A stretch of DNA of 64,000 nt from Janthinobacterium tructae (GTDB lineage: Bacteria; Pseudomonadota; Gammaproteobacteria; Burkholderiales; Burkholderiaceae_D). The position numbers were made by a program, and so were the translations under genes. The stretch covers positions 3,968,001 through 4,032,000 of the forward strand of contig NZ_CP041185.1 in NCBI RefSeq assembly GCF_006517255.1, written 5' to 3'. The number at the start of each line of letters is the position of its first letter. Within the stretch, counting starts at the first letter, position 1. The notes below the pieces were generated by a model, which ran no database searches, had not been told where the DNA came from, and saw only the letters and a program-made list of their open reading frames with translations. Shown here in pieces: positions 1-64,000 of the stretch.

Positions 1-960
1 CACCGTGCGCCCCGCCAGCGATTGTTTGTCCAGGTCGCCCGCCACGCGCGTGCACAGGCTTTCCAGCTTTTCCGACAGGGTGGCGCGGTCGCGCACCACC
101 TGCAAATCGCGCTCGAATGTCGTTTCGCGGCTGACGGACTTGGTTTCCCGGCTCGTCTGCACGGGCCGCTCGTCGATGCCCAGCGCCGCCTGGCGCAGCC
201 AGCCCGTGTACAGGTCGCCGAACTGCGTGCGCAGCATGGTCAGATCGGCCCGCGCCAGCTCGCCGATGCTATTGACACCCAGCGCTTCCAGCTTGGCCGT
301 GGCCTTCGGGCCGATGCCGTTGATCTTTTTTGCCGGCAAAGGCCAGACCCGCGTTTCGACATCCTCGGGCGACAAGATGGTGAGCCCGTCGGGCTTTTCC
401 AGGTCGGAACAGATTTTTGCCAACAATTTGTTGGGCGCCAGGCCGACCGAGCACGACAGGCCCGTCGCCTCGAACACGGCCGCCTTCAGGCGCGCCGCCA
501 TGGCCGGCGCCTGCTCGCCGTATTCCGTCAGGTCGACATAGATTTCATCGATGCCCACGTTCTGGATGATGGGGCACAACTGGGCCACGGCTTGCTTGAA
601 GCGCGCCGAATACTCGCGGTAAGCCTCGAAGTCGGCGGGCAGCAGGATGCTGTCGGGCGCCAGCTTGGCCGCCTTCATGATGCCCATGGCGGAAAACACG
701 CCAAACTTGCGCGCCGCGTAGGTGGAGGTGGTGACGACGCCGCGCCCCACGTAGTCGCGCATGCGCGCAAACTGCCGCGTGCCGTCACTCTGCAGCACCG
801 GTTGCTGCAAGCGCCCGCCGCCGATGACGACAGCTTCGCCGCGCAATTCGGGATATTTCAGCAGTTCCACGGAGGCAAAGAAGGCATCCATGTCCAGGTG
901 GGCTATCCAGCGGCGGGCGGGTGGCTCGGGAAGTGGGGAGGCAGATGTGGTCAAGGACAC
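1..960 (-). CDS. dinB: DNA polymerase IV (Y-family), 3' end cut by the window edge
   Basis: Error-prone Y-family translesion polymerase, normally made during the SOS response. The visible 320 residues contain the N-terminal catalytic DMDAFFASVE motif, with its Met at 891, and the second acidic motif GIDEIYVDL. Further on comes the helix-hairpin-helix stretch around INGIGPKATAKL, then part of the little-finger domain up to SLAGRTV at position 1, so the C-terminus lies outside the window. I chose the GTG at 960: it puts 24 residues (ending RRWIAHL) before DMD, and no ATG lies between. The ATG at 891 would remove the first catalytic strand. A LexA box sits 12 bases upstream of the GTG, which supports both the identity and the start. 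Confidence 0.93.
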   Translation of the reverse strand, partial: MSLTTSASPLPEPPARRWIAHLDMDAFFASVELLKYPELRGEAVVIGGGRLQQPVLQSDGTRQFARMRDYVGRGVVTTSTYAARKFGVFSAMGIMKAAKLAPDSILLPADFEAYREYSARFKQAVAQLCPIIQNVGIDEIYVDLTEYGEQAPAMAARLKAAVFEATGLSCSVGLAPNKLLAKICSDLEKPDGLTILSPEDVETRVWPLPAKKINGIGPKATAKLEALGVNSIGELARADLTMLRTQFGDLYTGWLRQAALGIDERPVQTSRETKSVSRETTFERDLQVVRDRATLSEKLESLCTRVAGDLDKQSLAGRTV

Positions 961-972
961 CTCGCGGCAGAA

Positions 973-992
973 TACTGTAGTTATATACAGTA
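973..992. promoter_or_regulatory. LexA (SOS) box upstream of dinB
   Basis: TACTGTAGTTATATACAGTA fits the proteobacterial SOS box, CTGT-N8-ACAG, with the flanking TA/TA also symmetric. It lies 12 bases before the dinB start codon, where LexA would block transcription until DNA damage. The oligopeptidase gene on the other strand starts more than 100 bp away with its own promoter. Confidence 0.9.
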
Positions 993-1049
993 TCGCTGGA
1001 AATGCCCGTGGATGCAAGTTGAAACGCACGCATTGGTGGTGCCTGGCAG

Positions 1050-1077
1050 TTGCTTTTCTCAATGGCAAGATTACAAT
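1050..1077 (+). promoter_or_regulatory. Putative sigma-70 promoter of the oligopeptidase gene
   Basis: TTGCTT (1050-1055) and TACAAT (1072-1077) are separated by 16 bases and lie just upstream of the AAAGGAG ribosome site at 1094-1100. This is a sequence match only. Confidence 0.5.
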
Positions 1078-1105
1078 CCTGACACAACTATTCAAAGGAG
1101 TCGCC

Positions 1106-3271
1106 TTGTCCATTACCCATCACGCTGCGCGCCGCCGCTCCGCCTGGTTATCCATCCTGCCGGCCCTGCTGTTGTCCACCCTGGCGCCATCCGCGCTGGC
1201 CGACACCACCACCGTTGCCACGCCCACCGCGCCGGTCGCCGCCAAGACAGCCTGGCAGGAAACGCGCCACGGCACGCTCGTCACGGACGACTACCGCTGG
1301 CTGCAAAAGAAGACCGATCCTGCCGTGATCGATTACCTGAATGCGGAAAACGCCTACACGGCGGCCGTCACGGCCCCGATCCAGCCGCTGGCCGACAAGG
1401 TGACTGCGGAGATCAAGGGCCGCATGCAGGAAGTGGATCTGTCCGTGCCTGCGCGCCAGGGTAACTTTTACTATTACACGCGCACGGAAGCGGGCAAGCA
1501 ATACCCGCTGCATTGCCGCCGCCCTGTCGGCGCTGGCGGCGCCTACGATGCGCAGGCAGCTGAGGAAATCCTGCTGGACCAGAATCAATTGGCCGAAGGC
1601 CACAAATTCTTTGCCGTGCGCGCGTTTGCCATCAGCCCGAATGAGCAATTGCTGGCCTATACCACCGACACGACGGGTTTCCGCCAGTACGAGCTGCATG
1701 TCAAGGATTTGAAAACGGGCAAGTTGCTGGGCGATACCATGCCTAGAGTCACGTCGCTGGCCTGGGCGGCGGACAATGCCACGCTGATGCTGACGCAGGA
1801 AGACGCCACCACCAAGCGCGCGGACCGCTTGTTCCGCCTGGCCCTGGGCGGCACGCCGCAGCAGGTCTACCACGAGCCGGTGGAACAATTCGCCATCGGC
1901 GTGAGCCGCACGCGCGATCAGCGCTACTTTGTGCTCACCGCGCGCAGCACGGATACCAGCGAAGTGCTGCTGTTGCCAACGAACAAGCCGGAAGGCCATT
2001 TCCAGAGCGTGCTGAAACGCGAAAAAGGCCATCGCTACAGCGTCGAACACCGCGACGGCCAGCTGTATATTCTGACCAACAAAGAGGCGAAGAATTTTCG
2101 CGTCGTCAGCGCGCCATTGTCTGCGCCGCAGCCGAAACACTGGAAACCCGTCGTGCCGCACAACAAGGATGCCGTGATCCAGTCCATCGACGTGTTCCAG
2201 GGCTACCTGGTGGTGATGGAAAAGGCGCGTGCGCTGAACCGCGCGCGCATCTTTGATTTTGCGCACAAGAATTGGAAGACGGTGCAGTTCGACGACCCCG
2301 TCTACCTGGCCACGGCGGCCGGCACGCCCGAATTTACCGCCACGCAATTTCGCATGTCCTACCAGTCGCCCGTCACGCCGCCCACCGTCATCGACGTCAG
2401 CATGCAGGACGGCAAGCGCACGGTGCTGAAACAGCAGGAAATCGTCGGCGGCTTTGACGGCAGCCGCTACACCACGCAGCGCCTGTGGGTGACCGCGCGC
2501 GATGGCGTGCAAGTGCCGCTGTGGATCGTCTACAAGAAGGGCGTCAAGCTCGACGGTTCTGCGCCGCTGCTGCTGTACTCGTATGGCTCGTATGGCATTT
2601 CCACGGAAGCCAGTTTTGCCATCAGCCGCATCAGCCTGCTGGAGCGGGGCGTCATCTATGCGCAGGCGCATATTCGCGGCGGCACGGACATGGGCGAAGC
2701 CTGGCATGAAGACGGCATGCTGATGAAGAAGAAAAACACCTTCAATGACTTCATCGACAGCGCCGACTACCTGGTGCGCGAAAAATGGACCAGCCCGAAC
2801 CGCCTGATCATCCAGGGCGGCAGCGCCGGCGGCCTCCTGATGGGCGCCGTCGTCAACATGCGCCCTGAGCTGTTCCACGCCGTGCACGCGGCCGTACCGT
2901 TCGTCGACGTGATGAACACCATGATGGACGCCAGCCTGCCCCTGACGACGGGCGAATACCTGGAATGGGGCGACCCGAACCAGAAAGCGGCCTACGACTA
3001 CATGCTCAGCTACTCGCCCTACGACAACATTGCGCGCAAGAATTACCCGGCCATGCTGGTGACGACGGGCCTGAACGACAGCCAGGTCATGTACTGGGAA
3101 CCGGCCAAGTATGTGGCCAAGCTGCGCGCGCATAAAACGGACGGCAATGCGCTGCTGCTGAAAACGAATATGGGCGCCGGCCACGGCGGTGCTTCGGGCC
3201 GCTACAACGCCATCGCCGAGAATGCCTTCAATATGGCGTGGATGCTGTCGCAGTGGGGTATTACCCAATAA
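1106..3271 (+). CDS. ptrB: Exported oligopeptidase B / prolyl oligopeptidase family (S9A)
   Basis: Serine peptidase that cleaves short peptides, in oligopeptidase B typically after basic residues. The 721-residue protein starts at TTG 1106, preceded by AAAGGAG five bases upstream; the same frame runs open further upstream but has no ribosome site. Residues 1-32 are a signal peptide (RRR, hydrophobic core, then APSALA), so the enzyme is probably periplasmic. A beta-propeller domain follows, with the family-typical YYYYTRTEAGKQYPLHCRR segment, then an alpha/beta-hydrolase domain. The catalytic triad is Ser573 in GGSAGG, Asp658 in GLNDSQV and His693 in GAGHGG. Classical bacterial oligopeptidase B is cytoplasmic, so the signal peptide is the unusual point. 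Confidence 0.88.
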   Translation: MSITHHAARRRSAWLSILPALLLSTLAPSALADTTTVATPTAPVAAKTAWQETRHGTLVTDDYRWLQKKTDPAVIDYLNAENAYTAAVTAPIQPLADKVTAEIKGRMQEVDLSVPARQGNFYYYTRTEAGKQYPLHCRRPVGAGGAYDAQAAEEILLDQNQLAEGHKFFAVRAFAISPNEQLLAYTTDTTGFRQYELHVKDLKTGKLLGDTMPRVTSLAWAADNATLMLTQEDATTKRADRLFRLALGGTPQQVYHEPVEQFAIGVSRTRDQRYFVLTARSTDTSEVLLLPTNKPEGHFQSVLKREKGHRYSVEHRDGQLYILTNKEAKNFRVVSAPLSAPQPKHWKPVVPHNKDAVIQSIDVFQGYLVVMEKARALNRARIFDFAHKNWKTVQFDDPVYLATAAGTPEFTATQFRMSYQSPVTPPTVIDVSMQDGKRTVLKQQEIVGGFDGSRYTTQRLWVTARDGVQVPLWIVYKKGVKLDGSAPLLLYSYGSYGISTEASFAISRISLLERGVIYAQAHIRGGTDMGEAWHEDGMLMKKKNTFNDFIDSADYLVREKWTSPNRLIIQGGSAGGLLMGAVVNMRPELFHAVHAAVPFVDVMNTMMDASLPLTTGEYLEWGDPNQKAAYDYMLSYSPYDNIARKNYPAMLVTTGLNDSQVMYWEPAKYVAKLRAHKTDGNALLLKTNMGAGHGGASGRYNAIAENAFNMAWMLSQWGITQ

Positions 3272-3285
3272 TGTAAAAAAAGCGC

Positions 3286-3314
3286 TTGCAGAAGGATTTT
3301 AGCCATCCTATAAT
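3286..3314 (+). promoter_or_regulatory. Promoter of the first tRNA-Val/tRNA-Asp unit
   Basis: TTGCAG (3286-3291), a 17-base spacer and a perfect TATAAT (3309-3314). The sequence from the -10 box to the tRNA is almost identical to that in the second copy. Confidence 0.7.
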
Positions 3315-3370
3315 AGCGCCTCTTCCAGACGTGGTGACAAACGTCGGGATGGTTTTCTGAGACAAGCAAC

Positions 3371-3446
3371 GGGTGCTTAGCTCAGTTGGTAGAGCGGCGC
3401 CCTTACAAGGCGTAGGTCGGGAGTTCGAGCCTCTCAGCACCCACCA
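3371..3446 (+). tRNA. tRNA-Val (anticodon TAC), copy 1
   Basis: A 76-base cloverleaf with encoded CCA. The acceptor arms GGGTGCT/AGCACCC pair fully, the D arm has TAGCTCAGTTGGTAGAGC, the anticodon loop is CTTACAA and the T loop GTTCGAGCC. Anticodon TAC reads valine GUA/GUG codons. Sequence identical to the copy at 3795. Confidence 0.97.
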
Positions 3447-3500
3447 AATCAGAAAACTGTCCAGTGCTTCATGGATCAGCAATACAGATCATACGAGCTT

Positions 3501-3577
3501 GGAGTGGTAGTTCAGTTGGTTAGAATACCGGCCTGTCACGTCGGGGGTCGCGGGTTCGAGTCCCGTCCGCTCCGCCA
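3501..3577 (+). tRNA. tRNA-Asp (anticodon GTC), copy 1
   Basis: A 77-base cloverleaf with encoded CCA. Acceptor GGAGTGG pairs with CCGCTCC with one wobble; the anticodon loop is CTGTCAC (GTC) and the T loop GGTTCGAGTC. It follows tRNA-Val by 54 bases and is probably cotranscribed with it, ending at the hairpin 7 bases downstream. Confidence 0.97.
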
Positions 3578-3584
3578 ATAAAAG

Positions 3585-3619
3585 AAAAGCCCTTTGGTTC
3601 TCTGAACCGAAGGGCTTTT
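3585..3619 (+). terminator. Rho-independent terminator of the first tRNA unit
   Basis: A 16-bp stem (AAAAGCCCTTTGGTTC against GAACCGAAGGGCTTTT, one wobble) closed by a 3-base loop, with T residues at the 3' side. Repeated exactly after the second tRNA-Asp. Confidence 0.88.
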
Positions 3620-3712
3620 CCCATTTCAGCAGCCAAAAACACGTCATTACTCCCTTGCTTGAACATTTTTGCACTTTTCAGCAAAAAAACTGCTTTTCCC
3701 CCTCAAGAATAG

Positions 3713-3742
3713 TTGCACAAGCACGAAAGCGCCCCCTATAAT
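3713..3742 (+). promoter_or_regulatory. Promoter of the second tRNA-Val/tRNA-Asp unit
   Basis: TTGCAC (3713-3718), an 18-base spacer and TATAAT (3737-3742). From the -10 box to the tRNA it is nearly identical to the first unit, but the -35 region is not, so the duplication boundary falls close to the -10 box. Confidence 0.65.
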
Positions 3743-3794
3743 AGTGCCTCTTCCAGACGTGGTGACAAACGTCGGGATAGTTTTCTGGGTATGC

Positions 3795-3870
3795 GGGTGC
3801 TTAGCTCAGTTGGTAGAGCGGCGCCCTTACAAGGCGTAGGTCGGGAGTTCGAGCCTCTCAGCACCCACCA
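3795..3870 (+). tRNA. tRNA-Val (anticodon TAC), copy 2
   Basis: Same 76 bases as the copy at 3371, including the anticodon loop CTTACAA and encoded CCA. Part of a tandem duplication about 424 bases apart. Confidence 0.97.
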
Positions 3871-3927
3871 CCAATACAGAAAATTATCCAGTGCTTCATG
3901 GATCAGCAACACAGATCATACGAGCTT

Positions 3928-4004
3928 GGAGTGGTAGTTCAGTTGGTTAGAATACCGGCCTGTCACGTCGGGGGTCGCGGGTTCGAGTCCCGTCCGCTCC
4001 GCCA
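3928..4004 (+). tRNA. tRNA-Asp (anticodon GTC), copy 2
   Basis: Same 77 bases as the copy at 3501, with anticodon loop CTGTCAC and encoded CCA. Followed after 7 bases by an identical terminator. Confidence 0.97.
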
Positions 4005-4011
4005 ATAAAAG

Positions 4012-4046
4012 AAAAGCCCTTTGGTTCTCTGAACCGAAGGGCTTTT
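4012..4046 (+). terminator. Rho-independent terminator of the second tRNA unit
   Basis: Identical to the hairpin at 3585-3619: 16-bp stem, TCT loop, A-rich 5' arm and T-rich 3' arm. Confidence 0.88.
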
Positions 4047-4110
4047 CCCATTTCCGGCCCGAAAAATGCACTAGAATCAGCGCTCCTCCTGACTCTGCCG
4101 CTCCTGCCTG

Positions 4111-5214
4111 ATGCGCCTGCCACACAGTCTTTCCCCCTACCTCGTCCTGCGCTTGCGCCTGGCACATCATGCGTTGCTGCAATTTGCCGCCAGCCTGGCC
4201 AGTTCCATGGAAATCCTCGTGTTCCTGGCCGGTCCCGTCTTGCTGGGCCTGCTCAGCGTCATCGCCCTGCCCGGCTTTCTTGCCGTGAGCCGGCCCTGGC
4301 CTGCCGCCTTGGGTCTGCTGGGCGCGCAAGCTTTGCTGACCTGCCTGCCCGCCTGGCTGCTGCGCAAGCGCCTGTTGCCGGCGAATATAGCCGCCTGGCT
4401 GCGCCAGCTGCCCTTGCCGACGCGTGTGCGCTGGCAAGCCGATATCGCCGTGGCCGGTTTGCTGATGCTGCCGCTGGGCCTCGCCTATGCCGTCTCGGCC
4501 AGCATCTGGCTGGCGCAGTCGCCGTCGTGGCTGCGCCCGGTTGTCGTGCCCGGCATCGCCGCCACCGTCGCCACCTGGCTGCTGGCCTGGCTGCTGACAA
4601 CACTCATCGTGGCACAACGCCTGCGCGCGCCACGCCCGGCACACAGGGCGCGCGCGCCAACGATGAGCACCTATGTACCGCAACGGCCCCGCTGGCGCAG
4701 CGTGTTCCTGTGGCGCCAGTTGTTCTGGCTGCCGTTCTGGCGCAATGACAATATGATCGGCATCCAGCAAAGCGTGCTGCTGGTCACGGCTGGCGCCAGC
4801 ATGCTGGCCTGGCTGCTGCGCGCCCCCCTGGTGCCAGCACCGCTACTCGGTTTGTTGGCCAGCGCCAGCCTGGTCATTGTGACGGACCGTGGCGACAAGG
4901 CCGTGCGCGAGCAGATTGCCGTGCTGCGTCCATCGCTGAACGCCTGGCCCCTGGCCAGCACGGCCTTGATGCGCCTGGCTTGCGCCGCCAGCCTGCTGCC
5001 GCCGTTTGCCGTGTTGCTGGCGGGCGCGGTCTTGTTGTACTGCATCGATCCCGCCGCCTTGCAGCAGCGCGTGACCTCGGTCTACGCCCTCACGGCCAGC
5101 GTGGCCCTGCTGGCCATCGTCGGCCTGCCCCGCCTGACGGCGCGGGGTAGAGTCGTCCTCGTCGTCCTGTCCATCCTTGCCTTGAGCGCCATCGGAAGCG
5201 AATTATGGAATTGA
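4111..5214 (+). CDS. Multi-pass membrane protein, probable permease partner of the ABC ATPase downstream
   Basis: A 367-residue protein with about eight or nine hydrophobic segments, for example LVFLAGPVLLGLLSVIALPG near residue 37, and segments near 120, 150, 225, 245, 290 and 320, with an Arg-rich cytoplasmic loop around 170-200. I do not recognise a specific family. It overlaps the following ATPase gene by 10 bases, so the two are translationally coupled and probably form an ABC-2 type exporter; the substrate is unknown. No clear ribosome site precedes ATG 4111. An internal start at the MSTYVPQRPRW segment exists but would lose half of the membrane segments. Confidence 0.6.
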   Translation: MRLPHSLSPYLVLRLRLAHHALLQFAASLASSMEILVFLAGPVLLGLLSVIALPGFLAVSRPWPAALGLLGAQALLTCLPAWLLRKRLLPANIAAWLRQLPLPTRVRWQADIAVAGLLMLPLGLAYAVSASIWLAQSPSWLRPVVVPGIAATVATWLLAWLLTTLIVAQRLRAPRPAHRARAPTMSTYVPQRPRWRSVFLWRQLFWLPFWRNDNMIGIQQSVLLVTAGASMLAWLLRAPLVPAPLLGLLASASLVIVTDRGDKAVREQIAVLRPSLNAWPLASTALMRLACAASLLPPFAVLLAGAVLLYCIDPAALQQRVTSVYALTASVALLAIVGLPRLTARGRVVLVVLSILALSAIGSELWN

Positions 5215-5831
5215 ACCTGCCTACTCCCGTGCTACACATCGAGCACCTCGATTTTCACTTCCCCACGCACAGCGTCTTCCAGGGCTGCAATCTGCAATTC
5301 GGCCCCGGCATCAGCTGGCTGCGCGGTGCGAACGGGGCCGGCAAGACAACCTTGCTGAAACTGGCGGGCGGCGCCCTGCTGCCCGCGCGCGGCGCCATCC
5401 GCCTCGATGACGTCGACAGTGGCCGCATGCCGCTGGCCTACCGTGCCCAGGCATTCTATTGCGGCGGCGACGCGCCCGCCCTGCCCTGGCTGCAAGTGCA
5501 TGAATTTCTCGACCTGCACCTGGCCCTGTACCCTGGCAGCGACCAGTCGCTGCTGAACGACGAGTTAAGCGCGTTTGCCCTGACGTCCACCTTGCAGCAA
5601 AGCATCACCGCCCTCTCGCTGGGCCAGCACAAAAAACTGCAACTGGCCCTGGCTCTGGCCTTGCCCGTGCGCCTGCTGCTGATCGATGAACCGTTCAATG
5701 GCCTCGATGCATCCGCCATGGCGTACTTGCGCCAGCGCCTGTCCGACCCGTCCCGCCTGGCGCGCCAGTGCATCGTGCTGACCAGCCACCTGGTGCCGGA
5801 CGTACCGCTGGCGGCGACGGTGGAAATATAG
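5205..5831 (+). CDS. ABC transporter ATP-binding protein
   Basis: A 208-residue single nucleotide-binding domain. Walker A is GANGAGKTT near residue 43, the signature is a variant SLGQHKK (in place of LSGGQ), Walker B is LLLIDEP, followed by the D-loop (FNGLD) and switch His in LTSH. The size and the compact GRMPLAYR region resemble the small ATPases of ABC-2 exporters and of CcmA. It starts inside the last codons of the upstream membrane protein gene. No substrate-binding protein is adjacent, which favours export over import. Confidence 0.8.
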   Translation: MELNLPTPVLHIEHLDFHFPTHSVFQGCNLQFGPGISWLRGANGAGKTTLLKLAGGALLPARGAIRLDDVDSGRMPLAYRAQAFYCGGDAPALPWLQVHEFLDLHLALYPGSDQSLLNDELSAFALTSTLQQSITALSLGQHKKLQLALALALPVRLLLIDEPFNGLDASAMAYLRQRLSDPSRLARQCIVLTSHLVPDVPLAATVEI

Positions 5832-5966
5832 ACAGCAAATACAACTTTGCAAATCGACCAAGAAACGCTTACGATGCCGTGCTGCAAAAACCGGCGATCC
5901 CGGTGCAGCTACGACAACAACACGGCACGGTTATTCACTGCGCCGGGCTTATTCTTGGAGATTACT

Positions 5967-6314
5967 ATGTTGAACACCCACCGCAGCGCCGTGGCGATTT
6001 TGTGCGCCGCCCTTGCCGCCTTTGCCACCTCGGCCATTGCCGCCGGTCCCACGGGCACGCCCGCCGACTATGGCAGCAGCGCCCCGCACGCCGCCGCCCA
6101 GCGCAGCATCGAGCTGCAGGCCGACACCCGCCACATCAACGTCACGCGCGGCGAAACCGTCACCATCGCGCGCGCCGGCCAGCGTTTTACCTGGCACGTG
6201 CAAACTTTTAACCATCAAACGACATTCGCCCTGAGCGAGATCGCGCCGCAGGACATGCCCGTCGATGGCGTGCAGGTGTATGTCGCCGCCAACCCGCTGT
6301 ACACGGGCAGCTAA
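5967..6314 (+). CDS. Small periplasmic CzcE-like protein
   Basis: A 115-residue precursor starting at ATG 5967 with TTGGAG upstream. Residues 1-26 form a signal peptide ending ATSAIAA. The mature part has the run QADTRHINVTRGETVTI, then FTWHVQTFNH and the C-terminal VQVYVAANPLYTG, which I associate with the CzcE family (periplasmic copper-binding protein first seen in Cupriavidus metal-resistance clusters). That assignment rests on resemblance. There are no other metal-resistance genes nearby, so a general envelope role is equally possible. A strong bidirectional terminator follows. Confidence 0.65.
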   Translation: MLNTHRSAVAILCAALAAFATSAIAAGPTGTPADYGSSAPHAAAQRSIELQADTRHINVTRGETVTIARAGQRFTWHVQTFNHQTTFALSEIAPQDMPVDGVQVYVAANPLYTGS

Positions 6315-6330
6315 GTTTCCTCTACACGTA

Positions 6331-6370
6331 AAAAAACCGGAAGCGCCTTGCGGTGCTTCCGGTTTTTTTT
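6331..6370. terminator. Bidirectional Rho-independent terminator between the CzcE-like gene and ahpF
   Basis: An 11-bp GC-rich stem (6337-6347 with 6352-6362) and TTGC loop, flanked by six A on the left and eight T on the right, so it can end transcripts from both sides of these convergent genes. Confidence 0.9.
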
Positions 6371-6383
6371 GTGGCTGGACAGC

Positions 6384-7979
6384 TTACGCCGTCAGTGCTT
6401 CCTTGACTGCGGACTCTTCAACCACTTCCTCGTCATCCGAGCGGATCAGGTGGTCAAAGGCGGACAGGGCTGCCTTGGCGCCTTCGCCGGTGGCGATGAT
6501 GATCTGCTTGTACGGCACCGTGGTGACGTCGCCGGCCGCAAATACGCCTGGGATCGAGGTCTGGCCGCGGGCATCGACTTCGATTTCGCCGTGGCGCGAC
6601 AGTGCCACTGTCCCCTTCAGCCACTCCGTGTTCGGCACCAGGCCGATTTGCACGAAAACGCCTTCCAGCTCGACCTTTTTCGACTCGCCGCTGACCCGGT
6701 CCGTGTAGCTGAGGCCATTGACGATCTTGCCGTCGCCGTGGATCTCGGTGGTTTGCGCCGAGGTGATCACGGTCACGTTAGGCAGGCTGTGCAGCTTGCG
6801 TTGCAGCACCGCATCGGCACGCAATTCCGCGCCGAACTCGATCAGGGTCACGTGCTTTACCAGGCCGGCCAGGTCGATCGCCGCTTCCACACCCGAGTTG
6901 CCGCCGCCGATCACGGCCACGCGCTTGCCCTTGAACAAGGGGCCATCGCAGTGCGGGCAGTAAGCGACACCGTGGTTGCGGTATTCCTTCTCGCCCGGCA
7001 CATTGATTTCGCGCCAGCGGGCACCGGTGGCCAGGATGACGGTCTTGGCTTTCAGGATGGCGCCATTCGCCGTTTCAATCTCGATCAGCTTGCCTGGGGT
7101 CAGCTTGCTGGCGCGCTGGGTGTTCATGATATCGACGTCATAGGTCTTGACGTGCTGTTCCAGCGCCATGGCAAACTTCGGACCATCGGTTTCCTTGACG
7201 GAAATGAAATTCTCGATGGCCATGGTGTCGAGGGTCTGGCCGCCGAAACGCTCGGCCAGCACGCCCGTCTTGATGCCTTTGCGGGCCGCATAGATGGCCG
7301 CTGCCGCGCCGGCAGGACCGCCGCCGACGATCAGTACATCAAAGACATCTTTTTTCGACAACGCTGCCGCCTGGCGTGCGCCGGCGTTGGTGTCGAGCTT
7401 GGCGAGGATTTCCTCGACATTCGTGCGTCCCTGGCCGAAGTGCTCGCCATTCAGGAACATCATCGGCACGGCCATGATCTGGCGCTCTTCCACTTCTTTC
7501 GGGAACACGCCGCCATCGATGGTGGTGACCTTGATGCGCGGGTTGATCACCGCCATGGCATTCAATGCCTGCACCACTTCCGGGCAGTTATGGCAGGAGA
7601 GCGAAATAAACGTTTCAAACTCGTAATCGCCGTCGAGGTTGCGGATCTGCTCGATCACGGCGTCGTCGAACTTGATGGTGTGGCCGCCCACTTGCAGCAG
7701 CGCCAGCACGAGCGAGGTAAATTCGTGGCCCAGTGGCACACCGGCGAAACGCACGCCGATATCGGAGCCGGTACGGTTGATGCTGAACGACGGCGCCCGT
7801 ACGCCAGCGTCAAGGCGCTCGACCAGCGTGATCTTGTCGCTCAACAGGACTATCTCCTGGAGCAATTCCTTCATCTCGCGGGCTTTTGCGCTGTCATCGA
7901 GAGAAGCGACCAGCTCAAGCGGATACACCACTTTTTCCAGGTAGGATTTCAGTTGGGTTTTGAGGGTTGCATCTAACAT
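6384..7979 (-). CDS. ahpF: Alkyl hydroperoxide reductase subunit F
   Basis: NADH-dependent flavoprotein disulfide reductase that recharges AhpC. The 531 residues match the usual length. The N-terminal double-thioredoxin-fold domain carries the CxxC in [11 protein letters not shown]. The FAD-binding [14 protein letters not shown] lies at about 220, the NADH-binding [10 protein letters not shown] at about 360 and the catalytic disulfide is CPHC in [11 protein letters not shown]. It starts at ATG 7979 with AAGGAAG upstream, 98 bases after ahpC on the same strand. A GC-rich stem-loop in that gap may set the ratio of the two products. Confidence 0.97.
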
Positions 7980-8011
7980 GATTTTTTCTTCCTTTACAAA
8001 TATTTAGGCGA

Positions 8012-8039
8012 ATGCCGGGCCGGACGCCCGGTCCGGCAT
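8012..8039 (-). promoter_or_regulatory. Intercistronic stem-loop between ahpC and ahpF
   Basis: A 12-bp stem (8012-8023 with 8028-8039, one wobble) and a 4-base loop. No T run follows on the minus strand, so it is more likely an attenuator or an RNA-stabilising element that keeps ahpC message above ahpF than a full terminator. Confidence 0.6.
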
Positions 8040-8077
8040 CGCGGTAACTACTTGTTTGCTACGTGGTGCATCGAAAC

Positions 8078-8641
8078 TTAGATCTTGCCAACCAGGTCCA
8101 GCGATGGGGTCAGCGTTGCTGCGCCTTCCGTCCATTTGGCTGGGCAAACTTCGCCTGGGTGAGCGGCAACGTATTGAGCTGCCTTGACTTTGCGCAACAG
8201 TTCCGATGCGTCACGGCCGATGCCGTTGTCATGCACTTCCAGCACTTTGATGAAGCCGTCCGGATTGATGACGAAGGTACCGCGCAGTGCCATGCCTTCT
8301 TCTTCGATCATGACTTCGAAATTGCGCGACAGGGTACCGGTTGGGTCACCGATCAGTGCGTATTGCACTTTTTTGATCGCGTCCGAGGTGTCGTGCCATG
8401 CTTTGTGCGCGAAATGCGAGTCGGTCGAGATGCCGTAGACATCGACGCCCAGCTTCTGGAACTCGGCGTGGTGATCGGCCAGGTCTTCCAGTTCGGTTGG
8501 GCAAACGAAGGTGAAGTCGGCTGGGTAGAACACGAATACCGACCACTTGCCTTTCAGCGACGCTTCCGTCAGGTCGACGAATTTGCCATTGTGGAATGCG
8601 GTTGCCTTGAATGGTTTAACTTGGGTATTGATGAGCGACAT
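8078..8641 (-). CDS. ahpC: Peroxiredoxin, alkyl hydroperoxide reductase subunit C
   Basis: Typical 2-Cys peroxiredoxin reducing hydrogen peroxide, organic peroxides and peroxynitrite, with AhpF as reductant. In the 187-residue form the peroxidatic Cys is C47 in FTFVCPTE and the resolving Cys is C166 in GEVCPAKW. Two ATGs are possible, 8647 and 8641. I chose 8641 because AGAGGA sits at a normal distance from it, only one base before the first ATG, and because the family begins MSLINT. The upstream region holds a candidate OxyR site next to a -35 box. Confidence 0.97.
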
Positions 8642-8678
8642 AATCATTTCCTCTCGTGTGGTGAATCAGTAAGACTCT

Positions 8679-8744
8679 AGTGTAAGGGGTTTTATCCCAT
8701 ATGCAAAATTGATTATCACAATAGTTTCAATTAGTTTTAGCTAT
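8679..8744 (-). promoter_or_regulatory. ahpC promoter with a candidate OxyR site
   Basis: On the minus strand, a -35 TTGCAT (8706-8701) and -10 TACACT (8684-8679) are separated by 16 bases. Directly upstream (8744-8708), four tetrads at 11-base spacing, ATAG, TAAT, ATTG and CAAT, resemble the OxyR pattern ATAG-N7-CTAT-N7-ATAG-N7-CTAT (4, 2, 3 and 3 matches of 4). A site abutting the -35 box is the usual position for OxyR activation. The match is partial. Confidence 0.5.
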
Positions 8745-8829
8745 CGCGACACCATGAGAACTCCATGATAGGCAGTTCCCACGGGATTGGATAGCGGTGA
8801 CAGTGGATACCCCTGCCGCCGCCAGGTGT

Positions 8830-9222
8830 TTAGTTCTTGAGTTCTTCCGGTACCTTGCCGCCGTTTTCCGCCAGCTTGATCATCACCTGGCGGTGCAGCC
8901 AGATATTCATGCTGGCCGAATCATTGGTGTCGCCCGTGAAGTGCAGCTCTTGCGCCAGTTCCTTGCGCGAAGCCAGGCTGCTGTCGAGTTGAAGCAATTT
9001 CATCAGGTCGACGATGGACGTGCGCCAATTGAGTGTTTCCGCGTTCTTGCCGGCCAGGTCGACCAACACCACTTCCACGTCCACCACTGGCACGGCAACC
9101 GCTGGTGCAGCGGCGGCTGCCGGTGCCGCTGGCGCGTCGGTAGCGGCCGCTGGCGTGGCTGCCGGAGCAGCGTCGGACGAATGGTGGAAGATTTTGTTAT
9201 AAATATTGCTGAAAATGCCCAT
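8830..9222 (-). CDS. DUF3597 family protein
   Basis: A 130-residue protein of unknown function. The N-terminus MGIFSNIYNKIFH and the C-terminal 80 residues (LNWRTSIVDLMKLLQLDSS, then KELAQELHFTGD) fit the DUF3597 family as I remember it. Between them lies a low-complexity Ala/Pro/Val linker, about residues 17-48. No signal peptide or membrane segment is seen. It is a single gene on the minus strand between the sensor gene and ahpC. Confidence 0.75.
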   Translation of the reverse strand: MGIFSNIYNKIFHHSSDAAPAATPAAATDAPAAPAAAAAPAVAVPVVDVEVVLVDLAGKNAETLNWRTSIVDLMKLLQLDSSLASRKELAQELHFTGDTNDSASMNIWLHRQVMIKLAENGGKVPEELKN

Positions 9223-9397
9223 GAGGTCACCTCGAGTTGAGTGAATGGAAGAAGGTTTGCCTGCGCGCCCGGTTCATGACGCGAACCGGTGACAGCTGGA
9301 GCCGGGCGCAGGCGCCAGCCTGTCGAGTATAAGCCCGTTCAGGCCGGAGGCCCTGTCCCGCAGGGCAGTGGACATCTGGTGGCAGGGCGCGCCGGTT

Positions 9398-12199
9398 TCA
9401 AGGGTGCAAGGGCCGCCGGGCGTGCAGCAGCGCATCGAATGCTTCGATGGCCAGCGGCGGCGCAAACAGCTCGCCTTGCGCAAAATCGCAGCCGATTTCC
9501 AGCAGCCGCGCGCGCTGCTCTTCGGTCTCCACCCCTTCGGCGATGACTTGCAAGCCCAGCTTGTGCGCCATGGTGACGATGGCTTCGCACAACACCAGTT
9601 CGCTGGCACCGGGCGCCAGCTTGCGCACCAGCACGCCGTCGAGCTTCAGGTAGTCGATACTGCACTGCTGCAATTGCGTCAGCGAGGCGGGGCCGCTGCC
9701 GAAGTTGTCCAGGGCGATCTGCAAGCCTGCCTCGCGCAAGTGCTGCAGCCGCGGCGCCATGCCGCTGCCGGCGCCCAGCAGCGCATCTTCGCGCATGTCG
9801 AGCACGATAGCCGAAGCCGGCACATCGAGCGCCATCAGCTGGCGCAGCCAGGTGCCGGGCGCCTCGACTTCACGCTGCAGCTCCAGCGGCGACTGGTTCA
9901 GGCACAGTTGCAGCCCCGGCAAACCGATGGCCTGGCCCTGCGCGCGCCAGCGCAGCAGTTGCGCGGCCGCCGTGCGCAGCACCCAGTCGCCGATGTCGAC
10001 GATCAAGCCGCTGCTCTCGGCCAGCGCCAGGAAATCCGGCGGGCACACGATGCCCCGCTGCGGATGGTGCCAGCGCAGCAAGGCTTCCACCTTGGCAATA
10101 TTGCCGCTGTGCAGTTCGACGATGGGCTGGTAATACAGCTGCATCTGCTGTTCGCGCAAGGCCGTGCGCAAGTCCGCCCCCATGCGCATGCGGTTGACGG
10201 CCGCCACCTGCATCGCGGGCGTAAAATAACTGTAGCGGTTGCGCCCCGCGCCTTTCGACACATACATGGCCTGGTCCGCATGCTTGAGCAGGTCCTCGAT
10301 CGTGCCCGCGTCGTCCGGATACAGGGTGATGCCGATCGAGGCCGAAACGAAGGCCTGCTCCTGTCCCAGCAGGAACGGCGCCAGCAAGCCGTCGAGTATC
10401 TGCCGCGCGATGCGGTCAACTTGCTGCAGATCATCGAGGTCGGACAGGATCACCGTGAATTCATCGCCGCCCAGGCGCGCCACCGTATCCGTTTCGCGCA
10501 CGCCCACGCGGATGCGCCGCGCCGCTTCGATCAGCAAGATATCGCCCTGGTGGTGACCGAGGGTGTCGTTGACTTCCTTGAAATGGTCGAGGTCGATGAA
10601 CAGGATGGCCACGCGGCTCGTATCGCGCCGTCCCTGAGCCAGCGCCTGGCGCAGGCGCTCGTGGAACATGCGGCGGTTCGGCAATTGCGTCAAGGTATCG
10701 AAATTGGCTTGCTGCCAGATCAGCGCTTCCGTTTGCCGCTTGTCCGTCACATCTTCCAGCATGCACAGGTGGTGCGGGCCGCCGTGGCACGCCGTGGCGA
10801 TGGCCGTCACCGAGGCATCGACCCACACCACGTCGCCATCGGGACGCACGATGCGCTTGGCGTGGCGGAAGCCCGGCATGCGCCGCGCCAGCAACTGCGC
10901 CACGTGTGCCTGCTCACCCGCCACGTCATCGGGATGACTGATCTCCATCCAGTTCGAGCGCTTCATATGCTCCAGGCTGCGCCCGGCGATGGCCAGATAG
11001 CGCGGATTGATATCCAGAAACTGTCCGCTCACGGTATCGATCAGGGCGATGCCCATCGGTGCTTCCTCGAACATGGTGCGAAAGCGCAATTCCCCTTGCC
11101 GGATGGTTTCTTCCGTGCGGCGGCGCTCGCGCGCCAGGTTGCTGAAGTGAAAGGCAGCCGACACGGCCAGCAAGCTGCCCGCCACACCCAGCGACAGATA
11201 CAACCAGCCCAGGTCGGCGCCTGGCACGGGGTGATACAGGAAGCCCTGGTAGGCGCGGCTGTCCGTGGCATTGCGCGGCAGCACGCCCATGGCGGCATAG
11301 GTGTCGGCGATATGCTGCCAGCGCTGGGGATTCATGTAGCCAAGTTCCACCAGCACGGGCTGCAGCAGCACTTCCATCTGCTGCGCCTCGTACAGCAGAT
11401 GCGCCGGGTCGTGGCGCTGGCTGTATTTGGCATGGATCAGATGCGCCATTTCCTCGCGGTGCGCCATCGCGTATTGCCAGCCGCGCAGGCTGGCCGCGCG
11501 GAACGCTTTGACGCGCTCGGGATGGCGGCGCAGTTCGTACTCGCTGGTAAACAGGTTGTCGCCATAGAAATCGATGCCGGCCGTGCGCGGCGTAAACTGG
11601 TAGTAGGGAAAGCCCGCCCGGTCCAGGTAATCCGCTTCGTTGGTGGAATACGCGGCAATGGCGTCGACCTTGCCATCGATTAAATCCTCGATCCGGTAGC
11701 TGGGCGGCAGGTGCCGCATCTGTTCCGGCGCGACGCCCATTTTCTGCAGAAACAGCGAGATTTCATCGGATGCGGCTGCCACATCGGTGGCCGCACCGAT
11801 CATCACCGGCGCCCCCACCAGCCGGTGCACGTCCGGTGCGCCGCCATGCTGGCGCATCAGCAGCACGCTGGGCGAATGCTGGAACACCACGGCCAGCACC
11901 ACCACGGGCTTGCCGGCCATACGGCTGAGCAACAAGGTACTGTTACCCACGCCGTAGTCGGCCTGGCCCGTCAGCACGGCCGCCTCGGCAAGCGGCACGC
12001 CGCTGCCTTCGACCAGTTTGACTTCCAGCCCCGCCTCGCGGTAATAACCTTGCTCGATGGCCGCGTAATAGCCGGCAAACTGGAACTGGTGCGTGAAATT
12101 GAGCTGCAGGGAGATAGCTTCCAGCGCGCGGGCGGGCGTGGTCAGGCACAGCAGCAGAATGAAACAGCAGCGGAAAGCGTCGAATGCTTTCATCGGCAT
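9398..12199 (-). CDS. Membrane sensor with periplasmic NMT1/THI5-like binding domain, PAS, GGDEF and EAL domains
   Basis: A 933-residue predicted cyclic-di-GMP enzyme. A signal peptide (MKAFDAFRCCFILLLCL) is followed by a periplasmic SsuA/THI5-type binding domain (LQLNFTHQFQFAGYYAAIEQ onward). A membrane segment lies at about 332-352, then come a PAS domain, a GGDEF domain with intact GGDEF at 577-581, and an EAL domain with EAL at 705-707. The EAL domain departs from consensus: DDFGTG reads DNFGSG, and the Glu of the usual ELTE segment is replaced (LDMRED), so phosphodiesterase activity may be weak. The start is uncertain: ATG 12199 or 12193, neither with a clear ribosome site. A small nitrogenous ligand is plausible, by analogy to the binding family. 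Confidence 0.85.
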   Translation of the reverse strand: MPMKAFDAFRCCFILLLCLTTPARALEAISLQLNFTHQFQFAGYYAAIEQGYYREAGLEVKLVEGSGVPLAEAAVLTGQADYGVGNSTLLLSRMAGKPVVVLAVVFQHSPSVLLMRQHGGAPDVHRLVGAPVMIGAATDVAAASDEISLFLQKMGVAPEQMRHLPPSYRIEDLIDGKVDAIAAYSTNEADYLDRAGFPYYQFTPRTAGIDFYGDNLFTSEYELRRHPERVKAFRAASLRGWQYAMAHREEMAHLIHAKYSQRHDPAHLLYEAQQMEVLLQPVLVELGYMNPQRWQHIADTYAAMGVLPRNATDSRAYQGFLYHPVPGADLGWLYLSLGVAGSLLAVSAAFHFSNLARERRRTEETIRQGELRFRTMFEEAPMGIALIDTVSGQFLDINPRYLAIAGRSLEHMKRSNWMEISHPDDVAGEQAHVAQLLARRMPGFRHAKRIVRPDGDVVWVDASVTAIATACHGGPHHLCMLEDVTDKRQTEALIWQQANFDTLTQLPNRRMFHERLRQALAQGRRDTSRVAILFIDLDHFKEVNDTLGHHQGDILLIEAARRIRVGVRETDTVARLGGDEFTVILSDLDDLQQVDRIARQILDGLLAPFLLGQEQAFVSASIGITLYPDDAGTIEDLLKHADQAMYVSKGAGRNRYSYFTPAMQVAAVNRMRMGADLRTALREQQMQLYYQPIVELHSGNIAKVEALLRWHHPQRGIVCPPDFLALAESSGLIVDIGDWVLRTAAAQLLRWRAQGQAIGLPGLQLCLNQSPLELQREVEAPGTWLRQLMALDVPASAIVLDMREDALLGAGSGMAPRLQHLREAGLQIALDNFGSGPASLTQLQQCSIDYLKLDGVLVRKLAPGASELVLCEAIVTMAHKLGLQVIAEGVETEEQRARLLEIGCDFAQGELFAPPLAIEAFDALLHARRPLHP

Positions 12200-12333
12200 G
12201 GCAGGACACCACTGGAAACTGCCGAGCTGGCAGGGTACGACTATTGTAGCCGCCCCCTTTTGCGGATGGATAATTATTTCACTAAGAACAATAACGTTGA
12301 TGTTTTTGGCAAACAATCTGACGTTCGTTTGCG

Positions 12334-12726
12334 CTAGAACACGACGCCTGCCACCAAAATGATGTTGGCATACGGACTGCACTCACCCGTACGCACGATG
12401 GCGCGCGCGCCCTTGCTCAATTGCTTGAACTCCTCGTGCGTCACCTGGCGCGCATCGGGCACAGCCAGGGCCGCCACCTGCGCCGCCATGGCCGGATTGT
12501 GCTGCGGCAACTCGCTGGCGAGCAAATGGTATTCCACTTGCATTTCAGTCAATACCGCATTGACGGTATCGATGAAGCCGGGGATGCCGCGCGTCAGGGC
12601 CAGGTCGATCAGGGGCACGCCCGGCTGCGAGGGCAAGCCCGCGTCGCCGATGACGAGCATGTCGCCATGACCGAGCGATGCAATCATTTGCGACAACGCA
12701 ATATTAAGCAGCGGTGTTTTTTTCAT
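12334..12726 (-). CDS. rbsD: D-ribose pyranase
   Basis: Interconverts pyranose and furanose forms of ribose, feeding RbsK. The 130 residues start MKKTPLLNIALSQMIASLG, followed by the active-site HGDMLVIGDAG and the C-terminal RTGECSPYANIILVAGVVF typical of the RbsD/FucU fold. It is the last gene of the rbs operon, four bases after rbsK. No convincing terminator follows before the sensor gene. Confidence 0.95.
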   Translation of the reverse strand: MKKTPLLNIALSQMIASLGHGDMLVIGDAGLPSQPGVPLIDLALTRGIPGFIDTVNAVLTEMQVEYHLLASELPQHNPAMAAQVAALAVPDARQVTHEEFKQLSKGARAIVRTGECSPYANIILVAGVVF

Positions 12727-12730
12727 GGTC

Positions 12731-13642
12731 TCAGAACAGCTCGTGCAAGTGGGGAATCGAGGTTTGCGCACCGGGCTTGGTGACGCTCCAGGCGGCTGCG
12801 CGCTGGCCTTGCTGGATCGCTTCGGCCTCGTCCATGCCGGACGCCAGGCCGGCGACAAAGCCGCCGATAAAGGTGTCGCCGGCGGCCGTCGTATCGACGG
12901 CTTGCACCACCTCGGCCGGGAAGGTGAAATCGCCGCCATACAGGGCCGCGTGCACGCCCTTGGAGCCGAGCGTGATGATGACGTTGTCGCTGCCCAGCTT
13001 TTGCAGCGCGGCCGCCAGCGCCTGGACGTCCGCGCCGTCCGGGCTGACGCCGGCCAGCATGGCCGCTTCGATTTCATTCGGAATCAGGTAGTCGACCAGT
13101 TCCAGCACGCCTGCCGGCAAGCTGGCGGCCGGGGCCGGGTTCAGCACCACCGTCTTGCCCAGCGAACGGGCCAGTTTAATGGCGTGCACGACGGTGGCCA
13201 TCGGCGTTTCCAGCTGCAGCACGACAATATCGGCCTGCTCGATCAGCTCTTTTGCCGCGTCGATATGCGCGGGGCTCAATAAATCGTTGGCGCCGCCGGC
13301 AATCACGATGCTGTTCTGGCCGTTGTCGTCGACCAGGATGGAAGCGATGCCGGACGCGACACCGGGCAAGGTGGTGATGTGGCTGTCGATGATGCCGTCG
13401 CCCACCAGCGCCGCGCGCAAGGTCGCGCCGAAGGCGTCGTCGCCCACGCAGCCGATCATGGCCACTTGCTGGCCACCGGCGGCTACTTTGCCGCTCAGGC
13501 GCGCGCAGGCCACGGCCTGGTTGGCGCCCTTGCCGCCAGGAATGGTTCGAAACGCGCCGCCCGTCAGGGTTTCGCCGGGGAGGGGCATGCGCGGCACGCG
13601 CAAGACCAGGTCCATATTGATGCTGCCGATAACCACGATCAT
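12731..13642 (-). CDS. rbsK: Ribokinase
   Basis: Phosphorylates ribose to ribose 5-phosphate. This is a PfkB-family kinase of 303 residues with the N-terminal GSINMDLVLRVPRMPLPGET, the substrate motif GGKGANQAVA and the C-terminal catalytic DTTAAGDTFIGGF with its Asp base. Its ATG overlaps the rbsR stop codon by four bases (ATGA at 13642-13639), so the two are translationally coupled. Confidence 0.96.
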   Translation of the reverse strand: MIVVIGSINMDLVLRVPRMPLPGETLTGGAFRTIPGGKGANQAVACARLSGKVAAGGQQVAMIGCVGDDAFGATLRAALVGDGIIDSHITTLPGVASGIASILVDDNGQNSIVIAGGANDLLSPAHIDAAKELIEQADIVVLQLETPMATVVHAIKLARSLGKTVVLNPAPAASLPAGVLELVDYLIPNEIEAAMLAGVSPDGADVQALAAALQKLGSDNVIITLGSKGVHAALYGGDFTFPAEVVQAVDTTAAGDTFIGGFVAGLASGMDEAEAIQQGQRAAAWSVTKPGAQTSIPHLHELF

Positions 13643-14697
13643 GATGTCATTCCCATCAGTTCAGTTGCAGGTGAAGAAGTAGGTGCGGAAGAAGGTACAG
13701 TGGCGGCCACGCTGGAGCCGCGCACGTGCAGCTCGGGTGCGATGCTGCGCTGCTGGCGCGGCAAGGCGGGGTCGGCGATGCGCGCCAGCAGGCAGGCGGC
13801 CGTGATATGGCCCAGCTCGCGCGTGTTTTGCGCCACGCTGCTCAAGGCAGGATGCACGAAGCTGGCCAGGTCGATATCGTCGAAGCCGACGACGGCCAGT
13901 TCGGCCGGCACGGCAATGCCCCGCTCGGCGGCGGCGCGCAAGGCGCCAAAGGCCATCAAATCATTGCAGCAGAACAAGGCGTCGGGGCGCTGGCCTGGCG
14001 GCAGCGCCAGCAAATCCAGCGCGGCCGCATAACCGCCCGCGCTCGTAAAATCGCCATGCACGCACAGGGCGTCGGCCAGGACCACGCCCGCGTCCGCCAT
14101 GGCGCTGCGCGCACCGGCTATGCGCTCGTTGGAAATGCGCACTTCGCGGGGACCGGCGATGCAAGCAAGGCGCCGGCGTCCCAGGCCCAGCAAATGGCAC
14201 GCGGCCAGGGCACCGCCGGCGCGGTTGTCGACGGCCACCGCATCGATGGACAGGTCGCTGGGCGCGCGGTCGAGCAGCACGGCCGGCACCTTCATCTTGC
14301 GCAGCAATTCGCCATCGCTGTCGGCCAGCGCGGACAGGATCAGGCCGTCGCAGCGTTTGGTCAAGAGCACGTTCAGGTAGTCGCGCTGCTTGACGGGGTC
14401 GTCATCGGAATTGCACAAAATCACGCTGTAGCCGGCCGCGTAGCAGCTATCCTCGATGCCGCGCGCCACTTCCGAAAAATACGGATTCGTATTATTCGGA
14501 ATGATCAGGCCGATGGTGCCCGTGCTGCGGCTGCGCAGGGAGCGCGCCAGCGCGCTGGGCACGTAATGCAACTGCTCCGCCGCCGCCAGCACGGCGCGGC
14601 GCGCCGCGTCGCTGACGGGGCGGGTATTGTTGAGGACGTGCGACACGGTGGTAAACGACACCCCCGCCGCCTGCGCCACTTGTTTGATCGTTGCCAT
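13639..14697 (-). CDS. rbsR: LacI-family repressor of the ribose operon
   Basis: A 352-residue regulator. Its N-terminal helix-turn-helix TIKQVAQAAGVSFTTVSHVL and hinge helix SALARSLRS are followed by a periplasmic-binding-protein-like ligand domain (IGLIIPNNTNPYFSEVARGI). It lies inside the operon between rbsC and rbsK, so it is likely autoregulated. The perfect palindrome upstream of rbsB is the obvious operator. Calling it rbsR rests on operon context. Confidence 0.9.
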   Translation of the reverse strand: MATIKQVAQAAGVSFTTVSHVLNNTRPVSDAARRAVLAAAEQLHYVPSALARSLRSRSTGTIGLIIPNNTNPYFSEVARGIEDSCYAAGYSVILCNSDDDPVKQRDYLNVLLTKRCDGLILSALADSDGELLRKMKVPAVLLDRAPSDLSIDAVAVDNRAGGALAACHLLGLGRRRLACIAGPREVRISNERIAGARSAMADAGVVLADALCVHGDFTSAGGYAAALDLLALPPGQRPDALFCCNDLMAFGALRAAAERGIAVPAELAVVGFDDIDLASFVHPALSSVAQNTRELGHITAACLLARIADPALPRQQRSIAPELHVRGSSVAATVPSSAPTSSPATELMGMTS

Positions 14698-14706
14698 GGG
14701 CCAGTA

Positions 14707-15678
14707 TTATGAACGCTCGCCGCGGCGGCGGTAAGTGTCGAGCACCACGGCGGCGACGATCACCAGGCCCGTGACGATGCGTTTCACGGGTTCCGACACG
14801 CCCACTTGCGCCAGGCCCGCTTCCAGCACGGAAATGATCAACACGCCGATAAACGTGCTGATGACGGAACCGCGTCCGCCCATCAGGCTCGTGCCGCCGA
14901 TCACGACGGCGGCGATCACTTGCAATTCCATGCCCACGCCGCCGTTCGGGTCGGCCGCTTCCAGGCGCGAGACCTGGAACAGCGCGCCCACGCCAGCCAG
15001 AAAGCCCATCAGGGCAAACACCAGCACTTTTGACGGTTTCGTATTGATGCCGGACAAACGCACGGCTTCTTCATTCGTGCCGATGCCGATCCAGTGGCGT
15101 CCCAGCACCGTGCGCGTGAGCACCAGGTGGCCGATGACAACAATCGCGATGGCGGCGATGAAGGCCGGCGACAGGCCAAAGGCGATCGGCGAGCTGATGC
15201 CGTCCACGGCGCTGCCGATGTATTCCGTGCGCGAGTTCGTCACTTGATACGCCATGCCGCGCGCCATTTCCAGCACGCCCAAGGAGACGATGAACGAGGG
15301 AATGCGCCAGCCGACGGAAATCAGGCCGGTCGTCGCGCCGCACAGGGCGGCGACGAACATGCCCAGCAGGGCCGCGCTCCACACGGGCCAGCCCCAGTGC
15401 ACGACAGCGAGCGACAGCACGGAAGCGGCCAGCGCCATGACGGAGCCGACGGACAAATCGATGCCGCCGATGATCAATACAAAGGTCATGCCGACGGCCA
15501 TCACCACCAGGGTCGGGATGTTGTTCGACAGGGTACTCAAGGTCGCCAGAGTAAAGAAGTTTTCGCTGGCAAACGAGAACAGCACGCACATGGCGAGCAG
15601 GGCGCCGATCAGGCCCGCATAGTTTTTCAGGTCGGCCAGGCTGCGCTGCAGATACGAAGGAGAGGAATGGGTGGTCAT
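14707..15678 (-). CDS. rbsC: Ribose ABC transporter permease
   Basis: Inner-membrane channel of the ribose importer: 323 residues with about eight to ten membrane segments and the family signature GGIDLSVGSVMALAA near residue 90. A second conserved stretch, GIGTNEEAVRLSGI, lies near 199 and the ATPase-contact region around RLEAADPNGGVGMELQVIAA near 245. It follows rbsA by 18 bases and precedes rbsR by nine. Confidence 0.95.
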   Translation of the reverse strand: MTTHSSPSYLQRSLADLKNYAGLIGALLAMCVLFSFASENFFTLATLSTLSNNIPTLVVMAVGMTFVLIIGGIDLSVGSVMALAASVLSLAVVHWGWPVWSAALLGMFVAALCGATTGLISVGWRIPSFIVSLGVLEMARGMAYQVTNSRTEYIGSAVDGISSPIAFGLSPAFIAAIAIVVIGHLVLTRTVLGRHWIGIGTNEEAVRLSGINTKPSKVLVFALMGFLAGVGALFQVSRLEAADPNGGVGMELQVIAAVVIGGTSLMGGRGSVISTFIGVLIISVLEAGLAQVGVSEPVKRIVTGLVIVAAVVLDTYRRRGERS

Positions 15679-15696
15679 GGGAATCTTTCCGGCGGA

Positions 15697-17250
15697 TCAG
15701 GCCGCAGCTGGAGTGGAAGTGGGGGTCAAATAGCCGGAGAAAGCGGCTGACAGCAGCGCGTCCTGGCTCCAGGCGCCGCGCTCGAAGGTCTCGACGATGC
15801 TGCCGGCGCTCATGACGGCGATGCGGTCGCAGATCAGCATCAGCTCGCGCAAGTCGCTCGAGACGATGACGAGACCCTTGCCCTGGCGCGCCTGTTCGGC
15901 CAGCACCTGATAAATATCAAACTTGGCGCCGATATCGATGCCGCGCGTGGGTTCGTCGAACAGCATCACGGGGCAGTCGCGATACAGCCAGCGGGCGATC
16001 ACCACCTTTTGCTGGTTCCCGCCGGACAATTCGGCCACCGTTTGCGCGCTGTTGCGCGAGCGGATGCCCAGGCGCTGAATGTAATCGTCGGCCACCGTCG
16101 CTTCGGCCGCATCGTTGAGCCAACCGGCGCCACTGACGGTGTCGAGCGAGGCCAGGGTCGTGTTGACGGCGATGGACTGGCGCAGCAACAAGCCTTGTCC
16201 CTTGCGGTCTTCCGTGATCATGGCGATGCCGGCTTTCACGGCGGCCTGCGGCGAGTGCAAGGCGGCGGGTACCTCGCTGTCGCCGAGGAACACGTCACCG
16301 GCGTCGGCGCGGTCGGCGCCGAAGATCAGGCGCAGCAATTCCGTGCGGCCCGAGCCGATCAGGCCGGCGATACCGAGGATTTCGCCGGCGCGCAAGTCGA
16401 ACGAAGTCGGGTTGACCACCTTGCCGCGCGCCAGTCCGCGCACGCGCAGCAGCGGCGCGCCGATAGTGCGGCCGCTCAGGTCGACGGCGTCATCGGCCGA
16501 ACGGCCCACCATCAGGCTGACCAGGTCGGCGGCGGAGTGGCCGGCGATATCGTCATCGCACACGAGCTGGCCGTCGCGCAGCACGGCGATGCGGTCGGCT
16601 ACGCGCTTGAGTTCTTCCAGGCGGTGGGAAATATAGATGATGCACACGCCTTCGGCTTTCAGGCGCTCGATTTGCAGAAACAGCAATTCCACCTCGCGGT
16701 GCGTCAGCATGGCCGTCGGCTCATCGAGCACCAGCAGGCGGCAGGAACCAATTAAATTGCGCGCGATTTCGATCATTTGCTGGTGGCCGATGCCCAGCTC
16801 GCCAACCAGGGTCCACGGGTCGAGTCCGCCCAGGCCCACTTGCTCCATCTGTTCGCGCGCGTCGCGCTCCAGACGGCTGCGGTCGATGAAGCCGAAACGC
16901 TGCGGCAAATTTTTCAGGTACAGGTTTTCCGCGATCGACAGGGTGGGAATCAAATTGAGTTCCTGCATCACCATGCGGATGCCCAGCGCCTCGGCGGCGC
17001 CGCGCGAGGCGGGCTGGTAAGGCTTGCCGTCGAGCAGCATCGTGCCCGTCGTGGCTTGCTCCAGGCCGCAGATGATCTTCGACAAGGTGCTCTTGCCCGC
17101 GCCGTTCTCGCCCGTCAGCGCCAGCACCTGGCCAGCGGCGAAGCGCAAGCCCACGCCGCCCAGCACGGGGCCGACATAGGACTTGCCGATGTTGTCCAGG
17201 GTCAATAGAGGGGTGGCGGCTGATGGCGCCGGGGGTATGTCGGTAGGCAT
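15697..17250 (-). CDS. rbsA: Ribose ABC transporter ATP-binding protein (two ATPase domains)
   Basis: Energises ribose uptake. In 517 residues, the first ATPase domain has an intact Walker A GENGAGKST, signature LGIGHQQM and Walker B LLVLDEPTAML. The second has a degenerate Walker A (GLIGSGRTEL), an intact signature LSGGNQQK and Walker B VMLFDEPTRGID, the usual asymmetry of RbsA/AraG proteins. I chose ATG 17250 because GGAG lies seven bases upstream; the frame stays open to an ATG at 17304 with an unrelated Pro-rich extension. Confidence 0.95.
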   Translation of the reverse strand: MPTDIPPAPSAATPLLTLDNIGKSYVGPVLGGVGLRFAAGQVLALTGENGAGKSTLSKIICGLEQATTGTMLLDGKPYQPASRGAAEALGIRMVMQELNLIPTLSIAENLYLKNLPQRFGFIDRSRLERDAREQMEQVGLGGLDPWTLVGELGIGHQQMIEIARNLIGSCRLLVLDEPTAMLTHREVELLFLQIERLKAEGVCIIYISHRLEELKRVADRIAVLRDGQLVCDDDIAGHSAADLVSLMVGRSADDAVDLSGRTIGAPLLRVRGLARGKVVNPTSFDLRAGEILGIAGLIGSGRTELLRLIFGADRADAGDVFLGDSEVPAALHSPQAAVKAGIAMITEDRKGQGLLLRQSIAVNTTLASLDTVSGAGWLNDAAEATVADDYIQRLGIRSRNSAQTVAELSGGNQQKVVIARWLYRDCPVMLFDEPTRGIDIGAKFDIYQVLAEQARQGKGLVIVSSDLRELMLICDRIAVMSAGSIVETFERGAWSQDALLSAAFSGYLTPTSTPAAA

Positions 17251-17334
17251 GATAAAACTCCGCGGTAGTGGCGGCGGGGCCAGCGGCGCCTGCTCGATGA
17301 GCAAGCGGGCGCCGGCCCCGGCGGGATCAAACGA

Positions 17335-18294
17335 TCAGGACTTGGCGCCCTTGGCGACCAGTTCGACCTTGGTTTCGATGACGCCACCGAGCTCGGCCTG
17401 TTTCTTCTTCTGTGCCAGCGCTTTCAGCACGGTCTCGATGCCGAACACGGCTTGCTGCGAACCGAACTGGTCGGCGGTGGCCAGCACGCGGCCATCGGCC
17501 AGCATCGGCTTGATGGCGTTGATGTTGTCGTAGCCGACGACGAGCACTTTGCCCGTCTTGCCGGCCGCCTTGATGGCGGAAATGGCGCCGATGGCCATGT
17601 TGTCGTTACCGCACAGCAAGGCCTTGATATTCGGGTTGGCGTTCAGCATGGCGGCGGCCACCGTGTTGGCAGGGGCGATTTCCCACTGGCCCGACTGCAC
17701 GCTGACGACTTTCGCACCGGCCGCGTTCATGGCGTCCTGGAAACCCAGGGTACGCTGCTGCGCGTTGTAGGTAGTCGACACGCCTTCGATGATGCCGACG
17801 GGATCGCCCTTCTTGATCTGCTTGGCCAGATAGTCGCCGACGACCTTGGCGCCCTTGCGGTTGTCCGGACCGACGAACGGCACGGTGATGCCCTTCTCTT
17901 TCAGGGCGCCCTCGTCGAGCTTGTTGTCGATATTGACGACGATGATGCCCGCGTCGATGGCCTTTTTCAGCACCGGCACCAGCGCTTTCGAGTCGGCCGG
18001 CGCGATCACCAGCGCGTTGACGCGCGAGACGATCATTTGCTCGACCAGCTTAATCTGGCTAGACGTATCCGTTTCATCCTTGATGCCGTTCGACAGCAAG
18101 TCGTACTTGGCGGCATTCGCCTTCTGGTGCGCCTTGGCGCCATTTTCCATGGTCAGGAAAAATTCATTGGCAAGCGACTTCATCACCAGCGCCACCTTCG
18201 GTTTGGCAGGTGTCTGCGCCATCGCCGGCACGGCGGGCAAGGCACACACCAGGACAGCGGCGGCAATCATTTTCAGGCGAATACGGGATGTCAT
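17335..18294 (-). CDS. rbsB: Ribose-binding periplasmic protein
   Basis: Captures ribose in the periplasm for RbsAC. A 319-residue precursor with a signal peptide MTSRIRLKMIAAAVLVCALPAVPAMAQ and a type I periplasmic binding fold (KVALVMKSLANEFFLTMENG, later GNDNMAIGAISAIKAAGKTG). First gene of the operon, with TGGAG eight bases before ATG 18294. The sugar assignment comes from linkage to rbsK and rbsD. Confidence 0.93.
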   Translation of the reverse strand: MTSRIRLKMIAAAVLVCALPAVPAMAQTPAKPKVALVMKSLANEFFLTMENGAKAHQKANAAKYDLLSNGIKDETDTSSQIKLVEQMIVSRVNALVIAPADSKALVPVLKKAIDAGIIVVNIDNKLDEGALKEKGITVPFVGPDNRKGAKVVGDYLAKQIKKGDPVGIIEGVSTTYNAQQRTLGFQDAMNAAGAKVVSVQSGQWEIAPANTVAAAMLNANPNIKALLCGNDNMAIGAISAIKAAGKTGKVLVVGYDNINAIKPMLADGRVLATADQFGSQQAVFGIETVLKALAQKKKQAELGGVIETKVELVAKGAKS

Positions 18295-18354
18295 GAGCGT
18301 CTCCAGAGTTGTTGGTCAAGCATGTGTAGAGCATGCTTTTATGGAATTTCGTTG

Positions 18355-18372
18355 CGCGCAAACGTTTGCGCG
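18355..18372. promoter_or_regulatory. Operator palindrome of the ribose operon (probable RbsR site)
   Basis: CGCGCAAACGTTTGCGCG is a perfect 18-bp palindrome with the central CG step and AAACGTTT core expected of LacI-family operators. It lies 61-78 bases upstream of the rbsB start, where a repressor would cover the promoter. Confidence 0.8.
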
Positions 18373-18502
18373 AAGCGAATAGTGCCTCAATGCCCTATTA
18401 CAGTGCAAGCAAAACAGTATGTGCGGTGCAGCAAAAAGGGAGCGCCCAGAGGGGGACGGGCAGGCTGATGCGATCAGCCTGCCGAGGGGAAATGCGCGTC
18501 AG

Positions 18503-19384
18503 TCAGGACTTTGTTGCGGGACGGGCGCTGGCCCACTGCACCGCCAGCACGCTAGCCAGCACCAGCAGCAAGCCCAGCATCGACCAGCCCGTCATGGCCT
18601 GGCCCAGCAGGGCCCAACCCAGCACCACGGCCATCAGGGGACTGAGCAGTCCCAGCGAAGACACGGCCACGGGCGACAGCCTGGCGATGCCGCGAAACCA
18701 CAGCGCATACGCCAGCAGGGCACCGGCCAGGCACAGGTAGGCGTAGGCCAACACTTGCTGCAGGGACAAGGCCGGCAACGGTGCATCGGCCAGCCAGGCG
18801 ACGGGCGCCAGCATCAGGCCGCCGAGCAACAATTGCCAGCCCGTCAGCGCCAGCACGGGCAAGTCCGGCTTCCAGCGCCGCGTCAGATACGTGCCGGCCG
18901 CCATGCAGGCCGTGCCGCCCAGCGCGGCGGCGATGCCGATGGGTTCCCACACCGTGCGCGGCGACAACAACAAGACGCCCATGCCAGCCACGCCCAGCAC
19001 GCTGGCCCCCAAGGCCAGGCGGGCTGGGCGGCGTCCTTCCACGCCCCAGGCCAGGCCCATCACCAGCAGCGGCTGGATGGCCCCCACCACGGCCGCTAGG
19101 CCACCCGGCAAGCGGTAGGCGGCGACGAACAGCAGCGCCTGGAACACGCCGATATTGAGCGCGGAAAGAATCAGCACGCGGCCCCAGTCGCGCCGCGCGG
19201 GCAGGCGCCGCATCAGCAGCAGCAACAGCAAGCCAGCCGGCAACACGCGGATCAGGGCTGCCGTGAAGGGCCGGTCCGGCGGCAGCAGTTCGGACGTGAC
19301 GATATACGTGGAACCCCAGATCAGGGGCGCCAGCGCCGTGAGCAGAATGTCGCCCCAGGCGGGACGGGCAGAAGAAGAGCTCAT
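18503..19384 (-). CDS. EamA-family (DMT) transporter, probable metabolite exporter
   Basis: A 293-residue inner-membrane protein with ten hydrophobic segments in two homologous EamA halves. The first half begins LAPLIWGSTYIVTSELLP, a conserved EamA opening, and the second begins near GIAAALGGTACMAAGTYL. Members export amino acids, nucleosides or other small metabolites; the substrate cannot be read from sequence. It is followed on the same strand by rbsB but has its own upstream control region with two MarR-type palindromes, so regulation is probably ligand-responsive. Confidence 0.85.
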   Translation of the reverse strand: MSSSSARPAWGDILLTALAPLIWGSTYIVTSELLPPDRPFTAALIRVLPAGLLLLLLMRRLPARRDWGRVLILSALNIGVFQALLFVAAYRLPGGLAAVVGAIQPLLVMGLAWGVEGRRPARLALGASVLGVAGMGVLLLSPRTVWEPIGIAAALGGTACMAAGTYLTRRWKPDLPVLALTGWQLLLGGLMLAPVAWLADAPLPALSLQQVLAYAYLCLAGALLAYALWFRGIARLSPVAVSSLGLLSPLMAVVLGWALLGQAMTGWSMLGLLLVLASVLAVQWASARPATKS

Positions 19385-19389
19385 GTAAC

Positions 19390-19447
19390 TATCTCGACAT
19401 TAAGATAAAAGTCCAGTGTGGACGCGTACTATCTTGATGTCAAGATA
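19390..19447. promoter_or_regulatory. Two MarR-type operator palindromes upstream of the EamA transporter
   Basis: TATCTTGATGTCAAGATA (19430-19447) is a perfect inverted repeat with 8-base arms. TATCTCGACATTAAGATA (19390-19407) is a diverged copy exactly 40 bases away, about four helical turns. Sites of this type are usual for MarR-family repressors. No MarR gene lies in this window, so the regulator would act from elsewhere. Confidence 0.75.
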
Positions 19448-19479
19448 AATTGACAGGCGCGCCGCTGCCTGGCGGGCGT

Positions 19480-19503
19480 AAAAAAACCCGGCATGGCCGG
19501 GCT
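19480..19503 (-). terminator. Rho-independent terminator of the zinc-ribbon operon
   Basis: Read on the minus strand, AGCCCGGC pairs across a short loop with GCCGGG and is followed by seven T. It lies 45 bases after the stop of the last gene of the cluster. Confidence 0.85.
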
Positions 19504-19547
19504 TCTGGAATGATGCAAGGCGGCACGCTGCGCCACCCGCCGGATGC

Positions 19548-20633
19548 TTAATCGCGCACGCGCTGCAGCACCGTGATCGGCATGCCGCCGATGCTGAGCG
19601 TAGCCGTGTTGTTGCTATTGCTCAGGCTGATTTGCATGGCCATGCCGCCTGCGCCTTCCGGCGCGAACGTCACGACATTGCCCTCGGTGGTAAAGGTGCC
19701 TTTGCTTGCCTTGGCATTCTCGATGACGCTGTCACGCGTAAACTCCAGCACACCGCCCATCGGTGCCTTCCACTTGCCCACCAGCGGGTGGCCGCCAAAG
19801 CTGAACAGGCCTTTCAGTTTGTCCAGCATGCCCGGTCCCTGGGTGGCCGACGCATTGCCCAAGGCCCCTGCCATGGCCATGCTCATGGCGGCCTGCTGCA
19901 GTTGCGCGCGGTCGGTGACTTGCCATTGCTTGTCGACCAGCGCCAGCGGCAATTCCACTTCCAGGTCACCGTGCGGCAAGCGTTGCAGGATCAGTGCCCG
20001 GTCCGCCGATTTGGCCAGCCACGTCGCCTCATCGGTCAAGGCCAGCTTGGCAGTGGCCATTGCTACCTGCTGACCGCCTATCTCGCGCACCTGCTCGTAG
20101 CCGCTGACCTTGGCCACTTTCACGCCCTTGGCCACGCACAGCTTGTCGCCGCGCAAGGCTGCCTTGCCCGGGGCGGCCAGCGCGTAGACAAATTGCGATT
20201 GCGCAAGCCAGCCACCGCTGCTCTGCTCGACGGGAGCGGCGTACAGCCCGCTACGCACGAGGATATCGAGCCATTGCCGCGTGGAACTGTCGTACGAGGC
20301 CACGCGGATTTCTTCCTTCTGGTACGGCAAGTTGGTCAAGCAGAGCAACTTGTCGCGCGCCGCCTCGTCGGCCGTCAGGTGGGCATCGATGGCGCGGCTG
20401 AAACTGCTGGCCGAGGCCGCTTCGGGCGCCAGCAGCCACGCCAGGGCGCCGCCAGCCACGATGACTACCGCCAGCACGCCGCCGGCAATCATGACGTGGC
20501 GCCGCTGTACGCCGGCCCCGGCCGGACTGGCCGGCGCCGGCGCTGCCGCGGCAGGCAAGGTATTGCCGCATTCATCGCAAAAGCGCGCCCCCGGGGCATA
20601 GGCCGTGCCGCATTTGGTGCAGAAGTGAGCCAT
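19548..20633 (-). CDS. Zinc-ribbon membrane protein of unknown function (operon gene 4)
   Basis: A 361-residue protein. Residues 1-25 are a zinc ribbon (FCTKCG, 11 residues, FCDECG), followed by an Ala/Pro linker and one membrane segment (VMIAGGVLAVVIVAGGALAWLL, about 47-68). A roughly 290-residue domain follows that should lie outside the cytoplasm. Its C-terminus contains VGKWKAPMGGVLEFTRDSVI and TFTTEGNVVTFAPEG, resembling a small beta-barrel lipocalin-like or DUF-type module I cannot name. Start ATG 20633 has AAGG upstream and is eight bases from the preceding gene. The upstream extension of the frame overlaps that gene and lacks a ribosome site. Confidence 0.75.
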   Translation of the reverse strand: MAHFCTKCGTAYAPGARFCDECGNTLPAAAAPAPASPAGAGVQRRHVMIAGGVLAVVIVAGGALAWLLAPEAASASSFSRAIDAHLTADEAARDKLLCLTNLPYQKEEIRVASYDSSTRQWLDILVRSGLYAAPVEQSSGGWLAQSQFVYALAAPGKAALRGDKLCVAKGVKVAKVSGYEQVREIGGQQVAMATAKLALTDEATWLAKSADRALILQRLPHGDLEVELPLALVDKQWQVTDRAQLQQAAMSMAMAGALGNASATQGPGMLDKLKGLFSFGGHPLVGKWKAPMGGVLEFTRDSVIENAKASKGTFTTEGNVVTFAPEGAGGMAMQISLSNSNNTATLSIGGMPITVLQRVRD

Positions 20634-20641
20634 GGTGTGCC

Positions 20642-21754
20642 TTACTTGAGTTTGTGCGCGCATTCGCCGCAGAACACGTCATCGGACGCGACCGGTGCCT
20701 TGCAGCTCGGGCATTGCAGGCTGTCTGCCGGCGCAGCGGCTGGAGCGGCTGGTGCCGTCGCCTGCTCGGCGAGGGCGCGCGCACGTTCACGCGCTTCCTC
20801 GGCCTTTTTCTTGACCACCGCCAGGCCGTCGTTCAGGCTCGCTTCCGAGGCGCTGAAATCGACATTGCGCGTGGCGTTCAGGTAAATGATGCACACGCCC
20901 TTGGTGAAGATCAGGCCAGGCACAACGGCTGCGGCCGCCATCAGCAAGCCGCCGCCCAGGCCGGCAGCGATGATATAGCCGGAACCGCTGCCGCCACCCA
21001 GGCCCGAGGCCAGCGCGTACATATTCATCTGGCCGCCCAGACCCAGGATGCCGGCCGACATGCCCGTGGTCAGCGACACGCCCGTGCCCAGCACACCAAA
21101 GATCAGCAGCGCGGTAAACGACGTGATCAGGAACAGCAGCACTTCCAGCAGGATCACCGACACCAGCTTGGTGCGCACGATCAGGTTCAGGCGGGCAATG
21201 ATCTGGAACACGCTGGCGCCCGACCAGGCGGCAGGGCCGGCCAGTGGCAGCATCACGTAGAACAGCGCAAACACCAGCACGCCCAGCACGATGGCCGACA
21301 AGGGGAAGACCACCGCGTACAGCACGGGGCCCAGCACGGGGATTTTGCAGACGAACAAGATGATGGCGATGACGATCATGGCCGCCAGCACGATCAAAAA
21401 TTCCAGGAAGACGACCGCGATCAGGCGGTGGCTGGTGTACAGCGAGACGAGCACGGCATCAACCAGGCTCAAGCCAGGCTGGCCCTGCGCATCGCGCATC
21501 AGCAGGATGCCCACGGCGTTGGAACCGTAGAACATCACCAGAAAGGCCATCAAGCCGCCCAGGAAGGCCAGCACGACACTGCTCATGCTGCCGGCGAGCA
21601 TCGTCAGCACGCCGCCGACGAGCACCGCGCCGATGAAGGTCAGGGCCAGCAGGGCAATCGCGCGGAAATTCTTGATGGCATCGGTCGCTTCGATCAGCGA
21701 TCCCACGGCGGAGGAAAAGGGAAACGGTTTATGTGCTTCTGTGGAAATGGTCAT
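20642..21754 (-). CDS. Multi-pass membrane protein with C-terminal zinc ribbon (operon gene 3)
   Basis: A 370-residue protein with six to eight hydrophobic segments between about residues 30 and 285, including a Gly-rich loop (ALASGLGGGSGSGYIIAAGLG). A cytoplasmic region follows with a short coiled coil (VVKKKAEEARERARALAEQ) and a C-terminal zinc ribbon (CPSCKAPVASDDVFCGECAHKLK has CxxC-N9-CxxC). The ribbon is at the opposite end from its neighbours. I do not recognise the membrane domain. It is flanked by genes 2 and 4 on the same strand, 65 and 8 bases away. Confidence 0.75.
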   Translation of the reverse strand: MTISTEAHKPFPFSSAVGSLIEATDAIKNFRAIALLALTFIGAVLVGGVLTMLAGSMSSVVLAFLGGLMAFLVMFYGSNAVGILLMRDAQGQPGLSLVDAVLVSLYTSHRLIAVVFLEFLIVLAAMIVIAIILFVCKIPVLGPVLYAVVFPLSAIVLGVLVFALFYVMLPLAGPAAWSGASVFQIIARLNLIVRTKLVSVILLEVLLFLITSFTALLIFGVLGTGVSLTTGMSAGILGLGGQMNMYALASGLGGGSGSGYIIAAGLGGGLLMAAAAVVPGLIFTKGVCIIYLNATRNVDFSASEASLNDGLAVVKKKAEEARERARALAEQATAPAAPAAAPADSLQCPSCKAPVASDDVFCGECAHKLK

Positions 21755-21819
21755 GTCTAGCCTGGAAGGGGGAAATCGGGATGGGACGGCCTGCCTGGCC
21801 GCCCCGTGGTATTGCAGTG

Positions 21820-22542
21820 TCAGTACGCCAGCGCCAGTTGCAGCTCGCTCGCAGGCGCCTGGCGCTGGACGATCTGCAGTTTGACGTCCTGGCCGCCGAC
21901 ACGCTTGCTATTCAGGTACAAGGCGGTACGCACGGGATAAATGCCCTGCGGCACGCCTTCGGGCATGGGAATCGAGAAACCGCCCTTGTAGGCGCCGCTG
22001 CCGTTATTGCTGCTGACCACCTTGCGCACAGTTTTGATCAGGTCGCCATTTGGCTTGTACAGGCTCAATTCTTCTTCCACCAGCGGGTTCGGATCGCGCG
22101 TGCCGGCTGCCACTTCGATATACGAATTGGTCTGCGCCTTCTGGCCCGGACGTACGGAGGATGGCGTAAAGGCCGTCTCATACTTCACCAGCGTCGACTG
22201 CTCGGGCAGCTTGCCCTTGTTGGCCACCTTATAGTCGGCCTGCACCTGCTGCGCCGTCTTGACTTGCTGGCTTTGATAATTCAAAGCCACGCAGGCGAGT
22301 GCGCCCAGGCTGGCGCCCAGGGCCGCGCCGCGCACGGTATTCGTGCCACCGCCCAGCAAGCCGCCCACGACAGCGCCGATGCCGGCCAGCATGGCCGTAT
22401 TGCATTCACCGCTGGCCGCTTCCGTGCCTGCGGTGGTGGTGCCGGTGGCGCCAGGGCCACCCGGCGCGGCGCAACCGGCCAGCATCGAGGACACAACCAG
22501 CAGCGCTACCATGGGCTTGGCAATTTGTTTCAAGTTTTTCAC
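21820..22542 (-). CDS. Predicted lipoprotein (operon gene 2)
   Basis: A 240-residue precursor. I chose GTG 22542 because GGAG lies seven bases upstream; an ATG at 22563 exists without a ribosome site. The signal peptide ends in a lipobox, SSMLAGC, giving an N-terminal acylated Cys. Next comes a glycine-zipper-like stretch (AMLAGIGAVVGGLLGGGTN, then GAALGASLGALA), common in membrane-interacting lipoproteins. The C-terminal half (RPGQKAQTNSYIEVAAGTRD, then MPEGVPQGIYPVRTALYLNS) looks like a beta-sandwich. It would place an envelope component in the zinc-ribbon operon. Confidence 0.75.
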   Translation of the reverse strand: MKNLKQIAKPMVALLVVSSMLAGCAAPGGPGATGTTTAGTEAASGECNTAMLAGIGAVVGGLLGGGTNTVRGAALGASLGALACVALNYQSQQVKTAQQVQADYKVANKGKLPEQSTLVKYETAFTPSSVRPGQKAQTNSYIEVAAGTRDPNPLVEEELSLYKPNGDLIKTVRKVVSSNNGSGAYKGGFSIPMPEGVPQGIYPVRTALYLNSKRVGGQDVKLQIVQRQAPASELQLALAY

Positions 22543-22589
22543 GTTATTCTCCGGGAGGAACAAAATAGGGGGAAGGCAAGCAGCGCGGC

Positions 22590-23636
22590 TTACTCGATCT
22601 GGATTTGCGACAGCGCCTTGTCTTGCGCGTCTTTCGCCTTGCGCTTGATGTCGAGCGCGTAGCGGTTGCCCTTGTCCATGCGCAACACGGCATTCGCGTT
22701 GGCAATGGCACAGTCGTATTTGCGCTGGCTCATGCAGTGGCTCGCTTCCGACAGGCTCTCCGTGATCACGCTTTCCAGGCCGTCAGCCTTGTTGGCGGGG
22801 GCGGCTGGCGGTGCGGCCTTGACGGGCTTGGCGGGCTTTTCCACGACCGGGGCAGGTGCAGGGGCTGGCGCTGGTGCAGGCTCGGGCGCGGGCGCAGGGG
22901 CGGCAACCGGTGCTGGCGCCGGGGCGGGCACCGCTGGCGTCACGGCAGGCTCGGCCGCCGTGGCGCCATCGAGCGCAGGGTCGCTGATGGCCAGCGGCTT
23001 CTCGGCAGCAGGCGCAGGTTCCGGCGGCACAGGTGGCACGGGTGCCGGCTGCGACGCTGGCGGCTTGCTTGACAGGAAATAATACCCGCCTGCACCGCCC
23101 AGCAGCACTACCGCTGCGACGACTGCGGCAATCAGCTTGAGGGGAAGGCCACGCGGTCGCTTGTCGTCTGGCGCTTTGGGCACGCTGGCGGGTGCGGCAG
23201 CAAGTTCTGGTGCGGGCGCGTGGACAGGTGCGGGTGCGGGTGCGGGTGCGGGTGCGGGTGCGGGTGCGGGTGCGGCTTCAGGCTGGCGCTTTTCCAGCAC
23301 GGGCGGCGGCGCCGGTGCCGCGACAGGTTCCGCCACTGGCGCCGGGGCAGGTTCCGCCACTGGCGCCGGGGCAGGTTCAGGCATGGGCTCGATGGCGGGC
23401 GTAATGACCGGTTCCGGCAGAGGCGGCGGCGCCGTTGCGGCAACGGGCGCTACGGCAAAGCTGAACGCGCATTTGGGGCAGAATCTGGCATCGGCCTTGC
23501 AATCATGGCCGCACTGGCCACAGGATTTGCCTGGCACCTGGGCGGCAACAATCGTGGCAACGGCAAACGTCGTGCCGCACGAAGAACAGAATTTTGCACC
23601 CGGTTTATTCTCGGCCTGGCAGGAAAGGCATTTCAA
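22590..23636 (-). CDS. Double zinc-ribbon membrane protein with Pro-Ala linkers (operon gene 1)
   Basis: A 348-residue protein. Two zinc ribbons lie at residues 3-20 (CLSCQAENKPGAKFCSSC) and 39-56 (CGQCGHDCKADARFCPKC). They are followed by a long Pro/Ala/Glu linker containing a hexanucleotide repeat tract, one membrane segment (LIAAVVAAVVLLGGAGGYYFL, about 167-188) and a second Pro/Ala linker. The C-terminal region (about 290-348, ASHCMSQRKYDCAIANANAVL) looks like one TPR-like hairpin. The only start in this frame is TTG 23636, with GAGA six bases upstream; an in-frame stop lies seven codons before it. It opens a four-gene operon ending at the terminator at 19480. Confidence 0.75.
   Translation of the reverse strand: MKCLSCQAENKPGAKFCSSCGTTFAVATIVAAQVPGKSCGQCGHDCKADARFCPKCAFSFAVAPVAATAPPPLPEPVITPAIEPMPEPAPAPVAEPAPAPVAEPVAAPAPPPVLEKRQPEAAPAPAPAPAPAPAPAPVHAPAPELAAAPASVPKAPDDKRPRGLPLKLIAAVVAAVVLLGGAGGYYFLSSKPPASQPAPVPPVPPEPAPAAEKPLAISDPALDGATAAEPAVTPAVPAPAPAPVAAPAPAPEPAPAPAPAPAPVVEKPAKPVKAAPPAAPANKADGLESVITESLSEASHCMSQRKYDCAIANANAVLRMDKGNRYALDIKRKAKDAQDKALSQIQIE
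23227..23274 (-). repeat. Eight perfect copies of a hexanucleotide inside the zinc-ribbon gene
   Basis: The unit GGTGCG (plus strand) is repeated eight times and encodes alternating Pro-Ala on the minus strand. Slippage would add or remove Pro-Ala pairs without breaking the frame, so linker length probably varies between strains. Confidence 0.9.
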
Positions 23637-23852
23637 TTGGCATCTCTTTTCATATCAACGCTGACGCCGTACGCCCGCATCGCTTGCCAGAATGGCAGCT
23701 TTGTTGCCGTACGGCTAAATATGCAACGAGTATATTTTCAAACAGCAAGTTGCCACAAGAGAAAATTGCCTTTTGCTCTATTCAAATTTTAAATATTGGT
23801 AAAAATCCTGCCGCCAAGGAGATCTCGCGCACCACCTTGGTGCACGGAAAGC

Positions 23853-23889
23853 AAAAAACCCGGCAACGCAGTGTGCGTTGCCGGGTTTT
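23853..23889 (-). terminator. Rho-independent terminator after ygiQ
   Basis: A perfect 16-bp stem (23855-23870 with 23874-23889) and 3-base loop, followed on the minus strand by six T. It ends 35 bases after the ygiQ stop codon. The rest of the 288-bp gap to the zinc-ribbon gene is AT-rich and should hold that operon's promoter; I see no clear -35/-10 pair. Confidence 0.88.
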
Positions 23890-23924
23890 CAGGCGATGCC
23901 CGAAGGCCGAAGGCCTAAGGCAGC

Positions 23925-26261
<2,337 letters not shown>

Positions 26262-26423
26262 AGGGTACGGATTGTACCGGAATTGGCCATTTCCAACCTG
26301 GCGGCCTGATTTTTACTGTTGGATTTCAGTACAAAAAACGTTTATTTTTCAATCACTTGGGAAATTCCCATCGAGAAATTGTGACTGAGGAGCAGTTTTT
26401 ATCATTGCATCAACATCGTCTCG

Positions 26424-26543
26424 GCGCCTCTCAAAACCGTAGCGAGCAAGCTCAATGCCGGGTTGAGTAGCGGAGAACCGTACGAAGGTACGGTGAGCAA
26501 CGGATGCCCGGCAGTGGGCTGCGCAGTAGGTTTTCAGAGGTGC
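26424..26543. other. Structured intergenic element with a long outer stem and a possible pseudoknot
   Basis: A 120-base palindromic structure. The outer stem pairs 26424-26438 with 26529-26543 (14 of 15 positions, one wobble included). An inner hairpin CTCAA/TTGAG lies at 26451-26467 and a second, ACCGTAC/GTACGGT with GAAG loop, at 26477-26494. The loop of the first hairpin, TGCCGGG (26456-26462), is complementary to CCCGGCA (26507-26513), allowing a 7-bp pseudoknot. TGCATCA occurs at 26406-26412 and again at 26541-26547. No T run on either strand marks it as a terminator. It ends two bases before the DUF4404 stop codon. I cannot assign a family: it may be a mobile repeat or a non-coding RNA. 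Confidence 0.7.
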
Positions 26544-26544
26544 A

Positions 26545-26823
26545 TCAGATACCCATATTGGCTAGAATCTCACCCAACTCCCGCAGCGCCGGCTCCAGTT
26601 TCGGATGCTTGACGGCGAACTTGGCCGACAATTCCTGGCTGCGCTCGGCCAGGCCATAGGTGGTCGACTCTTCTTCCTGTTCCTGCGCGGCGCGCTTTTC
26701 CATCAGCAACTTGATGTCAACATCGAGTTTTTGCAGCAAACCATGCAGCTCTTCATCGACGGGGCCGCTGGTTGCTAGTGTCGAATGCAGTTGTTGCAGC
26801 GATTCCTTGAGTTTGCTATCCAT
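26545..26823 (-). CDS. DUF4404 family protein
   Basis: A small 92-residue cytoplasmic protein, largely helical (MDSKLKESLQQLHSTLATSG, then ELHGLLQKLDVDIKLLMEKR), ending in LEPALRELGEILANMGI. The pattern fits DUF4404, a family of unknown function. Start ATG 26823 has AGGA seven bases upstream; the longer frame to 26979 overlaps the preceding gene and is unlikely. It follows the VF530-like gene by 11 bases, so they form a two-gene unit. The structured element at 26424-26543 begins just after its stop codon on the minus strand. Confidence 0.75.
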   Translation of the reverse strand: MDSKLKESLQQLHSTLATSGPVDEELHGLLQKLDVDIKLLMEKRAAQEQEEESTTYGLAERSQELSAKFAVKHPKLEPALRELGEILANMGI

Positions 26824-26834
26824 GTTTTTTCCTG

Positions 26835-27047
26835 TCAGTCCGTAAATTGCGTGTCCAGGAACAATTGTTCCACCTTGCTCCTGGCCCACGGGGTCTTGCG
26901 CAAAAACTTCAGGCTCGACTTGATGCTGGGATCGCTGATGAAGCAATTGATATCGATGTGCTTGGCCAAGCCGTCCCAACCGTAGTGGGCGTGCAGGCGC
27001 GTCACGATACCTTCCAGGGTAATGCCATTCAAATCTTGCTGACTCAT
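26835..27047 (-). CDS. VF530-family (DUF2132) small protein
   Basis: A 70-residue protein, [20 protein letters not shown] onward, with [20 protein letters not shown] and [16 protein letters not shown], the conserved core of the VF530/DUF2132 family. A DNA-binding role has been suggested for the family from its fold. It lies 11 bases upstream of the DUF4404 gene on the same strand. Confidence 0.85.
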
Positions 27048-27156
27048 ATACTCTTTCGACTGCCTACTTATTTACATCTTACTCAATTCTACGCCGTCGG
27101 CACAGAAAGCTTGCGTGCGCCATGTCAACGCAACGCAAGCTTCTGATGAGGACGGA

Positions 27157-29301
27157 TTACTTGGCGTTCAAGCCGCGGCGTTCCAGCAATGGTTCCACTG
27201 TAGCATCGCGACCACGGAAGTCACGGAACAGTTGCAGCGCATCGACGCTGCCGCCGCGCGACAGCAATTTGCTGCGGAACCAGTCGCCATTCTTGCGCGT
27301 CAGGCCGCCGTTTTCCTTGAACCAGTTGACCGATTCCGCGTCCAGCTTTTCCGACCACAGGTAGGCGTAATAGGCCGCCGAGTAGCCGCCCGAGAAGCTG
27401 TGCGAGAAGTAGCTGGTGCGGTAGCGCGGCGGTACGGGCGCGTAGTCGACGCCCGCGTCTTTCAGCGATGCCGCTTCAAAGGCCAGCACGTCGGTCGGAA
27501 TCTGCGCTGGCGCCAGTTGGTGCCAGCGCTGGTCCAGCAGGGCCGCCGACAGGTATTCGGTGGTCATGAAGCCCTGGTTGAATTTCTTCGCCGCCGTGAC
27601 TTTATCGAGCAATTCCTGCGGCATGGCCGCGCCGCTCTGGTAGTGCTTGGCGTAATTTTGCAGCACTTCCGGCCAGACGGCCCACATTTCATTGACTTGC
27701 GATGGATACTCGACGAAGTCGCTCGGCACGCTGGTGCCGGCAAAGCGCGGGTATTTCACGTTCGAAAACATGCCGTGCAGCGCATGGCCGAATTCGTGGA
27801 ACATGGTCGTCACTTCATCGAACGTCAGCAAGGTCGGCTGACCGGCCGGCGGCTTCGGAATATTCAACTGGTTGGCGACCACGGGATGCGTGCCCATCAA
27901 CATTGACTGCGACACGTATTCATTCATCCACGCGCCGCCATGCTTGTTGCCGCGCGCATAGAAGTCGGCGATGAACAGGGCCAGCGGCTTGCCGTTGGCG
28001 TCCAGCACGTCGTACACGCGCACGTCCGGGTTGTATACCGGTAGATCAGTACGCTGTTTGAAGCTGATGCCATACAGTTTATTGGCGGCAAAGAAGACGC
28101 CATTGTTCAGCACGCTGTTGAGTTCCAGGTACGGCTTCAGCTCGTTTTCATCAAAATTGAAACGCTGCTTGCGCAGCTTGTCCGTGTAGATGGCCCAGTC
28201 GGCCGCCGCTACCTGGAAGCCGCCCTTTTCCGCATCGACCACTTGCTGCAGGTCGGCCGCTTCGCGGCGCGCGTTGGCGACGGCCGGTTTGGCCAGTTCC
28301 GACAGCAGGGTGTTGACGGCGGTTGTCGTCTTGGCCGTCTGGTCTTCCAGCGAATACGCGGCGTAATTGGCGTAACCGAGCAAGGTGGCCCGTTCGGCGC
28401 GCAGTTTGGCCAGCTTCAGCACGATGGCGCGGTTGTCGAACTCGCCGCCCTGGCTGCCCCGGTTCAGCGACGCATCCATCAAACGCTGGCGTGTCTTGCG
28501 ATCCGTCAATACGGCCAATGGCGGCTGGCCGCTGGTGTTGACCAGGGCGATGAGGAACTTGCCCGTCAAGCCGCGTTCCTTGGCGGCAGCGGCGGCCGTA
28601 TCGATATCGCTGTCCGTCATGCCTGCCAGTTCGGCGCGCGTGTCGACGACGATGCTCTTGGCATTCGTTTCCTTCAGCACGTTTTGTGCGAAGGCCGTTT
28701 CCAGGCCCGCCTGCTCGGCGTTGTAGGCTTTCAATTTTTCCTTGTCCGCATCGGACAGCTTGGCGCCGGCGCGCACGAAATCCGTGTGATAACGTTCCAG
28801 CAGACGCAAGGATTCGGCATCGAGGCCCAGCTTGTCGCGCTTGGCGTACAGGGTGTCGATGCGGGCAAACAGTTTCGGATTCAGGGTGATCGCGTCGCCA
28901 TGCGCGGCCAGCTTGGGCGACACATCCACTTCCACCGCTTCCAGCACGGCATTGGTATTGGTCGAGGTCATGTTGCTGAAGATGCTTTGCACGCGGTGCA
29001 GCAGCTGCCCAGTGCGCTCGAGGGCCACGATGGTGTTTTCAAACGTGGGCGCCTGACGGTTGTTGGCAATCGCGTTGACTTCGGCCAGCTGACGTTTCAT
29101 GCCTTCGGCAAACGCCGGCGCGTAGTGCGCATCCTTGATCAGACCGAACTGCGGCATCTGGAATGGCAGCGGGCTGACTTTCAACAGGGGATTCTGGGCG
29201 CTGATGGCGGCGGCAGGTGCAGCGGCGGCGGCCAGGGCGGATGGAGCGGCGTGGGCCAGCATGACGCTGGCGGCGATGACGAGCAGTTGTGGACGGATCA
29301 T
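27157..29301 (-). CDS. Exported M3-family metallopeptidase (peptidyl-dipeptidase Dcp-like), paralogue 1
   Basis: A 714-residue zinc peptidase related to Dcp and oligopeptidase A. The signal peptide (MIRPQLLVIAASVMLAHAAP, ending SALAA) indicates a periplasmic enzyme. The zinc site is HEFGH at 502-506 in MFHEFGHALHGMFSN, with the downstream Glu ligand in the following helix (VEYPSQVNEMW). The C-terminal GGYSAAYYAYLWSEKLDAE fits substrate-binding Tyr residues of the family. It lies downstream of a close paralogue in the same orientation, separated by a terminator, and their upstream regions are also similar, so each copy has its own promoter. Confidence 0.92.
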   Translation of the reverse strand: MIRPQLLVIAASVMLAHAAPSALAAAAAPAAAISAQNPLLKVSPLPFQMPQFGLIKDAHYAPAFAEGMKRQLAEVNAIANNRQAPTFENTIVALERTGQLLHRVQSIFSNMTSTNTNAVLEAVEVDVSPKLAAHGDAITLNPKLFARIDTLYAKRDKLGLDAESLRLLERYHTDFVRAGAKLSDADKEKLKAYNAEQAGLETAFAQNVLKETNAKSIVVDTRAELAGMTDSDIDTAAAAAKERGLTGKFLIALVNTSGQPPLAVLTDRKTRQRLMDASLNRGSQGGEFDNRAIVLKLAKLRAERATLLGYANYAAYSLEDQTAKTTTAVNTLLSELAKPAVANARREAADLQQVVDAEKGGFQVAAADWAIYTDKLRKQRFNFDENELKPYLELNSVLNNGVFFAANKLYGISFKQRTDLPVYNPDVRVYDVLDANGKPLALFIADFYARGNKHGGAWMNEYVSQSMLMGTHPVVANQLNIPKPPAGQPTLLTFDEVTTMFHEFGHALHGMFSNVKYPRFAGTSVPSDFVEYPSQVNEMWAVWPEVLQNYAKHYQSGAAMPQELLDKVTAAKKFNQGFMTTEYLSAALLDQRWHQLAPAQIPTDVLAFEAASLKDAGVDYAPVPPRYRTSYFSHSFSGGYSAAYYAYLWSEKLDAESVNWFKENGGLTRKNGDWFRSKLLSRGGSVDALQLFRDFRGRDATVEPLLERRGLNAK

Positions 29302-29460
29302 GACATCTTTCAGGAAGCGCGGGGAAGAACCGCGATCGCGTCGCGGGCCAGTGGCAGATCATAGCAGCCTGTCACACAGGCGTCATCCAACATGGGTGAT
29401 CCTGTGGTGCATCGAGCAAAATGCGCGGTTTACCACGGTTTGCAATCAACATCGCCAAAT

Positions 29461-29493
29461 AAAAAAGGCTGCCAATCGCCAGGCAGCCTTTTT
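29461..29493. terminator. Terminator between the two M3 peptidase genes
   Basis: GGCTGCC and GGCAGCC (29467-29473 with 29482-29488) pair around an 8-base loop, with A residues on the left and T on the right, so it works for minus-strand transcripts leaving the upstream paralogue. Confidence 0.85.
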
Positions 29494-29539
29494 CATTGAC
29501 CCGGCTTTGACGCCGGAATGACGCGGTTTACTTGGCGAC

Positions 29540-31699
29540 TTATTTGCCGTTCAGGCCACGGCGTTGCAGCAGCGGCTCGATCTTCGCATCGCGGCCGCGG
29601 AAGTTGCGGTAGATGTCGAGCGCATCGGCGCTGCCGCCGCGTGACAGCAACTTGGCTCTGAACCAGTCGCCGTTCTTGCGCGTCAAACCGCCGTTTTCCT
29701 TGAACCACTCGACCGTATCGGCATCGAGCTTTTCCGACCACAGATACGCGTAGTAGCCGGCCGAATAGCCGCCCGCGAACGCGTGCGAGAAATACGTGGT
29801 GCGGTAGCGTGGCGGCGCCGGCGCGAAATCGACGCCGGCCTGCGTCAAGGCGGTTTTTTCAAACGCCAGCACGTCGGTGGGGATCTGTGCCGGGGTCAGC
29901 TGGTGCCAGCGCTGGTCCAGCAGGGCCGATGCCAGGTATTCCGTGGTTTTATAGCCCTGGTTGAAATTGTCGGCCGCCGTCACTTTGGCCAGCAGCTCGG
30001 CCGGGATGGCCGCGCCCGTCTGGTAGTGCTTGGCGTAGTTTTGCAGCACTTCCGGCCACAGCGCCCACATTTCATTGACTTGCGACGGGTATTCGACGAA
30101 GTCGCGCGGCACGCTGGTGCCGGCGAAACGCGGGTATTTCACGTTCGAAAACATGCCGTGCAGCGCATGGCCGAATTCGTGGAACATGGTGTTGACTTCG
30201 TCAAACGTCATCAGGGTCGGCTGGCCCGCTTCCGGCTTTGGAATGTTGAGGTTATTCGCAATCACCGGCTTGCGGTTCAGCAAGCCCGACTGACCCACGT
30301 AGGCATTCGCCCAGGCGCCGCCGCGCTTGTTGCTGCGCGCGTAAGGGTCCAGCGTAAAGATGGCCAGCTGCGTGCCGTCTTCATTGAAGACGTCGTACAC
30401 CAGCATGTCGGCCGTGTAGACGGGCAAGTCGGTGCGCTGCTTGAAAGTGAGGCCGTACAACTTGCCAGCGGCAAAGAACACGCCCTTGGTCAGCACGCTG
30501 TGCATTTCAAAGTACGGTTTCAGCTGATTTTCATCGAAGTTGTAGCGTTCGGCGCGTACCTTGTCGCTATAGAAGGCCCAGTCGGCAGCGCCCACCTTGA
30601 AGCCGCCTTTGCCTGCATCGATGACCTTCTGGATATCGTCCGCTTCACGCCGCGCATTGACGACGGCCGGCTTCGCCAGCTCGCCCAGCAGCGCGTTCAC
30701 GGCGGTGGTGTCGTGCGCCGTCTGGTCTTCCAGCGAATACGCCGCGTAGTTCGGGTAGCCCATCAGCGCGGCACGTTCGGCGCGCAGTTTTGCCAGTTCC
30801 AGCACTTCGGCGGTATTGTCAAACTCGCCGCCACGGCTGCCGCGCGCTTGCGAGGCGGCCATGATGCGTTCGCGCACGGCGCGGTTGGTCAGCAGCGACA
30901 GCGGCGCCTGGCCCGTCGTGTTGACGAGGGCGATCACGTATTTGCCGTCCAGGCCGCGTTTCTTGGCCAGGCCGGCGGCCACTTCGATGGCGGCCGGCGA
31001 CAGGCCGTCGAGTTCTTCGCGCGTATCGACGACGACAGCCGAGGCGTTCAATTCCTTCAGTACATTTTGCGCGAACTTGGTCGACAGGGCCGCCAGCTGG
31101 CCGTTGTAGGCGCGCAGCTTTTGCTTGTCCGCCGCCGACAGCTTGGCGCCCGCGCGTACAAAATCGGTGTGATAGCGTTCCAGCAAACGCTTCGATTCCG
31201 CATCGAGGCCCAGCTTGTCGCGCTTGGCGTACAGGCTGTCGATGCGCTTGAACAACTTGTCGTTGAGCATGACCGCGTCGCTGTGGGCCGCCATTTTCGG
31301 CGCCAGTTCGCGCTCCAGGCCCTGGATCGTCTCATTCGTGTTCGAGCCGGACATCACGGAAAACACGGTGCGCACGCGGCTCAGCAGCTGGCCCGAACGT
31401 TCCATGGCGACGATGGTGTTGTCGAACGTGGCCGCTTTCGGGTTATTCGCAATCGCGTTGATTTCCGCCAGGTTGGCGGCCATGCCTGCCGTAAAGGCGG
31501 GGGCGTAGTCGGCGTCCTGCACCTTGTCGAACGGCGGATAGTGAAATGGCAGGCTGCTCGCTTGCGCAAACGGATTCGAGGCAGGCAAGGCGGCGGCCGC
31601 GGTAACGGCAGTGGTGGGCGCGGTGGTGGCGGCAAAAGCGGCGGCGGCTGGTGCCAGCATCAGGCTGGCGGCGATGACGAGCATTGTTGGACGGGTCAT
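29540..31699 (-). CDS. Exported M3-family metallopeptidase (Dcp-like), paralogue 2
   Basis: A 719-residue protein closely similar along its whole length to the paralogue at 27157, including an identical stretch around HEFGH (507-511) and SNVKYPRFAGTSVP. I chose ATG 31699: it gives a signal peptide (MTRPTMLVIAASLMLAPAA) aligned with that of the paralogue and has GAAAGAAG upstream. The frame stays open to 31894 but with no similar sequence. An Ala/Thr-rich stretch follows the signal. The pair probably arose by tandem duplication and may differ in peptide preference. Confidence 0.92.
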   Translation of the reverse strand: MTRPTMLVIAASLMLAPAAAAFAATTAPTTAVTAAAALPASNPFAQASSLPFHYPPFDKVQDADYAPAFTAGMAANLAEINAIANNPKAATFDNTIVAMERSGQLLSRVRTVFSVMSGSNTNETIQGLERELAPKMAAHSDAVMLNDKLFKRIDSLYAKRDKLGLDAESKRLLERYHTDFVRAGAKLSAADKQKLRAYNGQLAALSTKFAQNVLKELNASAVVVDTREELDGLSPAAIEVAAGLAKKRGLDGKYVIALVNTTGQAPLSLLTNRAVRERIMAASQARGSRGGEFDNTAEVLELAKLRAERAALMGYPNYAAYSLEDQTAHDTTAVNALLGELAKPAVVNARREADDIQKVIDAGKGGFKVGAADWAFYSDKVRAERYNFDENQLKPYFEMHSVLTKGVFFAAGKLYGLTFKQRTDLPVYTADMLVYDVFNEDGTQLAIFTLDPYARSNKRGGAWANAYVGQSGLLNRKPVIANNLNIPKPEAGQPTLMTFDEVNTMFHEFGHALHGMFSNVKYPRFAGTSVPRDFVEYPSQVNEMWALWPEVLQNYAKHYQTGAAIPAELLAKVTAADNFNQGYKTTEYLASALLDQRWHQLTPAQIPTDVLAFEKTALTQAGVDFAPAPPRYRTTYFSHAFAGGYSAGYYAYLWSEKLDADTVEWFKENGGLTRKNGDWFRAKLLSRGGSADALDIYRNFRGRDAKIEPLLQRRGLNGK

Positions 31700-31946
31700 G
31701 TCTTCTTTCAAGAAACGCAAGAGAGCCGCGATTGTGTCGCGGGCCAGCCTGAAATAATAACAGCCTGACACACTTGCGTCACCCGCAACTACTGATGGTA
31801 GCGATACGCCCATACATGAAAGGTTTTCACGCCCGACTCTCCAGACATGCACGCCAATACGGCAGCTCCTCTGCCTCCCCATGAGAAATATCAATGCTCA
31901 GCTGACCTGTATGGCATATAGTATCCATTCGGCAACCGGAGAATCC

Positions 31947-32318
31947 ATGAGCTTTGAGCACCGCAAGACACGCGCCCTGGAACTGTTGAGCAACACGGGC
32001 ATGGCCCGCAGCCACTATGCGCCGCCGCTGATACGCCTGTTGTGGAAGGCCGGCGTGCCCGTTCCGCCGCCGCATTTCCAGTCCTTCCTGCGTGCCGCGC
32101 TCGGCATGGGACTCTGGTTCGGCATGTTCTGGGGCCTGATCATGTGGATTTTTTTCTGGTCGCGGCCCGATGCCGCCACCCCATTATCGCCCTTGGCGGC
32201 GCTAGTGGCGGCCTGCGCGGCAGGCAGCCTGTTTGGCATCGCCATGGCCAGCGTCTATGCCCGCGACCGGCGCAAGCACCAGTTGCCGGCATGGACCGCG
32301 CTGGACGAGCAGCGGTAA
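31947..32318 (+). CDS. DUF6404-like small membrane protein
   Basis: A 123-residue protein starting at ATG 31947 with CGGAG upstream. A conserved N-terminal helix (RALELLSNTGMARSHYAPPL) and the motif GVPVPPPHF are followed by two membrane segments (LGMGLWFGMFWGLIMWIFFW and LAALVAACAAGSLFGIAMAS). This fits the DUF6404 family as I recall it; function unknown. It is divergent from the second M3 peptidase and convergent with slyX, 17 bases away. Confidence 0.7.
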   Translation: MSFEHRKTRALELLSNTGMARSHYAPPLIRLLWKAGVPVPPPHFQSFLRAALGMGLWFGMFWGLIMWIFFWSRPDAATPLSPLAALVAACAAGSLFGIAMASVYARDRRKHQLPAWTALDEQR

Positions 32319-32335
32319 CCAGGCAATTTCCTTGA

Positions 32336-32554
32336 TTAATAATGCGGCGGGCGCTCGTTCACCAGTCCGCCATTCGCCTGCTGCGCCCCGTCGCGCACGT
32401 GCTCGCCCAGCTTGTGCAGCATCGCTTCCAATTGATCGATGCGCTTGCCCTGCTGGTACACCATCTGGTTCAGCGACTCGACCAGGTCTTCCTGCTGCGC
32501 CAGCTTGATTTCGATATCGACGAAACGTATTTCCATCTGTTCTGCATTGTCCAT
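32336..32554 (-). CDS. slyX: SlyX family protein
   Basis: A 72-residue coiled-coil protein of unknown function. It starts MDNAEQMEIRFVDIEIKLAQ, continues with a heptad-rich core (VESLNQMVYQQGKRIDQLEA) and ends in the family hallmark RPPHY. Start ATG 32554; the upstream part of the frame has no family similarity. Confidence 0.9.
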   Translation of the reverse strand: MDNAEQMEIRFVDIEIKLAQQEDLVESLNQMVYQQGKRIDQLEAMLHKLGEHVRDGAQQANGGLVNERPPHY

Positions 32555-32689
32555 GGTGCTCTCGGTGATTCCTGACTGAAAGCGGCATTCTACCGCCGCA
32601 GCGGCGTGCGCCAGCACAAACCTCGTCCATTCCCCATCGGTCAGGTGGCCATTTCTGCCTATTCTTCCCTGATGGCTGAATCAAACCGC

Positions 32690-32717
32690 TTGAGGAATGA
32701 GAACAAACGATTACACT
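32690..32717 (+). promoter_or_regulatory. Putative promoter of the toxin-antitoxin pair
   Basis: TTGAGG (32690-32695) and TACACT (32712-32717) with a 16-base spacer. If correct, transcription begins only a few bases before the TTG proposed as toxin start, giving a nearly leaderless message. Confidence 0.4.
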
Positions 32718-32730
32718 GGACGTATCCACC

Positions 32731-33153
32731 TTGCCTGACCTGATCGACACGCGCAAGACGGCCGAATACCGGCGCTGGGAAGACTCCCTGCATGACGTGG
32801 CGGTGGCCGCCATCGATGCGCGCATCAAGCATTTGCAGCACGGTGGCGACTGGCGGCCAGTAGGCGAAGGCGTGTGCGAGCTGCGCTTTTTACAGACGGG
32901 ACCTGGCTGGCGCGTGTATTTTCACGAAACGAATCGGGGCACCCTGATCTTGATGCTGTTGGGTGGAAACAAATCGAGCCAGCAACGCGACATCAGGCAG
33001 GCGCAAGCGATCCTCAGGGACTTGAAAGCCCGGCAGGCGGCCCTGAAGAGAGGGCGGCGGCATCCACAGGAGCACGAAAGAAATGAACCAGGACATCCAT
33101 CACGACACCTTCGACCTCGACGACCTGGAAGCCTTAGGCCTGAGCAAATTTGA
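32731..33153 (+). CDS. RelE/ParE-superfamily (HigB-like) toxin of a type II system
   Basis: Predicted mRNA-cleaving toxin. The core (TRKTAEYRRWEDSLHDVAVA, GEGVCELRFLQTGPGWRVYF, then LLGGNKSSQQRDIRQAQAIL) matches the addiction-module killer family, which is usually about 95-110 residues. Here the frame runs 140 residues: the last part, from about KRGRRHPQEHERNEP, is Arg/Pro-rich and overlaps the antitoxin gene by 71 bases. The start is uncertain. TTG 32731 is the best candidate, since an in-frame stop at 32698 excludes any ATG and only ATT 32710 or CTG 32716 lie between. A lost or shifted stop codon could explain the tail. Confidence 0.75.
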   Translation: MPDLIDTRKTAEYRRWEDSLHDVAVAAIDARIKHLQHGGDWRPVGEGVCELRFLQTGPGWRVYFHETNRGTLILMLLGGNKSSQQRDIRQAQAILRDLKARQAALKRGRRHPQEHERNEPGHPSRHLRPRRPGSLRPEQI

Positions 33154-33439
33154 CCCGACGCAACACCTGACCAGCAAGGCCGCCGTGGCCGCCTACATGA
33201 GCGAAATCGTCGCCACCGGCAACGCCGAACTGTTCCAGTCGGCCATGAACGACGTGGTGCGTGCCTACGGCATGGGCAAGGTGGCGGCCCGGGCCGACAT
33301 CACGCGCGAAGGTGCATATAAAGCCTTGCGCGAAGGTAGCAAACCGCGCTTCGAAACCATTTTGAAGATGCTCGATGCGCTGGGCATGCAGCTGGCCATC
33401 GTGCCAAAAACCACGCCGGACGGCGCCGTGGAAGCCTGA
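33083..33439 (+). CDS. HigA-like helix-turn-helix antitoxin
   Basis: A 118-residue protein with an N-terminal acidic segment (DIHHDTFDLDDLEALGLSKF) and a C-terminal helix-turn-helix (MGKVAARADITREGAYKALR), then RFETILKMLDALGMQLAI, the pattern of the antidotes paired with this toxin family. ATG 33083 has an AGGAG further upstream and GAAAG close by. The toxin-first order is HigBA-like. The gene lies within the 3' end of the toxin frame and converges with rep after seven bases. Confidence 0.85.
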   Translation: MNQDIHHDTFDLDDLEALGLSKFDPTQHLTSKAAVAAYMSEIVATGNAELFQSAMNDVVRAYGMGKVAARADITREGAYKALREGSKPRFETILKMLDALGMQLAIVPKTTPDGAVEA

Positions 33440-33446
33440 ACGCCGC

Positions 33447-35507
33447 TTACACTTTCGGCGTGGCCAGCAAGGCCTTCATACGCGCCAGACGTTCTTTCGG
33501 CGAAATGATTTCCGACTCCGTCGGCACGGCGTCGCCCACGTCAAGTTGCATTTCCTTGATGAAACGCGACGGGTCGCAATGAACTTGCTCGCCCGCCCGC
33601 TTGCGCTTCTTGCACCAGGTGACGTGCAAGGTGCGCTGGGCGCGCGTGATGCCCACATACATCAGGCGGCGCTCTTCCTGGATGCGTGCGGCGATGGTTT
33701 CGGCCGGTGCATCGGGGTCGCCCTTGTGCGGCAAAATGCCCTCTTCCACACCGACCAGAAACACGTGCGGGAATTCCAGACCCTTTGACGCGTGCAGGGT
33801 GGACATGCGCACGGCATCCTGCTCTTCGTCCTTGCCTTCGAGCATGGTCATCAGGGCCACCATCTGCGTCAATTCCAGCACGTTCTTTTCTTCGCCGTCG
33901 CGGTCCTTGCCGCCCCGGCCCCGTTCCTTCAGCCAATTGACGAATTCCAGCACGTTCTGCCACTTGCTTTGCGCTTGCCGTTCCTCGAAGGCATCGTACA
34001 AATACGATTCGTAGTGGATTTCCTTCATCATGTCGTCCAGCACTTCGGCCGCGTTGTCGCCGCTGCCGGCCGCGCCGGGACGGCTGGCGCGCGATTCGAG
34101 GTCGTTGATGAAGTTGCAGAAGTCGCGTAGCGGCCCCAGTTGGCGGTCCGTCAGCTTGGCCTCGATACCGCCTTTAAAGACGGCCTGGAACAGCGAGCAC
34201 TGCCACTGCCCCGAAAACGCGCCCAGCACTTCCAGCGTCGACTGGCCCACGCCACGGCGCGGCGTCGTCACGGCGCGGATGAAAGCCGGGTCGTCGTCTT
34301 CGTTCGCCAGCAAACGCAGATAGCTGATGATGTCCTTGATCTCGGCCTTGTCGAAGAAGCTCTGGCCACCGGAGATCGTGTACGGAATGCGCTCCTTGCG
34401 CAGACACTGCTCGATGATGCGCGCCTGGTGATTGCCCCGGTACAAAATCGCATAATCTGAAAACTTGTTCTTGCGTTCAAAATGGTCAGCCGAAATCATA
34501 ATGGCGACCTGCTCCGCCTCCTGCTCGTCCGTCTGCATGCCCAGCACCTTGATCGGCTCGCCCAGGCCATGTTCCGACCACAGCGACTTTTCAAACAGTT
34601 TCGGATTGTTGCCGATGACGGCATTGGCCGCGTTCAGCACGCGCATGGTGGAGCGGTAATTCTGCTCCAGTTTGATGACGCGCAAGTCGGGGAAATCCGT
34701 CTCCAGCGTCTTCAGGTTTTCCACGGTGGCGCCGCGCCAGGCATAAATGGCCTGGTCGTCGTCGCCCACGGCCGTAAACATCGGCTTCTTGCCGATGCCC
34801 GTCACCATCAGTTTCACCAGTTCGTACTGGCAGGTATTCGTATCCTGGTATTCATCGACGAGCAGGTAGCGCAGGCGGCGCTGCCACTTGTCGCGCACGG
34901 GACCGTTGTTGCGGAACAGTTCCACCGGCAAGCGGATCAGATCGTCGAAATCGACGGCCTGGTAGGCGGAGAGCGTCGCCACATAGCTGCGGTAAATGCG
35001 CGCCGCGTTCGCTTCGTCCTCATCCTTGGCTTGCGCCAGCGCCATGTCCGGGTCGATCAGGCCGTTTTTCCACAAAGACATGGCATTTTGGATGCCGCGT
35101 ATCACCTGTTTATCGGTGGTAATGGCAAGGTCTTGCACGAGGGAAAAACAGTCGTCGCTGTCCATGATGGAAAAGCGGTCTTTCAGTCCGACGCCATTGG
35201 CTTCCTGGCGCAGGATTTTCACGCCCAGCGAGTGGAAAGTCGACACCGTCAGCTGCTTGGCCTGGCGTGGTTGCTTCAACAGTTTGGCGATGCGCTCCTG
35301 CATTTCCAGCGCCGCCTTGTTGGTAAAAGTCAGCGCGGCGATGGTGCGCGGGTCATAGCCCCGGTCTTCGATCAGATGGGCGATCTTTTGCGTGATCACG
35401 CGCGTCTTGCCCGAACCGGCGCCCGCCAGCACCAGGCAAGGGCCGTCGAGGTAGGTAACCGCTTCGCTTTGGGGCGCATTCAGACCGAACTGTGGTGCTT
35501 TGGACAT
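33447..35507 (-). CDS. rep: ATP-dependent DNA helicase Rep (superfamily 1)
   Basis: 3'-5' helicase that removes proteins ahead of forks and helps restart replication. The 686 residues carry Q motif LNAPQSEAV, Walker A AGAGSGKTRV, Walker B with motif II LLVDEYQDTN, motif III GDDDQAIYAWRGA, motif IV QNYRS, motif V TLHASKGLEF and motif VI YVGITRAQ. The opening YLDGPCLVLAGAGSGKTRVI and the length favour Rep over UvrD or PcrA. I chose ATG 35507 (MSKAPQFGLNAPQ); the 44-residue upstream extension is unrelated. Confidence 0.93.
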   Translation of the reverse strand: MSKAPQFGLNAPQSEAVTYLDGPCLVLAGAGSGKTRVITQKIAHLIEDRGYDPRTIAALTFTNKAALEMQERIAKLLKQPRQAKQLTVSTFHSLGVKILRQEANGVGLKDRFSIMDSDDCFSLVQDLAITTDKQVIRGIQNAMSLWKNGLIDPDMALAQAKDEDEANAARIYRSYVATLSAYQAVDFDDLIRLPVELFRNNGPVRDKWQRRLRYLLVDEYQDTNTCQYELVKLMVTGIGKKPMFTAVGDDDQAIYAWRGATVENLKTLETDFPDLRVIKLEQNYRSTMRVLNAANAVIGNNPKLFEKSLWSEHGLGEPIKVLGMQTDEQEAEQVAIMISADHFERKNKFSDYAILYRGNHQARIIEQCLRKERIPYTISGGQSFFDKAEIKDIISYLRLLANEDDDPAFIRAVTTPRRGVGQSTLEVLGAFSGQWQCSLFQAVFKGGIEAKLTDRQLGPLRDFCNFINDLESRASRPGAAGSGDNAAEVLDDMMKEIHYESYLYDAFEERQAQSKWQNVLEFVNWLKERGRGGKDRDGEEKNVLELTQMVALMTMLEGKDEEQDAVRMSTLHASKGLEFPHVFLVGVEEGILPHKGDPDAPAETIAARIQEERRLMYVGITRAQRTLHVTWCKKRKRAGEQVHCDPSRFIKEMQLDVGDAVPTESEIISPKERLARMKALLATPKV

Positions 35508-35716
35508 CAAGGTATTTCCGCAGGGAACAGCAGCCCATTGTAACAGCGTCGCGCGCCCCATTTGCACGGCAAGATCTGCATGAAAAACAGGCAATGGCAT
35601 TGATATCTCGCCCTGTGCCGCCATCTTGGCCCATGCCATGCGTGCGGCGATGTCAGCGCTGGAGTACCATTCCGCCTATATCGCGCGTGCGCGCCCACTT
35701 ATCGAATGACAGTCCC

Positions 35717-36202
35717 ATGAAATTTGAACATCTGATTGAAATCAACGATCCGCTCAACCCGCTGATCGACACCTTGAGCCTGGAACAAGTCTGGCGCGGC
35801 CTGGTCTTGCGCGCCGAGTCGCCCAGGCTGTTCGTGCCGCACCTGGACGAGTGCCAGATCAGCGAGCGCAGCGACGCCGGTTTCGCGCGCAGCCTGCGCT
35901 ATGGCGAGCTGGTCATCAACGACAGGGTGGTGCTGATCCCGCAACTGCAGGTGCGCTACGAAGTGCCGGCGCAACAGGATATCAGCGCGTCTTCGCTGGT
36001 GATGACCATCGAGATGCCCGATGAAGCGAGCCTGTGGGTGCGCTTCCAGTATGACGACGGCCACGACGCGGCCACCGATGCGGCCAACGCCCTGTACGAC
36101 GACTTCCGCCGCTCCGCCTACAAGGAGTCCGACATCGATACGGTGCGCATCATGCGCGAGCTGGCGCTCGAAGGGCGGCTGGATGCGGGTCTGCTGAATT
36201 AA
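35717..36202 (+). CDS. AtaL-like (DUF1857) SRPBCC-fold protein
   Basis: A 161-residue protein starting at ATG 35717 (MKFEHLIEINDPLNPLIDTL). It has the order typical of DUF1857/AtaL-like proteins: LEQVWRGLVLRAESPRLFVP, then a beta-rich middle and FQYDDG near the end. These have a START/SRPBCC helix-grip fold that binds hydrophobic ligands; the biological role is unknown. No signal peptide. Converges with the HD-GYP-like gene, nine bases away. Confidence 0.75.
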   Translation: MKFEHLIEINDPLNPLIDTLSLEQVWRGLVLRAESPRLFVPHLDECQISERSDAGFARSLRYGELVINDRVVLIPQLQVRYEVPAQQDISASSLVMTIEMPDEASLWVRFQYDDGHDAATDAANALYDDFRRSAYKESDIDTVRIMRELALEGRLDAGLLN

Positions 36203-36211
36203 CCTCCCGCG

Positions 36212-37372
36212 CTAAATTCGTGCGCTGCTGCCCCACAGCTGGTCGGGGCGAAACTGCAGCCCCGCCTGCTCCGCGCTCAGCACTTCGCGGATGGCGTGCA
36301 GGTCCACGCGCGTGTCGCGGCGCAGCGGCACGTCCAGGCGCGCGCCGCGCGGGCCGATCAGCGATTGCACGTGGGGCGTGGTGGCATTCAAGCCCTTGCG
36401 CGTGACGACGCCGATTTCCCCGTTCAGCAGTCTGACGAAGGTGCCGACCGGGTAGATGCCCAGCTCGCGCACCAGCAGCGAGGCCAGCGGCGCATCCAGC
36501 GTGGCCTTGTCGGCCATCAGCATTTCACGCAGGGCCACGTTCGGCAGCAGGGGCTGGCGATAGCTGCGCCTTGACACGCGCGCGCAATAGCGGTCGGCCA
36601 GCATGATCAGGCGCGCGCCGATACCGATCGCCTCGCCTTGCGTGCCCAGCGGATAGCCGCTGCCATCGATATTTTCATGGTGCTGCAGCACGGCCTGCAG
36701 CCAAACGGCGTCCGTCACGCCGGCAGCACGCAGCAAGTCGACACCCGCTTGCGGATGGGCGCGCAAATAGGCGCGTTCCTGCGCATCCAGCGGGCCCGCC
36801 TTGTGCTGGAAATCCGCATGGCGTTCCAGCATGCCCACATTCATGCTCAGCGCCGCCAGCAGCACGCTGCGGATCACACCATCATCGAGTTTCAGGGCGC
36901 GCACCAGCAAGGCCGTGATGACGGCCGTGTCGACGCTGTGGCGCACGGCAAAGTCGCCTGCGCCCTGGTTGTGCAGGATGCAGGCCAGCGCGACGTCGGC
37001 GTCCAGTACCACCGCCTCTTCCACCAGTTGCGCCAGCGGCGCCAGGGACGCGTGGCTGCCCGCCTGCCCGGCCGCGATGGCCGGCAAGACGAGGGCCAGG
37101 CCCGCCGTGACAAGGTTCAGCATGCGCAGGGCCGACGGCGCTTCCGTGGCAGTGCGCGGCACATCGGCACTGGTATCGGCGATGACGCCGCGCGCCAGCA
37201 GCAATGCGATCTGGTTCTCGCTGCTGATGACGTGGCCCAGCCTGGCCAGCAAGCTGCCCGTCTCGTCATGCACGTCCCAGGGCAGAGCCACGCCCAAGGC
37301 GAGTTCTCCCGCATAAATGCGCCGAATTTTCACATCGTCTCCGTCATCGCTAGCCGCCACCCTTTTTATCAT
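36212..37372 (-). CDS. HD-GYP-like signalling protein with degenerate catalytic motifs
   Basis: A 386-residue protein. The centre resembles an HD-GYP cyclic-di-GMP phosphodiesterase: RHSVDTAVITALLV, then AHPQAGVDLLRAAG and the hallmark HHENIDGSGYPLGTQGEAIG. The HD pair itself is missing: the position of the first HD reads HSV, and the HDIGK-like motif reads LSMNVGML. The GYP motif is intact. Loss of metal ligands suggests binding or scaffolding without cleavage. N-terminal ~100 residues are of unknown fold; the C-terminal part (VGTFVRLLNGEIGVVTRKG) is a small beta domain seen after HD-GYP domains. Start ATG 37372; an upstream TTG at 37396 is possible. Confidence 0.75.
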   Translation of the reverse strand: MIKRVAASDDGDDVKIRRIYAGELALGVALPWDVHDETGSLLARLGHVISSENQIALLLARGVIADTSADVPRTATEAPSALRMLNLVTAGLALVLPAIAAGQAGSHASLAPLAQLVEEAVVLDADVALACILHNQGAGDFAVRHSVDTAVITALLVRALKLDDGVIRSVLLAALSMNVGMLERHADFQHKAGPLDAQERAYLRAHPQAGVDLLRAAGVTDAVWLQAVLQHHENIDGSGYPLGTQGEAIGIGARLIMLADRYCARVSRRSYRQPLLPNVALREMLMADKATLDAPLASLLVRELGIYPVGTFVRLLNGEIGVVTRKGLNATTPHVQSLIGPRGARLDVPLRRDTRVDLHAIREVLSAEQAGLQFRPDQLWGSSARI

Positions 37373-37496
37373 CGGGAAGTCGTGGGCATGAACCAATTGA
37401 AATGTTTTTTGCTTTTAATCAATATTCCAATATGGCAACGATGATCGCGCAATCATGTGCGCTTGTCTACAAAATTGTGTAAATATCAAAATTGCA

Positions 37497-38945
37497 TCAG
37501 ACGCCAGGCGAGCAATCGGCGCAGCCGGGCACATGTTCCGGGTCTTTTTCCAGGTGCAGCGCCAGCTCGCGCAAGGCCGTGCGCACGCCTTCCTCGATGA
37601 CGGGGTGGTAAAACGGCATGTCGAGCATGGCCGGCACCGTCAGCTGTGCCTGGCATGCCCAGGCCAGCAAATGGCTCAGGTGTTCCGCCCGTGGACCGAT
37701 CAGCTCGGCGCCGAGAAAGCGCTTGCTGCCGAACTCCGCATACACGCGCAGCAAGCCCTGGTTTTGCAGCATCACGCGGCTGCGGCCCTGGTTGCCGAAC
37801 GACACGGCACCGACGGCAAAGCGGCCCGCGTGGCTCAAGCACAGTTGCTGGTAGGTGGCGCCCAAGGTGGCGATCTGCGGCTCCGTGAAGGCGATCGCCA
37901 GCGGCGTGCGGCGCAAGCCAGGTTTGACGTCAGGAAAGCGCGCTGCATTCTCCCCGGCGATGCGACCCTCGTCGGCCGCTTCGGGCAGCAGCGGCATGGC
38001 ATTGTCGGCATCGCCGGCGATGAAGATGGCACTCTTGCCGCACTGCATGGTGTGCCGGTCATGCAGAGGAATGCCGTGGCGGTCGAGTTCGATTTGCGCC
38101 GTGTCCAGGCCGATCTGGTCCACGTTCGGACGGCGGCCGATGGCGGCCAGCAGATACTCGAACTGCTCGGTTTTTTCCGTGCCCGCGCCATCGCGGCTGG
38201 TCAGCACGATGCCGCTGCCATCCGGTGTTTTTTCCACGTGCGCCACCGTGGTCTGGAAGCGAATGTCGAGTTCGCGCGCCAGCACGGCGCCCGCCTCGCG
38301 CAGCACCAGCGGGTCCGTCAGCTGCGCGACTTTATTGCCGCGCGCAAACAGGGTCACGCGCACGCCCAGGCGGGCCAGCGCCTGGCCCAGCTCCAGCCCG
38401 ATGACGCCGCTGCCGACCACGGCGACCGATTGCGGCAAGTCCGTCCATTCGAACACGGCGTCACTGGTGATGACTCTGTCGCCCGCCGCCTGCCACTCGG
38501 GCGGCACGATGGGCGTGGAACCGGTGGCAATCACCACGCTGGCAGCCTCGACGAGGGTGTGTTCATCCACCTGCAATGTGCCGGGGGACATAAAACGCGC
38601 ATGGCCGCGCAGTTTTTCTTCCTCGGGGATGGCGTTGACGCCGTCGAGCACGAAACCGACAAAGCGGTCGCGCTCGCTGCGCACCCGGCTCATCACTTGC
38701 TGGCCATCGATGCGCACGGGGCCAGGATGCACGCCAAAAGCGGGCGCGGCAGCCACCGCATGGGCCGCCTCGGCCGCCGCGATCAAGAGTTTGCTGGGCA
38801 TGCAGCCCACGCGCGCGCAGGTCGTGCCGTACGGCCCGCTTTCGATCATCAGCACGCGCTTGCCCTGCATGCGCGCCGCCTTGTGCGCCGTCATGCCGGC
38901 CGTGCCGCTGCCGATCACGGCCACATCCACTTGTATCGTCTTCAT
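37497..38945 (-). CDS. Dihydrolipoyl dehydrogenase-like pyridine nucleotide-disulfide oxidoreductase
   Basis: A 482-residue flavoprotein. It has FAD-binding GSGTAGMTAHKAA near residue 11, the redox disulfide C-x4-C in TTCARVGCMPSKLL near 45, NAD-binding VVGSGVIGLELGQALARLG near 172, the second FAD motif IFIAGDADN near 303 and the C-terminal catalytic His-Glu segment HPVIEEGVRTAL. It differs from classic Lpd in having ARVGCMPSK and a short Cys-containing tail (GCADCSPGV). No 2-oxoacid dehydrogenase genes are adjacent, so it may act on another disulfide. Start ATG 38945 was chosen; ATG 38957 and GTG 38975 are in frame upstream. Confidence 0.85.
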   Translation of the reverse strand: MKTIQVDVAVIGSGTAGMTAHKAARMQGKRVLMIESGPYGTTCARVGCMPSKLLIAAAEAAHAVAAAPAFGVHPGPVRIDGQQVMSRVRSERDRFVGFVLDGVNAIPEEEKLRGHARFMSPGTLQVDEHTLVEAASVVIATGSTPIVPPEWQAAGDRVITSDAVFEWTDLPQSVAVVGSGVIGLELGQALARLGVRVTLFARGNKVAQLTDPLVLREAGAVLARELDIRFQTTVAHVEKTPDGSGIVLTSRDGAGTEKTEQFEYLLAAIGRRPNVDQIGLDTAQIELDRHGIPLHDRHTMQCGKSAIFIAGDADNAMPLLPEAADEGRIAGENAARFPDVKPGLRRTPLAIAFTEPQIATLGATYQQLCLSHAGRFAVGAVSFGNQGRSRVMLQNQGLLRVYAEFGSKRFLGAELIGPRAEHLSHLLAWACQAQLTVPAMLDMPFYHPVIEEGVRTALRELALHLEKDPEHVPGCADCSPGV

Positions 38946-39032
38946 GGTGCTGTCCATCCCACTGAGGTTGCTCACAGCGTTCGATACTACCCGTTTGCCG
39001 AAAATAAGGTTTTACTTTGCTGCAATATATGT

Positions 39033-39047
39033 ATTAGTATAACTAAT
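39033..39047. promoter_or_regulatory. LysR-type T-N11-A box between the oxidoreductase and the regulator
   Basis: ATTAGTATAACTAAT is a perfect inverted repeat with a 3-base centre and contains T-N11-A, the usual LysR-type binding pattern. It lies 28 bases before the regulator start, in a 129-bp divergent AT-rich region, so it could control both genes. Confidence 0.6.
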
Positions 39048-39074
39048 CATTTTTAAAATTTATAAGCTGAGCTA

Positions 39075-39965
39075 ATGGGATCACTCGATTATCGCGCGCT
39101 GGCCGTGCTGGACGCCGTGGCCAGCCACGGCAGTTTCGACAAGGCCGCCCTGGCGCTGGGCATCACCCAGTCGGCCGTCTCGCAGCGCATCAAAGCGCTG
39201 GAAGACGCCAGCGGGCGCCTGCTGATCATCCGTGGCCAGCCAGCCGTGCCGACGGGCCTGGGCCAGCGCCTGATCGTGCATCACCGCAACGTCAAGCTGA
39301 TGGAAGCGTCGCTCGACATCGACCTGGGCAACAGCGTCAGCATGCCGGAAATCGCCATCGCCATCGATGCCGACAGCCTGGCCACCTGGTTCCCCGACAC
39401 TTTATACGCCCTGCTAGCGCCGCCGCGCTGCCAGCTCGACGTGCGCCTGGCCGACAGCGACAGCGCCTTGCAGATGGTGCGCGACGGCTCCGTGTTTGGC
39501 TGCGTGGCGGCCGAGTCCGGCACAGCACTGGACGCGGCGGCGGCCACCAGCGTCACGCCGCTGGGCATGCTGCGCTATGTCTGCGTGGCCACGCCCGTGT
39601 TTGCGGGCCACTGGTTCGGCGATGGTTTCAGTGCCGAGGCGGTGCAGCTGGCGCCGGCCGTGGTGGGCCAGCACGGCTTGCTGGCACGTTTCCTTGCTGA
39701 AAAATTGAGCATGCGTGAACCGTTTCCGCACCACACCTTACCGGTGGAAACGGCGCGCCGCGGCTGCGTCCTGGATGGCCTGGCCTACGGCCTGATGCCG
39801 CAGCGCCTGGCCGCGCCAGCGCTGGCGACGGAGCGCCTCGTGGATCTGCTGCCGGGCAGCACGCTGGACGTACCGCTGAGCTGGCATGCCTGGACCCTGG
39901 ACACGCCATTTACCAAGCTGCTGTCCGAGCAGATCGTCAAGTCGGCGCGCGACTATCTGAACTAA
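39075..39965 (+). CDS. argP: LysR-family regulator of the ArgP (IciA) type
   Basis: A 296-residue regulator. The N-terminal winged helix (DYRALAVLDAVASHGSFDKA, then LGITQSAVSQRIKALEDASG) and the effector domain opening IAIDADSLATWFPDTLYALL closely follow ArgP, which senses lysine and arginine and usually controls the lysE/argO amino-acid exporter gene. Here the divergent neighbour is the oxidoreductase instead, and no LysE is present. Converges with priA after 14 bases. Confidence 0.8.
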   Translation: MGSLDYRALAVLDAVASHGSFDKAALALGITQSAVSQRIKALEDASGRLLIIRGQPAVPTGLGQRLIVHHRNVKLMEASLDIDLGNSVSMPEIAIAIDADSLATWFPDTLYALLAPPRCQLDVRLADSDSALQMVRDGSVFGCVAAESGTALDAAAATSVTPLGMLRYVCVATPVFAGHWFGDGFSAEAVQLAPAVVGQHGLLARFLAEKLSMREPFPHHTLPVETARRGCVLDGLAYGLMPQRLAAPALATERLVDLLPGSTLDVPLSWHAWTLDTPFTKLLSEQIVKSARDYLN

Positions 39966-39979
39966 TTCAGTGAATTAAC

Positions 39980-42037
39980 TTAAATATCGAGCGGGTCCAC
40001 TTCCAGCGACCATTTCACGCGCGACTTCATGGCGCGCAGCTCACTTAACCATTCTTTTAAAAACGCCTGCAGGGCCGGCCGCGAGGGCGATTCCAGCAGC
40101 AGCTGGGCGCGGTCCACGTTGTAGACGCGCGTCATGCTCATGGGAATTGGGTCATTGATGGTCACTTGCGGGTGCGCCATGCACTCCTTGGCCGCCTGCA
40201 GGAACTCGATGGCCGTGGCCAGCTCGGGCGCCTCGGCGCGCAGCAGGGCCTGGAACAGATACGGCGGCAACGCCGCCTGCGCCCGCTCTTCCAGCAGGGT
40301 GGTGGCGAAATGGTCGTAATCGTGGTTGACGACGGCGTCATACAGCGGATGGCGCGCATAGCGCGTCTGGATCAGCACCTCACTGACGCTGCCCCCTTCC
40401 GTCTGCGCGGCCCGCCCGGCGCGGCCCGCCACCTGCATGAGCTGGGCGAACAGGCGTTCGCTGGCCCGGTAATCCTGTGAAAACAGGGCCGTGTCCGGAT
40501 TCAAAATGCCGACCAAGGTCAGCTTTTTGAAATCGTGGCCCTTGGCCACCATCTGCGTGCCGATCAGAATATCCACTTCGCCCCGGTGCACGGTGTCGAA
40601 TGCTTCCTGCGCGCTGCCCTTCTTGCGCGTGGAATCGGCATCGATGCGCAAGATGCGCGCCTCTGGAAACAATTGCTGCAAACCTTCTTCCACCCGCTGC
40701 GTGCCGCGTCCCAGCGGCTGCAAATCGACGTTGCCGCAGGTGGGGCAATGGCGGGGAATGCGCAATTCCAGGCTGCAATGGTGGCAGCGCAGCCGGTGTT
40801 CGGGCTTGTGCAGCACCATGAACGAGGTGCAGCGCGTGCAATTGCTGATCCAGCCGCACGATTCACAACAGATCACGGGCGAATAGCCGCGCCGGTTCAA
40901 AAACAGCAGCGACTGCTCACCGCGCTCCATGCGCAGTTTCAAGGCGGCCACCAGATGCGAGGTCAGGCCATCTTTCGGCTTGTCGCGCTCCATGTCGAGG
41001 ATCTTGACGCGCGGCAACACCGCATTCTTGACAGCCCGCTCGCGCAGTTCCAGCTTGCGGTAGCGCCCCGTCTGCGCGTGGTGCCAGCTTTCCAGCGAGG
41101 GCGTGGCCGAGCCCAGCACGATGGGAATCTGCAATTGCCAGGCGCGCCACACGGCCAGGTCGCGCGCCGAATAGCGCAAGCCTTCCTGCTGCTTGTAGGA
41201 CGGGTCGTGCTCCTCGTCGATGACGATTAGTTTTAATTTCGGCAAGGACGCCAGGATAGCCAGCCGCGTGCCGAGCACGATGCGCGCCTGGCCCTGGTGG
41301 GCGGCCAGCCAGTGCAGCATGCGCTCGCCTTCGGACAGGCTGCTGTGCAGGGTGGCTAGCATGACGCCGGGAAAGCGCGCGCGGATATTGCCTTCCAGTT
41401 GGGGCGTCAGGTTAATTTCCGGCACCAGGATCAGGATTTGCGCATCGTCCTCGCGCGCCAGCACCTGGGCGCAGGCTTGCAGATACACTTCCGTCTTGCC
41501 GCTGCCCGTCACGCCGTACAGCAAGGTCGGCTTGAAACCCCGGGCGCCGCCGATGGCATCGGCCGCTTCCTGCTGGGCGGCATTCAGGGCCGGCATGTTC
41601 AGCGGCGTGCCATCGTGCGCATCGGCCAGCTTGGCCAGCTTCTTGATGGCGCGGTCCAGTGCCACGGTGGTGAGCACGCGCAGATTCTTCGGTAAGCCCG
41701 GCAGCGCCACCTCGCCCAGCGGACGCTGGTAGTAATCGGCGGCGAAGGCGGCCAGCGCCAGCCACTGCTCCGACAGCGGCGCCAGCTGGCTGCGCACGGC
41801 CAGCACGTCCTTCAATTTTGCGGCGGGCACGTCGGTACTGTCGGACACGCCGACGATCAGCCCCATCACCTCGCGCCGGCCGAACGGCACCAGCGCCAGT
41901 TGCCCCACTTGCGGCAGCGGCACGTCCGCGCCGGCGTCCGCATCCGCCGCCGCGTTCCAGCGATAGTCGAACAGGGCGTTCAGGGGCGTGTCGAGCGCGA
42001 TTTTCAGGATGCACGACGTCAAAATGCACTGCGACAT
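39980..42037 (-). CDS. priA: Primosomal protein N', replication-restart helicase PriA
   Basis: 3'-5' superfamily-2 helicase that recognises stalled forks and reloads DnaB. The 685 residues carry the N-terminal 3'-end binding domain (LKIALDTPLNALFDYRW), Walker A GVTGSGKTEVYL, DEEH motif in VIDEEHDPSYK and GSATPSLES. A zinc-binding region holds eight Cys (CCESCGWISNCTRC through CPTC), and MQVAGRAGRA follows. ATG 42037 aligns with the family start; the frame extends to 42079 without similarity. It has an unusually long AT-rich upstream region with DnaA boxes. Confidence 0.96.
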   Translation of the reverse strand: MSQCILTSCILKIALDTPLNALFDYRWNAAADADAGADVPLPQVGQLALVPFGRREVMGLIVGVSDSTDVPAAKLKDVLAVRSQLAPLSEQWLALAAFAADYYQRPLGEVALPGLPKNLRVLTTVALDRAIKKLAKLADAHDGTPLNMPALNAAQQEAADAIGGARGFKPTLLYGVTGSGKTEVYLQACAQVLAREDDAQILILVPEINLTPQLEGNIRARFPGVMLATLHSSLSEGERMLHWLAAHQGQARIVLGTRLAILASLPKLKLIVIDEEHDPSYKQQEGLRYSARDLAVWRAWQLQIPIVLGSATPSLESWHHAQTGRYRKLELRERAVKNAVLPRVKILDMERDKPKDGLTSHLVAALKLRMERGEQSLLFLNRRGYSPVICCESCGWISNCTRCTSFMVLHKPEHRLRCHHCSLELRIPRHCPTCGNVDLQPLGRGTQRVEEGLQQLFPEARILRIDADSTRKKGSAQEAFDTVHRGEVDILIGTQMVAKGHDFKKLTLVGILNPDTALFSQDYRASERLFAQLMQVAGRAGRAAQTEGGSVSEVLIQTRYARHPLYDAVVNHDYDHFATTLLEERAQAALPPYLFQALLRAEAPELATAIEFLQAAKECMAHPQVTINDPIPMSMTRVYNVDRAQLLLESPSRPALQAFLKEWLSELRAMKSRVKWSLEVDPLDI

Positions 42038-42292
42038 GGGGTTTGGCCTATCTAAATAAAAACCGCGCGGCAGGGTCAATCGCGCGGCGGGAGGTCAGGC
42101 ATCAAGCCAGCGGGCCATGATACTTGTTTCGTCCGTCAAACGCCTAACAGCAGGCAGCACAGCGTGTCATCATGCCTGAAGAAAATTCTGTGGATAACTT
42201 TGTGGACAAAGCAAAATTAACTTTCATAAAAATGTGGACAGAAAATTTTGATCGCCGTCAAGAGGGGCACGCAAGAAAAATTAAGTATTTAA

Positions 42293-42305
42293 AATCAATG
42301 ACTTA
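42293..42305 (+). promoter_or_regulatory. IHF-binding-site match inside the DnaA-box cluster
   Basis: AATCAATGACTTA matches the IHF consensus WATCAANNNNTTR at every position and sits in an A/T-rich stretch between the left and right DnaA-box groups, as in replication origins and bent promoters. Confidence 0.6.
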
Positions 42306-42514
42306 AAAATTGATCCCCGGAAGGCGATAAATCCGTGGGGCATTTCCGCCGCTGTGCATAACTGAACCATTTCTGATTTTTTTGTACAGGAATAAGCACC
42401 GTTTTGATGCATGCCCTGCGCAAAAATCTCCACCATATGCGGCAAAGTTGACAATTGCCGGGCAAGCGTTCGGTTTTACCCGCAGGGCGGCGAAACATTG
42501 TTGAATGATCATGC

Positions 42515-42545
42515 AGTGCAACATGCACTTCAGGTGAAACCTGAA
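42515..42545. repeat. Two adjacent short inverted repeats upstream of priA
   Basis: AGTGCA-ACA-TGCACT (42515-42529) abuts TTCAGGT-GAA-ACCTGAA (42529-42545); both arms pair perfectly with 3-base centres. They could be protein-binding palindromes or hairpins in the priA leader. Confidence 0.6.
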
Positions 42546-42811
42546 CATCGACGCTAAGTATCGGATAACAAAATACTTTTCAATTTTATCCACAGAATCT
42601 GTTGATAACTTTGTGGACAATGAAGGAATAAGGCTGGCGAACGGAAGAATAACCTTATCAATTGCAACAAAGTCCGCCAGGCAAGGCATTTTTTATTTCT
42701 TAATAATCAAGTACTTGCAGAGCATCCCCGGGCATGGCTTTTCAACTGCCTCTTATTTCCGCAGCAAAAAAAATTGTGCATAAGTCGGTATTTCTTGCTA
42801 AGACGCAGCAA

Positions 42812-42844
42812 AGAAAAAGGCAGGCTTTCGCTGGAAAGCCTGCC
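42812..42844 (-). terminator. Rho-independent terminator after hemE
   Basis: An 11-bp stem (42819-42829 with 42834-42844) and 4-base loop, followed on the minus strand by TTTTTCTTT, 32 bases after the hemE stop. It separates hemE from priA transcription. Confidence 0.88.
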
Positions 42845-42876
42845 TCTCTACCCCTGTGCCAGGGGAATGCGCTTGT

Positions 42877-43962
42877 TTACTGGCCGCTGCGCATGGCACG
42901 GCTCATGCTGTGCACGGCTTCCACCATGGCTGCCACCGATTCCGGCGGCGTGAACTGGGAAATACCATGGCCCAGGTTGAACACGTGACCCGTGCCTGCC
43001 GATGGCGCGCCAAAAGCGTTAAGCACTTTCGCCACTTCGGCGCGGATCTGCTCCGGGCTGGCGAACAGGATGGCCGGGTCGAGGTTGCCCTGCAAGCCCA
43101 CTTTATGGCCGACCAGCTGGCGCGCGCGCGTCAGGTTGACGGTCCAGTCCAGGCCCACGGCATCGGCGCCGATGTCGGCGATCTGCTCGATCCACTGGCC
43201 GCCGCCCTTGGTAAACACGATGGCGGGAATCTTCACGCCATCCTTGTCGCGTTTCAGCTGCGCCACCACTTGCTGCATGTAGGCCAGCGAGAATTCCTGG
43301 TAGGCGCCATCGGCCAGCGCACCGCCCCAGGAATCGAAAATCATCACGGCTTGCGCGCCGGCATCAATTTGCGCGTTCAGGTACTGCGCCACGGACGTGG
43401 CATTGATGGCCAGGATGTGGTGCATCAGGTCCGGGCGGTTGTACAGCATCTTCTTGATGGTATGGAACTCTTTCGAGCCGCCGCCTTCCACCATGTAGCA
43501 CGCCAGGGTCCACGGGCTGCCGGAAAAACCGATCAGCGGCACGCGGCCATTGAGTTCCGTGCGGATTTGCGTGACGGCCTTGAAAACGTAGTCGAGCGAC
43601 TCCAGGTCCGGCACTTGCAAGGCCTTCACATCCTGCTCCGTGCGCAGCGGACGCTCGAACTTCGGACCTTCGCCATCGGCGAAATACAGGCCCAGGCCCA
43701 TCGCGTCAGGCACCGTCAGGATGTCGGAAAACAGGATGGCCGCGTCGAGCGGGAAGCGCTCCAGAGGCTGCAAGGTCACTTCGGTGGCGTAATCGGGATT
43801 CTTTGCCAGGCCCAGGAAGGAGCCGGCCCGCTCGCGCGTGGCGCGGTATTCGGGCAGGTAGCGGCCCGCCTGGCGCATCAGCCAGACAGGGGTGTGCTCG
43901 GTCGGCTGGCGCAACAGGGCGCGCAGGAAAGTATCATTCTGGAGCGGAGCAAATTGTGGCAT
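42877..43962 (-). CDS. hemE: Uroporphyrinogen decarboxylase
   Basis: Removes four carboxyl groups from uroporphyrinogen III to give coproporphyrinogen III in heme synthesis. The 361 residues include the signature [18 protein letters not shown] (residues about 27-44), [15 protein letters not shown] with the catalytic Asp, [19 protein letters not shown] and the C-terminal [13 protein letters not shown] and [17 protein letters not shown] 43962 ([10 protein letters not shown]) fits the family; the frame extends more than 300 residues upstream as a chance opening opposite the S9 peptidase gene. Confidence 0.97.
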
Positions 43963-44163
43963 GGCAGGCAATCGAGCTTGGAGAAGCGGTATTATCGCAT
44001 CCAATCGCCAGCAAATCATTGATTCAGGTGCCGCTTTGCAGCATTTGCCACGCACAGCGATGACTTTCGTTGTGCCGGCCCTTCCTTTATGATGATGCAC
44101 GCCGCCGCGCTGCCTGACGCCGCCTGGAGGCCCCCCCCCTTTCCACCACGACACGGAGCCCGC

Positions 44164-46107
44164 ATGACCTCGACCGCATCCAGCACCCCTTATGGCATCT
44201 GGCCATCGCCGATCAGCGCGGCCATCGTCGCCGCTGGCGCCTCGCCGCTGACGCAGCTGGCCCTGGGCGGGGCGGATGGCGCCGACGTGTTCTGGCTGGC
44301 CGGGCGCGCCAGCGAGGCGGGCCGCAACACCCTGCTGCGCCAGCGCGGCGCGCGGGTCGATGAACTCACGCCGGCGCCCTTCAATGTGCGCACCCGCGTG
44401 CATGAATACGGCGGCGGCGCGTATGCCGTGGCCGGCGATACCGTGTATTTTTCGCATTTCGCCGACAATTGCCTGTACCGCGTGACCGGCGACGCCGCGC
44501 CGGAAGCGTTGACCACGGGTGGCAACACGCGCCACGCGGACTTCGTCGTCGATGCGGCCCGTGCCCGCCTGATCGCCGTGCGCGAGCAGCATCCGACAGA
44601 AGGGCACGCGCATCCGGAAAACTGCCTGGCCGCCGTCGGCTTCGACGGACACGCTACGGTGCTGGCGCGCGGCCACGACTTTTATGCGGCGCCGCGTTTG
44701 TCGCCGGATGGCAGCCAGCTGGCCTGGATCAGCTGGGACCACCCGCGCCTGCCGTGGCAAGGCACGGAACTGTGGCTGGCCGACGTGCACGCGGACGGCA
44801 GCCTGGGGTCGCCACGCCTGATCGCCGGCGGCGCGCGCGAGTCGATTTGCCAGCCGGAATGGTCGCCGAACGGCTTGCTGCACTTCGTTTCCGACAGCAG
44901 CGGCTGGTGGAATTTATACCGCCTGCATGGCGCCGACATCGAGGCGCTGTGCCCGATGGAAGCGGAATTTGCCACGCCGCACTGGACCTTCGGCGCCAGC
45001 ATGTACGGTTTTCTGTCCGACGACGAGATCGTCTGCACGTATATCCAGGCCGGTATCAGCTACCTGGCGCAATTGAATGTGGCCGAGGCGAAACTGGAGC
45101 CGATTCCCCACCCGTACCAGGAAATCCGCGAACTGCGCGTGGGCTCCGGCTTCGTCGCGTTGCTCGGCGGCAGCCCCACCATCGCGCTGGAACTGGCGCG
45201 CATCGACCTGTCGAACCACGAACTGGAAGTGCTGGCGCAATCGATCGCGCAATTGCCCGCGCTGGCTTACCTGTCCGTGCCGCGCAGCTTGAGCTTTTCT
45301 AGCAGCAACGGCCGCACGGCCTACGCCTTCTTTTATGCGCCCACCAATGGCGACGTGCAGGCGCCCGCAGGCACATTACCGCCCGTCATCGTCATCAGCC
45401 ATGGCGGCCCCACCAGCATGGCCAGCAATACCTTGAAACTGGCGACGCAGTACTGGACCAGCCGCGGCATCGGCGTGCTCGACGTCAACTATGGCGGCAG
45501 CAGCGGTTTCGGCCGCGAATACCGCGACGCGCTGCGCGGGCAGTGGGGCATCGTCGACGTGGAAGACTGCATCGCCGGCGCCCGTTACCTGGCCGCCAAC
45601 GGCCTGGCCGACCCCGAACGCCTGATCGTGCGCGGCGGCAGCGCGGGCGGCCTGACGACCCTGTGCGCGCTGACCTTCCACGATGTCTTCAAGGCCGGCG
45701 CCAGTTACTACGGCGTGTCCGACCTGAAGGGCCTGGACGACGATTCGCACAAGTTCGAATCGCGCTATACAGATTATCTGATCGCCCCCCAGCCGCAGGC
45801 CGAAGCGCTGTACCGCGAGCGCTCGCCCATCCACCACACGGATAAGCTGTCGCGCCCGATGATCTTCTTCCAGGGCCTCGATGACAAGGTGGTGCCGCCA
45901 CAGCAGTCGCAACAGATGGTCGACGCCCTGCAGGCGCGCGGCGTACCCGTCGCGTATGTGCCACTGGAAGGCGAGGGACACGGCTTCCGCAGGGCGGAAA
46001 ACATCGTGCGCACCTTGGAGGCGGAACTGTATTTCTACCAGCGCGTGTTCGGCCTGCCCGTGGCGGCCGGCGAGCCGCCCGTGCAGATTGCCAATTTGCC
46101 CGCATGA
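44164..46107 (+). CDS. S9 family peptidase (acylaminoacyl/prolyl oligopeptidase type), cytoplasmic
   Basis: A 647-residue serine peptidase with an N-terminal beta-propeller ([20 protein letters not shown], then [20 protein letters not shown]) and a C-terminal alpha/beta-hydrolase domain. The catalytic triad reads Ser493 in GGSAGG, Asp573 in GLDDKVVPP and His606 in GEGHGF. The propeller signatures and [13 protein letters not shown] match the S9C group. No signal peptide, unlike the ptrB product. ATG 44164 has GGAG upstream. Its stop overlaps the start of the SNF2 gene by four bases (ATGA), so they are translationally coupled. Confidence 0.88.
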
Positions 46108-49100
46108 CCGATCCGCATCTCGACCAGCTCCTGCTTGACGAATTCGCTGCCCTGGAGCAGCACGAACGGATGATCCTGGCCCTGCTGGCCATTGCGGGCG
46201 AGCCGGTGGGCAAGCATGCCGTGTATGAACACTTGCAGCGCGCCAATATCGTCGAGCCGGACGGCACGCCGTTTGCCCTGCTCACCGTCACGGGCATGCT
46301 GCAGCATTTGACGCGGCACGCGCTGGCGTCCGAGGTGGTGGGACGCGGCTATGCCTGCGAAGCCAAGCTGCGCTGGCCCGCCATGCGCGCGGCCATCGAA
46401 CACCTGGCGTTCCGCGACCTATGCCAGGCCATCGAAACCATCAACCCCGTGCGCCGCAACTGGGATGGCTATGTGGAATTGCGCAGCTACCGGCAAGGCG
46501 TGGCGCGCCTGCGCATCGCCCTCTTGCGCAACGACGAAGTGCGCCAGGTGGCGGCCATCCTGGCCGCCTGCATGGCCTGCTATGAAGCGCAGCAGCTGCA
46601 TCCGCTGATCGAGATTTTCGGCCGCCCGTTCGAGCCGGAGATGCTGTCTTTCGTCATGCCGCAACTGCAGGATGACATCCTCGCCGTGCTGCTGGGCAAC
46701 GCCCCGCGCGAGCCGGCCACGGCGCACGCCATCCGCAGCTACGCGCGCGCGCACCACGCGCGCCAGGTGGCGGCCGGCGACCATATCGGCGCCGCCCTGC
46801 CGCTGGCCCTGGCCGAGGATGCCCTGCTGTGCGGCGAACTCGACGCCGCCGCGCGCTACCTGGCAGGCCAGCAGGGGCCGCAGGCGCTGTTTGTCGACAG
46901 CAGCATCGCCCTGTTGCGCGGAGAACACGCGCACGCCGTGGCGGGCTTTGACACGGCCCTGAAAGGACTGCGCAAGGAGGCGGGCAAGCGCAAGCTGTGC
47001 TTTACGGGCATCGGCGGCCACCTGTACGTGCTGGCCCTGCTGCGCGGCAACGACGCCAAGCTGCTGAAAAGCGCGGAAACCTATCTCGATATCGCGCTGC
47101 ATGCGCAGCCGAACCACGACAGCATCGTCTACCAGCAGTTGAATACCTTGCGCCTGGTGCGTGCCGGCGTCATGCTGGCGGAAAGCATCCCCACGCGCAG
47201 CTGGGAAACGGGACTGCAGGCGCAGCTGTTCCAGGCCTTGCTGTACTACTGGCTGGCGCTGCCGCAATTGAGCGAACGCAAGGATCAATTGCGCCTGCTG
47301 GTGCAGCAAGCCGACGCAGCCGGCTACGACCTGATCGCCGCGCAGGCGGCCGGCTTGCTGGGCTTGCTGGGCGAGCCGCAGCAGGAGCGCTATGCCACGT
47401 CCAAGCGTGCGCAGCATGGCTTGACGGACATGACGCCGTGGTTCGAGCGCCAGGAAGCGTGGCAGCGCCAGCTGAGCGCGCTGATCAACCTGCAGCAGAA
47501 CGCACCTGCCGAAGCCATCGGCAGCGTCTCGCGCCTGGTGTGGCTGGTGGCGTTCGACCCGCGTTTCGGCCTGACGGCCGTGGAAGTGCGCGAGCAGAAA
47601 CGCGACGCGCGCGGTGGCTGGAGCAAGGGCCGCGCCATGGGCCTCAAACGCCTGGCAGAGGAAGCGGGCGACATCGATTTCCTCACGCCGCAAGACGCCC
47701 GCGCGGCAGGCAGCATCGCACCGTTCAAACAATATTATTCGTCGGCACCGCGCTATGAAATCGAGCTGGACAAGGCCGCTATCTTGCTGGTGGGCCACCC
47801 GCTGGTGTTCTGGCTCGACCATCCTGACACGCGCGTGGAACTGATCGCCGGCGCGCCCGAGCTGCTGATCAAGTCGCACGAGGGGCAGCTGTGGCTGGGC
47901 ATGCAGCCGCCATTACCCGACAACGGCGGCAGCGTCGTGGTGCAGCGCGAAACGCCGACGCGCCTGCGCGTGGTGCACATCCTCGACGAGCACCGGCGCA
48001 TCGGCGCCATCGTGGGCCTGGGACTGTCCGTACCGCTGCATGCGGAAAAACAGGTGATGCAGGCGATCGGCGCCATTTCATCGATGGTCACCGTGCAATC
48101 GGATATCGGCGGTGGCGCCGGCGACGCGGAAGTCATCACGGCCGACCACCGCCTGCACGTGCACCTGCTGCCGTATCAGCAAGGTTTGAAAATGCAGATT
48201 TTAGTGCGCCCCCTGCTCGACAACGGCGCCTATTACGCGCCCGGCAGCGGTGCCGAAAGCGTGTTTGCCGACGTGGCGGGCCGGGCCGTGCAAGCGCGGC
48301 GCGACCTGAACGGGGAACGCGAAGCGCAGCGCCAGCTGATCGGAAAATGCCTGGTGCTGGAAGAGGCGGAAGAGGAACACGGCGAGTGGCTGCTGGGCCA
48401 GCCTGCGCTGGGCCTGCAACTGCTGGTGGAGCTGCAGGCGCTCGATCCCGCTGGCATCGTTCTGGCGTGGCCCGAAGGCGAAACCATGCGCGTGTCGAAA
48501 CGCATCGACAGCGGCCAGATGCGCTTGAATATCAAGAGCGAAAAAGACTGGTTTGCCGCCAGCGGCGAAGTGCAGATCGATGAAGACAAGGTGATGGATT
48601 TGCGCGCCCTGCTCGACTTGATGCAGAACAATAAAAGCCGCTTCGTGGCCCTGGGCGACAACCAGTTCCTGGCCCTCAGCGACGAATTGCACCGCCGCCT
48701 TTCCGAGCTGGCCGCATATGGCGAAGCGCATGCCGATGGCGTGCACATCCACCCGCTGGCCGCCTTCGCGCTGGAAGAACTGGCCAACGATGCGGGCGGC
48801 GTAAAAGCCGACAAACTCTGGCGCGAACACTTGCTGCGCCTGCGCGCCCTCGACGACTATCAGCCGCAGCTGCCCAGCACCCTGCAGGCGGACTTGCGCG
48901 ACTACCAGCTGGCCGGCTACGCATGGCTGGCGCGCCTGGCGCACTGGGGCGTGGGCGCCTGCCTGGCCGACGACATGGGACTCGGCAAGACCTTGCAGGC
49001 GCTGGCGCTGATCCTGGCGCGCGCGCCCAACGGCCCCACCCTGGTGGTGGCGCCCACGTCCGTGTGCATGAACTGGATCAGCGAAGCGCAGCGTTTTGCG

Positions 49101-50285
49101 CCCACCTTGAAGGTCAAGCTGTTCGGCAGCGGTGACCGGGCCGACATGCTCGATACCTTGCAACCGTTCGACGTGGTGGTGGCCAGCTATGGCTTGCTGC
49201 AGCAGGAAGCGACCCTGTTTGCCGGCGTACGCTGGCATACCATCGTGCTCGACGAAGCGCAGGCGATCAAGAATGGCGCCACCAAGCGCTCGCAAGCCGT
49301 GATGGCCTTGCAAGGGGACTTCCGCATGCTGGCCAGCGGCACGCCGCTGGAAAACCACCTGGGTGAATTGTGGAATCTGTTCCGCTTCATCAACCCCGGT
49401 TTGCTGGGCACTCTCGACCAGTTTAATTTGCGCTTCGCCGGGCCGATTGAGAAAGATCAGGACAAGCGGGCGGCGGCCGGCGCGCGCTTGCGGCTGCGCC
49501 GTCTGATCGCACCGTTCATCTTGCGCCGCACGAAGACGCAAGTGCTGTCGGAGTTGCCGTCGCGCACGGAAATCGTGCTGGAAGTGGAATTGTCGCCGCA
49601 GGAAACGGCGCTGTACGAATCGTTGCGCCGCGAAGCGCTGGAAAAGCTGGCCATGGTAGAAGGGCCGGCGTCGAAGAAAGCCATCCAGATCCTGGCCGAA
49701 ATCATGAAGCTGCGCCGCGCCTGCTGCAATCCGCAACTGGTGGCGCCGGAACTGGGCCTGGCCAGCAGCAAGCTGGCGGCCTTCGCCGAGCTGCTGTCGG
49801 GCTTGCTGGAAAACCGCCACAAGGTGCTCGTCTTCAGCCAGTTCGTCGACCATCTGACCCTGATCCGCCAGCACCTGGAACAGCATGGCGTCAGCTATCA
49901 GTATCTCGACGGCAGCACGCCCATGCAGGAGCGCAAGCGCCGCGTCGATGCCTTCCAGGCGGGCGAAGGCGATGTTTTCCTGATCAGCCTGAAAGCGGGC
50001 GGCATGGGCATCAACCTGACGGCGGCCGATTACGTGATCCACATGGATCCGTGGTGGAATCCGGCCGTGGAAGACCAGGCCTCGGACCGCGCCCACCGCA
50101 TGGGGCAATTGCGTCCCGTCACGATTTACCGCCTGGTGGCGAAACACACGATCGAGGAAGGCATCGTCGAATTGCACCAGCATAAGCGCGACCTGGCCGA
50201 CAGTCTGTTGGAAGGCAGCGACGCGGCCGCGCGCATGTCGGCCAGCGACATGCTGGGCATGCTGCAGGAGGGGTTGAAGCAATGA
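46104..50285 (+). CDS. Large SNF2-family ATPase/helicase with a long N-terminal region
   Basis: A 1393-residue protein. The C-terminal third is a complete SNF2 motor: motif I DDMGLGKT (Lys962), motif Ia LVVAPTSVCMNW, motif II DEAQ (1050-1053), motif III ASGTPLENHLGELWNLFRF and a helicase-C half with VFSQFVDHL, GGMGINLTAADYVIHMDPWW and motif VI QASDRAHRMGQ. The first ~880 residues are mostly helical with possible TPR-like repeats (about 200-440) and a region before the motor (about 550-850) as in other bacterial SNF2 proteins. Such proteins translocate on double-stranded DNA and remodel bound proteins. The target is unknown. Coupled to the S9 peptidase gene by ATGA. Confidence 0.88.
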   Translation: MTDPHLDQLLLDEFAALEQHERMILALLAIAGEPVGKHAVYEHLQRANIVEPDGTPFALLTVTGMLQHLTRHALASEVVGRGYACEAKLRWPAMRAAIEHLAFRDLCQAIETINPVRRNWDGYVELRSYRQGVARLRIALLRNDEVRQVAAILAACMACYEAQQLHPLIEIFGRPFEPEMLSFVMPQLQDDILAVLLGNAPREPATAHAIRSYARAHHARQVAAGDHIGAALPLALAEDALLCGELDAAARYLAGQQGPQALFVDSSIALLRGEHAHAVAGFDTALKGLRKEAGKRKLCFTGIGGHLYVLALLRGNDAKLLKSAETYLDIALHAQPNHDSIVYQQLNTLRLVRAGVMLAESIPTRSWETGLQAQLFQALLYYWLALPQLSERKDQLRLLVQQADAAGYDLIAAQAAGLLGLLGEPQQERYATSKRAQHGLTDMTPWFERQEAWQRQLSALINLQQNAPAEAIGSVSRLVWLVAFDPRFGLTAVEVREQKRDARGGWSKGRAMGLKRLAEEAGDIDFLTPQDARAAGSIAPFKQYYSSAPRYEIELDKAAILLVGHPLVFWLDHPDTRVELIAGAPELLIKSHEGQLWLGMQPPLPDNGGSVVVQRETPTRLRVVHILDEHRRIGAIVGLGLSVPLHAEKQVMQAIGAISSMVTVQSDIGGGAGDAEVITADHRLHVHLLPYQQGLKMQILVRPLLDNGAYYAPGSGAESVFADVAGRAVQARRDLNGEREAQRQLIGKCLVLEEAEEEHGEWLLGQPALGLQLLVELQALDPAGIVLAWPEGETMRVSKRIDSGQMRLNIKSEKDWFAASGEVQIDEDKVMDLRALLDLMQNNKSRFVALGDNQFLALSDELHRRLSELAAYGEAHADGVHIHPLAAFALEELANDAGGVKADKLWREHLLRLRALDDYQPQLPSTLQADLRDYQLAGYAWLARLAHWGVGACLADDMGLGKTLQALALILARAPNGPTLVVAPTSVCMNWISEAQRFAPTLKVKLFGSGDRADMLDTLQPFDVVVASYGLLQQEATLFAGVRWHTIVLDEAQAIKNGATKRSQAVMALQGDFRMLASGTPLENHLGELWNLFRFINPGLLGTLDQFNLRFAGPIEKDQDKRAAAGARLRLRRLIAPFILRRTKTQVLSELPSRTEIVLEVELSPQETALYESLRREALEKLAMVEGPASKKAIQILAEIMKLRRACCNPQLVAPELGLASSKLAAFAELLSGLLENRHKVLVFSQFVDHLTLIRQHLEQHGVSYQYLDGSTPMQERKRRVDAFQAGEGDVFLISLKAGGMGINLTAADYVIHMDPWWNPAVEDQASDRAHRMGQLRPVTIYRLVAKHTIEEGIVELHQHKRDLADSLLEGSDAAARMSASDMLGMLQEGLKQ

Positions 50286-50354
50286 GATTGAAAAAATGCG
50301 CGGCGCCACCGCGTTCCATGCGATGATCGTTTTTCCCTGTTTCTATCCCACGCC

Positions 50355-50843
50355 ATGACCGACTTTATCGCCACCAGCGCCGGCCAGCGCGCCACCTTTT
50401 TGTGCGGCAAATCCTGGACCGCCTATGTCAGCACCTTCGTCATTGCCGTGCTGCTGTTCTTTGCCGCCCTGCCGCTGGCCTTCAAGTACAACGCGCGCGC
50501 CGCCTTCGTCGTGCTGATCGGCTCGGCCCTGATCGTCGGCTACCGCCTGCTGACCATCCGCAGCTATCAGCTGTACTACGATGAGGCGGGCGTGTGGCTG
50601 GCGTCCGGCATCTTGCCGTGGAAAAAGAAACTCATGGGCGTCAAATGGCGCGACATGGATGAAGCCGTCTACGAAACCAATTTCTGGAGCTGGCTGTTCC
50701 AGTCCTACACGGTGCGCGTCAGCCAGCGCTACACGCAAGACATCGAAATCCACGCCACCGGCATGGCGCGCGGCAAGGATGCCGTGGCGGCCATCAATGC
50801 GCGTCAGCAGGAGATGCTGCAAGGCAGCGCCATCGTCGTCTAG
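50355..50843 (+). CDS. Small membrane protein with a PH-like cytoplasmic domain
   Basis: A 162-residue protein. Two membrane segments near the N-terminus (AYVSTFVIAVLLFFAALPLA and AAFVVLIGSALIVGYRLL) are followed by a region (IRSYQLYYDEAGVWLASGIL, then KKLMGVKWRDMDEAVYET) with the strand pattern of bacterial PH-like (bPH2) domains, in which such proteins often set local membrane organisation. The assignment is tentative. It stands alone on the plus strand, 69 bases after the SNF2 gene. Confidence 0.6.
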   Translation: MTDFIATSAGQRATFLCGKSWTAYVSTFVIAVLLFFAALPLAFKYNARAAFVVLIGSALIVGYRLLTIRSYQLYYDEAGVWLASGILPWKKKLMGVKWRDMDEAVYETNFWSWLFQSYTVRVSQRYTQDIEIHATGMARGKDAVAAINARQQEMLQGSAIVV

Positions 50844-51008
50844 CGGGGCTGGCTGGCTTGGCAAAAAACTGCGCAAGCGCGGCAATTAATGCTAATCTTT
50901 GGCCGCCCTGGCAAGCAAAGCCAACCTTTCAATAGTTGTTTGTTACTTATATTATCAGTTTATTATTTTCCGATGATAACAAACAGCAAAATATTCAAGA
51001 GATGAACT

Positions 51009-52871
51009 ATGCTAATAAAAAATAAAGTTGCGCTCGCCGCATTGATGCTGGCCTTTACCCTGACACCGGCCAGCGCCGCCAAGAAGCCGCAGAAGAACGG
51101 CAAGGCCAGTACCAGCAGCAGCAAGAAAAAAACCGTCGCCAAGAAAGCGGCCGTTGTCAGTGCCGCCACGGCAGCCACGGTCGCCGCCGTCGCCAGCGAG
51201 AACAGCAGCGACCGCTCCATGAATAACCTGAGCGGCCAGTTCCTCACGGCCCTGTGGCGCATGGACCCGGAAAGCGCGATTTCGGTCGGCAAGTACGATG
51301 GCGCCGCCAACCTGAGCATTCCCGACGCGGCCAGCCGCCAGAAGCAACTGGCCTTCATCGAAGAATGGCTGGGCAAGTTCGGCAAGCTGAATGCCAGCAA
51401 AATGTCGGACAAGCAACGTACCGACCTGGCCTTGCTGACGAATAAACTGCAATCGGACCGCTGGTATCTGACCACCTTCCGCGAATTCGAATGGAATCCC
51501 GCCCAGTACAACGTGGCCGGCTCCATCGACTTCATCCTGAACACGGAATACGCGGCGCAGCCGCAGCGCCTGCGCACCTTGCTCAAGCGCATCGCCAGCG
51601 TGCCGCAATACTATGCGGCCGCGCGCGCCAGCATCGTCAACCCCACGCGCGAACACACGCAACTGGCCATCGCCCAGAGCGCCGGCGTGCTCAGCGTGCT
51701 TGACGATCTGAACAAGACGGCACAGGCGTCCATCCTGACGCCGCTCGAAAAACAGCTGTACCACACGCGCATCGCCGCGGCCCGCTCGGCCGTGCAAGGA
51801 TATGCCGCCTGGCTGACGGAGCAGGATGCCGCGCTGGCGCAGAACGGCAACGCGCGCTCCTTCCGCATCGGCAAAGATTTGTACGAACAGAAATTTGCCT
51901 ACGATATCCAGGCCAGCGTGAGCGCCGAGCAGATGTACCAGAAAGCCCTGGCCGCGCGCGAAAAGTTGCTTGAGCACATGGATAGCCTGTCCGACGAGCT
52001 GTGGGTGAAAACCATGGGCGCCACGGCCAAGCCGGCGGACCGCACGGCAAAGATCGGCATGGTGATCGACAAGCTGTCCAGCAATCACGTGGCGCCCGCC
52101 GATTTCGTGCCGGAAATCCGCCGCCAGATCCCCGAGTTGCAGGAATGGGTGACCAGCCACAACCTGCTGACGATGGACCCGAAAAAGCCCCTGGTCGTGC
52201 GTGAAACGCCCGCTTACCAGCGCGGCGTGGCTGGCGCCAGCATCGAGGCGCCCGGCCCCTACCGTCCGCAGGACCGCACCTATTACAACGTGACGCCGCT
52301 CGATGGCGAAACGGCGGAACAGGCGGAAAGCAGCTTGCGCGAGTACAACCACTGGATCTTGCAGATCCTGAACATCCACGAAGCCATCCCTGGCCACTAC
52401 ACGCAACTCGTGTATGCCAACAAGTCGCCGTCGCTGGTCAAGTCCATCTTCGGCAACGGCGCCATGATCGAAGGCTGGGCCGTGTATGGCGAACGCATGA
52501 TGCTTGAATCGGGCTATGGCAACAATGCGCCGGAAATGTGGCTGATGTATTCGAAGTGGAACTTGCGCAGCGTCACCAACACCATCCTTGACTACAGCGT
52601 GCACGTGCAGGGCATGACGCAGGAGCAGGCGCTGGACCTGCTGACGCGCCAGGCCTTCCAGACCAAGCGTGAAGCGACGGAAAAATGGCGCCGCGTGCAG
52701 CTGAGCTCGGTTCAGCTGACCAGCTATTTCAGCGGCTACAGCGAAATCATGGACTTGCGCGAACAGCGCAAGCAAGCGCTGGGCAGCAAATTCGTGCTGA
52801 AGGATTTCCACGAGCAATTCCTCAGCTACGGCAGCGCCCCCGTGAAAGTCATCAAGGAACTGATGAATTAA
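51009..52871 (+). CDS. Exported DUF885-family protein, putative metallopeptidase
   Basis: A 620-residue precursor. Signal peptide MLIKNKVALAALMLAFTLTPASA, then a Lys/Ser/Ala-rich stretch to about 65 (KNGKASTSSSKKKTVAKKAA), then a helical DUF885 domain. The metal-binding-like motif is H457-E458-x4-H463 in IHEAIPGHYTQL, with a downstream Glu in MIEGWAVYGERMMLE; together these resemble gluzincin-type zinc ligands. Members are annotated as exported dipeptidase-like proteins, but the reaction is not firmly known. The 165-base upstream region is AT-rich, and a hairpin terminator follows. Confidence 0.85.
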   Translation: MLIKNKVALAALMLAFTLTPASAAKKPQKNGKASTSSSKKKTVAKKAAVVSAATAATVAAVASENSSDRSMNNLSGQFLTALWRMDPESAISVGKYDGAANLSIPDAASRQKQLAFIEEWLGKFGKLNASKMSDKQRTDLALLTNKLQSDRWYLTTFREFEWNPAQYNVAGSIDFILNTEYAAQPQRLRTLLKRIASVPQYYAAARASIVNPTREHTQLAIAQSAGVLSVLDDLNKTAQASILTPLEKQLYHTRIAAARSAVQGYAAWLTEQDAALAQNGNARSFRIGKDLYEQKFAYDIQASVSAEQMYQKALAAREKLLEHMDSLSDELWVKTMGATAKPADRTAKIGMVIDKLSSNHVAPADFVPEIRRQIPELQEWVTSHNLLTMDPKKPLVVRETPAYQRGVAGASIEAPGPYRPQDRTYYNVTPLDGETAEQAESSLREYNHWILQILNIHEAIPGHYTQLVYANKSPSLVKSIFGNGAMIEGWAVYGERMMLESGYGNNAPEMWLMYSKWNLRSVTNTILDYSVHVQGMTQEQALDLLTRQAFQTKREATEKWRRVQLSSVQLTSYFSGYSEIMDLREQRKQALGSKFVLKDFHEQFLSYGSAPVKVIKELMN

Positions 52872-52893
52872 CTGGCGCTCGCCATCGGCTTGC

Positions 52894-52917
52894 AAAGGGC
52901 GCTGCGGCGCCCTTTTT
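52894..52917 (+). terminator. Rho-independent terminator after the DUF885 gene
   Basis: GGGCGC pairs with GCGCCC around a TGCG loop (52897-52912), extended by AAA/TTT pairing and ending in five T. Confidence 0.88.
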
Positions 52918-53043
52918 GCATCCGTTTGCGCCGTCGCAAACCGCCAGCGCCCCTGCCCATTAAGCTGACGGGAAGGCAGGCGCCACCGCACTCCTCACTG
53001 GCAATTGCCGATTTTTCTGCTAGGGTGATAGTCAGGAGCGTCC

Positions 53044-53577
53044 ATGCATATGCCCATCCAGTTCGACACCCTCGATTACGCCAAACGCCTCGCCTCGGCC
53101 GGCGTGCCCACGCAGCAAGCGGAAGCGCATGCGGCAGCCCTGGGTGATGTGCTCGGCTCAGCCGTGGTCGTGCATGGCGAACTGGCGGCGCTGGCACGCA
53201 ATCTGCTGGGGGAAATCAAGCTGGTGGCGCAAAGAGTCGACACCAGGGTGGGGGCCCTTGATGTGAAAATAGATGCGCAGGAACAGAAACTCGACAGCAG
53301 AATAGATACACTGGAACAGAAACTTGATAGCCGAATAGATACACTGGAACAAAAACTTGATAGCCGAATAGATGCACTGGAGCAGAAGTTCGATAGCAGA
53401 ATAGATGCACTTGAACAGCAATTCGATGCCAGATTCGATCACTCCGAGCAAAAATTCGATGCGCGCCTGGAACGCCTGGACTTGCGCCATGGCGCGGACA
53501 TGAAACACGTGTACTGGATGATGAGCACCCTGATCCTGCTCAACCTGGGCATCCTCAGCAAATTGATGCTGCAGTAA
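53044..53577 (+). CDS. Hendecad-repeat coiled-coil protein with C-terminal membrane anchor
   Basis: A 177-residue protein starting at ATG 53044 with AGGAG five bases upstream. Residues 1-45 (FDTLDYAKRLASAGVPTQQA) resemble the start of DUF1640/CCDC90-type proteins. From about residue 80 to 145 there are six tandem 11-residue repeats of the type EQKLDSRIDTL, expected to form a long right-handed coiled coil. One membrane segment ends the protein (VYWMMSTLILLNLGILSKLM). The repeat DNA uses AGA and ATA codons that are rare in neighbouring genes. A role as a membrane-tethered coiled-coil spacer or oligomer is inferred; the partner is unknown. Confidence 0.75.
   Translation: MHMPIQFDTLDYAKRLASAGVPTQQAEAHAAALGDVLGSAVVVHGELAALARNLLGEIKLVAQRVDTRVGALDVKIDAQEQKLDSRIDTLEQKLDSRIDTLEQKLDSRIDALEQKFDSRIDALEQQFDARFDHSEQKFDARLERLDLRHGADMKHVYWMMSTLILLNLGILSKLMLQ
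53281..53478 (+). repeat. Six tandem 33-bp repeats within the coiled-coil gene
   Basis: Units start at 53281, 53314, 53347, 53380, 53413 and 53446, with the pattern GAACAGAAACT-GATAGC-GAATAGATACACTG. The first three are almost identical and the last two diverged, a gradient suggesting recent expansion from the 5' side. Confidence 0.92.
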
Positions 53578-53603
53578 GCACTCACCTACCCCCTCTGGCA
53601 ATA

Positions 53604-53640
53604 AAAAAGCCGCTGCTTCCGAAAGAGGTCAGCGGCTTTT
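53604..53640. terminator. Bidirectional terminator between the coiled-coil gene and tatC
   Basis: AGCCGCTG and CAGCGGCT pair around a larger loop, flanked by six A on the left and four T on the right; it serves the plus-strand coiled-coil gene and the minus-strand tat operon. Confidence 0.85.
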
Positions 53641-53662
53641 GCTTACGAGTATGGTACAGCGT

Positions 53663-54418
53663 CTAGGACGCTTCTTCCGGCGCCTGGGTGGCCCTGACGA
53701 AGATGGGCGCCACCAGCAGGCCCAGCTCGAACAACAGGCACATGGGGATGGCCAGCGAGAACTGGCTGACCACGTCCGGCGGCGTGACGATGGCGGCTAT
53801 CACGAAGGCGCCGACGATGATGTAGGGACGCACTTCCTTGAGTTTCGCGATAGTAACCAAGCCCATGCGCACGAGGATCACCACCACCACGGGCACTTCG
53901 AACGTCGCGCCAAAGGCCAGGCACATCGACATGACGAAATCGAGGTAGTTTTCGATATCGGGCGTCACCGCGATCGACGATGGCGAAAAGTCGCTGATGA
54001 AGTGGAAGACGCGGCCAAACACAAAGAAGTAGCAGAAGGCCACGCCGGCCATGAACAGCAGGGACGAGGAAATGACCAGCGGCGCGATCAGGCGCTTTTC
54101 ATGCGTGTACAGGCCGGGCGCGATAAACGCCCACATCTGGTATAGCACCCAGGGCAAGGCGACGATGAAGGCGATCACCAGCGTCACTTTCATCGGCACC
54201 AGGAACGGCGAAATCACGCCGGTGGCGATCATTTTCGAGCCGGCCGGCAGCGAGGCGATCATCGGCGCGGCAATAAAATCGTAGATCTGCGAGGGGCCGG
54301 GCCAATAGAACAGCACGGCGCAGACGACGGCGATGCCGATCGAGGCCTTGACCAGGCGGTTGCGCAGCTCGACCAGATGCGAGATAAAGGTTTCTTCCAC
54401 CGGGGATTTGCTACTCAT
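53663..54418 (-). CDS. tatC: Twin-arginine translocase subunit TatC
   Basis: Receptor core of the Tat export system for folded proteins. The 251 residues have six membrane segments and the conserved N-terminal ETFISHLVELRNRLVKASIG, the first-loop region and PWVLYQMWAFIAPGLYTHEK, plus the conserved Glu in LAFGATFEVPVVVV. Its ATG overlaps the tatB stop by four bases. Last gene of the block before the bidirectional terminator. Confidence 0.97.
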   Translation of the reverse strand: MSSKSPVEETFISHLVELRNRLVKASIGIAVVCAVLFYWPGPSQIYDFIAAPMIASLPAGSKMIATGVISPFLVPMKVTLVIAFIVALPWVLYQMWAFIAPGLYTHEKRLIAPLVISSSLLFMAGVAFCYFFVFGRVFHFISDFSPSSIAVTPDIENYLDFVMSMCLAFGATFEVPVVVVILVRMGLVTIAKLKEVRPYIIVGAFVIAAIVTPPDVVSQFSLAIPMCLLFELGLLVAPIFVRATQAPEEAS

Positions 54419-54948
54419 GAGTAAAAGGAGGAGGAACTGGCGCGCGGACGGAAGCGCGCCACGCGGGCGGCCGCCGACTGCACGTGCTGCTTGCCGCCAT
54501 GGCGCTGCTTGTACCAGCCAGGGATGGCGGAATTGCGCACCAGCTTCTTGCGGCGGAATTCGCGCGCCTTGCGGGCCAGGTCGTCATTGGTGGCGCGCAG
54601 CATGGCTTCATGCGCATCGTGGTGTCCATCATACGAGCTGGAATCGCCGCGCCAGGCGTTTTCCACCTCGGCCAGGTTGCCGGAGATCGAGTTTTCCACG
54701 CCATGCATGGATTTCTCCACGCTTTGCTTGACGGAATGGGCTGCATCCTGCACTTCCTTCTGCAGGTTTTTCAGCTCTTCCATTTCAATTTCGCGCGAGA
54801 CTTCGGATTTCACCTGGTTCAGGTAGCGTTGCGCGCGGCCATACAGGGTACCGGCCATGCGCGCCACTCTCGGCAACTTTTCAGGGCCGATGACTATCAA
54901 TGCAACCACGCCGATGATGGCGATTTTAGAGAGACCGAGATCGATCAT
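54415..54948 (-). CDS. tatB: Twin-arginine translocase subunit TatB
   Basis: Works with TatC in binding signal peptides. 177 residues: N-terminal membrane helix MIDLGLSKIAIIGVVALIVI, hinge GPEKLPRVAR, amphipathic helix and a long charged cytoplasmic tail. The last 40 residues are basic and serine-rich and not conserved. The start is 48 bases after tatA, and the stop overlaps tatC. Confidence 0.95.
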   Translation of the reverse strand: MIDLGLSKIAIIGVVALIVIGPEKLPRVARMAGTLYGRAQRYLNQVKSEVSREIEMEELKNLQKEVQDAAHSVKQSVEKSMHGVENSISGNLAEVENAWRGDSSSYDGHHDAHEAMLRATNDDLARKAREFRRKKLVRNSAIPGWYKQRHGGKQHVQSAAARVARFRPRASSSSFYS

Positions 54949-54996
54949 AAGCGGACAAGGGCTGTTACCGGACGAGGCAAGCGCCCCGCCACGCTA

Positions 54997-55233
54997 TCAG
55001 AACTTGCTTTTCTCTTTCGTCTCGACGTCGATGGTGCTTTTGTCGGCCACTTGCGATGGCGCAGCAGGAGGGGTGTTGGCTGCCGGGGCGTCATCGTCGC
55101 CCTTGACGCCATCCTTGAAGCCTTTGACGGCCTTGCCGATATCACCGCCGATGTTGCCCAGTTTCTTGGTGCCGAAGACCAGCATCACAATGACCAGAAC
55201 GATCACCCAGTGCCAAATACTCAATGAACCCAT
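54997..55233 (-). CDS. tatA: Twin-arginine translocase subunit TatA
   Basis: Pore-forming Tat subunit, 78 residues: [20 protein letters not shown] membrane helix, [20 protein letters not shown] hinge and amphipathic helix, then an acidic tail. ATG 55233 has AGGAG six bases upstream; the frame extends to 55275 without similarity. Confidence 0.96.
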
Positions 55234-55313
55234 CACATTCTCCTTGCGGGACGGTGCCCGAATAGCGTCGACCAATGCCGGTAGTATACACGCGAACCCG
55301 GCGTACGGCGAAA

Positions 55314-55685
55314 TCAGTGCTGGCCACGCCAGGGGCGGGGGCCGCCGTACACATGCATGTGCAGGTGATACACCTCTTGCCCGCCGTTCGGGCCGCTGTT
55401 GATCATGGTCTTGAAGCCGCCGACGGGTGTGCCATCGGCCTCATACGTGACAGCGCAGCCGAACTCGGCAGCGAGTTTCGGCGCCAGGCGCAGCAGCTTG
55501 CCCAGCATGTCCGTATGGCTATCGTCGCAGTCGGACAGGCTGGCCACGTGGCGCTTCGGAATCAGCAACAGATGTACGGGGGCGGCCGGGTTGATGTCCT
55601 TGAAGGCCAGCAAGTCCTCGTCTTCATACACGATGGACGAAGGAATTTGTTTTGCAGCAATCTTGCAGAAAATACAGTTATCCAC
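55314..55685 (-). CDS. hinT: HIT-family nucleotide-binding protein HinT
   Basis: Purine nucleoside phosphoramidase of the histidine-triad family. 123 residues: [20 protein letters not shown] at the N-terminus and the triad HLHMHVYGG near the C-terminus, with the catalytic middle His. Typically sits between hisE and tatA in beta-proteobacteria, as here. Confidence 0.95.
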
Positions 55686-55700
55686 GCACGCTCCAGTAGG

Positions 55701-56072
55701 TCAGTGTTTGTCTGTTTCGCTGGCGTCGCGCAATTCATCCTTGCGTGCCGCCTTTTCTTCCAGGCCGGACAGGCCTTCACGGCGCGCCAGCTCGTCGAGC
55801 ACCTGCTGCGGCGTCAGGTCGAACTGCGCCAGCATCACCAGCGAGTGAAACCACAGGTCGGCGCATTCGTACAGGACCTTCGACGGGTCGTTGTCGCGGC
55901 GCGCATCCTTGGCGGCCATCACCGTTTCCGTGGCCTCTTCGCCGATTTTTTTCAAAATGGCATCGTCACCTTTGGCAAACAGGCGCGCGACATAGGAGGT
56001 GGCGGGGTCACCGCCATTGGCCAGCTTGCGCGATTCGATCACGGCGGCCAGGCGCTTTAAAGTTTCACTCAT
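55701..56072 (-). CDS. hisE: Phosphoribosyl-ATP pyrophosphatase
   Basis: Second step of histidine synthesis: removes pyrophosphate from phosphoribosyl-ATP. 123 residues with the MazG-like helical core and metal-binding pattern [20 protein letters not shown], then [20 protein letters not shown]. Start overlaps the hisI stop by four bases. The C-terminal 20 residues ([17 protein letters not shown]) are a charged extension. Confidence 0.95.
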
Positions 56073-56506
56073 TTGCTCTTGCTTTCCGCGTAAATCGTCT
56101 CAGGGTCTTTCAGCACGGGATCGGTGATTTGCCATTCGCCCGTTTTTTCGTCGCCTTCGAATTTCTGGAAGAAACACGAATGACGGCCCGTATGGCAGGC
56201 GATGCCGCCGGCCTGCTCGATCTTCAGCAAGACCACGTCTTCATCGCAATCGAGGCGGATTTCCAGCACTTTTTGCGTGTGGCCCGATTCTTCGCCCTTG
56301 TGCCACAGTTTTTTGCGGGAACGGCTCCAGTACACGGCTTCGCCCAGTTCCACCGTGCGCGCCAGCGCGTCGCGGTTCATCCAGGCGAACATCAGCACGT
56401 CATTGCTGCCCGCTTCCTGCGCGATCACGGGCACCAGGCCGTGCTCGTCCCATCTGACCTTTTTCAGCCACTTGGCATTGCTTGCTACGATGGTTCCGTT
56501 TTGCAT
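56069..56506 (-). CDS. hisI: Phosphoribosyl-AMP cyclohydrolase
   Basis: Third step of histidine synthesis. A zinc enzyme of 145 residues with [36 protein letters not shown], the metal-binding DCDEDVVLL and the Cys ligands in [11 protein letters not shown]. Separate from HisE, as usual in beta-proteobacteria, but coupled to it by a 4-base overlap. Confidence 0.95.
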
Positions 56507-56532
56507 GTTCTATATCCTGGGTACTATTTTGT

Positions 56533-57294
56533 TTACGCCAGACGCATGGGAATGCCCTGCTGCGCCATGAAACGCTTGGCTTCCTGTACCGTGTGCTGGC
56601 CATAGTGGAAGATGCTGGCGGCCAGCACGGCATCCGCGCGGCCCACCTTGATGCCGTCGACCAGGTCTTGCAAGCCGCCCACACCGCCCGAGGCGATGAC
56701 GGGGATGCTGACGGCGTCGGACACGCCGCGCGTCAGGCCCAGGTCAAAGCCCACCTTCGTGCCATCGCGGTCCATGCTGGTGAGCAAGATTTCACCAGCG
56801 CCCAGGCTTTCCATCTTTTTGGCCCATGCAAAGGCGTCCAGGCCCGTGGCGGTGCGCCCGCCATGGGTAAACACTTCCCACTTGCCGGGCGACACCTGCT
56901 TGGCGTCGATGGCGACGACGATGCATTGCGAGCCGTGCTTTTGCGATGCCTCAAATACCAGCTGGGGATTCGTCACGGCCGAGGTGTTGATGCTGACCTT
57001 GTCGGCGCCCGCGTTGAGCAGCCGGCGCACGTCTTCCACCACGCGCACGCCGCCGCCCACGGTCAGCGGAATGAACACTTGCGAGGCGACGGCTTCGATG
57101 ATGTCGAAGATCAGGCCGCGGTTGTCGCTGGACGCGGTAATGTCGAGGAAAGTGATTTCATCGGCGCCCTGCTCGTCATAACGGCGGGCAATTTCCACCG
57201 GGTCGCCGGCGTCGCGCAATTGCGTGAAGTTGACGCCTTTGACGACGCGGCCATTGGTCACGTCGAGGCAGGGGATGATACGTTTTGCAAGCAT
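56533..57294 (-). CDS. hisF: Imidazole glycerol phosphate synthase, cyclase subunit
   Basis: Uses ammonia from HisH to close the imidazole ring. The 253-residue TIM barrel has the catalytic Asp in [16 protein letters not shown], the second Asp in the TSMDRDGT segment and phosphate-binding ASGGVGG. I chose ATG 57294 ([11 protein letters not shown]); the upstream extension is not family sequence. Confidence 0.97.
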
Positions 57295-57354
57295 GATGGG
57301 TTCCAGATTGTCGCCAGGCCAGGGCACGCGCAGGCGCACCCCGGCCGGGCTGGC

Positions 57355-58128
57355 TTAAACGGCGGCGTCGGTCAGTTCGTCGGCGCGTTCTTGCGCCTGC
57401 GCCAGGTCGATCGTGCCTTCATAGATGGAACGGCCGCAGATCACGCCTTCGATACCTTCGGCCTGGACCGCGCACAGCGCTTCCACGTCGCCAATATTGT
57501 GCAGGCCGCCCGAGGCGATGACGGGGATCTTGACCGCTTGCGCCAGCTTGACGGTGGCTTCTATGTTAATGCCGCCCATCATGCCGTCGCGGCCGATGTC
57601 CGTGTAGATGATCGACTCGACGCCGTAGGCTTCGAATTTTTTCGCCAGGTCGATCACTTCGTGGCCCGACATCTTGCTCCAGCCATCCGTTGCCACTTTG
57701 CCATCCTTGGCATCGAGGCCGACGATGATATGGCCCGGGAAGGCGCCGCAGGCGTCGTGCAGGAAGCCGGGGCTTTTCACGGCCGCCGTGCCAATGATGA
57801 CGTAGGTGATGCCGGCGTCGAGATAGCGCTCGATGGTGTCGAGGTCACGGATACCGCCGCCCAGCTGCACGGGGATTTCCTCGATATCGTTTTCCAGTGC
57901 GAAATCCTGCACCGCCTTCAGGATGGCTTTGACGGCGCCTTCGTTCTTCGGCTTGCCGGCAAACGCGCCGTTCAGGTCGACCAGGTGCAGCCGGCGCGCG
58001 CCTTGCATCAGCCAATGGCGGGCCATCTCGGCCGGGTCTTCGGAAAATACGGTGGCAAGTTCCATATCGCCTTGTTTCAGGCGTACGCAGTGACCGTCTT
58101 TCAGGTCGATGGCGGGAATTAGCAGCAT
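57355..58128 (-). CDS. hisA: Phosphoribosylformimino-5-aminoimidazole carboxamide ribotide isomerase
   Basis: Amadori-type isomerase upstream of HisFH. The 257-residue TIM barrel starts [20 protein letters not shown] with the catalytic Asp and has a second Asp in [17 protein letters not shown], plus the phosphate-binding ASGGLHN. 63 bases after hisH. Confidence 0.96.
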
Positions 58129-58191
58129 GGTCAGTGTGGTTTAAAGTGAGTGAAGAAGCGAAAAAAAGCTGAAAGGGTCACGTAGCTCACA

Positions 58192-58830
58192 TCAAGGTTG
58201 CCAGTGAACAAAGTTCTTGTACAGCTGCAAGCCAGCGGCAGCACTTTTTTCAGGATGAAACTGTGTCGCGAAAATATTATCACGCGCGACGGCGCAAGCG
58301 AACGGCGCGCCATAGACAGTCTCGCCCACCGTGTGCGCCGCTTCTTGAGGTTGAGCAAAATAGCTGTGCACAAAGTAAAAATACGCGTTGTCGGCAATGC
58401 CATCCCACATCGCATGGGACGCCGTTTGCCGCACTTGGTTCCAGCCCATTTGCGGCACCTTGAAGCGCGAACCGTCTTCCTGCACCTGGCCGTCGAGCTG
58501 GAAGCGCACGACTTTGCCTGGCAACAAGCCCAGACCGGCCGCATCGCCCTCTTCGCTGCCGTCGAACAGCATTTGCTCGCCGATGCACACGCCCAGCACG
58601 GGCTTGCTGTCGGCGGCGCGCAGCAGCGCCTCCAATACGCCCGATTCGCGCAGGCTGCGCATGCAGTCGGGCATGGCACCCTGGCCCGGCAAGACGATGC
58701 GGTCGGCGCTGTCGATATCGGCAGCTACGCCGGAAATGCGCACGTCGGCTTCCGGCGCCACGGCACGCAGCGCCTGCGCCACCGAGCGCAAGTTGCCCAT
58801 GCCGTAATCCACCACCACAATTTTATTCAT
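58192..58830 (-). CDS. hisH: Imidazole glycerol phosphate synthase, glutaminase subunit
   Basis: Class I glutamine amidotransferase supplying ammonia to HisF. 212 residues with [17 protein letters not shown] at the N-terminus, the nucleophile Cys in [10 protein letters not shown] and the His-Glu pair in QFHPEKSA. The usual GVCLGMQ reads GVCIGEQ, a tolerated change. Confidence 0.96.
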
Positions 58831-58865
58831 GTTTGATCTCGGAATCTACAGTGGTTCGCGGGCGC

Positions 58866-59456
58866 TTACAGGCTGCCCTTGGTCGATGGAATGATGCCGG
58901 CCGCGCGCTCGTCGAGCTCGGCAGCCATGCGCAGCGCGCGGCCAAAGGCCTTGAACACGGTTTCGCACTGATGGTGGGCATTCGTGCCGCGCAGGTTGTC
59001 GATATGCAAGGTCACGCCCGCATGGTTGACGAAGCCGCGGAAAAATTCCAGCGTCAGGTCGACGTCGAAGCCGGCGATCATGGCACGCGTAAACGGGATG
59101 TGGTATTCGATGCCCGGGCGGCCCGAGAAATCGAGCACCACACGCGACAGCGCCTCGTCCAGCGGCACATACGCATGGCCGTAGCGGCGGATGCCCTTCT
59201 TGTCGCCGATGGCCTTGGCCACGGCCATGCCCAGGGTGATGCCCACGTCTTCCACCGTATGGTGGTTGTCGATATGCACGTCGCCCGTCGCTTCGATATC
59301 GAGGTCGATCAAGCCGTGGCGGGCGATCTGGTCCAGCATATGGTCGAGGAAGGGCACGCCGGTATTGAGCTTTTGCTGGCCCGTGCCGTCCAGGTTGAGG
59401 GCGACGCGAACTTGCGTCTCATTGGTGTTGCGCGTGATTTCTGCGGTGCGGTTCAT
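58866..59456 (-). CDS. hisB: Imidazoleglycerol-phosphate dehydratase
   Basis: Manganese enzyme of histidine synthesis. 196 residues with the two metal-binding repeats [13 protein letters not shown]...[11 protein letters not shown] and [10 protein letters not shown]...[14 protein letters not shown]. Lacks the phosphatase domain fused to HisB in gamma-proteobacteria. Start ATG 59456 is 19 bases after hisC; the upstream extension of the frame is not conserved. Confidence 0.97.
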
Positions 59457-59475
59457 GGGAGGCTCTGGCGATAGG

Positions 59476-60570
59476 CTAAACGAGGGATGCCTTGAAGGCA
59501 TCGTAAAAAAGGGAATTCTCTTCCGGGGTGCTGACGCTGATGCGCAGGCAATTGGCCAGCGCAGCATGCATTTTACTCATATTTTTAATTAAAACCCTGC
59601 GGGCAAGCAGTTTTGCACAAACATCGTCGGAATCAGCCACACGAATCAGAAGAAAATTTGCCTTCGAGGGAAACACCGTCACGCCCGGCAACGCCGCCAG
59701 GCGCAGCGCCAGGTCGTCGCGCGCGCTGTTGAGCAGATCCGCCTGCGCATTGAGCACGTCGAGGTGCTCGAGTGCGAATTCGGCCGCCGCCTGCGTCAGC
59801 ACATTCACATTGTACGGCGGGCGCACTTTTTCAAACTGCGCCAGCAGGGCCGGCGCGGCCGACATATAGCCGAGACGTATGCCGGCCAGGCCCAGTTTCG
59901 ACACGGTGCGCATCACCACCAGGTTCTCGAATTCGGGCAGGCGGCCCATGAAGCTGTGCTGCGCGAACGGCTCGTAGGCTTCATCGACGACGGCGATGCC
60001 CGAGTCGCCGAGGGCGGCGAGGATGCGTTCGATGTCGGCGCTGGCAAACAGGTTGCCCGTCGGGTTGTTCGGATACGCGAGGAAGACCAGCGCCGGGCGG
60101 TGCTGTTCAATCGCCGCCAGCATGGCCGGCATGTCCAGGCTGAAGTCCGGGTTCAACGGCACGCCGACGAAATCCATGCCGGCAAACTGCGCCGAACGCG
60201 CATACATGACGAAGGCCGGCACTGGCGCCAGCAGCACGGCGCGCTGGCCCGGCTCCTGGCGGGCGCAAGCCATGGCCAGGATGGAAATGAGTTCATCGGA
60301 GCCGTTGCCCAGCATGACGTCGTAGCCGGCTGGCACGCCCAGATTGGCGCAGATGGCCGCCTGCAGGCTGGCGTACGACGGCGGATAGCGGTTCAGCGCC
60401 ACACCGGCCAGGCGCGCGCCCAGTGCCTCGCGCAGCTGCTGCGGCAGCAGATACGGGTTTTCCATCGCATCGAGTTTGATGTAACCGCTGGCATCGGCTA
60501 CCTGGTAGCTGTTGACGGCGCGCACATCGGAGCGCACGGTGTTGCTGATTAACTGATCGAGGAAAGACAT
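59476..60570 (-). CDS. hisC: Histidinol-phosphate aminotransferase
   Basis: PLP-dependent transaminase of 364 residues. [10 protein letters not shown], the Asp in [10 protein letters not shown], the PLP Lys in [16 protein letters not shown] and the C-terminal phosphate-contact Arg region are present. Lies 33 bases after the methyltransferase gene in the same direction. Confidence 0.96.
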
Positions 60571-60603
60571 GCTGCAAACACTCCTGATGAAATTAAATGG
60601 AGA

Positions 60604-61542
60604 CTAAATGACGACGTCTTCCGGCACGCCGGCGCTGCGCGCCTTGCGGGCCGGCGTTTTTTTCACTGCGGGCGGCTTTTTCAAGGCAGCCGGTTTTTTG
60701 GCAGCCGCCGGCTTCTTCACTGCCGCCTTGGCAGCCTTCGGTGCGGGAGCGGCCGGTGCGGCCAGCTCCTGCGCCAGTGCCGCCAGGCGCTGTTCGATGA
60801 TGGCGCAGTAATCGGGGTTCAACTCAAAGCCGACGAAATCGCGCCCGCAGCGTTTCGCCGCCAGCGCCGTGGTGCCGCTGCCCATGAACAGGTCGAGCAC
60901 CACGCCGCCGGGCGGGCACGAAGCCTTGAGCATGCGCTCGATGATTTCGAGCGGCTTTTGCGTCGGGTGGTCGGCCCGTTCCGGGTGTTCCTTGTGCAGG
61001 CGCGAGACGCTCCACAAGTCTTTCGGGTTGTAGCCCACTTCCAGCCATTTGGCGCCGATGAAAATCGAGCGCGAACGGGCTTTCTTGGTGGCCGCGTCGT
61101 AGGCGATGCGCACCGCGTCAAGGTCGAAGTAGTAATCCTTGCGCTTGACGAAGAAGCCGATGGTGTCGTGCACCGATGAAAAGCTGCGCACGCTGCCGCC
61201 CATGGACGGCACGCGGCGATCCCAGATGATTTCATTCATCATCGCCATGCGCTGTTTCAGCATGACGAAGATCTCCGGCGAATAGCGCCAGGTCAGAAAG
61301 ATATACAGGCTGCCGTTGGCTTTCAGCTTGGGCAGCGCCGCATCGATCCACGCCTCCGTCCAGCGCAGGTAGTCGGCCACCGACTGCTGGTCCGAGGCGT
61401 TGCCGTAATCCTTGCCCAAGTTGTACGGCGGATCCGTCAGGATCAGGTCCACCGAGCCATCGGGAATGCGCGCCAGCCCCGCCAGCGCATCTTCGCAATA
61501 GACCCGGTTGACCCAGTCCGGCCGCTCCGCCAACTTCGTCAT
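60604..61542 (-). CDS. Orphan DNA methyltransferase (N6-adenine/N4-cytosine type) with histone-H1-like tail
   Basis: A 312-residue predicted DNA methyltransferase. Catalytic motif IV DPPY is at 37-40, before the AdoMet-binding motif I FMGSGTT at 219-225, the motif order of the beta-type amino-methyltransferases. [14 protein letters not shown] follows the usual motif X region. From about residue 263 there is a Lys/Ala/Pro tail ([20 protein letters not shown] and similar) like bacterial histone-H1-like proteins, which could hold it on DNA. No restriction gene is adjacent. Its ATG overlaps the hisD stop by four bases, so it is transcribed and translated within the his operon. Recognition sequence unknown. 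Confidence 0.9.
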
Positions 61543-62864
61543 GGCTGCGGCTTCAAACGCAGTTCGGCGCTGCGCGCGTGGGCTTGCAAGCCTTCGCCAT
61601 ACGCCAGCGTGGCGGCGACACGGCCCAGGGTTTGCGCGCCCGCTTCACTGACGTGAATGATGGACGAGCGCTTCTGGAAGTCGTACACGCCCAGCGGCGA
61701 CGAAAAGCGCGCCGTGCGCGAGGTTGGCAGCACGTGATTGGGACCGCAGCAATAGTCGCCCAGCGATTCGGACGAAAAGCGGCCCAGGAACATGGCGCCC
61801 GCGTGGCGGATCTGCTCGGCCCACTGCTGCGGGTTTTCCGCCGAGATTTCCAGGTGTTCCGCCGCAATGCTGTTGGCGATCTCGCACGCTTCTTGCATGC
61901 CGCGCACCTTGATCAGCGCGCCCCTGTCTTGCAGCGAAGTGCTGATGGTGGCCTGGCGCGGCATCGTCGGCAGCAGTCTGGCGATGCTCTCTTCGACTTG
62001 CGCGATGTAGCCGGCGTCGGGGCACAGCAAAATGGCTTGCGCCAGCTCGTCGTGCTCGGCCTGCGAAAACAGGTCCATGGCGACCCAGTCCGGGTCCGTC
62101 GTGCCGTCGCACAGCACCAGGATTTCCGACGGTCCGGCGATCATGTCGATGCCGACGATGCCGAACACGCGACGCTTGGCGGCGGCCACATAGGCGTTGC
62201 CGGGGCCGACGATTTTATCCACGGCGGCGATCGTCTGCGTGCCGTAGGCCAGCGCGCCGACCGCTTGCGCGCCGCCGATGGTGATCACGCGCGTCACGCC
62301 GGCGATTGCGGCGGCGGCCAGCACCATCTGGTTTTTCACGCCATCGGGCGTCGGCACCACCATGATGATTTCCCCCACGCCCGCCACATGCGCGGGAATG
62401 GCGTTCATCAGCACGGACGACGGATACGCTGCCTTGCCGCCCGGGACGTAGATGCCGACCCGGTCCAGCGGCGTGATCTTCTGGCCCAGCACCGTGCCAT
62501 CGGGCTCGGTGTAGCTAAAACCGCGCAATTCCTCGCGCTGGCGTTCGTGGAAGGCGCGGATGCGCTGCGCGGCGATCTGCAGCGCTTCGCGCTGGGCCGA
62601 CGGCAAGCCATTCAGGGCCGCCTGCAATTCGGCCTGCGAAATATCAAAGGCCGCCATTTCCGCCGCGCCGCCATGCGGGATGCGGTCGAAACGGTTGGTG
62701 TATTCCAGGACGGCGGCATCGCCGCGCGTTTTCACGTCGGCCAGGATTTTCGCCACCGACGTTTCAATCGCTGCATCGGTGCCCGCCTCGAACGCCAGCA
62801 GCGTATCGAGCGATTGTTGGAAACCATCCTGGCTTGAATCGAGCTTGCGTATCTGTATCGGCAT
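61539..62864 (-). CDS. hisD: Histidinol dehydrogenase
   Basis: Zinc- and NAD-dependent enzyme for the last two oxidation steps to histidine. 441 residues with [20 protein letters not shown], the signature [20 protein letters not shown], metal and catalytic residues in [12 protein letters not shown] and the C-terminal [20 protein letters not shown]. Coupled to the methyltransferase by ATGA. Confidence 0.97.
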
Positions 62865-62890
62865 AATCGGCTTTCTGCTACTGAAGGTGT

Positions 62891-63559
62891 CTAGGCTTGC
62901 GAAGCGCGTTCAAACGCCTCGATAATCGGCTGCAAGCGCTCGCGCTTGAGCTTGAGCGCAGCCTGGTTGACCACCAGGCGCGACGAAATTTCCATGATGT
63001 GCTCGACTTCGACGAGGTTGTTCGCGCGCAGGGTGCTGCCCGTGCTGACCAGGTCGACGATGGCGTCGGACAGGCCCACCAAAGGCGCCAGCTCCATCGA
63101 GCCATACAGCTTGATCAGGTCGACGTGCACGCCCTTGGCGGCGAAATGCTCGCGCGCCGTGTGCACGAACTTGGTGGCCACGCGCAATCGCGCGCCCTGG
63201 TGCACGGCCTTTTCATAGTCAAAGCCGGCCTGCACCGCCACCGACATGCGGCAGGCGGCGATATTCAGGTCGATCGGCTGGTACAGGCCTTCGCCGCCGT
63301 GTTCCAGCAGCACGTCCTTGCCCGCCACGCCGAAATCGGCCGCGCCGTACTGCACGTAGGTCGGCACGTCGCTGGCGCGCACGATGATGACGCGCACGTT
63401 CGGATCGTTGGTGGCCAAAATCAGCTTGCGCGAGGTCTCCGGGTTTTCCAGCACCTTGATGCCGGCCGCTTCCAGCAGCGGCATGGTGTCCTCAAAAATG
63501 CGGCCTTTTGACAGCGCCAGAATCAGCTGGGAGCTGTCACCGTTGTTCGATCCGTTCAT
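62891..63559 (-). CDS. hisG: ATP phosphoribosyltransferase, short form
   Basis: First enzyme of histidine synthesis. The 222 residues correspond to the short HisG, without the C-terminal regulatory domain; such enzymes need HisZ as regulatory partner, and no hisZ is in this window. [20 protein letters not shown], the PRPP-binding region [13 protein letters not shown] and [19 protein letters not shown] are present. Confidence 0.96.
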
Positions 63560-63579
63560 GCTCGTTCCTTTTCTTGTTT

Positions 63580-64000
<421 letters not shown>

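Follow-up and report, generated by a model that had tools for sequence, protein, structure and literature searches.

Membrane-anchored zinc ribbons are frequent in bacterial genomes and rarely understood. Here, we focus on a block of four genes (g1 to g4) lying next to ygiQ in Janthinobacterium tructae and ask whether these genes form a unit, what their products resemble, and which role they may share in the cell envelope. The window, i.e., the whole stretch of DNA that was analysed, comprises 64,000 nucleotides of contig NZ_CP041185.1.

Gene layout and transcription

An initial annotation described four minus-strand genes separated by gaps of 47, 65, and 8 bases (g1/g2/g3/g4), several zinc ribbons, and a terminator at the end, and all of these elements were found as described (Table 1). 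In RNA folding, none of 200 shuffled sequences gave a hairpin as good as the one 3′ of g4, which was not among the sites listed by a consensus terminator scan. On the other side, the terminator of ygiQ stands between ygiQ and the cassette, and a promoter candidate follows it, the latter resting on a scan that is not proof. Two flanking hairpins and a promoter-like site are thus present, and therefore g1 to g4 are probably transcribed alone, as one predicted transcription unit separate from ygiQ. The shared transcription proposed earlier is plausible, given a promoter-like site upstream and a terminator after g4.

Table 1. Features of the four-gene cassette and its flanks, in window coordinates.
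Feature	Position	Strand	Description or basis
g1	22590-23636	minus	ORF, 348 aa, TTG start
g1 double zinc ribbon	23469-23633 (residues 2-56)	minus	Pfam DZR, 4.7e-9
g1 transmembrane helix	23067-23135 (residues 168-190)	minus	Sequence
g1 C-terminal TPR-like domain	22593-22787 (residues 284-348)	minus	Own profile
g2	21820-22542	minus	ORF, 240 aa, GTG start
g3	20642-21754	minus	ORF, 370 aa, ATG start
g3 C-terminal zinc ribbon	20660-20713 (Cys348, 351, 362, 365)	minus	Each Cys in 25/26 aligned sequences
g4	19548-20633	minus	ORF, 361 aa, ATG start
g4 N-terminal zinc ribbon	20568-20621 (Cys5, 8, 19, 22)	minus	Each Cys in 18/19 aligned sequences
g4 C-terminal small beta-barrel	19551-19796 (residues 280-361)	minus	Top dN/dS of measured segments
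Intrinsic terminator of cassette, 3′ of g4	19478-19512	minus	RNA fold -16.3 kcal/mol, z -4.3
Intrinsic terminator of upstream ygiQ	23848-23898	minus	RNA fold -31.7 kcal/mol, z -7.1
Sigma-70-like promoter candidate	23729-23756	minus	9/12 consensus matches; scan only

Architecture of the four proteins

The g1 product consists of a double ribbon, a 111-aa Pro/Ala linker, a transmembrane (TM) helix, a 93-aa arm, and a 65-aa TPR-like end, with a Pro+Ala fraction of 0.61 in the 111-aa and 0.67 in the 93-aa arm. Its ribbons match Pfam Zn_Ribbon_1 (4.6e-9, two stretches) as well as DZR, both above the cut-off, and basic residues on the N-terminal side of the TM helix suggest that the N-terminus lies inside the cell. 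The profile of the TPR-like tail, built from seven sequences of the set, which match by construction, also matches five held-out Janthinobacterium g1 sequences (L014-L017, L020) at 3e-36 or better, and gives no match at E<=0.1 in five of the 14 g1-like genes (L028, L031, L033-L035).

The g2 product is a lipoprotein (Cys24, with Ala at +2) that carries a glycine zipper between Cys47 and Cys84, followed by a region predicted to be beta-rich; no zinc ribbon was detected in it by Pfam. Among the 120 of 137 homologues that were listed, the lipobox is found in 110, none of which has Asp at +2, and a motif search places the cysteine pair flanking the zipper in 112. By the +2 rule for lipoprotein sorting, a lipobox without Asp at this position points to the outer membrane as the destination of g2. 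Glycine-zipper lipoproteins of the YiaD, PdsO, and TagQ type share with g2 the lipid anchor and the zipper, but their matches are far below the cut-offs, and g2 differs from them in having no OmpA domain match and in possessing its own conserved C-terminal region and cysteine pair.

The g3 product has about six membrane helices, a charged helix, and a zinc ribbon within its C-terminal 75 residues. These 75 residues contain ten Lys/Arg, compared with two before the first helix and one between helices (in 136-140). The ribbon matches Pfam Zn_ribbon_3 at 1.7e-5 and 24.5 bits, below the 27-bit cut-off. The predicted structure (mean pLDDT 87.7, pTM 0.77) aligns best with PNS1, CTL1, and CysZ, and the model resembles the unusual CTL/PNS1-CysZ fold, a candidate likeness that is new here. 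In sequence no such likeness was found: searches of Pfam and NCBIfam at E<=1, and of PDB sequences, gave no CTL/SLC44 or CysZ match to g3, and the charged helix and C-terminal ribbon of g3 go beyond what SLC44/CTL-PNS1 and CysZ proteins contain.

In g4, the ribbon (Pfam Zn_Ribbon_1, 2.3e-6, above the cut-off) is followed by one TM helix, a mixed alpha/beta domain, and a C-terminal small barrel. Cys98 and Cys166, in the outer part of the protein, occur in all 19 aligned sequences. The model (mean pLDDT 79.7, pTM 0.52) gives a barrel that resembles small barrels of many kinds, lipid-binding ones included.

Distribution, chromosomal site and selection

Close homologues of the cassette come from Janthinobacterium. 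Of 40 genomes of the genus, an identical set of 21 carries g3 and g4, always about 2.1 kb from ygiQ, and g3 is absent from the other 19. The empty site was compared in 14 of these 19 genomes (G201 lacks a match to ygiQ; G221, G222, G228, and G237 were left out): none of g1 to g4 was found in the ygiQ flanks of the 14, and in 11 of them ygiQ is followed by the next conserved genes within 0.8 kb.

Across the order, g3 was found in 11 of 200 genomes. The g3 loci form a sample of 23, i.e., 41 loci minus L036 and L037 at contig ends and 16 ribbon-only matches (L038-L053); L082-L087 were left out of the locus inspection, and L026 and L030 were judged from the gene-content survey alone. The order g1-g2-g3-g4 is kept at nine of the 23 loci among the matches listed, three of them outside the genus (L018, L019, and L027), and L057 has all four genes together in permuted order; the initial annotation's question of whether the order recurs in other Burkholderiales is thereby answered in the affirmative for some. 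At L027, g1 and g4 are profile matches, and tblastn at 1e-15 finds g2 and g3 only. Subsets occur as well: among the matches listed, g4 is absent at 10 of the 23 g3 loci, and g4 and a g1-like gene are both absent at five, counts in which contig ends may hide some genes. Of six order genomes with a g3-g4 pair, three have no g2 match (G027, G035, and G156) and G117 has a zipper piece only, and in G132 and G170 (L064, L065) g2 stands without g1, g3, or g4 nearby. Because g3 and g4 are present jointly, at a fixed distance from ygiQ, with empty sites in relatives and a recurring order, the block is not a product of chance; it is real and conserved, and it is present or absent as a unit at one genus site.

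The ratio of median dN to median dS between the window and genus loci, obtained by simple counting, was 0.02 for ygiQ, 0.08 for EamA, and 0.27 for g1 (n=6 each), and 0.07 for g2, 0.10 for g3, and 0.30 for g4 (n=15 each, with the 15 loci not independent, as L013/L075, L015/L081, and L017/L078 give matching values and some loci come from one strain). In the genus loci compared, g1 was present in 6/6 and g2 in 15/15. Inside g4, the ratio was 0.30 for the ribbon, 0.19 for the middle domain, 0.45 for the linker (residues 241-279), and 0.46 for the barrel. All cassette genes are under constraint, with dN/dS below 0.5 throughout, and the fast change of the g4 barrel and the preceding linker would suit a part that faces a variable partner or ligand.

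Relation to known systems and possible role

The only curated cut-offs reached by the four proteins were those of ribbon models in Pfam (g1, g4), with none in NCBIfam, and matches to unrelated characterised families, which would have pulled the block apart, were not found; PADLOC anti-phage defence models returned 0 families at E<=0.01. The earlier statement that no named system has this combination stood in so far as the exact combination is absent from the profile libraries and the open-licence literature searched, the latter yielding no description of the cassette. It needs qualifying on two counts, since operons with several zinc-ribbon membrane proteins are known in B. subtilis, and this genome has a g2 paralogue next to a tubulin-like gene. 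YdjG of B. subtilis combines a TM segment and an NTF2-like domain with two ribbons, and a C-terminal ribbon is found in the band-7 protein of the pspA-ydjGHI operon (PMC11237479); PspA and YdjI were no longer recruited to the membrane once ydjG or ydjH had been deleted (PMC8581546). Like the cassette, this envelope-stress operon encodes more than one zinc-ribbon protein at the membrane. The two are likened by architecture: the cassette, which terminators bound on both sides, has no PspA, TPM, or SPFH (no match of the Pfam models to the four proteins at E<=1) and instead encodes a CTL/CysZ-like protein along with a lipoprotein. For lack of PspA, the cassette does not belong to the pspA-ydjGHI type, and its resemblance to known membrane-care systems is one of style.

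A second g2-type lipoprotein, at 5.096 Mb, is 36% identical to g2 over 237 aligned columns and, as newly observed here, ends a predicted tubulin-like (FtsZl1) operon. The genes before it encode 506-aa and 150-aa proteins with hydrophobic segments, a 1232-aa protein with Tubulin_2 (5.2e-61) and a C-terminal GYF_2 domain (4.3e-12), and, just before the lipoprotein, a g1-like protein of 404 aa that combines a ribbon motif with a TM helix and a TPR-like tail. The last two genes of this FtsZl1 (Tubulin_2, PF13809) row are therefore a g1-like and a g2-like gene. Between the two g1-type proteins, the likeness is weak, one of layout and a faint tail match (BLAST E 4.2; tail profile E 0.027, or 9e-5 in a smaller set). 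Makarova and Koonin named the family FtsZl1 and proposed a role in membrane remodelling, and a vWA-domain gene is often found near the system (PMC2875224); no vWA-domain model in Pfam matched the four cassette proteins. The genome's one Tubulin_2 match lies at 5.09 Mb, outside the window, and the cassette has no tubulin-like gene. Of the 40 genus genomes, 38 have Tubulin_2, as against 2 of the 200 order genomes, so the cassette does not rely on it.

The paralogous lipoprotein, the g1-like protein that precedes it, and the near-ubiquity of Tubulin_2 in the genus would suit a tubulin-free offshoot of the FtsZl1 remodelling system, with the ribbon-TM-TPR-like protein and the lipoprotein as a common module. 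We regard such an origin as quite unlikely, given that Tubulin_2 is rarer in the order than g3, that the pair follows Tubulin_2 in only three of five inspected loci (L066, L113, and L114; not L111 or L112), and that L066 has no g3 or g4 match. Unlikely too, with a somewhat better claim, is a unit for small-molecule or lipid transport, in which g3 would be a permease of CysZ/CTL type, the g4 barrel and g2 would handle a periplasmic substrate, and the ribbons would assemble or regulate the whole; the structural alignments of the g3 model and the lipid-binding likeness of the g4 barrel model argue for it.

The layout of g4 also invites comparison with the zinc-ribbon single-pass proteins TcaA and YvbJ, as both share with it an N-terminal ribbon, one TM helix, and an outer domain. 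If g4 were a Gram-negative counterpart of TcaA, the cassette might serve cell-wall sensing, and a multi-pass ribbon protein does directly precede the single-pass one in at least five Staphylococcus loci (L040, L042, L043, L045, and L051), several of them nearly identical and with TcaA domains checked and found in L042 only. Yet these multi-pass partners share only the ribbon, over 27 columns, the hhalign profile alignment of g4 with TcaA covers residues 2-87 (ribbon and TM helix only), the outer domains do not align, and the TcaA outer domains (PF22813, PF22820) had no Pfam match in g4 at E<=1, which makes this reading very improbable. The ribbon proteins might instead be functionally separate and held together only by common expression, as the occurrence of g3-g4 pairs and of solo g3 or g2 genes would allow. 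We think this quite unlikely in view of their joint presence at one genus site, the gene order kept at three loci outside the genus, and the further ribbon membrane proteins that other g3 genes also adjoin.

The reading that we tentatively prefer, while placing it somewhat short of an even chance, is that the accessory cassette encodes one envelope-spanning assembly that senses or relieves membrane disturbance. In such an assembly, g3 and g4 would make up the core in the inner membrane, their ribbons facing the cytoplasm, g1 would send its Pro/Ala-rich arm with the TPR-like tip across the periplasm, and g2 would act as outer-membrane partner or anchor via its glycine zipper. All four ribbons, two in g1 and one each in g3 and g4, would be cytoplasmic docking modules that join the subunits to one another or to a cytoplasmic membrane-shaping partner, and the assembly would sense or relieve disturbance much as YdjG and YdjH recruit PspA and YdjI in Bacillus; in genomes without g2, the g3-g4 pair would need another anchor or none. 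Complex formation, as proposed in the initial annotation, is plausible in that it fits the topology; subunit contacts, zinc binding, sensing, phenotype, and the function of the cassette are inferred. The accompanying suggestion of metal or redox gating is unsupported, conserved cysteines being all there is.

Counted for the envelope-spanning assembly were the joint presence of g3 and g4, the fixed site, the empty sites, the order outside the genus, the g1 arms, the g2 lipobox data, the g1/g2-like pair after Tubulin_2, and the Bacillus precedent. Counted against it were the subsets without g2 or g4, solo g2, the tail-less g1-like genes, the 19 of 40 genus genomes without g3, the missing PspA, SPFH, and TPM genes, and the weak likeness of g1 to its tubulin-side counterpart.

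A bolder and rather unlikely extension is a betaproteobacterial trans-envelope membrane-maintenance machine that has a bacterial protein of CTL/SLC44-type fold at its centre, cytoplasmic ribbons as the bond between its parts, and a periplasm-crossing arm and lipoprotein in common with the FtsZl1 system. If true, one type of outer-membrane anchor could serve both cytoplasmic filaments and a ribbon complex. The common lipoprotein offers a handle on the little-studied FtsZl1 gene rows. Through the g3 family, the puzzling CTL/PNS1 fold could be studied in bacterial proteins together with their gene neighbourhood, and since the cassette is present or absent at the same site among close relatives, its role is directly testable.

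Divergence and integrity of the cassette in Janthinobacterium

The small beta-barrel that ends the outer domain of g4, the ribbon-bearing single-helix protein, shares 61-80% identity with the window's copy, whereas ygiQ, upstream of the cassette, shares 99-100% (six Janthinobacterium loci in which both were measured against the window sequence). In one member of the genus, g4 and the multi-pass gene g3 are each matched as two overlapping pieces, which suggests frameshifts or assembly errors near the C-termini of both.

The stretch that separates the cassette terminator from EamA contains two near-palindromic repeats, which start with TATCTT, end with AGATA and are perhaps operators of the EamA gene.

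Coordinates of the features discussed
Feature	Position
g4 terminal barrel	window 19551-19796
Near-palindromic repeats	window 19390-19447
Two-piece matches of g3 and g4	G207:C1:1205741-1207951
Tubulin_2 gene row	L066:1051-10331 (G000:C1:5087050-5096330)
Gallionella MAG locus	L021:2850-8447
Staphylococcus locus	L042:9995-12470

Related gene arrangements

The genome that contains the window also carries a Tubulin_2 (FtsZl1) gene row, whose tubulin-like protein contains a GYF_2 domain and which ends with a ribbon protein and a lipoprotein resembling g2. Downstream of the g3-g4 pair in a Gallionella MAG come ankyrin-repeat, LemA-plus-zinc-ribbon and AsmA-family genes, the last two separated by one opposite-strand ORF. 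A parallel pairing occurs at the tabulated Staphylococcus locus and others like it, where the gene immediately 5' of a TcaA-like gene encodes a multi-pass protein that carries a zinc ribbon at its N-terminus and has only the ribbon in common with g3.
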